This document shows, in pieces, positions 1 through 30,573 of a stretch of DNA of 30,573 nt (positions within the stretch are counted from its first letter, which is position 1; each line of letters begins with the position of its first letter). Under the pieces are notes generated by a model. That model was not told where the DNA came from, made no database searches, and saw nothing but the letters and a program-made list of their open reading frames with translations. The position numbers and the translations under genes were made by a program. Origin of the DNA: a virus; IMG/VR virus record IMGVR_UViG_3300023220_000233, positions 1 through 30,573 of that record; one strand, 5' to 3'.

Positions 1-1488
1 CATAATTGCAGTATTTTTTGGATCAGCTGCAGAGACTTCATTTGGAGTGTTTGCATTCGTAACGACAGTACCATTAATTGCAAGATGAATTTTGATATTC
101 TTATTTGCTCCTGAAACTGATTCAATTGTTGCTTGAACACTTACAGCAAATATCCCATCTTTAACACCGTCATAAGTAGCACGCCCTCCTGTTGTTGTTG
201 TAAATTGACTGCTTCTTTCCAAAGTCCAAGTACCATTTATAAGCACGGGCGTATTGACAGCAGAAATCACGGTTGGAGTTGGAGTATTAAAACTTAATAA
301 GGCATCAGGCCGGGTATCTGCAATATCACTATTTAATGAGAATTGCCATTGAGCATCGTCAGCCGTAATGCCCGCCAATGGGGTTCCTATGCCAATTTGC
401 TGGATATTCTGAACTGTAGCCAGTGATCCAGTGTTTATATTTCCTGAGGACACAAGCCCTGATAGCATTGTTACGCCTGCTACAGGATGAACTGCTGAGT
501 TTGCAAAAGAAAAAGCATCAAAAGTTGCCGAACCAAGATCAAACAAAGTTCCAGCAGAAATATTAAATATGCTATCAACACAAGAGAAGGAGCTATGGGC
601 CCCAGTGAACAAGAACCCGCTGGCGGTTATCGCATTAGCGCTAACAACTCCAATTATGATATCAAGTAAGTCTTTCAGGGTGCCTAGTGTTTTCGCTGCC
701 GAGATTATTATATCAGACATTGTGAAAATGCCTGTTCCAGAACCATCAATATTAAACAAAGCTCCATTGGCACAATTTAAATCTATTCGGGCAAATTTAT
801 TATTACCCCCAACCGCTGTAAACATATCACTGGTGCCGGTATAGGTCAGTTTGATGATTATGCCATCTGCCGCTGTAATGATATTGGTGTTCAAAACAAA
901 TCTATCGGTTCCAACATTAACATCATCCACGAATAAATAATGCGTATTTGCTGCCAGGGTGATTATTCCTGCTGCCGGGGTGGGGAGATCGGACTTTTGA
1001 GCAACCACCACTGTTTTTGTTGAAGCAGGTGCTGTGGTTGATGCTATTTGTATTTGGCCGGGCGTTGCAGAAATATTAATTCCTGTGCCTGCAATTAAGG
1101 ACCGGAAGATGGCGGCAGATGCATCCGGATCATCAACAAGTGCGGTCCCAACCTCGTTAAATGTGAAATCCGTAGCAATTTCGAGGCTGTTCTGTGCGTC
1201 AACCTTTGCGGATATACCGAAACCGGCGGAGATATTCCGAATGCCCTTCACGGCCCCTTGGTCATCCAGAACGGGAACATCGCCGGCATCTCCGACCTGG
1301 ATAATTGAACCAGTGACCCCTAGGGCTATGAGAAAGTTACCAACAGATATTTTGATATTATGTCCTGAGGAAACAAAATCAAAGAATGCATCAGCGGGGA
1401 TTACCTGTTGAGCAGGAAAATTCGATTTCCTTACGCCCTGGCTTCGGACCCGAGCCCCTTTATTTGCATCTCCGACAGTATGGCTCAT
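1..1488 (-). CDS. Phage virion protein, tail or appendage-like, C-terminus cut by window edge
   Basis: An uninterrupted minus-strand frame of 496 codons runs from an ATG at 1488 to base 1 with no stop, so its C-terminus lies outside the window. The start overlaps the stop of the gp4-like gene as ATGA, which supports both the frame and the start. The protein is rich in Gly, Ala, Thr, Ser, Asn and Val, has few charged residues and has no signal peptide. This is typical of beta-structured virion appendage or decoration proteins. The last visible 100 residues (around NGTWTLERSSQF and LAINGTVV) look like the beta-sandwich domains found at the ends of phage tail proteins. Its place directly after the connector gene suggests a tail or head-surface role. 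The exact function is not recognised. Confidence 0.8.
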   Translation of the reverse strand, partial: MSHTVGDANKGARVRSQGVRKSNFPAQQVIPADAFFDFVSSGHNIKISVGNFLIALGVTGSIIQVGDAGDVPVLDDQGAVKGIRNISAGFGISAKVDAQNSLEIATDFTFNEVGTALVDDPDASAAIFRSLIAGTGINISATPGQIQIASTTAPASTKTVVVAQKSDLPTPAAGIITLAANTHYLFVDDVNVGTDRFVLNTNIITAADGIIIKLTYTGTSDMFTAVGGNNKFARIDLNCANGALFNIDGSGTGIFTMSDIIISAAKTLGTLKDLLDIIIGVVSANAITASGFLFTGAHSSFSCVDSIFNISAGTLFDLGSATFDAFSFANSAVHPVAGVTMLSGLVSSGNINTGSLATVQNIQQIGIGTPLAGITADDAQWQFSLNSDIADTRPDALLSFNTPTPTVISAVNTPVLINGTWTLERSSQFTTTTGGRATYDGVKDGIFAVSVQATIESVSGANKNIKIHLAINGTVVTNANTPNEVSAADPKNTAIM

Positions 1489-1973
1489 GTGCTTTCCTCT
1501 GTGCCTTCTTCAAGTCCAATTGCACCCGTAGTCTCGGCCAATATCTCAGCCTCAAGGTCGGGAAAAAATCTCCGTGTTGCCCCAAAACCGTTATGTTCGT
1601 TCCCTGATCCAACAGGGAGGGTTGAGGGGAAAGAGGAAGCGGTAACGATTACTCCCAAATCTCTCATAGCATCAAGACCCTCTTTGGCCATCTTGACAAG
1701 TCCAGGTGTGATTTCCCCATCATATTCGGGGGCAATATCGATCGCCACATTAGCAATCAATCCACGCAGGGCCCCGGTTGGGATGGTGATATTATCTGAT
1801 AGATTGGTTACCTCGGTATAACCAAGTTTGATGCCTTTTGCATCCAGAGCAAGCATGTAATTGTTCATGCCAAAGATAGCGTCTGAAAACTCGTCAGGCT
1901 CGAAATCTGCTTCCGATGCCTGAACGAGTATCTTTTGCAATATTGCTTTGAGAACTTGCGCCGCGGTGGCCAT
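1485..1973 (-). CDS. P22 gp4-like head-tail connector (packaged DNA stabilisation) protein
   Basis: 162 residues, close to the length of P22 gp4. The N-terminal helices, then MNNYMLALDAKGIKLGY, then the IPTGALRGLIANVAIDIAPEY segment (about 66-85) match the pattern of the P22_Tail-4 family: an acidic helical N-terminus, a GY strand and a conserved helix. Family members bind under the portal after packaging, seal the DNA and extend the neck. The ATG overlaps the preceding stop (TAATG) and the stop overlaps the next ATG (ATGA), so it is probably translationally coupled on both sides. It follows coat and a small protein, the usual place for a connector. Assigned from pattern and context. Confidence 0.7.
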   Translation of the reverse strand: MATAAQVLKAILQKILVQASEADFEPDEFSDAIFGMNNYMLALDAKGIKLGYTEVTNLSDNITIPTGALRGLIANVAIDIAPEYDGEITPGLVKMAKEGLDAMRDLGVIVTASSFPSTLPVGSGNEHNGFGATRRFFPDLEAEILAETTGAIGLEEGTEEST

Positions 1974-2296
1974 TATTCAGCAGCCTTTTTGGCTTCTGCA
2001 ATGGCTTCATTCAGCTTATCGGCACCGAGCATATGGTGGGGCTTTTTACCCACAACTTCCTGATATTCAGCACGGAGGGCTTCAAGTGCATCATTTTCGC
2101 CTTTGGCCTTTTTAACTTCAACTTCAGCCGCCTTTTTGGCTTCTTCAAGCTCATTCTTACGGATCCAGTCAAGACTTTGAGCCATTTCAATGGTGGCTGG
2201 TGAGCGGTTCAAATTGACTTCCGTGCCGCCTGGTTTAACCCAAACATCAAGGTCATTTTCTTCTTTGACCTTTTCGTATTTGTCTAAATTTGACAT
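1973..2296 (-). CDS. Small helical head-region protein with possible HeH/SAP-like end
   Basis: 107 residues. The N-terminus carries the segment VWVKPGGTEVNLN, followed by a Lys/Glu/Ala-rich predicted coiled coil (about 48-75). The C-terminus contains VGKKPHHMLGADKLNEAI, which resembles the helix-extended-helix (HeH) motif often seen at the end of small phage head proteins. It lies between the coat and connector genes and is separated from coat by a hairpin. I cannot name a function. A neck, decoration or head-completion role is possible from position alone. Confidence 0.65.
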   Translation of the reverse strand: MSNLDKYEKVKEENDLDVWVKPGGTEVNLNRSPATIEMAQSLDWIRKNELEEAKKAAEVEVKKAKGENDALEALRAEYQEVVGKKPHHMLGADKLNEAIAEAKKAAE

Positions 2297-2337
2297 TTTA
2301 TTTTGCTTTCTGATTGTGAATATAGGGGATAGGTCGA

Positions 2338-2357
2338 GAGGGGCCGTTAAGCCCCTC
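2338..2357 (-). terminator. Stem-loop just after the coat gene
   Basis: A 7-bp perfect GC-rich stem (GAGGGGC / GCCCCTC) with a 6-base loop lies 10 bases beyond the coat stop on the minus strand. No run of T follows it, so it may be a weak terminator or an mRNA-stabilising hairpin that raises coat expression relative to downstream genes, rather than a full terminator. Confidence 0.45.
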
Positions 2358-2366
2358 CCTCAGTCA

Positions 2367-3635
2367 TTATACAGTGCCGAAGCCCTGCCCAGCAAAGAAT
2401 GGGTTCATCACGCCATAAGCAGGCCGGAAGTCAAACCGGATAGTTTGCTTGTTGGCGTCACCATCAGAGTATTTGGAAATACGGAACTGCAAGCCATCTT
2501 TGGTGGTCGCAATCGTATCAGTGGCGAACAGCTTCTCCAGGTTAATGGATGCAATGCTGAAGGCATCTGGATGCCAGAACATATTTGGCTGTTTCACTGT
2601 GGATGCGGCACCCAAAAGGGTGACAACATCGCCTGAGATAGGCGCACTATCAACCGTGTTATAGGCACCAGGGCTTTCAAAGATAGCCGGGCCAGTCACA
2701 ATGATTGTACCGGTGCCTGTGCCAGAAAGCGTTACATCTGCGGTAACGGTTCCGGTCCAGACAATCGGATTGCCTGAGGCATCAAGCACAAGCTCACGAG
2801 TTGATTGGTTCAACCGGTTGCGGCCTGTAATTTGTACCTGCTCACCGGCTTTAACAACAAGGTTTGCACCAAAGACATTAACGGCAAGTGCCTGGGTCAT
2901 TGTATCCTTAGCACCTACATAGGTGACAATGGGATTGGCAGACAAGGCACCCACGCGATCAGCAGCACCATCAGAGGTATATGTTGCAAGGGTTGTGGCA
3001 GTTTTAACGCTGAACCCGGCAAAGTTTTCTTTGACAGTTGCATCTTTGTTGGCGTCAGAAAAACCAACATCGTTACCTAAAGACCGCTGTTCATTCGCAA
3101 GTTTGACCTGAGAAAACGGGTTTAGGAAATAGTTCCATTTTTTATTCATGGGAACACCAGTGGCTTGCATCAAAGCCCCGGCATTGGCGATTTCCTGCCA
3201 ACTATCGACACCTTCACCGACTGTACCAGACAGTAATCCAGTATTTTTAACAGCGAACTTGGCGAAATCAGTTTCCAGAGCAACAACCATGCGCCGGGCT
3301 GCATCATCCCAAAAGCGATTGATATCAGTCCCCATTTTAAGGGTCTGATCTGCTTCTTTGAAATCGATGGGGATTGTGATGTAATCCTGGACGGTGGCGG
3401 TTGCCTTACCGGTGATGATATCACGCTTGGTGCCACTAATATCACCATCAGAGGTCCGGATGGTTTCATAATCAGTGGGTCGTTTGATATCGACGGTATC
3501 ACCTGAATTGGGGTCGAATTCCCCTGAGAAAAGTTGAGTATCGACATTTTTTGAAAGCATTCGCTGGCTTTCGAAGGATGCGAGAACCTTCATCATTACC
3601 TTGCGGGTAAAGTTACTTGTAAAGTCATTGGCCAT
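2367..3635 (-). CDS. Major capsid (coat) protein, P22 gp5-like
   Basis: 422 residues, near the P22 coat length of 430. The N-terminus (FTRKVMMKVLASFESQRML, then a TVDIKRPTDYETIR strand) and the later DFKEADQTL segment follow the P22_CoatProtein family pattern. The subunit would adopt the HK97 fold with a family-specific insertion, assemble on scaffold and form the icosahedral head. A glycine- and threonine-rich beta segment around residues 285-330 (VTADVTLSGTGTGTIIVTG) fits an extra surface domain. The start is an ATG with an upstream GGTGA-type ribosome site. The gene lies between scaffold and connector in the canonical order. Confidence 0.88.
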   Translation of the reverse strand: MANDFTSNFTRKVMMKVLASFESQRMLSKNVDTQLFSGEFDPNSGDTVDIKRPTDYETIRTSDGDISGTKRDIITGKATATVQDYITIPIDFKEADQTLKMGTDINRFWDDAARRMVVALETDFAKFAVKNTGLLSGTVGEGVDSWQEIANAGALMQATGVPMNKKWNYFLNPFSQVKLANEQRSLGNDVGFSDANKDATVKENFAGFSVKTATTLATYTSDGAADRVGALSANPIVTYVGAKDTMTQALAVNVFGANLVVKAGEQVQITGRNRLNQSTRELVLDASGNPIVWTGTVTADVTLSGTGTGTIIVTGPAIFESPGAYNTVDSAPISGDVVTLLGAASTVKQPNMFWHPDAFSIASINLEKLFATDTIATTKDGLQFRISKYSDGDANKQTIRFDFRPAYGVMNPFFAGQGFGTV

Positions 3636-3646
3636 TTTAAATCACC

Positions 3647-4471
3647 TTATGAAAAAGTGACCCCTTCAAGCCTCGGATCTGTCTTTTCAGGCACACCCTT
3701 GCCATCATCCATATCAAGCGGATGCGGGGCCGTGGTTGTTTTTTTAATGCCTGCAAGTTTAGGTTTAATCTCATTCGCAATATAGACGGCGGCGGATATT
3801 GGATCCATTGATCTGATTTTATCTAGCACCATCATATTTTTTGCTAAGAAATTGACGATCAAAGGTCCTTGAGGGTCGGCGGCCAAATGATTTTGGAGGT
3901 CAACCCCAACACCAGCTTGGTGAATAACGTTTGCGTCACTCCCCATCTGGTTGGAATCAATTCCGAAAGTTTCAGCCGTTTTTGCATATCCAACAATTGC
4001 CTCTCGTTGTTTTTGATGAGCTGCCTGTGCTTGCTGTTGCGCTTGAATTTGCTGCTGGGAAACATCCCAAGCTGTCTGCTGATCAAACGCGGCACGTTGC
4101 TTAATTGCTTCGTCCCTCTGATCTTGTGCGGTTTTTAATCCATCCGGATTGCCGTAAAAGTCTTCAGGATCTGGCGTTTCAGGAATATCGGGAGCTTGTG
4201 CCTGAGGAATTTGCGCTTTTACTTCGGCCAATTGCCTTTGAAGATTATCACGCTCTCTTGCGATTTCGTGAGTTTTTGCAACCTTCTTGCCAACTGTCTT
4301 ATCAAAAATCGCTTGCTGTTCAGGGGTAAAAGTAACCCGTTCTTCCTGTGAACCTTCTTCGGTTGGGGTGGCGTCAACACCTTCTTGATTTAGGTTCTGG
4401 TTTTCCGTGGCCTGGTCGGAAATTTGAAAACTTTCTGTGTTTTCTGTCGGCTCTTGCTGGCTATCATCCAT
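3647..4471 (-). CDS. Capsid scaffolding protein
   Basis: 274 residues. It has an acidic, disordered N-terminus (about 1-45, rich in Glu, Gln, Asn, Thr), then EERVTFTPEQQAIFDKTVGKK, a region typical of podovirus scaffolds, then a long Gln/Ala-rich coiled coil (about 75-165). The short C-terminal part is less acidic and includes KLAGIKKTTTAPH (about 239-251). Scaffolds fill the procapsid, guide coat assembly and leave before or during DNA packaging. The position between portal and coat is diagnostic. The sequence itself is low-complexity and weakly conserved, so the call rests on composition and order. Confidence 0.8.
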   Translation of the reverse strand: MDDSQQEPTENTESFQISDQATENQNLNQEGVDATPTEEGSQEERVTFTPEQQAIFDKTVGKKVAKTHEIARERDNLQRQLAEVKAQIPQAQAPDIPETPDPEDFYGNPDGLKTAQDQRDEAIKQRAAFDQQTAWDVSQQQIQAQQQAQAAHQKQREAIVGYAKTAETFGIDSNQMGSDANVIHQAGVGVDLQNHLAADPQGPLIVNFLAKNMMVLDKIRSMDPISAAVYIANEIKPKLAGIKKTTTAPHPLDMDDGKGVPEKTDPRLEGVTFS

Positions 4472-4578
4472 GATTTAAAGTCCCTGTTAAGGTGAAATGC
4501 CGGACTTCCTGCCCGTAAGGTATAATTCACAGGTAACAAATAAATTAACAAAGATCAAGTTAATTAGCTGAGATGGGG

Positions 4579-6789
4579 CTAAGTCTTTTCCTGCGCGGCA
4601 AGAACTTCCCGTGTCTGCCCAATGAATGAAGCGACATTTCCCGGCCCCTGAATGGGGGATACTGCTATGGCATCAGCAAGGGTTTTCAGGGTGTTTGCCT
4701 GGGTGTTGAGGTTGTCAATTTGATCATTGAAAAACTGCTGCTGTTGAGCGCGTGAAGCCATGACCTGATCGAATTCTTGCTGTTGCGTATCTCGGTCCAG
4801 CCTGCCTAGCTTCTCGGCAAAATCAATCTCGCTCTGCTGCGCGTCAAGTTGAAGTTTCTGTGCGGCCAATTGGTTTTTCTGCATGTCAAAGACATTCTTA
4901 TTTTGAGCTTTGATCTGCTCAACCTGAACCCGCTGACCTGCAATCTGTGCCTTAGCCATCTCCGCATCGGCCTTGGCCTGTTCAGCCTGAGCCAGCAGAA
5001 TATTAGCGTCCGGCTGTTGCGGCTGTTGAGCCTTCTGTGCCTCGATTTGTTGTTCTTCCTCTGTCATTTGATCAGGGGGAATAACCCCGGCCTGCAACAA
5101 CTGCTGCCTTGACCGCTCAGCGATTTTATCCATGCCCGGCGCGTCAATATTGGATAGGAAGATGTCACTGCCTATTTGCATCACCATAGGATCAACGGCG
5201 GCAACCCGTAGGATAGCCTCAACCGTTTCGTCCTGGCGGCTACTGAATGATGGTCCAGCCGTGCATGTGGCGATATATTTACCGATAGACATATCATTTA
5301 AAACAACCGGATCACCTGTTTGCTGGTCTATTGTTGCCTGATTAAGCACCTTTGCCTCATCAGATCCATCGATATTAAGAATTTGTTGCTGTCTCTCAGC
5401 ATCATAGACCTTTGGAAAGGCTTCGTTTAGAATGGTATCTGTCCGGCATATCGCTACCTCCATATCTGATACATAACCCGCAGTCATATTATCGACCTTA
5501 TCCTGAAGCCGCTGAATGGCTACCCCAGATTGTAAGCCGGGATTATCCCCCTGACCCGCCGAGAACATGCCTGATGTTGATTGCATCATAGACCGCATAT
5601 TCTCAGTGATAACTCGTAGGCCAGGGTTGATCTTGGCCCCTCCTACCATGAATGGCGGCGGCACCCCATCAACATGAGTATAGGTTTGGATAGGATCAGT
5701 ATTGGTGTTGAGCGTAGCAAGTGTGGCCGTGTTGCCCTCAGACTGCTGTTTAGTCATCCAAGCCTTATCACGGGGAGCAAGTGCGCCCTCTTCGATCTCT
5801 CTGGATTGAGAATAATTCAGCACCCTTTGCGAATCCTTCAATTTACGAACAACGCCACGGTAAAGAAATTTGTTATCAAGAACCTGATAATTTCCGTAGA
5901 CCGGGACAAGGGGGATACTTGAGAAGACGGTCTCTTGCTCCTCTCCTATCCAGCCCTCGCCATCAAACTTCCGCATGAAGAAAGTGCTTACCTTGATATC
6001 TCGCCTGTCTTCGATGGTTTCACCGGCGTCTTTTAATTCGTCCTCAAGTTTTTTAAACTTTTCATCATTCAGAAATACACGGCCAAGATTGGTTTTAATC
6101 AATTCTTTGGTGGTCAATTTTCTGAAAAAGAAATGCCCGACAATCACGCTCTCAGTTTTGTTGCTGTGATTATTATGATTATTATGGTGAAGTCCTTGAT
6201 CTACGCTTTTACCGGCCCTATCGGGGTTCTTCTCTCTGAATTGTTCCAATGGTATGGCAGATAACAGCCAACCATGATCAGAGTCGGACCTGTCCTGCTC
6301 TTGCGCCCCAACATCAAACCATACCCTTTGTAATGAGTTGTGGATGGGCTTGATAATTAAATCCAAGTCAAATGACATCTCTGTCAAGTGAGCCGTTTCG
6401 ACCATCCAATGATCGGCCCCCGCTGTGAGCAAATTACGCGCGGCCATTCCATAAATATGCTTCGCCCGTGAAACATTTTCGATATTACGCACTAAGCCGG
6501 CACGGATCTCAGCCAGGTCTTTTGTTGCGCCAACGCCGGAAGGCTTGACGGAAATAGCAAAGTTTAATTTCTTAAGACGTCCTGAAATCTGGTCAATAAT
6601 AGGTGATGTTTGATCAAACGTATATCGCGGCTTATCCGCAAACGAATTAAATACCGACTGTTCCCATTGGCCGTTCACTTCAGTGACAAATTCATGATCT
6701 TCTTGAGACAAGCCACGATTGTCCTTCTCAGCATCTTGAGCCTGTCCAAGCAATTTAATGACTAAATTATAATCCGAATAATCGGGCAT
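4579..6789 (-). CDS. Portal protein, P22 gp1-like
   Basis: 736 residues, close to P22 portal (725). The N-terminal RYTFDQTSPIIDQISGRLK region, the central ALAPRDKAWMT and the PGLQSGVAIQRLQDKVD segments match the P22-type portal family. A Gln/Ala-rich coiled coil of about 130 residues near the C-terminus corresponds to the long helical barrel of P22-like portals. The dodecamer sits at one capsid vertex and is the DNA channel and terminase docking site. It starts 3 bases after the terminase stop, with AAGGATGG as ribosome site inside the terminase end. Odd feature: a His/Asn tract (HHNNHNNH) encoded at 6166-6189. Confidence 0.9.
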   Translation of the reverse strand: MPDYSDYNLVIKLLGQAQDAEKDNRGLSQEDHEFVTEVNGQWEQSVFNSFADKPRYTFDQTSPIIDQISGRLKKLNFAISVKPSGVGATKDLAEIRAGLVRNIENVSRAKHIYGMAARNLLTAGADHWMVETAHLTEMSFDLDLIIKPIHNSLQRVWFDVGAQEQDRSDSDHGWLLSAIPLEQFREKNPDRAGKSVDQGLHHNNHNNHSNKTESVIVGHFFFRKLTTKELIKTNLGRVFLNDEKFKKLEDELKDAGETIEDRRDIKVSTFFMRKFDGEGWIGEEQETVFSSIPLVPVYGNYQVLDNKFLYRGVVRKLKDSQRVLNYSQSREIEEGALAPRDKAWMTKQQSEGNTATLATLNTNTDPIQTYTHVDGVPPPFMVGGAKINPGLRVITENMRSMMQSTSGMFSAGQGDNPGLQSGVAIQRLQDKVDNMTAGYVSDMEVAICRTDTILNEAFPKVYDAERQQQILNIDGSDEAKVLNQATIDQQTGDPVVLNDMSIGKYIATCTAGPSFSSRQDETVEAILRVAAVDPMVMQIGSDIFLSNIDAPGMDKIAERSRQQLLQAGVIPPDQMTEEEQQIEAQKAQQPQQPDANILLAQAEQAKADAEMAKAQIAGQRVQVEQIKAQNKNVFDMQKNQLAAQKLQLDAQQSEIDFAEKLGRLDRDTQQQEFDQVMASRAQQQQFFNDQIDNLNTQANTLKTLADAIAVSPIQGPGNVASFIGQTREVLAAQEKT

Positions 6790-6792
6790 CGG

Positions 6793-8250
6793 CTACCATC
6801 CTTTGAATTTTATATCTGGAATATTCGTCTTTTCCGGAGGAATGAACATCGTCATCATGACGCTATCACCCTCATTCGGTGAGGAAATTTTCAGGCCTTT
6901 CATTTCTTCTTTACTCATAATTTGCTCTAAACCCTGTGAGTTTGGCTTGCGCGGTATCCGGCATAATTGCGATCTGAGCGAAACGATATCATCAATTCCC
7001 TCAGAATTCAAACTGATCATATCTTCGGGGTCAATGTATTTGCCTTTGATCCGGCATTTGTAGGTGCTGTGGAACCGCCTAGCAAGCTCAACATAATACT
7101 GGGCTCGGTTGTTTTTGAAGGTGTCGGCATAAGTCTTTGGTTTGCTTATCTCATTGTCGCCTGATGTGGGGGTATATATGCTTGCTGCGTTGTCCTGAGC
7201 CTTGCCGGATAGGCTACCACGGAACATGTGATACTTGGTTGATGTCCCCTGGAAAGCGTCCGAAACCTGCCTCTTAAGCCCGGTCCCCATGCCGTCACCA
7301 TCCCAGACAAACCAATCGGCATTGGCCTTGCGGGATAGGCCGGTTGCCCAATCGCACACTTCATCAATCTCACCGGATGTTTTTGACTGAATCTCCTTGA
7401 TAATACTGCCATGCCGGACCGCAAAGCCCCCGGCGTCCCCCCCATCGTCAAACGGATCGTGAGCTGCGATAATGGCCCCATGTGGCTCAAAAGCGGCCTG
7501 TAATTTCGGGTCAAGGTGGGCGTCAATGGCGGCGTCAAACCACTCCGGCATGATGATTGAATTCTCAACCGTGTCATTGAACTTCCCTTCCCAAATGTGA
7601 TCATACAGGGCCCGGGGCATCGTGTCATAATCGTATTGCCTGATTTGCTCCTGGGCCTCATTCCACCAAGGATTGTCCCGCCAGTTGACGACAACGATCA
7701 TGTGCAGATCATCCTCGTAATATCCATCACGCTCAAGGTATTTGAGGAACGGGACAATAAACCGTTGGCTAAAGGGATCACCGCTTGAGTTAGGGTTGGC
7801 CACAAACCAGCATTCCCGACCTGGCTCTCTGAGGATTGTGGGGATAAGTTTTTCCAAGGTTTCTTTGGATGCGGTTTGGGCCTCGTCAAAGAATGCATAT
7901 TTGTAACCGGTCATGGATTTGACGCTGTTGGGATCGCGATTGGCTCCCTTGTAGGTGGTCTTAGCTCCATTTGGTGCAATGATAGCGGAATTCTGAAGGA
8001 GCCAGCCATTGAGCTTAATACGCGCCTCAACGCTTTGCTTCATTTCATTGTGGATGCTATCTTCGATGGTGTTCTGATATTCCCGAAGGCAAAGAATGTT
8101 TTGGCCCTCGACATTCATTTTCAGGCCAGTCATGATGTCAGAAACCGCTATGGATTTTCCAGAACCCCGGCCTCCGATGATGACCTTGATCGGCTTATGT
8201 TTGGTAACAAGTTTCTTGAATTTGGAATTGATATTGAGGTTAATCGTCAT
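6793..8250 (-). CDS. Terminase large subunit
   Basis: 485 residues from the ATG at 8250. ATPase motor: Walker A GGRGSGKS (26-33) and Walker B AFFDEAQ (119-125). Nuclease (RNase H-like) half: acidic clusters around AAHDPFDDGGD (262-272) and VWDGDGMG (315-322) supply likely metal-binding aspartates. This is a Terminase_3/6-like large subunit that cuts concatemers and pumps DNA through the portal. The frame stays open to an ATG at 8397, but that would overlap the preceding gene by 158 bases. The 8250 start gives an 11-base overlap and an N-terminus just before the first ATPase strand, as is usual, so I chose it. Confidence 0.92.
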   Translation of the reverse strand: MTINLNINSKFKKLVTKHKPIKVIIGGRGSGKSIAVSDIMTGLKMNVEGQNILCLREYQNTIEDSIHNEMKQSVEARIKLNGWLLQNSAIIAPNGAKTTYKGANRDPNSVKSMTGYKYAFFDEAQTASKETLEKLIPTILREPGRECWFVANPNSSGDPFSQRFIVPFLKYLERDGYYEDDLHMIVVVNWRDNPWWNEAQEQIRQYDYDTMPRALYDHIWEGKFNDTVENSIIMPEWFDAAIDAHLDPKLQAAFEPHGAIIAAHDPFDDGGDAGGFAVRHGSIIKEIQSKTSGEIDEVCDWATGLSRKANADWFVWDGDGMGTGLKRQVSDAFQGTSTKYHMFRGSLSGKAQDNAASIYTPTSGDNEISKPKTYADTFKNNRAQYYVELARRFHSTYKCRIKGKYIDPEDMISLNSEGIDDIVSLRSQLCRIPRKPNSQGLEQIMSKEEMKGLKISSPNEGDSVMMTMFIPPEKTNIPDIKFKGW

Positions 8251-8512
8251 CTTTTCGATCAAGTTCTGCAACATGCCGGACTGCGGAACCAGCCACGAAA
8301 CTGGGAAGGCTATTCGATCCAATAATATTTTGAGGGTCGGAACAATCGGAAAGCCACCGCCCATCCCTGTCCCATGCAACGATATAAAAACCAACATTCT
8401 GCGCTGTTATGCTGAGAGTTTTTGCAGAATTGATCATCCTTTTGCGGCAAAGATGCCGCCGCCGCTGCTCCAGGGTGTTCTTATGGACTGATAGGGAGAT
8501 TGGTTTAACCAT
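8240..8512 (-). CDS. Small conserved-looking phage protein before terminase
   Basis: 90 residues. The N-terminus VHKNTLEQRRRHLCRKRM is strongly basic and predicted helical. It is followed by a short beta segment (VGFYIVAWDRDGRW), an overall shape I associate with a small unnamed protein family in phage packaging regions. It starts 8 bases after the upstream stop with a GAGGT ribosome site and ends inside the terminase start (11-base overlap), which argues that it is translated and coupled to terminase. Function unknown; nucleic-acid contact is plausible from the Arg-rich helix. Confidence 0.65.
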   Translation of the reverse strand: MVKPISLSVHKNTLEQRRRHLCRKRMINSAKTLSITAQNVGFYIVAWDRDGRWLSDCSDPQNIIGSNSLPSFVAGSAVRHVAELDRKDDD

Positions 8513-8520
8513 GTCTTACC

Positions 8521-8717
8521 TCATTTGACGTGAACGGGCTTGGCCCCATCATCAAACATTTTCAGGATGGTGTCAATATAGCCGGGGATTGACCGTTCCC
8601 CGCTTTCCCATCGACGGATAAGCCGGCCAAGATCTTGGGCATCAGGGTTGATCCAAAAGCCTAGGCCCCGTTGCGTGAGACCTAGATTGTTGCGGATTGT
8701 TTTTAATTCTTGGGATG

Positions 8718-8721
<4 letters not shown>
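8521..8721 (-). CDS. Short helix-turn-helix protein
   Basis: 66 residues that fit a single XRE/Cro-type HTH fold: ELKTIRNNLGLTQRGLGFWI (helices 1-2), then DLGRLIRRWESGERSIP, where RRWESGER resembles the classic WE.G.R stretch after the recognition helix. The start overlaps the upstream stop as ATGA. It lies between the two terminase subunit genes. It could be a local regulator of late genes or a packaging accessory factor; the sequence shows only the DNA-binding fold. Confidence 0.7.
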
Positions 8722-9296
<575 letters not shown>

Positions 9297-9344
9297 GTTT
9301 TGAATTTCCTTTGTGTTGTAGGCCGTTGCCCCATTGATGAAACC

Positions 9345-9373
9345 TTTATAGGACCATTGGCCCGATCGGTCAA
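9345..9373 (-). promoter_or_regulatory. Sigma70-like promoter facing the terminase/head genes
   Basis: On the minus strand TTGACC (9373-9368) and TATAAA (9350-9345) are separated by exactly 17 bases: 5/6 matches to both consensus boxes with ideal spacing. It lies in the 86-base gap between the small terminase gene and the polyalanine protein gene and would start transcription near 9338, upstream of the large terminase and head genes. Confidence 0.65.
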
Positions 9374-9382
9374 CACCTATTT

Positions 9383-9955
9383 TTAATTATTTTTCACCGC
9401 ATTCACGAAAGTCACCGTCATTTTGGTTTCAATCGGTGCATCATCCGGGCCAGAAACAACGGTTTTCCGGGGGACGTTATGACCTAACATATCAGAGATT
9501 TGCTTAATCGCGTTGTGGCTGTCGTAGAGTTCGATCTTCGGTTCTTTGGACCCATTAAGGGTGATCGACTTGATGCATTTCACGATGTCGCGGGGGACGG
9601 TTCTGAGGTCCTTGACCTTCCAAATGTGTTTGCCATCGACCTCAACAAAGTCGCAAACATCAGTGATCGAAACTTCAGCTGAAGCAGTCAGGATCTCAAG
9701 GCCTCGTTGCTTTGTCAAGACCGCCCCAGAAGCCGCTGAGGCCATCAAACTATCGTAAAAGGCCCTCACCCCAAGCTTAGTCAAGATTTCACTTGCGCTG
9801 CTGTCCTGGGCCTTTTCCGTTTTCGCTTTACCCCCGGCTGCAATGTAAGCCTCTCTCTGGCTCATCTTTCCGGTCACCAAATTAATCACGTATTTTTTCT
9901 GCAACGTGGTGAGTTGGTCGGAAAGTTTTTTCTGTTCTGAGGTGAGTTTTGTCAT
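9383..9955 (-). CDS. Terminase small subunit
   Basis: 190 residues with the Terminase_2 layout. An N-terminal HTH-like region (LTTLQKKYVINLVTGKMSQREAYIAAGG, about 16-43) contains the family signature in which a new residue set joins the genome by 'eAYiaAG'. A helical middle follows, then a KIELYDSHNAIKQISDMLG segment typical of the oligomerisation core. The protein recognises packaging sites and stimulates the large subunit. Unlike the usual adjacent arrangement, three small genes and a promoter separate it from the large subunit. Confidence 0.85.
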   Translation of the reverse strand: MTKLTSEQKKLSDQLTTLQKKYVINLVTGKMSQREAYIAAGGKAKTEKAQDSSASEILTKLGVRAFYDSLMASAASGAVLTKQRGLEILTASAEVSITDVCDFVEVDGKHIWKVKDLRTVPRDIVKCIKSITLNGSKEPKIELYDSHNAIKQISDMLGHNVPRKTVVSGPDDAPIETKMTVTFVNAVKNN

Positions 9956-9966
9956 ACCTGACTATA

Positions 9967-10170
9967 TCACGAATTGGTTGGAATTTGCAAATCGAAGTAT
10001 TTCAGGGCTGAATATTCCTTGAGGAATTCCTGATCAAGTTCCCTCCGGCATATGGCGTACTGTTGGGCGGCTTCCTGAAAATGAGGCCGAGGGATTTTCT
10101 GATCAACATGCTCCCAGGCTTCTCTCAACTTTTTTTCAAAGTCTTTTCGGATTTGATCGTAATCGGTCAT
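9967..10170 (-). CDS. Small helical hypothetical protein
   Basis: 67 residues, highly charged and predicted mostly helical (YDQIRKDFEKKLREAWEHVDQKI; QQYAICRRELDQEFLKEYSALKYFD). No recognised domain. It is packed 11 bases upstream of the small terminase and 9 bases downstream of the previous gene, in the same operon direction. Confidence 0.6.
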   Translation of the reverse strand: MTDYDQIRKDFEKKLREAWEHVDQKIPRPHFQEAAQQYAICRRELDQEFLKEYSALKYFDLQIPTNS

Positions 10171-10179
10171 TTTTCTTCC

Positions 10180-10488
10180 TCAATAATTCTGTGTGTGGTA
10201 TTCAAATCTTTTCTGGGTTCCAGGGTTGGTTTCCTCAATCATCCGGGTAATGTAGGCCCGTCTTTCAAGTGCCTCCCGATCCAATCCATCCTCTTCAAGC
10301 TTTTGCCGTGCTCTGCGCTTGTTTCCGGCCTCAACGGTTCCAATCCACAACATCCAAGCCCTGACTAATCCATCTTGTCCCACCGGATAGCCGAAAGATC
10401 TTTCTTGGTATTCCTGGGGAGCTATTGCGTCTGGATGCTGCTTAATTGCAAGGCATATCCTGCGGCATTGCTCTTCTATGCTTTTCAT
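10180..10488 (-). CDS. Hypothetical protein, helical, basic
   Basis: 102 residues from the ATG at 10488, which overlaps the methyltransferase stop as ATGA. The frame stays open upstream, but this start gives normal coupling. Arg/Lys/Glu-rich, with the central VRAWMLWIGTVEAGNKRRARQ. I do not recognise the family. The position between methyltransferase and terminase suggests DNA metabolism or packaging, without direct evidence. Confidence 0.6.
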   Translation of the reverse strand: MKSIEEQCRRICLAIKQHPDAIAPQEYQERSFGYPVGQDGLVRAWMLWIGTVEAGNKRRARQKLEEDGLDREALERRAYITRMIEETNPGTQKRFEYHTQNY

Positions 10489-11033
10489 CTTCCTACAAAC
10501 TCCGTTGGCCCCGTGTGGTTTTTGTCGAATAAATACCAAGCACAATTATCCTTCCCAGTATGTTCGGAATCCTCAAACCATTTCACCCGGCCCACTGCTA
10601 CCATTTTAACGCAGTGTTTCATATAAGCCGCGGATTGTTTGGTAAAAGCCCAGTCGGAATCGAACAATAGCCAAGTTGGTTTTTGTCCTGCGAGATTATC
10701 AATTATCTTGTGGAGGATTTCACCATTCTTTTTTGATCTGTCCCATGGTGGGTTGGTTATGAATATCATATCATCCGGGCAATCACAGTATTTGTGGGTG
10801 GTTGCGTCCGCAATTTTATTTGAAAATCCTTTATGTTCATAAAGGTCGTAATGGGCAGACATATAACAATCGGTTGTAAGCTGTGTCAGAGCTTTAGGAA
10901 TTGCGCCGGTTCCACAACATGGATCGATATAAACAAAATAAAGCGGCAAGTGGCCCAGTAACGGCCAGATTGCCTCAATTGGCGTAACATAAAAATCCTT
11001 TGATTTCCTGTCGAAGTCTGATCTTTTACCCAT
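10485..11033 (-). CDS. DNA N6-adenine methyltransferase-like protein
   Basis: 182 residues. Motif I for S-adenosylmethionine binding is YIDPCCGTGAI (35-45). The catalytic motif IV is TNPPW (93-97). Their order and spacing fit a small class I N6-adenine methyltransferase. It is short, with little room for a separate target recognition domain, similar to the orphan phage methyltransferases related to phage_MeTrfase. It would methylate phage DNA, giving protection from restriction or marking the replication region. It is encoded between the replication initiator and packaging genes. No restriction nuclease is next to it. The target sequence cannot be read from the gene. Confidence 0.82.
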   Translation of the reverse strand: MGKRSDFDRKSKDFYVTPIEAIWPLLGHLPLYFVYIDPCCGTGAIPKALTQLTTDCYMSAHYDLYEHKGFSNKIADATTHKYCDCPDDMIFITNPPWDRSKKNGEILHKIIDNLAGQKPTWLLFDSDWAFTKQSAAYMKHCVKMVAVGRVKWFEDSEHTGKDNCAWYLFDKNHTGPTEFVGR

Positions 11034-11045
11034 TCTCTTTTTCCT

Positions 11046-11924
11046 TTATTGCGAGTAACCGCTTGTCACTTCAAATTCGTCCAAAACAGCGACCGGTACC
11101 CGTGTATCCGGGCGGTTTGGCAACGGGCCATGATTATTGTGATCCCATTGATTGCTTTTTTTCCAGTATCTCACACGGTTTCTCCATTTGATTAATTCAC
11201 CATCCTGGTTCTCTTCAGATCGAGCCTTTGAGAATTTTTCGTTAATAGGCTTAGCATAATATTTCAATGTTGCTGGGACTGGCTTACCAATTGCTTGGCA
11301 TCGGTTCACAGTCTCTCGAATAACTGGCTCGATGTGATCTTCAAAAATCATTCCCTGCGTCTCCCATTTCTCAGCGAATTCTTCACACTGCTCTGTAATT
11401 TTTTGGTTGGGATTTCTCATGAGATTGATTTCAGCAGTCTTAAGGCATTTTTCAAGAAAAACATTCTCGCGCGTTATTAATTGGTTATATTGGTTATATT
11501 GGTTTGTTTTGTCCCGCCTCTGTCCCGCCTCTGTCCCGCCTCTGTCCCGCCTCTGTCCTTGTTGCTGTCCCACATCTGTCCCACTTTCCCTATTAACGTC
11601 CTGATATTTGCAGTAATTACAGATAGTTATGACGTTTTGTCCTGTCCCGTTTTCGAGTTCGACCCTGTCCGCATCAACCATTATTGCAAGAAATCGCGAA
11701 ACCCTGTTTTTATCCCACCTCCAAGCTTGCGCAAGGTACCGAAGGCTCGCCGTTAACTGACCTCTTTTCAACTTCATAATTTTCCCCGCGACCCTAAAAG
11801 GCCGGTCTTTCCAAGCGGCTTTTTCTATCATATAAAGGAATGCTTCCCGCTCAGTATAAGGCTCATCTTCAAAAACATCGTCGTCCATCCAACCCCGGAT
11901 CATAATATAAAAATCTTTGCTCAT
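11046..11924 (-). CDS. Replication initiator, DnaD/gpO-like, with internal iterons
   Basis: 292 residues. The N-terminal part (FYIMIRGWMDDDVF; TASLRYLAQAWRWDKNRVSRFLAIM, about 55-80) is a winged-helix domain of the type found in phage replisome organisers. A Gln/Arg/Asn-rich low-complexity linker (about 113-146) is encoded by 11-base repeats that change frame from copy to copy. The C-terminal half is helical and basic. It lies just upstream of, and 1 base from, the DnaB helicase stop, so it probably binds the origin and loads that helicase. Like lambda gene O, it appears to contain its own origin sequence. The winged-helix assignment is by pattern. Confidence 0.78.
   Translation of the reverse strand: MSKDFYIMIRGWMDDDVFEDEPYTEREAFLYMIEKAAWKDRPFRVAGKIMKLKRGQLTASLRYLAQAWRWDKNRVSRFLAIMVDADRVELENGTGQNVITICNYCKYQDVNRESGTDVGQQQGQRRDRGGTEAGQRRDKTNQYNQYNQLITRENVFLEKCLKTAEINLMRNPNQKITEQCEEFAEKWETQGMIFEDHIEPVIRETVNRCQAIGKPVPATLKYYAKPINEKFSKARSEENQDGELIKWRNRVRYWKKSNQWDHNNHGPLPNRPDTRVPVAVLDEFEVTSGYSQ
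11471..11587. other. Candidate replication origin: iteron array plus AT-rich tract
   Basis: Plus-strand copies of TGTCC-type repeats start at 11510, 11521, 11532, 11543, 11554, 11566 and 11577. The first four are identical TGTCCCGCCTC, the fifth is shortened (TGTCCTTGTTGC) and the last two are TGTCCCAC variants. Spacing is 11 or 12 bp, one helical turn. On one side (11471-11509) lies an AT-rich tract with tandem TTATATTGG units. Iterons plus an AT-rich unwinding tract within the initiator gene is the lambda origin plan. Confidence 0.65.
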
Positions 11925-11925
11925 C

Positions 11926-13323
11926 TTACCCCCTCACTGCTGATGTTTTTTTATAAAATTTCACATTTGCAGTGCCAGTCGGCCCCGCTCGTTGCTTGGC
12001 AATGATAATTTCAAGATCATCTTCAATCTCCTGGCATCGCTCGAACCACTCGTCAAATTTTGTAGACTCCTTAGGTTCTTTTTTCTTTAAATATTCATGC
12101 TCGCGATAAACAAAAAGTATCATGTTTGCATCCTGCTCAATGGATCCGCTATCCCTGAGGTCTGACATAATAGGTTTTTTGTCATCCCGATGCTCAAGAT
12201 TTCTGGATAATTGAGACAAAACCAAAAAAGGAATATTAAATTCTTTGGCTAGATTTTTTAGGGTCCGGGTAATCTCGGTTATCTCACCCACCCTATTGCC
12301 CCGGTAACGATCACCGGCATTCATGAGCCCGAGGTAATCAACAACGACCAGGTCCAGGGTCTTTCCCTTCGTCTCAAGCAGCCGCCGCAATTTAAGGCAT
12401 TCAAGTCTAATTGAGGTGGTTGAGGCATTGCTTTTGTCAGTGATATAAATTGGCAATCGCGCAGCTTTTTCTCCAACTGCTTTGAACCGCTCGAATTGAT
12501 GCTGATCGAAATTTCCTACCCGTGCATCAAAATAAGCTAAAGGACTGGTTTCATTATGGGCCATATCCGAAATCAACCGCTGTCCGAGTTCGTGCCGTTG
12601 CATTTCTAGGCTGAAAAATGCACCATAATGACCATCTTTTGCGGCACCCTTTAAAATGTTCATAGCAAGGGCAGTTTTCCCCATAGCCGGACGACCCGCA
12701 AGGATAATTAATTCTCCAGGGAATAGCCCGCCGGTCAATCGGTCAAGCGACTTTAGCCCGGTGGTTACCCCGGCAATCTCACCATCTTTAAGTAACATCG
12801 AGGCTTGAACCTGCTCTATAGCACTCTCAACAGAGCTTGAAACGTGTGCTAGCCCGTTAGAGGCTTCGCTTGTGTGGTTTATGGTATGAAGGGACTGTTC
12901 AAGGCTTTCTACTATGCTGGCGGCGTCCCCCGTCGATGTATTCACGGCCTCGTTAATCGCTGACCAACACAATTCCATAATCTTGCGGCGACACGACATA
13001 TCAACAACGATTTTGCCATATTCTTTGGTGTTAATCAGGGTGGGTGGATATCCGGCAAGTTTGGCAAGATATGCTGTCCCGCCTAACTCGAAAACATCAA
13101 CGCCTTCGAGCTTGTTACAAAGCGTTACGGGATTAACAAGCTGCCCAGCGTCAATATGCTTTTGAAATAATCCATATAATTTTTGATGGGAGGCATCGAA
13201 AAAGTCTTCTGGTTTAAGAAATTCCGCCACATGGAAATATGTGTCATTATTGCAGAGTATTGCGCCCAAAACAGACATTTCTGCCCCGAGGTTTGTGGGT
13301 ATTTCTCTTTCGTGATCACTCAT
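11926..13323 (-). CDS. dnaB: Replicative DNA helicase DnaB
   Basis: 465 residues from the ATG at 13323. The N-terminal DnaB domain begins IPTNLGAEMSVLGAIL (8-23). The RecA-like C-terminal domain has Walker A AGRPAMGKTAL (209-219), Walker B LVVVDYLGLM (325-334), and further motifs QLSRNLEHRDDK and DLRDSGSIEQDA as in DnaB helicases. It unwinds the fork 5' to 3' as a hexamer. The frame stays open to an ATG at 13371, but this would overlap the 54-codon gene and add residues unusual for the family; at 13323 the ATG overlaps the end of that gene and has a GGTGA site upstream. Confidence 0.92.
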   Translation of the reverse strand: MSDHEREIPTNLGAEMSVLGAILCNNDTYFHVAEFLKPEDFFDASHQKLYGLFQKHIDAGQLVNPVTLCNKLEGVDVFELGGTAYLAKLAGYPPTLINTKEYGKIVVDMSCRRKIMELCWSAINEAVNTSTGDAASIVESLEQSLHTINHTSEASNGLAHVSSSVESAIEQVQASMLLKDGEIAGVTTGLKSLDRLTGGLFPGELIILAGRPAMGKTALAMNILKGAAKDGHYGAFFSLEMQRHELGQRLISDMAHNETSPLAYFDARVGNFDQHQFERFKAVGEKAARLPIYITDKSNASTTSIRLECLKLRRLLETKGKTLDLVVVDYLGLMNAGDRYRGNRVGEITEITRTLKNLAKEFNIPFLVLSQLSRNLEHRDDKKPIMSDLRDSGSIEQDANMILFVYREHEYLKKKEPKESTKFDEWFERCQEIEDDLEIIIAKQRAGPTGTANVKFYKKTSAVRG

Positions 13324-13480
13324 CGTATTCACCCATAAATCGTACCCATGATCTACGGGCTTCCAATCCATCCTCTAAAGACAGAGTAACCTGAGCGATT
13401 TTTGATTTTTCAACATAATCAGCCCAAAGCTCTTCTAGGATTTTTTCTGTGGGTACTGTGGTGATTTTATCCATGGCCAT
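13316..13480 (-). CDS. 54-residue protein leading the helicase operon
   Basis: A short frame begins at an ATG at 13480, 6 bases after a strong CAGGAGAC-type ribosome site, and ends inside the helicase start. The product is acidic and helical (TEKILEELWADYVEKSK; ARRSWVRFMGEYDE). It is the first gene behind the structured leader at 13494-13566 and is translationally linked to dnaB. No known family. A second ATG lies two codons downstream. Confidence 0.65.
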   Translation of the reverse strand: MAMDKITTVPTEKILEELWADYVEKSKIAQVTLSLEDGLEARRSWVRFMGEYDE

Positions 13481-13493
13481 TGTCTCCTGTGGC

Positions 13494-13566
13494 TAGTCTC
13501 AAAAATGATTATAGGGGCAGCCGTTGAGACTACGGGGTTCGGCTTCGATGGCCTAGCCCCTATAAT
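13494..13566 (-). ncRNA. Predicted pseudoknot leader RNA of the helicase operon
   Basis: On the minus-strand transcript, an 11-bp perfect stem forms between 13566-13556 and 13518-13508 (ATTATAGGGGC / GCCCCTATAAT). A 5-bp stem stacks inside it (13544-13540 with 13523-13519). Nine loop bases (13532-13524) are complementary to 13502-13494 just 3' of the stem, giving an H-type pseudoknot that ends 6-7 bases before the ribosome site of the 54-codon gene. The promoter-like boxes at 13571-13598 would start transcripts almost exactly at the 5' arm. This is a candidate riboswitch, protein-binding leader or attenuator; no known class recognised. Confidence 0.6.
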
Positions 13567-13570
13567 TTGG

Positions 13571-13598
13571 ATCATATCCGATTAATCGTGAATATCAA
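13571..13598 (-). promoter_or_regulatory. Promoter-like sequence for the helicase operon
   Basis: On the minus strand TTGATA (13598-13593) and TATGAT (13576-13571) are each 5/6 matches to sigma70 boxes, with a 16-base spacer. The expected start lies within 1-3 bases of the pseudoknot 5' arm, which links this promoter to the leader. Confidence 0.55.
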
Positions 13599-13610
13599 GC
13601 AATTTTAAAA

Positions 13611-13793
13611 TCAGGTTTTTTTATTAACTGATTGTGTTAACAGGAGCCAGTGCGCGCAACAGCCCGTATAATCTCTCACCGGTCCGTCTAATTCAGAAAC
13701 AATTTTTTCGCCTTGCCCATAAACTTTCAAAGCGTCACTCATTATTTCACTCAAATGAATTATATTATGAGTAGTCGGAATTTGAATTATCAT
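13611..13793 (-). CDS. Small hypothetical protein
   Basis: 60 residues, with the start overlapping the stop of the wHTH gene (ATGA). Contains IPTTHNIIHLSEIMSDALKVYGQ and DYTGCCAHWLLLTQ. No recognised family. It is the last gene before the helicase operon promoter. Confidence 0.55.
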   Translation of the reverse strand: MIIQIPTTHNIIHLSEIMSDALKVYGQGEKIVSELDGPVRDYTGCCAHWLLLTQSVNKKT

Positions 13794-14128
13794 TTTTCCC
13801 CCCTAATTTCTAATTTGTATCCGTATCCATATTGCCGACTTATATTAACCCCCTCAGGAAGCCGCGTTCTTATCTTGTGCACCAGCGCGCTTAAAATGCT
13901 GTTCTGATAATCTGGCCACTCATCTGGGTGTTGATCATCATACATGAAATCAATTAGGTCGTCTCTGCTCACAAAGCGGCCCCTATGGATATTTAATAGG
14001 AATAAGACGTAATGAATAATAGGAGATGGAAGACCTCCATTGTCTATCTGACATAATTGATATGTCTTACCGTCATATACAAACTGGTGATTTTGGAAAT
14101 TATACCAACTCATTTTGAAATCAGTCAT
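13790..14128 (-). CDS. Stand-alone OmpR/PhoB-type winged-helix DNA-binding protein
   Basis: 112 residues from the ATG at 14128, which has an AAAGGA site overlapping the preceding stop; the frame is open further upstream. The fold signature of the Trans_reg_C domain is visible: a beta sheet start (FVYDGKTYQL), VLFLLNIHRGRFVSRDDLIDFMY, then the recognition helix region NSILSALVHKIRTRLPEGVNIS and the C-terminal hairpin RQYGYGYKLEI. There is no receiver domain, so it is not a two-component response regulator. It is probably a phage transcription factor, perhaps for the leftward operon. Its target is unknown. Confidence 0.78.
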   Translation of the reverse strand: MTDFKMSWYNFQNHQFVYDGKTYQLCQIDNGGLPSPIIHYVLFLLNIHRGRFVSRDDLIDFMYDDQHPDEWPDYQNSILSALVHKIRTRLPEGVNISRQYGYGYKLEIRGEK

Positions 14129-14132
14129 GTGA

Positions 14133-14453
14133 TTAATCCTTTTCGTGGATATTGCTGACCACCTCAGCAAACCGCCAAAGCCTAGGTTCAAGGGTTTCAC
14201 TGTGCGTAAACCGGGCTACGAAAAATGCTCCTGGTCGGTTGAAAAATACTCTGTAAATGTCATCCTCAAAACTTAATTTGTCCCCTTTATAAATCTCTTT
14301 GCCGTTTTTGTCCTCCAGGCCGGTAAATTGCTCCATCGGCCATTTATCAAAATAATGCCTCACCGGCGATACCCATGTGTTATCGACCCAACCAAAGTAA
14401 TGAAATGGCATGCCTCGTATACCAACATATTGCCTAAATTTTATCGGTCCCAT
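14133..14453 (-). CDS. YopX-family phage protein
   Basis: 106 residues. The motif FTGLEDKNGKEIYKGDKLSF (about 43-62) is the hallmark of the YopX family, a common beta-barrel protein of phages and plasmids with no settled function. It starts MGPIKFRQYVG and ends 4 bases before the next gene's start. Part of the early leftward operon of small genes. Confidence 0.8.
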   Translation of the reverse strand: MGPIKFRQYVGIRGMPFHYFGWVDNTWVSPVRHYFDKWPMEQFTGLEDKNGKEIYKGDKLSFEDDIYRVFFNRPGAFFVARFTHSETLEPRLWRFAEVVSNIHEKD

Positions 14454-14456
14454 CTT

Positions 14457-14723
14457 CTAAACTCCTTCAAATAAATCCAGCGTATCAGGACAATGATATT
14501 TCTCATCATCAATTATTTCGGCAAAATTGATGCATCTGGGACCTTTCTTATCAGTTATCCACTCCTCGGGATATTTTGGATCATCAAAATCATAGGCCAT
14601 AGTGTCACCCATAATCGGACAAAACTTTTCCGCTTCAAAATCATCATGAATGCAGTTATTACACCATTTTGACTGGAAGATTTCTCCTTCTGTGCCGTTC
14701 GATGGTCTATATTTTTCAGGCAT
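14457..14723 (-). CDS. Cys-rich small phage protein, probably metal-binding
   Basis: 88 residues from the ATG at 14723, chosen over the ATG at 14735 because of a GGAG site 8 bases upstream. The opening KYRPSNGTEGEIFQSKWC is a pattern found in many phage hypothetical proteins. C-x2-C (WCNNCIH) plus later cysteines (KFCP, PRCINF, HCPD) could hold zinc. The DDPKYPEEWI segment is typical of the same group. It is the first gene of the leftward operon after the noncoding region. Function unknown. Confidence 0.72.
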   Translation of the reverse strand: MPEKYRPSNGTEGEIFQSKWCNNCIHDDFEAEKFCPIMGDTMAYDFDDPKYPEEWITDKKGPRCINFAEIIDDEKYHCPDTLDLFEGV

Positions 14724-14883
14724 ATCAAACTCCATTCAATCTATCGTTAGAGCCATACGGGGTGGCCTCCAAGAAAATTTGGTGACGGATTAATGGCTCC
14801 GCCTGGCCAACACCATCTATTCGGCATAACCCCATGATGCAAGGGCCTACAAAGCCAAGAGCCAAAGCTCTTGAATATGCCTT

Positions 14884-14911
14884 ATTATCCAGGGCTTTCA
14901 CCTGATGCCAA
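14884..14911 (-). promoter_or_regulatory. Promoter-like sequence facing the leftward early operon
   Basis: On the minus strand TTGGCA (14911-14906) and GATAAT (14889-14884) are 5/6 sigma70 matches with a 16-base spacer. Transcripts would carry a leader of about 150 bases, including the CAAGAGC hairpin, before the Cys-rich protein gene. Confidence 0.45.
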
Positions 14912-15115
14912 GGGCCATTCTATCCTTGTCTGGCGAGGTTTCTACATGGGCTTGATCGCGTCAATTATTTTTCCCGCTCATGTTCTGGTCGTGAGGGGTG
15001 ATCGCTAATCACCTATTGCTCTATCGTAATCGTTAGGGGCAGTGCTATGGCCCTTCGTCCATCCTGTCACGCTTGTGCTGCCTCACGGGCGTTTGTTGTT
15101 AATCTCCTCTTTTCT

Positions 15116-15156
15116 ACACTAACGTTGTTGACATGTCAATACACTAATGCTATAAA
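15116..15156 (+). promoter_or_regulatory. Promoter and probable operator of the serine recombinase
   Basis: TTGACA (15128-15133), a 17-base spacer and TATAAA (15151-15156) form a near-perfect sigma70 promoter. The -35 box is half of a 12-bp perfect palindrome TTGACATGTCAA (15128-15139). ACACTAAYG is repeated at 15116 and 15141. Overlap of symmetric sites with the promoter suggests autorepression or a resolvase binding site. Confidence 0.7.
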
Positions 15157-15205
15157 CTTCTCATAAACTGATGATTTCAAAATACACATAATAAGGAATT
15201 GAAAC

Positions 15206-15832
15206 GTGAATGCAGGTACAAAAGTAGGTTATGCAAGGACTTCAAGGGAAGATCAATGCCTTGATTTACAGCTTAACGCATTAAAAAAAGAAGGGGTTGA
15301 AGGCGAGCATGTCTTTCACGAACAATTGTCTGCCTCGGCTAAAAAGAGGCCTCAATACGAACTGGCATTAAAGCGGTGTCGTAGCGGCGATATTCTGGTT
15401 GTGTGGAAGCTGGACCGGTTGGGCCGATCATTAAAACACCTTATTAAAGTTGTCGCGGATTTGGAAGGAAGGGGCGTTCAGGTGGTCAGTATTACTGAAA
15501 GAATTGACACCACCACCCCTATGGGAAAACTTTTCTTTCACTTAATGGCCTCGATAGCCCAATTTGAGGCAGACCTGATCAGTGAGCGCACGAAAGCCGG
15601 TCAAGCGGCAGGAAGGGAACGGGGGACCTATAAAACTCGCCCTGTGACCTTTACAGAGGCGCAGTGGGAAACAATGGTTACTGCCTTTGAAGATGATAGC
15701 CGCCTTGGCATATCGGCAGTCGCACACAAGGCAGGGCTTAAATATGCAACAGTTTCCCGATACTGGGAAGAAATCAAGGGTGCTATGGCCTTTCATGACC
15801 GGTTCCCATACGAGAAGGATAGAAAGAAATGA
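15206..15832 (+). CDS. Small serine recombinase (resolvase/invertase family)
   Basis: 208 residues, GTG start preceded by AAGGA. The N-terminal catalytic domain has VGYARTSREDQ with the nucleophile Ser13, the arginine-bearing VVWKLDRLGRS (65-75) and a DLEGRGVQVVSI/FFHLMASIAQFEADLISERT helix E region (95-130). The C-terminal HTH (about 170-195) would bind crossover sites. The length fits resolvases and invertases, not large serine integrases. It could resolve genome or plasmid multimers, invert a segment or integrate by an unusual route. It is transcribed from the promoter at 15128-15156 and its stop overlaps the next ATG. Confidence 0.9.
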   Translation: MNAGTKVGYARTSREDQCLDLQLNALKKEGVEGEHVFHEQLSASAKKRPQYELALKRCRSGDILVVWKLDRLGRSLKHLIKVVADLEGRGVQVVSITERIDTTTPMGKLFFHLMASIAQFEADLISERTKAGQAAGRERGTYKTRPVTFTEAQWETMVTAFEDDSRLGISAVAHKAGLKYATVSRYWEEIKGAMAFHDRFPYEKDRKK

Positions 15833-16245
15833 CTTTAGATTTAAACAAACCAGTACAGACCCGAGATGGGCGTAAGGCGCGCATTTTATGCCCTGATCGT
15901 GTGCCGCCTACATGTGAGAAAGCCACCCCTATAGTTGCTCTAGTTGAATGGGACGGCGGCGAAACTGTCTACACTTACTTTGAAGACGGTGCTTTCTCAC
16001 AAGGTGTGTTGTGTGAATTGGACCTCATCAACGTCCAAGAAAAGGTTAAACTAATGAGCAATGTCATTAAACTAAAACATAATCCGCGTAACTGCCCTTC
16101 AGACGAAGCAAAATCTATTCGCCGTATGGGATGCGGCTGTGATGGGGCTTATGATGATGGATGCCCACACTGCACGGAGGGTCACCCTAATGTTTATTGT
16201 GATGAGTGTGATTGGTACATACTTGAAAGGAAAACTCGAAAATGA
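15829..16245 (+). CDS. Apparent two-part phage protein (modular fusion) with Cys cluster
   Basis: 138 residues. Part one (1-70: LDLNKPVQTRDGRKARIL through LCELDLINV) is a complete domain of a kind common as a free-standing small phage protein. Part two begins at Met76 and has MGCGCDGAYDDGCPHCTEG and YCDECDWY (about 101-131), a likely zinc-binding cluster. Base 16054, at Met76, sits in ACTAATGAGC, the same junction sequence that separates two genes at 17790-17799. There TAA is the stop, but here it is out of frame, so the two parts may be two genes joined by loss of a stop. Internal initiation at 16054 is possible. Confidence 0.75.
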   Translation: MTLDLNKPVQTRDGRKARILCPDRVPPTCEKATPIVALVEWDGGETVYTYFEDGAFSQGVLCELDLINVQEKVKLMSNVIKLKHNPRNCPSDEAKSIRRMGCGCDGAYDDGCPHCTEGHPNVYCDECDWYILERKTRK

Positions 16246-16475
16246 GCGATTACAGCAAGAAACAATCCTTTAAAGAATGTAAAATAGCCGAAGAAAAAAT
16301 GGATATTTTAATTGTTAAGCGTCAAAAAGCCTGGGAGATTGAGCAAGAGGCCCAACAGAAATATTCGTTTGCTTGTGACAATCGAAAACAGATCAAAGAA
16401 GATATAACTAGATTAGAGGGTGTTATCGAATTCTGGATGCGAAAAAACGATGACGCGGTGCAAAATGAAAAATAA
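16242..16475 (+). CDS. Small coiled-coil protein
   Basis: 77 residues, start ATGAGCGAT overlapping the previous stop. Lys/Glu/Gln-rich and predicted helical throughout (EKMDILIVKRQKAWEIEQEAQQKY). No known family. First clear member of the chain of short genes beginning MSD. Confidence 0.65.
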   Translation: MSDYSKKQSFKECKIAEEKMDILIVKRQKAWEIEQEAQQKYSFACDNRKQIKEDITRLEGVIEFWMRKNDDAVQNEK

Positions 16476-16719
16476 ACAAACGAGCGTATGGAAAATATAT
16501 TGGAATGATTTGCGGTTATTATTATCTGACATTCGGGCGACATATATTGTATTTCGCGCATTACGTCAATGTCATATGAGGTCGTTTTCATATCGCTCGA
16601 ATTTTTGGAAAGAACTTCAGCCGACAACAGAAATCACCTCACATCGAATGGGTTGGCCAGACGGAATTAGATATCTGACTATGAAAGATTTCAAAAGAGC
16701 AAAGGATTTACACAGATGA
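16465..16719 (+). CDS. Small basic hypothetical protein
   Basis: 84 residues from the ATG at 16465, inside the end of the previous gene (11-base overlap). The frame is open to 16420, but this start avoids a long overlap. Basic and aromatic (WKIYWNDLRLLLSDIRATYIVFRAL; FWKELQP). The end MKDFKRAKDLHR overlaps the next start as ATGA. Family unknown. Confidence 0.6.
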   Translation: MKNKQTSVWKIYWNDLRLLLSDIRATYIVFRALRQCHMRSFSYRSNFWKELQPTTEITSHRMGWPDGIRYLTMKDFKRAKDLHR

Positions 16720-16847
16720 GCGAGATACCAGATAAGGTTTTCACCCAATTTGCTATTATGGCCCTTATCGGCTTGATCACAGTTTGCGGCCTAACTGTAT
16801 GGGGTGGATATGAATTGGTGATTTTTGTAATGGAGCATTGGAAATGA
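16716..16847 (+). CDS. 43-residue single-pass membrane protein
   Basis: Short frame between the stop overlaps at 16716 and 16844. One strong hydrophobic segment (FAIMALIGLITVCGLTVWGG, about 12-31) is flanked by a charged N-terminus MSEIPDK. ATGAGCGA start as in its neighbours. Function unknown; small phage membrane proteins often act on the host envelope or superinfection. Confidence 0.6.
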   Translation: MSEIPDKVFTQFAIMALIGLITVCGLTVWGGYELVIFVMEHWK

Positions 16848-17023
16848 GCGATTGCAGTAAATGTAAACACCTAGGCCCGTTTACGGGTTATGCCGACTCC
16901 TGTTTATGGGTGGAAAACACATTTCCTCCGCCTGTTCTTCGCGCTTGGTGTTTGCCTTTACGAGTAGTGATTGAAATTGAGCCGGCTAATTGTCCGGCAT
17001 TTGAAGAAAAGGAAAAACTATGA
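16844..17023 (+). CDS. Small Cys-rich protein
   Basis: 59 residues from the ATG at 16844; the two preceding codons (from a TTG) belong to the upstream gene's end. CSKCKHLGPF and later LWV, RAWCLP, ANCPAF cysteines (positions about 5, 8, 20, 36, 51) suggest a small metal-binding fold. ATGAGCGAT start, ATGA overlaps at both ends. Confidence 0.65.
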   Translation: MSDCSKCKHLGPFTGYADSCLWVENTFPPPVLRAWCLPLRVVIEIEPANCPAFEEKEKL

Positions 17024-17205
17024 CGAGCGATAAGTCCAAGCTAACAAAGCCGTCCATGACATCATCTTTTGCTCAAGAACGCATCATCCCCTTGCTAAAT
17101 GCACTTGCGTTGTTGAGGAGAAGAGAGCAAGAGAAATTGAAAAACTCTAAGTCCGAGGAGATAAATGATGGGTGGTGCTTACGGACCATTTCCGCTGATA
17201 CCTAA
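17020..17205 (+). CDS. Small helical hypothetical protein
   Basis: 61 residues, with an AAGGAAAA site before its ATG and ATGA overlap upstream. Contains LLNALALLRRREQEKLKNSKSEE, a basic amphipathic helix. Its last 41 bases overlap the next gene in another frame, the longest overlap in this chain. Confidence 0.5.
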   Translation: MTSDKSKLTKPSMTSSFAQERIIPLLNALALLRRREQEKLKNSKSEEINDGWCLRTISADT

Positions 17206-17347
17206 TCATGCGACAGTCAAATCAGAAGATTTGTATTGCTTGTTTATTCCGGCAATGAACGATGTTGAGGTTTTTGAAAAGCCTGGGAAGCCATTGAAAT
17301 TCCATCAACGGATCAATCTTAATCATAAACGAAAGATACGAAGATGA
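17165..17347 (+). CDS. Small hypothetical protein
   Basis: 60 residues from the first of two adjacent ATGs. The strong GAGGAG site at 17155-17160 is better spaced for the second one at 17168. Composition mixed (GPFPLIPNHATVKSEDLYCLFIPAMN; a basic C-terminus KRKIRR). No recognised domain. The stop overlaps the next ATGAGCG start. Confidence 0.55.
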   Translation: MMGGAYGPFPLIPNHATVKSEDLYCLFIPAMNDVEVFEKPGKPLKFHQRINLNHKRKIRR

Positions 17348-17538
17348 GCGGGTTTAAATTATTTTCACTATGGTTACTGTGTTGGACGACGTATCCATTC
17401 TATAAAATTGGCATCAGATATTTTTATGGTATCGCCACGGGTTGGTACGCAAGAGAGATGTTGGATGGTTATAGGCGCGGCTATCGCACAGATTTAACAT
17501 TACCGCATGAACAATCAATTAAGGATATTTCTAAATGA
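17344..17538 (+). CDS. Small membrane-associated hypothetical protein
   Basis: 64 residues. A hydrophobic, aromatic N-terminus (FKLFSLWLLCWTTYPFYKIGIRYFYGI) probably sits in or at the membrane, followed by GWYAREMLDGYRRGYRTD. ATGAGCG start, ATGA overlap at both ends. Function unknown. Confidence 0.58.
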   Translation: MSGFKLFSLWLLCWTTYPFYKIGIRYFYGIATGWYAREMLDGYRRGYRTDLTLPHEQSIKDISK

Positions 17539-17594
17539 ACGCGTACAGACTTCATGATAGCGGATTAATTCGAACTTGGAGATTAAACAAATGA
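17535..17594 (+). CDS. 19-codon mini-gene
   Basis: ATG overlaps the stop at 17536-17538 and its own stop overlaps the next ATGAGCG at 17591. The product is 19 residues. Perfect coupling on both sides suggests it is translated, perhaps only to carry ribosomes to the next gene, or that it is the remnant of a shortened gene. Low certainty for a functional peptide. Confidence 0.35.
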   Translation: MNAYRLHDSGLIRTWRLNK

Positions 17595-17794
17595 GCGACT
17601 GGACACATCAAGCCCCTAAAGAAGTTGGTTTCTATTGGTGTAAGTTTGAAGAGAGAATACGAATGGTTAAAGTCTGGAAACAGAGTACGGGCACAGAACT
17701 TTACACAAATGAAGACGGCGGAGCATCCCTTGATGATAATATATACTCGGGTGTTCTGTGGAATGGGCCAATCAATCCACCGGAACAAAACTAA
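17591..17794 (+). CDS. Small hypothetical protein
   Basis: 67 residues from the ATG at 17591; GGAG lies 13 bases upstream at 17578. The sequence (WTHQAPKEVGFYWCKF; RMVKVWKQSTGTEL; GVLWNGPINPPEQ) follows the plan of short phage beta proteins that display W...G.YW motifs and end with a PI.PP segment. Function unknown. Stop and next start overlap as TAATG. Confidence 0.65.
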   Translation: MSDWTHQAPKEVGFYWCKFEERIRMVKVWKQSTGTELYTNEDGGASLDDNIYSGVLWNGPINPPEQN

Positions 17795-17946
17795 TGAGCG
17801 ATATGAAACCAGAAGAATATCACGACCATTGGGAAGAAGATTTAAAGGCTGCACGGGGCATCTTTGGCTGGCCGCTGCTCATTGGCTGCATATTGAGCTT
17901 CTCGATAGTCTGCGGGGCCTCATGGTTGCTTGACGGCCTCTTTTAA
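17794..17946 (+). CDS. 50-residue membrane protein ending the plus operon
   Basis: Start ATGAGCGAT at 17794. An acidic cytoplasmic N-terminus (KPEEYHDHWEEDLKA) precedes one transmembrane helix (WPLLIGCILSFSIVCGASWLL). The stop lies 27 bases inside the end of the convergent RuvC-like gene, so the two operons overlap tail to tail. Confidence 0.6.
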   Translation: MSDMKPEEYHDHWEEDLKAARGIFGWPLLIGCILSFSIVCGASWLLDGLF

Positions 17947-18456
17947 CCGGAATAAATAGGGCTCTGGCCAATCTTTCTTTATTTTCAGAATATCAGCAAC
18001 ATAATCCATAATTGCAAAGGCCTCTGCTTCATCATGTGTCTTGGGGTCGAGGCCTACACCACGAGCGATATTCATAGCCCTGCGCTTGGCCTCAAGGGTG
18101 CTTAATTGTCCATGACCCAATACATGCTTCCGCCACTGGGAAATGATAGCCTCTGAACAGGTAATCCCCATCTGACCACATAAAAGCTCAATCGTATTGG
18201 AGAGCCCGAAAACTTTCCGGAGTTTCTCTGTGCTGTCAGTCCTTATGGATATTGGCTTTTCAAAGCAAACATGAGTGACCTCATTTTCCTCAATGATCTT
18301 CTTCATCCTTTTATAATGGATGGAAAGAGCCTTGGCGTAATTATGGCTATACCAGGTTGATAAATCGCTGCTGGAAATGACGGGCCGATTGCCGGGGACC
18401 CAAAGACAGATCCCCGACATGGTAGCCAAATCCAGGGTAAGAAATGATTGTTTCAT
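17920..18456 (-). CDS. RuvC-like Holliday junction resolvase
   Basis: 178 residues, close to RuvC (about 173). The RNase H-fold acidic residues are in place: FLTLDLATMSGICLW with Asp9; HVCFEKPI with Glu66; and HDEAEAFAIMDY (141-152) giving the last acidic pair and the helix typical of RuvC. Phage members debranch replication and recombination intermediates before packaging. It is in one operon with the GHNSG protein (ATGA overlap) and the HTH repressor candidate. Its tail overlaps the convergent membrane protein gene. Confidence 0.85.
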   Translation of the reverse strand: MKQSFLTLDLATMSGICLWVPGNRPVISSSDLSTWYSHNYAKALSIHYKRMKKIIEENEVTHVCFEKPISIRTDSTEKLRKVFGLSNTIELLCGQMGITCSEAIISQWRKHVLGHGQLSTLEAKRRAMNIARGVGLDPKTHDEAEAFAIMDYVADILKIKKDWPEPYLFRLKEAVKQP

Positions 18457-18791
18457 TCTTCGGCTTTGCCTTCTTCATCAAAGAAGCTCAACTGTTTACC
18501 CTGGGATAGAGCATTGAAACAAAGCTGAAGACTATCGGTCTTTTCCTTCTGTTCATCCTCGTCCTCAATCTGGGCCAGACGCCGGGCGGCATTGAAATCA
18601 GCCTGGACAATCGCGGTCTTTTTCTTGAATTCGCGCCGGAGAGCTTTTTTCTTGCTGTTCAGGGCTTCCATTTCCCGTTCGATGGGGGTTAGGTCCTCAT
18701 CCAGCTTTCGGATCAGGTCCACTTTCTCCTCGTCTGTGATGCTGCCACTGTTGTGGCCCTCTTTTGCTGTATCCTGTAAATTATCAGCCAT
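18453..18791 (-). CDS. Helical GHNSG-motif phage protein
   Basis: 112 residues. N-terminal EGHNSG (11-16) is a motif I associate with small proteins of alphaproteobacteria and their phages, including DUF2312/GapR-like ones. It is followed by a long charged coiled coil (DEEKVDLIRKLDEDLTPIEREMEALNSKKKALRREFKKK). The C-terminal LQLCFNALSQGKQLSFFDEE is not typical of GapR. A DNA-binding or recombination accessory role is possible from the operon with RuvC. Confidence 0.65.
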   Translation of the reverse strand: MADNLQDTAKEGHNSGSITDEEKVDLIRKLDEDLTPIEREMEALNSKKKALRREFKKKTAIVQADFNAARRLAQIEDEDEQKEKTDSLQLCFNALSQGKQLSFFDEEGKAEE

Positions 18792-18796
18792 AGTAT

Positions 18797-19003
18797 TTAT
18801 TCCTTTTTCTGTTGGATTAATTCATCGGTTTTCAGTTTAAGCAATTCTAATATTTCAGGCTTCATGGCCAAAGTTTTACCGTTAAATCCCTTTGAAATTG
18901 CCGCTTGGGTGATGCCAGAATGCCGCGAAAGGTCGGCAAATGATAACTGACATTTGATAAGCTTCTGTTTCAACTTAATTAATGTCTTTTGTGTTTTAGT
19001 CAT
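18797..19003 (-). CDS. HTH regulator, candidate early repressor
   Basis: 68 residues from the ATG at 19003, chosen for its AGGAAAG site over a possible start at 19039. HTH signature: LSFADLSRHSGITQAAISKGFNG, with helix 2 and recognition helix separated by a SGIT turn. The rest is Lys-rich and short, without a dimerisation or cleavage domain, so it resembles Cro-type or small phage regulators more than lambda CI. It faces a divergent promoter pair with two 15-bp direct repeats and probably controls both its own operon and the rightward recombination operon. Confidence 0.78.
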   Translation of the reverse strand: MTKTQKTLIKLKQKLIKCQLSFADLSRHSGITQAAISKGFNGKTLAMKPEILELLKLKTDELIQQKKE

Positions 19004-19037
19004 AACTTTCTTTCCTAAGATATTCTCTAGCCTGGCC

Positions 19038-19066
19038 AATGTAGTTAAGAACTTTATTCAAGTCAA
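19038..19066 (-). promoter_or_regulatory. Promoter for the HTH-regulator operon
   Basis: On the minus strand TTGACT (19066-19061) and TACATT (19043-19038) are separated by 17 bases. Its -35 box touches the first 15-bp operator repeat. Confidence 0.6.
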
Positions 19067-19101
19067 GTTAAGTTTGTTGTTGACCTAAGTTAAGTTTGTT
19101 G
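19065..19101. promoter_or_regulatory. Twin operator repeats AAGTTAAGTTTGTTG
   Basis: Two identical 15-bp copies at 19065-19079 and 19087-19101, 22 bp apart (about two helical turns, same DNA face). Copy one lies between the divergent -35 boxes and copy two in the spacer of the rightward promoter, well placed for repression of both. Confidence 0.7.
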
Positions 19102-19108
19102 CTACAAA
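19080..19108 (+). promoter_or_regulatory. Promoter for the rightward recombination operon
   Basis: TTGACC (19080-19085), a 17-base spacer and TACAAA (19103-19108). Its spacer contains the second operator repeat. Transcription would begin near 19115, about 40 bases before the first gene. Confidence 0.62.
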
Positions 19109-19154
19109 TGAAATCAAGAGAACGGGAAATTCTCTCAATCAAAAGGATAAGATT

Positions 19155-19415
19155 ATGATCAAGCAAGAAGTAAGTTTCACATTCAGCCACATCGGCGCAA
19201 CCTGGGAAGTTGAAGCAAACTTTTCCAGGTTTTCCGAAACCCCATCAGCAGACGGCGACAATGAATGGCAAATCGATGATATTGAAGTCGTTGGCGATGA
19301 CGGCATGGACTGGCACGGTGAGATGAAAGAGGTCTTTGTTCGGAAATTTGCCAGCACAGATATGGTAACACTGGCCTCTCTGATCGAGGATGAGGCGCGG
19401 GAGAAATTGGAATGA
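19155..19415 (+). CDS. Acidic small early protein
   Basis: 86 residues, first gene of the rightward operon, with AAAAGGATAAG before its ATG. Beta-rich start (EVSFTFSHIGATWEVEANFSRF) and a very acidic middle (DGDNEWQIDDIEVVGDDG), then a helix (MVTLASLIEDEAREKLE). The acidic, possibly DNA-mimicking surface is notable for a first early gene, but no family is recognised. Confidence 0.68.
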   Translation: MIKQEVSFTFSHIGATWEVEANFSRFSETPSADGDNEWQIDDIEVVGDDGMDWHGEMKEVFVRKFASTDMVTLASLIEDEAREKLE

Positions 19416-19549
19416 GAATATTCTGGGGCATTACGTCCATCATAGTCATGCTTGGCATAGTCGCCATCGTGACCGCCCATTTCTTTGTTAAATATGTGGC
19501 GCCCCCTAAGCCAGTCAATCAGGCTGTTATTGAATGGAAAAGCGAATGA
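19412..19549 (+). CDS. 45-residue single-pass membrane protein
   Basis: Short frame with ATGA overlaps at both ends. One N-terminal transmembrane segment (WGITSIIVMLGIVAIVTAHFF) is followed by a short basic/proline tail. Function unknown; coupling argues that it is expressed. Confidence 0.58.
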   Translation: MRIFWGITSIIVMLGIVAIVTAHFFVKYVAPPKPVNQAVIEWKSE

Positions 19550-19947
19550 CCGTGAGCAGCAAAGAATATAAAGCCGCACAGAAAGCGAAAAACCATGCAA
19601 TATCTAAGGTGGTGGAACGTATAGCGGGTAAGCACACAGAAGGGCCGTGGCGCACCCATGTTAAAAAGCCGCGCAAGGTGATGACTAAACACGGAACAGT
19701 TATTGCTACCTGTCCTTTAAAAGCAAAAGGAAATCCCAATACTCTTGAGCAAGAGCCTGCTGAAGCCAATGCCAAATTGATAGCCGCCGCGCCCGACATG
19801 CTGGAAGCTCTTGAATTGGCCTTAGAATGGAATTTTAAAGGTGATTACAGCGATGGCATTCCAGAAAAATATTGGGCCCCGGAATTTAAGGAATTTCACA
19901 ACAAATTGAAGGCTGTCATTGCCAAGGCGAAGGGGTTGGGCGAATGA
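19546..19947 (+). CDS. Phage protein with AxxLIAAAPDMLEAL motif
   Basis: 133 residues from the ATG at 19546, overlapping the previous stop; four codons of open frame upstream are excluded. A basic N-terminus, a beta segment (GTVIATCPLKAKGNPN), then EANAKLIAAAPDMLEALELAL (about 73-93). The last is a very common motif of phage hypothetical proteins, always followed by a helix containing AI..A as here. Role unknown; usually found in early operons. Confidence 0.75.
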   Translation: MTVSSKEYKAAQKAKNHAISKVVERIAGKHTEGPWRTHVKKPRKVMTKHGTVIATCPLKAKGNPNTLEQEPAEANAKLIAAAPDMLEALELALEWNFKGDYSDGIPEKYWAPEFKEFHNKLKAVIAKAKGLGE

Positions 19948-20831
19948 ATAAAATAACCACAACAGGCTGTTATCCGGATATGTCACATCAGGATTATATT
20001 GACGATCCAGTTGAGGGCGGAAGCCTTAATTCAAGCGGGATTAAAACCCTGCTACTGGATTGCCCCAAAAGATACTGGCTTCAAAGCCCGTTAAATCCTG
20101 ATCGTGATCCGGAGGAACATAAAAAGCATTACAGCATGGGGTCGCTTATCCATGACATTCTGTTATTAGGCGGTTCACAAATCCACAAACGCTATCATAT
20201 TCTTTCACCTGAATTTAAAGATTTCAGAACCAAAGCAGCAAAGGAAGAGCGAGATGAGGCCATAGGGCGCGGATTGATGGTTATCAAGCAAGACGATCTT
20301 GATCAGGCGCATAATGTCGCAAAGATTGCCTTATCTCATCCCAAGATAGGTGATATTTTCAAGGAAGGTGAGTCAGAGCAAACCCTTGTCTGGCAAGATA
20401 AAGAAACAGGCGTGTGGTGCCGATGCCGCTTTGATCGATTTAATCATGAACATCTTTATGGTGCCGATTATAAAACATCCCGCAATGCCAATCCAAGGGA
20501 GTTTTCAAGGGCCGTGGGTGACTATGGATATTATATTCAGGCTGCTATGTACATGGAGGGATATAAGGCCGTGTTTGGGAAATCCCTTGAGAAATTCTGG
20601 TTTATTGTTCAGGAAATTGACCAGCCCGAAATGATAGCCCCCATTGAATTGGATAATGTTGCTCTTGAGTGGGGCAAAATCCTTTTTGACGCTGCCAAGC
20701 GTAAATATGCCGAGTGCAAGGATGTCAATCGCTGGCCCGGATATGACGAACAAACCCACAAAATAGGCTTGCCCGGGTGGCATGAGGCCAAATTGGAAAC
20801 TCTCAAAGACGAAACAAATAATTTTGAATAG
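19944..20831 (+). CDS. RecE-like exonuclease (PD-(D/E)XK)
   Basis: 295 residues. The exonuclease VIII C-terminal domain layout is visible: LNSSGIKTLLLDCPKRYW, MGSLIHDILL with His70, EGESEQTLVW (Glu near 143-145), CRCRFDRF with Asp164, YGADYKTSRNA with Asp175 and Lys177 (the DxK of the motif) and YYIQAAMYMEGY. Such nucleases resect double-stranded ends 5' to 3' for phage recombination. The next gene is a RecA-like ATPase rather than RecT, so annealing or exchange is probably done by that protein. ATGA overlap at start. Confidence 0.88.
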   Translation: MNKITTTGCYPDMSHQDYIDDPVEGGSLNSSGIKTLLLDCPKRYWLQSPLNPDRDPEEHKKHYSMGSLIHDILLLGGSQIHKRYHILSPEFKDFRTKAAKEERDEAIGRGLMVIKQDDLDQAHNVAKIALSHPKIGDIFKEGESEQTLVWQDKETGVWCRCRFDRFNHEHLYGADYKTSRNANPREFSRAVGDYGYYIQAAMYMEGYKAVFGKSLEKFWFIVQEIDQPEMIAPIELDNVALEWGKILFDAAKRKYAECKDVNRWPGYDEQTHKIGLPGWHEAKLETLKDETNNFE

Positions 20832-20837
20832 GAAAAG

Positions 20838-21770
20838 ATGATGGTGAATTTCAAGAAAGTAAACCGCAAAAATACCCCAATACTGATCAGCTTATCAGGT
20901 CGGTCCGGAAGCGGAAAAACATTTTCTGCCCTGAGGTTGGCGCGTGGTCTTGTTGGGCCAGAGGGTAAAATATTTGTTGGCGATACCGAACGCGGTAGGG
21001 CCTCTTTGTATGCCGATTTATTTGATTTTCAAGGGGTGGAAATGGAGCCGCCCTATACTTCCCAATCCCATATTGATCTCATTGAGGCAGCTGAGAAGCA
21101 AGGCGCAGATGTATTGATAATTGATACCATGTCGCACGAATGGTCAGGCATAGGGGGCTGTTGCGAAGTCGCAGAGACAATCCTTCAGAAAAACCCTAAA
21201 GCAAGCCTTGTGGCATGGGCCAAGGCCAAGGGGCCGCATAAACGACTTGTCAATCGCATGACACAATCCTCTATCCACATTATTGTTTGCCTCCGGGCCG
21301 AGCATAAATGCGTTTCATATTATGAGAATAATAAACTCGTTATCACCGAAACAGATGATTTGGTTCCAGAGCAAGAGAAGCGGTTTGTTTATGAGATGAC
21401 AATATCTGCTGTCATTGATGAGAAAACGCACAAGGCAACATTCGTAAAATTACCCGAGCCTGTCAAAACCTCCGTTAAAAATGGTCAAATGATTGATGAA
21501 AAGACTGGTGAAGCTTTGCGGAATTGGGTGGTAGGCGGCATTCAAGCTGAAGATGATTATCCCGAACTATACAAACGCGCTCAGGGGCAGGCAAGCCAAG
21601 GAATGGCCGTATATCAAGATTTCTTTATGTCTCTGAATAAAGATGATAAAGCCCGTCTGATTGAGAAAAATGATCATGATGGGTTTAAGACGATAGCCAC
21701 GGGAATTGATGCCCAGAAAGAGGAAACCAGCGATTTCCCAGGGGATGATAATTATAAAAAACCAGAATAG
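20838..21770 (+). CDS. RecA-like P-loop ATPase, probable recombination partner
   Basis: 310 residues. Walker A GRSGSGKT (21-28) after strand ILISLS, GDTERGRAS switch-like region (48-56), Walker B ADVLIIDTMSHEW (90-102) and a later IIVCLRAEHK strand (sensor). This is the AAA_24/Sak4-like set of phage ATPases, seen next to RecE/Cas4-type nucleases and acting in strand annealing or exchange. The C-terminal third is acidic (EETSDFPGDDN), as in proteins that contact single-strand binding protein. Two adjacent ATGs; the second is better spaced from GGAAAAG. Confidence 0.8.
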   Translation: MMVNFKKVNRKNTPILISLSGRSGSGKTFSALRLARGLVGPEGKIFVGDTERGRASLYADLFDFQGVEMEPPYTSQSHIDLIEAAEKQGADVLIIDTMSHEWSGIGGCCEVAETILQKNPKASLVAWAKAKGPHKRLVNRMTQSSIHIIVCLRAEHKCVSYYENNKLVITETDDLVPEQEKRFVYEMTISAVIDEKTHKATFVKLPEPVKTSVKNGQMIDEKTGEALRNWVVGGIQAEDDYPELYKRAQGQASQGMAVYQDFFMSLNKDDKARLIEKNDHDGFKTIATGIDAQKEETSDFPGDDNYKKPE

Positions 21771-21831
21771 GCGGGAAGTTCCTTCTCCTTCCTGCCTCGG
21801 TGGGCCGTGTCTCCCCCAAGCATGGCCCACC
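21769..21831 (+). terminator. Two stem-loops after the recombination ATPase gene
   Basis: Stem one: AGGCGGGAA (21769-21777) with TTCCTGCCT (21789-21797), one G-U pair. Stem two: GGTGGGCCGTG (21799-21809) with CATGGCCCACC (21821-21831), 11 bp with one G-U pair. No clear T run follows, so this may be a partial terminator or RNA processing site. Confidence 0.5.
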
Positions 21832-21868
21832 ATCCATAATTTAACACCAACAATTTGAAGGAAAAACA

Positions 21869-22198
21869 ATGACAAAAGAAATGCATATTATTGAACAAGT
21901 GGTGAAATTTCTTTGTGAAAAATCACAAGCACCGAATGATGAATTTGATATCCTGGCAATGAAGCTTGGCAACTATGGTGATCAGCACGTAAATGGTGAT
22001 TTTTCATTAGAGCTTAAAGGCTCAGAGGCTGTTTATGGATTGCTGAGCTGGCTGACATGCCGTGATAAGGCCGTGACATTATCGGCAAAGCACGATGCCG
22101 CCGTTGCCGCCGAACTGGCAAAAGAATTTTGTGAAGCGAATGAATTGCCTAAGCCGCGCCATGGATGGGAAGTCAATCTGACACATCCAAAAACTTAA
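21869..22198 (+). CDS. Hypothetical protein in a hairpin-flanked unit
   Basis: 109 residues with GAAGGA before the ATG. Acidic and helical (IIEQVVKFLCEKSQ; FSLELKGSEAVYGLLSWLTCRDKAVTLSAKHDAAVAAELAKEFCEANELP). No known family. Unlike its tightly packed neighbours it has about 98 bases of hairpin-rich DNA before it and 94 after it, so it looks like a separate expression unit inserted in the operon. Confidence 0.65.
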   Translation: MTKEMHIIEQVVKFLCEKSQAPNDEFDILAMKLGNYGDQHVNGDFSLELKGSEAVYGLLSWLTCRDKAVTLSAKHDAAVAAELAKEFCEANELPKPRHGWEVNLTHPKT

Positions 22199-22204
22199 CA
22201 AATA

Positions 22205-22265
22205 GCGCGGTGCTTATCCTCCGTGCCGGGGAAGCGGATTTCCCCCTATGATTACCGCTTCCCCG
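22205..22265 (+). terminator. Stem-loops after the flanked gene
   Basis: A strong 11-bp perfect stem CGGGGAAGCGG (22227-22237) / CCGCTTCCCCG (22255-22265) has a 17-base loop. A weaker GCGCGG/CCGTGC stem precedes it (22205-22226). The following CCCCTTTAATTT is only a short T-rich tail, so termination would be partial. Confidence 0.5.
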
Positions 22266-22292
22266 CCCCTTTAATTTAACAGGAGAAATGAA

Positions 22293-22673
22293 ATGTTTGG
22301 ATTATTTAATAATAAAGAATTGACTATCACCAAAAAACGCAGAGATGAGCTTGAAATCGAGTGTGACGATTTGAGATCAGAACGTCGGAACCTCAAGGAG
22401 AAGGTTGAAGATCTCAAACTCAAGCGCAAGATCGAAGACGAAGATATCAAGCACATGATCAAAATGAAGGAAGAACGTCTTGATCTTGAGCATAAAAAAC
22501 GGCTTCAGGATGTTGAACTTGAAAAGCAGAAGGCGATTGGTGAAGTCAAAGACGAATACCGCGACAAAACCGAGGCCCAACTTGAAAAGCAATTGTCAAA
22601 CATGAAAGACATGTATTCGGATTTCTTGGCACGGCTTCCCAATATTTCTGCCAAGGTGAAAATCAATGGCTGA
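22293..22673 (+). CDS. Long coiled-coil protein
   Basis: 126 residues. After MFGLFNNKELTIT it is a nearly continuous Lys/Glu/Leu heptad coil (about 15-108) followed by a short end LPNISAKVKING. Its ribosome site region (TTTAACAGGAGAAATGAA) is nearly the same as that before the gene at 22958. Probably a structural or scaffolding helper; no family recognised. Confidence 0.68.
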   Translation: MFGLFNNKELTITKKRRDELEIECDDLRSERRNLKEKVEDLKLKRKIEDEDIKHMIKMKEERLDLEHKKRLQDVELEKQKAIGEVKDEYRDKTEAQLEKQLSNMKDMYSDFLARLPNISAKVKING

Positions 22674-22956
22674 TGAATTTAATCCTTTTGGTTCAGGATT
22701 AGGTTTGCTCGGGCATTCTGGTCTTGGCAGTCAGCAGGCCCGGCAACCTCCCCCTCTATCGCCTATGGAGGCCCAATTGATGAATGCCCATCGGTCACGA
22801 CTGGCCGCTCAACAACAATCGGCTAACTTATACTCGATGCCGGGGGATATGAGAATACGCATACCTTCCCCGGAATATCCAAAAACATTCCAAGAAGAAC
22901 TTCAAAAAGACACCGACGAATGGTTGAGCGGTGTCCTCGATTTAACAGGAGAATGA
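22666..22956 (+). CDS. Pro/Gln/Gly-rich hypothetical protein
   Basis: 96 residues overlapping the previous gene by 8 bases. Disordered-looking N-terminus (FGSGLGLLGHSGLGSQQARQPPP), a helix with Gln/Ala (MNAHRSRLAAQQQ), then a short globular end (EYPKTFQEELQKDTDEWLSGV). No known family. Probably interacts with the coiled-coil protein encoded just before it. Confidence 0.62.
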   Translation: MADEFNPFGSGLGLLGHSGLGSQQARQPPPLSPMEAQLMNAHRSRLAAQQQSANLYSMPGDMRIRIPSPEYPKTFQEELQKDTDEWLSGVLDLTGE

Positions 22957-22957
22957 A

Positions 22958-23230
22958 ATGAAAAGTGATGAAATGGTACAGGGTACCGTCCCGATTTATG
23001 ACTTCGACGGATTAACGTTGAAAGAAATTGCTGAAAAATTTAAGTCCGATGGTGTGCCAGAAGATGCTGTGTTGGAATTATCTTGTGGTGAGGAGTGTTA
23101 TTCTGAATTTAAATTTATGCGCAAGGAAACCAAAAAAGATATTAAGGAACGCACTTATACCAAGGAGATTCTGGAAAACCGTGACCGGGCAGAGTACGAA
23201 CGCCTGAAGGAAAAATTCGATGAGAATTAG
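22958..23230 (+). CDS. Small acidic hypothetical protein
   Basis: 90 residues, with AACAGGAGA before the start. The first part contains YDFDGLTLKEIAEKFKSDGVPEDAVLELSCGEE, a short alpha/beta fold. The second part is a charged helix (TKKDIKERTYTKEILENRDRAEYERLKEK). Unknown function. Confidence 0.62.
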   Translation: MKSDEMVQGTVPIYDFDGLTLKEIAEKFKSDGVPEDAVLELSCGEECYSEFKFMRKETKKDIKERTYTKEILENRDRAEYERLKEKFDEN

Positions 23231-23405
23231 CAAAATGATGAGGGTCCACAGGGCCAATAGCGACAAAGACCAAAAGGCCATTGCTGCTGATATCGGCATC
23301 CCGGCCAAGACCCTTTCGCGGTTGGAAAGTGGGAAGGGTATTGACCAACTGGCTGCGATTAAGGTTATGGCCTGGTTGTTTGGTGAGGAGAGTGATGATG
23401 TCTGA
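23220..23405 (+). CDS. Small Cro/XRE-type HTH protein
   Basis: 61 residues. Nearly the whole protein is an HTH domain: MRVHRANSDKDQKAIAADIGIPAKTLSRLESGKGID, with Q-AIAADIGIP as helix 2 and turn and KTLSRLESGKG as the recognition helix and following loop, then VMAWLFGE. It could be the second regulator (Cro-like or late) beside the repressor candidate at 18797-19003. Overlaps the previous gene by 11 bases. Confidence 0.78.
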   Translation: MRISKMMRVHRANSDKDQKAIAADIGIPAKTLSRLESGKGIDQLAAIKVMAWLFGEESDDV

Positions 23406-23571
23406 TTTAAAAGAAATTGTTTTGTATATAACACTTATTTTTGCAATCGTGCTTTTTACGTTTTTGGGCTATCTGACCGGCAGAGACAATGCCTCACAGT
23501 TCTATTGTGCAAAAAACGATCCGAGCCTGAAAGACTACCAATCTTGCTTGCGGGAATTTATAGATGACTGA
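23398..23571 (+). CDS. 57-residue membrane protein
   Basis: Starts at the second of two ATGs, better spaced from GGTGAGGAG. One strong transmembrane helix (IVLYITLIFAIVLFTFLGYLTG, about 7-28), then a short exterior or periplasmic domain with Cys (FYCAKND...SCLREF), possibly disulfide-forming. Start overlaps the HTH gene end; the stop overlaps the next gene. Confidence 0.62.
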   Translation: MSDLKEIVLYITLIFAIVLFTFLGYLTGRDNASQFYCAKNDPSLKDYQSCLREFIDD

Positions 23572-23791
23572 ATGGCAACCAATCGAAACAGCACCTAGGG
23601 ATGAGTCAGTGTTGGCATACTCCCCTTGTGAAGACATGGGTATTATAAGTTGGAATTTCGAAAATGATGAATGGCGATACCAGATTGATCTTGATGACGC
23701 AAGAGAGGACAGCGGTAACGGATACACAGATTACGCTGTAATGGAGCATGTCACCCACTGGATGCCATTACCAGAACCACCAAAGGAATAG
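23564..23791 (+). CDS. DUF551-like protein
   Basis: 75 residues with the family's two anchors: WQPIETAPRDESVLAY at the start and THWMPLPEPP at the end. DUF551 proteins are small early phage proteins of unknown function. Acidic middle (DLDDAREDSGN). Confidence 0.82.
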   Translation: MTEWQPIETAPRDESVLAYSPCEDMGIISWNFENDEWRYQIDLDDAREDSGNGYTDYAVMEHVTHWMPLPEPPKE

Positions 23792-23794
23792 ACA

Positions 23795-23971
23795 ATGACG
23801 GTCATTAAATTACCAGAAATCCATCAATATGAAGAATGCAAAGATTGCGGATGTGGATCGTGGCATATTTGCTGGCCAAAAAATAACAAAGCAGACACAT
23901 ATATAAGATGCACAAACTGTGAGAAAGAATTCAATGTAGAAGCAATGTTTTCCAGGAAAGAAAAGGAATAG
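23795..23971 (+). CDS. Small zinc-ribbon-like protein
   Basis: 58 residues. C-x2-C-x-C (CKDCGC) and, after about 20 residues, C-x2-C (CTNC) form a probable zinc ribbon, with the intervening WHICWP. An AAAGGAATAGACA site precedes the ATG. Likely to bind nucleic acid or act as a small zinc adaptor. Confidence 0.65.
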   Translation: MTVIKLPEIHQYEECKDCGCGSWHICWPKNNKADTYIRCTNCEKEFNVEAMFSRKEKE

Positions 23972-23974
23972 AGG

Positions 23975-24142
23975 ATGTCGGATAAAAAAGTGGGCGTCCT
24001 CGTTGAGGGCCTTGATATCATTCTCATTGCCCCTCACCCGCGCAAGAACATCCTGCTCACCAAAAAACAAGCCCAAAGCTTGCGGGATGACCTAGACATG
24101 GCCATTGAGAATGTGATCAATCGGGAGCTTCAGGGGTCATGA
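23975..24142 (+). CDS. 55-residue hypothetical protein
   Basis: Starts 3 bases after the previous stop with GGAATAGAGG upstream. Beta strand pair (KVGVLVEGLDIILIAPHPRKNILLTKK) followed by a helix (QAQSLRDDLDMAIENVINREL). No known family; the stop overlaps the next ATG (ATGA). Confidence 0.6.
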   Translation: MSDKKVGVLVEGLDIILIAPHPRKNILLTKKQAQSLRDDLDMAIENVINRELQGS

Positions 24143-24459
24143 ACCGCCTCGCAAGCCTTAAAAGAATGGGCATATTGACCGATCGGCAAGCATCATCTTA
24201 TCGGTTTCTTTTATGGGGAATGGCCAATTTGGGAAAACAAACAATCCGTTTACGTGATTTTGGTGCCAGGGTGAATTACCTTGATTGGGTAGATCGCATG
24301 ATTGCGGCAAAGCTGCAAATTGGACCCGTATTGGATATTATTTGTGATGGTTTATCGCTGCGTGCCGTTGATCGTAAATGGCAGCATCGTAAGGGGTGGG
24401 CCAGGAAACATTTATTGGCGGCACTTGATCTTTATAAGGAAGAGAAATGTTTGATTTAA
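24139..24459 (+). CDS. DUF6456-like helical protein, possible late regulator
   Basis: 106 residues, all helical and basic. The part VLDIICDGLSLRAVDRKWQHRKGWARKHLLAALDLY (about 64-99) resembles the C-terminal DUF6456 domain of alphaproteobacterial regulators, with a cysteine helix, a charged turn and a K/R-rich recognition-like helix. It is next to last in the early operon, where phages often encode late-gene activators or antiterminators. That role is inferred. Confidence 0.55.
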   Translation: MNRLASLKRMGILTDRQASSYRFLLWGMANLGKQTIRLRDFGARVNYLDWVDRMIAAKLQIGPVLDIICDGLSLRAVDRKWQHRKGWARKHLLAALDLYKEEKCLI

Positions 24460-24761
24460 AGCGCCCGTGTACGAATTGTCCTTTCAGAAAAGGGAAAGGC
24501 GAGTTGTTCTCTTTGCCAGAGCCCCGGCTTGATGAGATTTTTTCAGCTACCGCCTTTCAGTGTCACAAAACTCATGGTAACAGGCCGCAACAATGCGCAG
24601 GTGTTATGGCAATTTTAGCTAAAGAGGGCAGGCCAAACCAGATCATGCAAGTCGCAAAGCGTATAGACAACTTACATTTCGACGATATAGATCCTGAAAA
24701 TGAAGCACATATGTCAATAAAGCAGGCCAAAAATGCTCACAGTGGTAAATTTAATCAATAA
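24447..24761 (+). CDS. DUF6283-like Cys protein
   Basis: 104 residues. It begins RPCTNCPFRKGKGE and has FQCHKTH and QCAGVMAI further on, the C-x2-C-PF / CHKT / CAG pattern of DUF6283, a small family of metal-binding phage and bacterial proteins. Last gene of the plus operon. Function unknown. Confidence 0.82.
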   Translation: MFDLKRPCTNCPFRKGKGELFSLPEPRLDEIFSATAFQCHKTHGNRPQQCAGVMAILAKEGRPNQIMQVAKRIDNLHFDDIDPENEAHMSIKQAKNAHSGKFNQ

Positions 24762-24768
24762 AGAAATA

Positions 24769-24797
24769 AACAAAAAAAACCCCGAGGAAGAAGGGGC
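24769..24797 (-). terminator. Rho-independent terminator for the lysis/fibre operon
   Basis: On the minus strand CCCC (24796-24793), a 9-base loop, GGGG (24783-24780), then eight T. The stem is only 4 bp plus a G-U pair, but the T run is strong and it lies 60 bases beyond the last gene of the minus operon. Confidence 0.6.
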
Positions 24798-24857
24798 ATT
24801 TAGTCTGGGGAGGAAAATGTTTAACACCAAGTGATATAGGATATTAAAATCATTTTG

Positions 24858-25136
24858 TCAATCCTCAGGTTTTAACTTCTCCTCAATCTCAGCAAGCTTT
24901 GCCTTCAAAAGTTCAGTTTCAAGGTGGGTTTTTTTTCTCTCAGCCTTCCCATTGTGCCACTGATTATAAATCATCACGGAAGACAAAATAATACCAATAG
25001 TGGTGGCCGTATAGCCCAATACTTCAGGGATCCACGCCATCGCACTGCTTACCCCAGAAACGACAGTCCCCGCACTTGTGAGTGACGCTATCACCTTGCT
25101 TTCGACAAAGTTCAATATATTTTCTCTGACGTTCAT
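24858..25136 (-). CDS. Small membrane protein, holin-like
   Basis: 92 residues with two hydrophobic segments (VIASLTSAGTVVSGVSSAMAWI and YTATTIGIILSSVMIYNQW, about 15-36 and 42-60) and a charged helical tail (KAERKKTHLETELLKAKLAEIEEKLK). This is the layout of two-helix class II holins or accessory lysis proteins. Start overlaps the upstream stop (ATGA). It could form membrane pores or act as an antiholin to the 25730-26131 holin. Confidence 0.65.
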   Translation of the reverse strand: MNVRENILNFVESKVIASLTSAGTVVSGVSSAMAWIPEVLGYTATTIGIILSSVMIYNQWHNGKAERKKTHLETELLKAKLAEIEEKLKPED

Positions 25137-25227
25137 GTTCGGCCTTTGTATTGAGGTAAATATTTATCCCGACAATTAGGAAGAAGGCGAAAGTCAATAT
25201 TCCTCCAATCAGTTCTGAAACCATCAT
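25024..25227 (-). CDS. Possible overlapping membrane ORF in the lysis cluster
   Basis: 67 residues in the third frame, overlapping the end of one gene by 95 bases and the start of the other by 113. The ATGATG start has an AAGAGGAAAG site. The N-terminus is a good transmembrane helix (LIGGILTFAFFLIVGINIYL), then a charged helix and four cysteines (CRKQG, HKCGDC, KQC). Overprinted lysis genes such as spanins are known in phages. It may also be a chance frame. Confidence 0.35.
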   Translation of the reverse strand: MMVSELIGGILTFAFFLIVGINIYLNTKAEHERQRKYIELCRKQGDSVTHKCGDCRFWGKQCDGVDP

Positions 25228-25609
25228 CTTTCCTCTTGGTGCGTTGCATCAAAGCGTAAACAGCCCAACAATGAAGCCCTATATACGCAATATTGTATAT
25301 TACCGGGGGAAAATAGAAAAACCAAAGAACCCAACCCATTGCATTTATCATGATCGACGCCAGGCAAATTCTATGAATATCCAAAACAAGTCTTGTCACC
25401 GGCGCCGCGAAAGAGGTGAGAATAATAATCCCCACATAAAACAGAGAAGCGGAGCCATGATACACTAGGCCGGCAGATGCGGAAAAAAATGTTTCATGCA
25501 GGATCAGGGCCCCGGCAAACACCCCGCCCGTGTAAATCCGACTTTGGCTTGGTTGCAAAAAGAGGGCCCCGACCATAAGGATTTCCAGAATGAGGGTGTA
25601 ACTGATCAT
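25133..25609 (-). CDS. Multi-pass membrane protein
   Basis: 158 residues with about four transmembrane segments (SYTLILEILMVGALFL; GGVFAGALILHETFF; LFYVGIIILTSFAA; AMGWVLWFFYFPPVIYNIAY) and a basic C-terminal tail. No named family. It lies in the lysis region and overlaps both neighbours as ATGA, so a role in lysis or envelope modification is plausible but not shown. Confidence 0.68.
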   Translation of the reverse strand: MISYTLILEILMVGALFLQPSQSRIYTGGVFAGALILHETFFSASAGLVYHGSASLFYVGIIILTSFAAPVTRLVLDIHRICLASIMINAMGWVLWFFYFPPVIYNIAYIGLHCWAVYALMQRTKRKDDGFRTDWRNIDFRLLPNCRDKYLPQYKGRT

Positions 25610-25716
25610 GTTTTTTTGGTCTTCTTTTTGGGTCTTTGCTTGCCGCGGCCCACGGCCAGTTTAACTGACTTTTTGGTATTCCTTTTCGTTCGTTCTTTTT
25701 TGGTATGACTTGGCAT
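25606..25716 (-). CDS. 36-residue Lys/Arg-rich peptide
   Basis: From the ATG at 25716 with a strong AAAGGAG site; a frame extension to 25800 would overlap the holin gene. More than half of the residues are Lys or Arg, with VKLAVGRGK and PKKKTKKT. It could bind nucleic acid or membrane. The stop overlaps the next start. Confidence 0.5.
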   Translation of the reverse strand: MPSHTKKERTKRNTKKSVKLAVGRGKQRPKKKTKKT

Positions 25717-25729
25717 GATATTTTCTCCT

Positions 25730-26131
25730 TTAAATTTTATGTCTGGCGGTTCCTTGGGCTTTGTCATAAGAGCGCAGGGTTCCCATGCCGAGCAGCCCAA
25801 ATAATAACGTCATAAGTTCTGACATATCAAGGCTCGGTAATTCAATCTCAGGATACCATATAGCAGCCGCCCAGGCTCCCAATGGTAAAATGAGGTAATT
25901 CATAGCCAAAGCCGCAACACACACCCACCCGACTGCCGGGCGCCACCCTGCGACGAAAATAGACGGATGGGCGGCTTCCTGCTTATTGATTTCCATTTGA
26001 GCCAGATCAGAATTCACCAATGACATGGCGATATCATGTTTCATTTCGGCGGCTTTATTCTTATCCGGAATAAGTTTGTCAATAGGGCCTTTGATAAGGT
26101 CAATGATTGTTCCGATAATTGGTATAGCCAT
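25730..26131 (-). CDS. GTA-type holin (GTA_holin_3TM)
   Basis: 133 residues from the ATG at 26131, which overlaps the endolysin stop (TAATG). Signature: EINKQEAAHPSIFVAGWRPAVGWVCVAALA (47-76), then hydrophobic segment 2 and LDMSELMTLLFGLLGMGTLRSYDK (101-124). This is the family named for gene transfer agents of alphaproteobacteria. It makes the membrane lesion that releases the endolysin. The N-terminal helix IPIIGTIIDLIKGPIDKL is amphipathic. Confidence 0.85.
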   Translation of the reverse strand: MAIPIIGTIIDLIKGPIDKLIPDKNKAAEMKHDIAMSLVNSDLAQMEINKQEAAHPSIFVAGWRPAVGWVCVAALAMNYLILPLGAWAAAIWYPEIELPSLDMSELMTLLFGLLGMGTLRSYDKAQGTARHKI

Positions 26132-26667
26132 TATATTCTCACCCTGTTCTTGAACCATCCATAAATGAAAGTTTCGTCCTTTTCTCTACGTTCGGACAAC
26201 GTAATATAAAAAGCCCCCTGCAATGAATTGAGGGCTTTCAATAACACATTCTCATTTCTCACATTCAAATATAATCGGAGAGCTTCAACAGTTTTTGACC
26301 CAACAATCCCATCGGCTTCAAGGTCTGGATAAAGGGTGCCCCTATTGTTGAAGACATTTAGGGCCCTTTGAAGGAATTTCCCGGCCCGGGCAACCCCCAT
26401 ATTTACTCCGGTATCAACAATTTCATCAACAATGCTCGAGGAAAGATTTTCAATCTCATCCCCTTTTAAAGACTTCCAATATCGATCCGCATAAATATCA
26501 AAGGCTGCTTTCCTGGGTAGGTCCTTAATATCGCCGGTATAGCCCCAGGCAACGGCAACGGCTCCGGTTATGCCATATTTGGTCTTACCTCCACTGTCAT
26601 CCGGATTATCGACGTAGCCGCCCTCTATATGGATGATATGATCTATGATTTTATTTTTAATGCTCAT
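26131..26667 (-). CDS. Endolysin, glycoside hydrolase family 108
   Basis: 178 residues from the ATG at 26667 with AGGA upstream; two further codons from a TTG are unlikely. The IIHIEGGYVDNPDDSGGKTKYGIT region (about 12-34) carries the catalytic glutamate of the EGGY motif. DTGVNMGVARAGKFLQRALN and DGIVGSKTVEAL form the C-terminal peptidoglycan-binding part, as in zliS-type lysozymes. No signal peptide, so it depends on the holin. Confidence 0.9.
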   Translation of the reverse strand: MSIKNKIIDHIIHIEGGYVDNPDDSGGKTKYGITGAVAVAWGYTGDIKDLPRKAAFDIYADRYWKSLKGDEIENLSSSIVDEIVDTGVNMGVARAGKFLQRALNVFNNRGTLYPDLEADGIVGSKTVEALRLYLNVRNENVLLKALNSLQGAFYITLSERREKDETFIYGWFKNRVRI

Positions 26668-26669
26668 GA

Positions 26670-26957
26670 TCAAATCCTAATCATCACAAGAATATTTATA
26701 ATTGAAAGCACAAATGGCATAAGGAAATCCGGTAATTCAAATTTACCTAATTTCCATGTTGAACGATCATTAACCCGAAAACCTCTTATTTCAGCTTCTT
26801 TTTCTTCCCGTCCCAAATACCAACCAGATATTAGAATAGAAAAATAAATACCAAAAAGCGGATGAATAAAAAAACCAACCCACGAAACAAGCAACAAAAC
26901 CATTCCGTGATGCATACCATATTTGGTCTTTAGCCATTTCATAATTTTATTAAACAT
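26670..26957 (-). CDS. Small membrane protein upstream of endolysin
   Basis: 95 residues. Two N-terminal hydrophobic helices (GMVLLLVSWVGFFI; LFGIYFSILISGWYLG), then GREEKEAEIRG, a pattern I have seen in small phage membrane proteins near lysis genes, then a third hydrophobic end (FLMPFVLSIINILVMI). Ends 2 bases before the endolysin start. Could be a lysis accessory protein. Confidence 0.62.
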   Translation of the reverse strand: MFNKIMKWLKTKYGMHHGMVLLLVSWVGFFIHPLFGIYFSILISGWYLGREEKEAEIRGFRVNDRSTWKLGKFELPDFLMPFVLSIINILVMIRI

Positions 26958-27148
26958 TATATACTTCTAACATTATCAAGGAAGGCTAGAACATCTGTTG
27001 GGATTTCATCTCCCTTCTGAATAGTTTCGGTAGTGGGTAAAGAGCGAGCAATTTCAACGCCATTCTCTAAAATAATATCGCATCTTCTGACCGCCATATC
27101 ACCTTGCTCATTCATGCTAATTTTTGTAATTTTATTAATTTTATCCAT
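26957..27148 (-). CDS. Small hypothetical protein after the tail fibre
   Basis: 63 residues, beta-rich (ITKISMNEQGDMAVRRCDIILENGVEIARSLP) and then EIPTDVLAFLDNV. Resembles the small proteins that often follow fibre genes and describe an 'attribute' strand pair, but no family can be named. The stop overlaps the next start (TAATG). Confidence 0.6.
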   Translation of the reverse strand: MDKINKITKISMNEQGDMAVRRCDIILENGVEIARSLPTTETIQKGDEIPTDVLAFLDNVRSI

Positions 27149-27159
27149 TTCATTATCCT

Positions 27160-28785
27160 TTACAGAGTTGTTCTATATGAAAATGTAATATACATGTCGC
27201 TATTACCGCTTGTTAAAGCGCTGACCAACAAATTCCCTATATTACCTCCCGACGAAATATTAAGTATTGTGATTACTGTAGTATTACTGTCTACCCATCC
27301 AGAGATGTAACCTAAAAATGTGGTATTGCCTATAACGATAGAAACAATTTCTCTGTGACTTGCATCTAATATTGCTGTGAAGGGTAGCCCCTGAACCTGT
27401 AGACCATTTCCTGCGGTCATTCCTGTAGTGTCTATATTTTGTGCATCCATAGCAATTTGAACAATATCGTCTATTTTGGTATAATATCCAACACTTGACG
27501 CTACCGTTGCCGTATTTCCCCCACTAACCGCGTCTGAGATTGTGACTGTCCAAAGACCTCTTTCAAAATCATCTATTAAATTCTCAGGTCCAGCTCCGCC
27601 TAATCTTATGCCCCCAATAAAATCAGTTTCTGTGGTTCCGGTAGGAACTTTCCAAATCGTTTGTCCGTTTTTATTAATACAAGTGTGATCACTTAATGAT
27701 CCGCTGCCTGTCGTGTGCAATCCATCGAGCGCAGTAGCATTTAATCTACCTCGGCCCGCTCCAGGCGCAATAAATGCACCCGTACCAATATCAAGATTGC
27801 CCCCCTCAACTGTTAAATCATTAAATTCAGCATCATCCGCCTTATTTAAACTCTGATCAAACGGGTTATCAACAACAGGCCTTTGAACCTCAAACCAATC
27901 AGTACCAACCCGCAAAAAAAGTGCCGGTAGAAAGGCATCCAAGATAAAATCTTCATTATTTTTTGTTGTAATATTTCCGGTGCCGTCTTTGATGGTTACC
28001 ACGCGGGCCGCATTTGCAAGTCTCAAGAATAGCATTGTGCCGTTAGCGACACCGGCCACAGTGATCGTATCAAGATCATCTGTTGCCGCATCCGCTTCAG
28101 TGTCAATGGCATGATGTGAAGTTTCTGCTGCTACCGAACCGCTTGATATTGTCAATTCAGTGGCAGCGAAAGAAAGATTACCAAGGACGTTCAAGTCAAC
28201 AAAAGCTACCGGCGTTCCCCAAAATAATGGTGAGGTGAGGGGATCATTGTTTAAATTGTTGGCTTGAAGAGATCGGAAAATCAGACCATCGCTTGCTTTG
28301 GCAATATCGTCAATACCATAAGTAACATTGACATTGAAAGTCCTGATAAATTCCAGTCTCTCCCAAAAGGTAGGCGATACCAAGGGATCATTGCCCGTAT
28401 TGTTATTTTGTAATGATCGGTAATATTCTCCGTCTGAGGCTTCAACCAATGCGCCAATTTCATATTCAGTCAGAGTATTAAAAATATCAAAAGCGGCACC
28501 ACTGCCAAATTGGCCAACGCCATCAAGATCAAACCTTTGTTGCTGACCCGTGCCAGGGTCGAAGGTTAAGACTGCCCTAGCCGTGCCCGCATAAAACACA
28601 TTCGGCAAAGTGCCATCTGCATTTAAAAGAACAGGATTGGCATTCTTGTTTTTTTCATTGACATCGGAAAAAGTGTCTTTCCGGATGAGGGTTCCATTCT
28701 CATAGAAATTCATTTCCCCTTTGAGCAAAGGGTTCCCGGCAGTATCCAAAAATTGAGGACGTGGATTAATAAATCTATTGGTCAT
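27160..28785 (-). CDS. Tail fibre/tailspike-type protein
   Basis: 541 residues from the ATG at 28785, with AGGTGAAG before it and an 11-base overlap with the upstream gene; the frame is open to 28845, but this start is better. N-terminal virion-binding domain (about 1-95: FINPRPQFLDTAGNPLLKG, FYENGTLIRKDTF, PVLLNADGTLPN) is of the kind found on podovirus fibres. Two tandem repeats with a 48-residue period (about 108-143 and 156-191, YRSLQ.NN..NDPL.SP.FW) may bind carbohydrate. The C-terminal part has NLIDDFERGLWTVTI and YYTKIDDIVQIA, typical of fibre tips. Confidence 0.82.
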   Translation of the reverse strand: MTNRFINPRPQFLDTAGNPLLKGEMNFYENGTLIRKDTFSDVNEKNKNANPVLLNADGTLPNVFYAGTARAVLTFDPGTGQQQRFDLDGVGQFGSGAAFDIFNTLTEYEIGALVEASDGEYYRSLQNNNTGNDPLVSPTFWERLEFIRTFNVNVTYGIDDIAKASDGLIFRSLQANNLNNDPLTSPLFWGTPVAFVDLNVLGNLSFAATELTISSGSVAAETSHHAIDTEADAATDDLDTITVAGVANGTMLFLRLANAARVVTIKDGTGNITTKNNEDFILDAFLPALFLRVGTDWFEVQRPVVDNPFDQSLNKADDAEFNDLTVEGGNLDIGTGAFIAPGAGRGRLNATALDGLHTTGSGSLSDHTCINKNGQTIWKVPTGTTETDFIGGIRLGGAGPENLIDDFERGLWTVTISDAVSGGNTATVASSVGYYTKIDDIVQIAMDAQNIDTTGMTAGNGLQVQGLPFTAILDASHREIVSIVIGNTTFLGYISGWVDSNTTVITILNISSGGNIGNLLVSALTSGNSDMYITFSYRTTL

Positions 28786-30573
28786 TTTCTTCACCTCTTG
28801 CCAAAATTCCAGCACCCATAACACTTGCCAAAGCTGGAAATTCACGCGTTACATATTCAATTGATTTTCTTTGTTGTGGCCTTACGTCCAATGCCCCCCT
28901 TGCTTGGGCGGATAATGAGCCAACCTCAACAGCCTTGGAGACTTGAGAAATCAAAGGAAGGGTACGGAAACCACTCAATATACCAAGAACGGCATTGACT
29001 GCTGGCGCGCTACCTTTGGGCTTTGTGGTGCCTGGTGTAACGGTTTCTCTTGCGCTTTTTTCAAGATTACGGAGATTTTTCAACATGCCGGGATTATTGC
29101 TGAAAATAATATCAAGCTTACCCTGACCGGCATCAATTCGTTTTAACTGATTTACGAATGCGGTTGCGCTAAATAATTGCTGGCCCCCGCTTCTATTTGA
29201 AGTCGCAGAAATCGCCTTGTCGAGGGCTTCCATTACTGTAGCGGCTTGAAGGTCACCAAGAGCCTTACGGCCAATCTTACCCCCCTTAGAAAGTGACCTG
29301 ACAAGTCTTTGAGTGGCTTCTATGCTAACAGAAGGTGCCGCAACCGATTTAAAAACCTGGGAAGCCTCCACATTTGGGATATTCCCACCCCTTTTAAATG
29401 ATATTAATCTATCGGTTGTTCCTTTTGGATCAAACTCGATTTTCAATTCTCTGACCTTTGAGCGGGCCTGCCTCAGAATATCAAGGGTATTTCCCTGAAT
29501 ATTTGGGCTTTCTTGAATGGCTTTGAATGCTGTATCAAGCTCTTTATCAAGAATATCAGTAATCGGATTAATCAAAACTGATGTTGCGCCGGTCTGATCT
29601 GCACGGCCAAGAGCATTCAATCCCTGTCGGAAATCTTCGAAATTACTAAAGCTCAAAGGAGAAATTTCATTGCCCTGTGTTCCCAAGAATTTTTCAATTC
29701 GATTAGGGTCTTGATCTAATCCAAATTCAACAAGTAAATCTTGAACTCCTTGGGCCTGGCTTCCTTTGATCCGATTAATCCGATTGAATGTTTTCCGGTC
29801 AGGAATGGCATTCACAATATTATCTGAAAGAATAGGAACAGAAAGCAATTCGGGATCGGCTTCGGCGGCAAGTCTATAAAGATCATTCTTTTCTCTGACA
29901 AGCAACTTCCGTCTTTGAGTTAAGGCATCTTTTATGCTGTTGCCAACATCAGCGGGTAATCCGAGATCATCAATGATATCCTGAGCGTTTCTTTCAAAAG
30001 CTGCGCTGGTGGCCCGGCGTCTTTCGCGGAGCGGGGCTGCAATGATATCGCCAGTTTCATCAATGCGGCCGAGTAATGTTTCTTCACGACCAAGTAAAAT
30101 GTCATCTTGGGTAATGACGCCTTTTGTTGTTGGAATGCCTTGTGCTCTAAATCTTGCGGCCCTCTCTGCCTGCTCAGGAATGGCACCTCGCTGAATTTCT
30201 CGCAGGACTTGATCCTGGACATCTTCAGGCGCAATCCCCGCATCGTCAAGAACCTTTTGCAGTTCTTCAGTGGGGTTTAAGTCGGCATCAACAAGTTGTC
30301 CTTTTGGAGCCCTGCCCGTTACCCTTCGAAATATCGAATTAACAATGCGACCAATAACAGGAGACACAATCTCCAAAGAAAACCCCAATCCCGCGCTGAT
30401 GGCTCCTGCTTCTTGTATATCTTCAACTGTTTGTCCTCTTCCTCGTGAAACGGTTAAGCCTTCAATACCTGCTAGACCACCAGTGGCCAAAGCTCTTGGA
30501 AATAATGAGCCAATCCTTGCCACCACGCCGGCCGGGACAACAAATGGGGCCACTTCTCCGAATAATTCACCAC
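28775..30573 (-). CDS. Internal virion / DNA ejection-like protein, N-terminus cut by window edge
   Basis: The frame is open to the window edge, so the true start is outside; a GTG at 30553 is an internal codon in context (GELFGEVAP precedes it). About 599 residues are visible. They include a glycine/alanine-rich possible membrane segment (ARALATGGLAG-like, near the start), then a long helical stretch (EVLREIQRGAIPEQAERAARFRAQGIP; PLRERRRATSAAFERNAQDI) and a basic, low-cysteine C-terminus. This composition and the place beside the fibre gene fit proteins ejected with the DNA. The ending GEENDQ overlaps the fibre start. Confidence 0.68.
   Translation of the reverse strand, partial: GELFGEVAPFVVPAGVVARIGSLFPRALATGGLAGIEGLTVSRGRGQTVEDIQEAGAISAGLGFSLEIVSPVIGRIVNSIFRRVTGRAPKGQLVDADLNPTEELQKVLDDAGIAPEDVQDQVLREIQRGAIPEQAERAARFRAQGIPTTKGVITQDDILLGREETLLGRIDETGDIIAAPLRERRRATSAAFERNAQDIIDDLGLPADVGNSIKDALTQRRKLLVREKNDLYRLAAEADPELLSVPILSDNIVNAIPDRKTFNRINRIKGSQAQGVQDLLVEFGLDQDPNRIEKFLGTQGNEISPLSFSNFEDFRQGLNALGRADQTGATSVLINPITDILDKELDTAFKAIQESPNIQGNTLDILRQARSKVRELKIEFDPKGTTDRLISFKRGGNIPNVEASQVFKSVAAPSVSIEATQRLVRSLSKGGKIGRKALGDLQAATVMEALDKAISATSNRSGGQQLFSATAFVNQLKRIDAGQGKLDIIFSNNPGMLKNLRNLEKSARETVTPGTTKPKGSAPAVNAVLGILSGFRTLPLISQVSKAVEVGSLSAQARGALDVRPQQRKSIEYVTREFPALASVMGAGILARGEENDQ

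Follow-up and report, generated by a model that had tools for sequence, protein, structure and literature searches.

A Putative Replication Origin inside the Gene of Its Own Initiator in a Family of Phage Winged-Helix Proteins

Seven short direct repeats, followed by an AT-rich tract, are located in the center of the initiator gene of a virus whose entire record of 30,573 bp was analyzed as the window. This array is most probably a replication origin within the gene of its own initiator, working like the lambda ori or the pSK41 rep (rough probability 0.88). The same design is present in a large set of relatives, in which the repeated hexamer changes together with two residues of the predicted recognition helix.

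Results

The Iteron Array and the AT-Rich Tract of the Window

The first-pass annotation of this DNA had proposed seven TGTCC-type repeats, about one per helical turn, within an initiator-like gene. All seven are found at the proposed starts in a 292-aa ORF (table 1), with start spacings of 11, 11, 11, 11, 12, and 11 bp, and they correspond to residues about 113–140. The repeat at 11554 reads TGTCCT. On the gene strand, that is, (−), six copies read GGGACA and one AGGACA; from 5′ to 3′ the units are GTGGGACAGAT, GTGGGACAGCA, CAAGGACAGAG, three times GCGGGACAGAG, and GCGGGACAAAA, spaced by 11, 12, 11, 11, 11, and 11 bp. The identity of four copies over all 11 bases was also recovered (4.5 copies with 100% match), as was the neighboring AT-rich tract with its roughly three units (74% A+T, 2.8 copies of a 9-mer). 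On the gene strand, this tract comes after the iterons and is A-rich. The least stable 40 bp of the initiator gene start at 11473, within the tract, and rank in the top 0.7% of the contig.

The array is beyond chance. As controls, 220 segments were taken from another 18 genes of the window. When at least three phased hexamers with p ≤ 0.01 against synonymous recoding were demanded, none of these passed, and two overlapping segments of the initiator gene did. Lambda O, used as a positive control, fails this exact-hexamer test, which is specific to the design of the window since the lambda iterons exceed those of the window in length and divergence and have another spacing.

The GC skew of the window tracks the gene strand and was thus set aside as neutral on the origin. 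Gene direction and skew switch together near 14.7–15.2 kb (13790–14735 on the (−) strand, 15206 onward on the (+) strand), where a resolvase-type recombinase gene (15206–15832) adjoins the switch. The skew minimum in this region follows from gene strand; it might alternatively mark an origin.

Table 1. Features of the initiator gene and its neighbor in the window.
Feature	Position	Strand	Evidence or remark
Initiator gene, 292 aa (winged helix, disordered linker, helical C-terminal region)	11046..11924	-	ORF, PHROG, AlphaFold2
Winged-helix DNA-binding domain (predicted), residues 1-110	11595..11924	-	pLDDT mostly 85-97; conserved among relatives
Recognition-helix codons, residues 72-84	11673..11711	-	AlphaFold2; iteron covariation at residues 72 and 76
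Extra iteron GGGACA in wing codons G93-T94	11643..11648	-	66 bp (6 x 11) from iteron 1
Iteron 1 GGGACA	11577..11582	-	First array copy
Iteron 2 GGGACA	11566..11571	-	
Iteron 3 AGGACA	11554..11559	-	One mismatch; 12 bp from iteron 2
Iteron 4 GGGACA	11543..11548	-	
Iteron 5 GGGACA	11532..11537	-	
Iteron 6 GGGACA	11521..11526	-	
Iteron 7 GGGACA	11510..11515	-	Adjoins the AT-rich tract
AT-rich tract, probable unwinding element	11471..11509	-	9-bp repeats ATTGGTTAT (+ strand, 11480-11504)
C-terminal helical region, residues 150-259	11148..11477	-	AlphaFold2 helices
Phage DnaB replicative helicase	11926..13371	-	PF03796 4.2e-81, PF00772 2.7e-23, phrog_19 8.1e-100

The Initiator and Its Neighbor

The initiator matches the PHROG profiles phrog_35955 (E 7.8e-33), phrog_2514, a DnaD-like helicase loader (E 2.9e-18), and phrog_186 (E 2.5e-10), and no family reaches the cut-off in a Pfam scan of the protein. 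In the AlphaFold2 model, built with 58 sequences, the wing is predicted as strands 88–92 and 97–101 with the loop 93–96, and the linker (residues 117–145) has pLDDT below 50, i.e., it is predicted to be disordered. Fold matches include the solved N-domains of plasmid initiators (4pt7 and 4pql) and a Rep–DNA complex (5kbj), at a probability of 0.99 but with weak E values of 0.02–0.05 and amid many other winged helices. A sequence search of solved structures with the initiator gave nothing useful. The C-terminal helical region probably recruits the helicase. The gene of the phage DnaB is directly upstream of the initiator gene, and this gene order, along with the analogy to related families, suggests a link between the two proteins.

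The Layout Is Shared by Diverged Relatives

Relatives were drawn from viral contigs, bacterial genomes, and named phages, resulting in 131 homologs with 112 distinct linkers. An alignment of the winged-helix domain was needed as query to gather them; a search with the single protein found one relative in the viral contigs and none in the contigs of bacterial genomes. Annotated relatives belong to Staphylococcus, Vibrio, Bacillus, and Sulfitobacter phages.

In 103 of the 112 distinct linkers, one hexamer occurs three or more times, in exact copies, after the winged helix, and the remaining nine are without three such copies. Neighboring copies are spaced by 11 bp (207 times) or 12 bp (86 times), and a degenerate copy leaves a gap of 22–24 bp. 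Spacings of 10, 13, and 21 bp were permitted in the search of the 112 linkers and never occurred. The last gap ahead of the A-rich tract is 11 bp in 62 of 69 arrays. A tract adjoining the array in the same layout is present in 88 of 89 homologs (A 47% and T 16% on the gene strand), with an A+T fraction of 0.63 versus 0.41 downstream.

The hexamer itself varies, mostly in the form GNNNCA. GGGACA, GACGCA, GATACA, GAGACA, GAAACA, GGGGCA, GGGCCA, GCCGCA, and GAGGCA are found, among others. The Sulfitobacter phage pCB2047-A has GGGACA, like the window.

Covariation of the Recognition Helix with the Iterons

In a set of 71 nonredundant homologs, the strongest covariation partners of base 3 of GNNNCA are residue 76 (z 18.5), one turn into the recognition helix, and residue 72 (z 17.6), at its start. 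GGGACA is paired with K72/D76 (20/29), GACGCA with E or D72/R76 (12/13), and GATACA with Q76 (7/7).

As far as these homologs tell, shared ancestry does not explain this covariation. Taking base 3 from the relative that is closest over the remainder of the domain is correct in 40 of the 71 cases, which equals a constant guess of G, and two random columns predict 33.6. Residues 72/76 predict base 3 in 61, with only relatives of <50% identity being used. The tree of the 71 homologs requires at least 37 hexamer changes. Outside helix and wing, L149 (GGGACA) and L216 (GACGCA) are 76% identical. A strict test, limited to independent pairs whose branches are well supported, had two to four pairs to work with, too few for significance, and none of them goes the wrong way.

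The rule was fixed before new loci, themselves relatives of the training set, were analyzed, and in these it was right in 15 cases and wrong in one (L265), with eight loci outside the rule. L265 has the helix K72/A76 with GACGCA repeats; its helix resembles that of L182 (GCGACA), and its site may have been read in the wrong register.

Residues 93/94 also covary with the iteron, which was dismissed as a sign of DNA contact, as the codons of these residues are themselves a copy of the iteron. A check of the recognition helix for this artifact came out clean: its DNA is without the motif and matches the own hexamer at 3.42 of 6 bases and those of other classes at 3.47. The covariation of the hexamer with residues 72/76, together with the rule holding in the held-out loci, indicates that the initiator of this family itself probably reads its repeats.

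Recognition may serve a purpose other than replication. The covariation speaks for recognition and not for origin function, and iterons in other replicons also act in copy control, so that the initiator might bind the repeats mainly for control of copy number or of its own gene, through an operator or handcuffing, with replication starting elsewhere. We regard this as unlikely. The array lies in the middle of the gene and hundreds of bases away from its start codon, it adjoins the least stable DNA of the gene in the layout common to 88/89 homologs, and the same layout is found in proven in-gene origins (PMC7466680, PMC5703833). The origin within the initiator gene remains the preferred reading.

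The DNA Spacing Is Kept and the Peptide Is Not

Selection on DNA rather than on protein was claimed in the first-pass annotation from the array of the window, where four identical copies alone prove little, as slippage could yield them. The relatives, which this annotation had proposed to compare for spacing against peptide, provide the firmer ground and show the reverse of the pattern that would have refuted the claim: the 11/12-bp spacing and the repetition within each gene are kept in the 103 linkers mentioned above, and hexamer and peptide vary together. Because a given hexamer is translated in more than one frame, the linker peptide follows its changes. For instance, the three frames give GT/GQ/RD for GGGACA, DA/TQ/RR for GACGCA, DT/IQ/RY for GATACA, and ET/RQ/RD for GAGACA, and the array copies across relatives are distributed over frames 0/1/2 as 154/101/84. 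The hexamer count exceeds that of synonymous recodings of the same peptide (p < 0.05) in 96 of the 112 linkers. Judged by the relatives, selection acts on the DNA of the array.

These results bear directly on the possibility that a flexible Arg/Gln/Gly linker was selected as protein and that the DNA repetition is a by-product. The linker is indeed predicted to be disordered and is rich in polar residues, but recoding fails to reproduce the repeats in those 96 linkers, the peptide differs among relatives under a constant DNA spacing, and a single hexamer is translated in all three frames, which leaves this explanation very improbable.

Additional Sites in the Wing Codons

The iteron in the wing codons of the window (table 1) is an addition to the repeats listed by the first-pass annotation and the sole exact copy that the window has in its wing. 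Such a copy is found in 79 of 93 homologs, versus 23.6 expected from recoding, in frames 64/14/1. The wing peptides over the iteron include SGTG or AGQG for GGGACA and TGHG for GGGCCA. Within the 110-codon domain, the motif is nearly confined to codon offsets −24, −20, and −17/−16 from the domain end, mostly in 12-bp steps, and relatives have up to three copies. The distances from the wing copy to the array cluster at 54–56, 65–68, and 77–80 bp, near 5, 6, and 7 × 11. This phasing is suggestive only, since the protein fold fixes part of the distance.

A recent, functionless tandem duplication by replication slippage has hardly any likelihood left as the source of the array: four units are identical over 11 bases and slippage may well supply new copies, but the layout recurs in about a hundred diverged relatives with zero spacings of 10 or 13 bp, neighboring units agree at 88–100% in the core (a partly biased figure, the core having been chosen as the repeated part) and at 39–77% outside it, the same hexamer lies 66 bp away in the wing, and the repeats covary with the recognition helix.

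Similar Arrays Elsewhere

A DNA scan for GGGACA triplets served for examples only, and the matches listed include many unrelated places. Among them, initiator-like genes outside the winged-helix profile carry coding GGGACA arrays at 11 bp in L053 (14753, +), L109 (3729, +), L029 (1704), and L128 (2112, −); in the latter two, the array is on the strand opposite to the gene. The in-gene array design may be wider than the family of the window.

Also among the matches listed, three GGGACACCATA-like repeats at 11 bp are located beside an inverted GGTGTCCC and AT-rich DNA in L018 (3379), L020 (5415), L028 (1713, −), L051 (3354), L059 (823, −), L067 (4964, −), L068 (1739, −), and L075 (7677, −). These loci, most of which have no long same-strand ORF, are perhaps an origin or operator outside genes.

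Linker repeats are found in the phage initiators of Bacteroides, Staphylococcus pseudintermedius, Vibrio, Pseudoalteromonas, Anoxybacillus, and Enterococcus (L006, L007, L008, L009, L331, and L332), with cores such as CGACAG and GGACA. Several have an Asn-rich, A-rich tract after the linker, and in several the core is also present in the wing.

Discussion

Comparison with Known In-Gene Origins

In-gene origins are already known. In lambda O, as in the O genes of Stx phages, iterons in the middle of the initiator gene are followed by an AT-rich tract, O binds its own gene, and each iteron is an inverted repeat (PMC7466680). The iterons of the window are likewise inside the initiator gene and flanked by an AT-rich tract, but they are direct repeats with a 6-bp core at 11–12 bp, in contrast to the 18-bp inverted repeats of lambda, which start 20–24 bp apart in the lambda record. 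Furthermore, DnaB is encoded by the window virus itself, and part of the site cluster is in the codons of the DNA-binding domain. Phage_rep_O is absent among the Pfam matches of the window initiator and 58 homologs. The term lambda-like, used by the first-pass annotation, therefore fits the position and the probable function of the array, but not the type and spacing of its iterons, its protein family, or its sites in the domain codons.

The Rep of pSK41 has an N-terminal winged helix, structurally like DnaD, which binds Rep boxes central in the rep gene, and the protein segment coded by the origin is dispensable for replication (PMC5703833). The sites of the window are also central in the initiator gene, but the system belongs to a phage and not a plasmid, a DnaB gene is adjacent, and RepA_N is absent in the Pfam scans of the initiator and its 58 homologs. 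The system belongs to neither the lambda O nor the RepA_N family. By sequence, the initiator is a member of the phage DnaD-like helicase loader/replisome organizer families (phrog_2514, phrog_35955, and phrog_186), whose annotations are without an in-gene iteron array or a recognition code.

Matching of initiator residues to origin iterons by comparing relatives has a precedent in the geminivirus Rep, a rolling-circle initiator of unrelated fold whose iterons are outside the rep coding sequence. Differing O/ori specificities of lambdoid phages are the subject of older work.

A Proposed Model of Initiation

The array, its spacing and conservation at the DNA level, the wing copy, the AT-rich tract, and the helix/iteron covariation can all be read from the genes themselves. 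Physical binding is proposed from the covariation, and melting, helicase loading, and the start of replication at the array are proposed from the layout and the precedents of lambda and RepA_N. In detail, the N-terminal winged helix (residues 1–110) would bind one GNNNCA iteron per subunit, GGGACA in the window. Since the sites are 11–12 bp apart, the subunits would be arranged head-to-tail along one face of the DNA, and the copy in the wing codons, or up to three of them in relatives, would lengthen the array roughly in phase. The assembled complex would then melt the adjoining A-rich tract, and the C-terminal region would bring the phage DnaB that is encoded next door.

It also seems likely that this family writes its own sites twice, once as the 11-bp array of the linker and once as phased copies within the sequence that encodes the DNA-binding hairpin, and that the specificities of sites and recognition helix have shifted in concert on many occasions. 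The resulting code, from residues 72/76 to iteron base 3 and more weakly to bases 2 and 4, would be readable from single genes.

Novelty and Significance

The new elements are a family with short iterons at 11/12 bp, extra iterons where the DNA-binding hairpin is encoded, and a recognition code readable across relatives. In the part of the literature covered, no description of the in-gene array, the wing-codon copies, or the code of this family was found.

The wing copies are unusual in that one stretch of DNA is a predicted binding site and at the same time encodes a piece of the predicted DNA-binding domain. Few environmental phages have a known origin, and here the gene, the origin, and the probable specificity may be called from one ORF. 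Each of these genes would hold both lock and key, and the family thus offers a natural experiment in which initiator and origin change specificity together without losing function, a process that is hard to approach in most replication systems.
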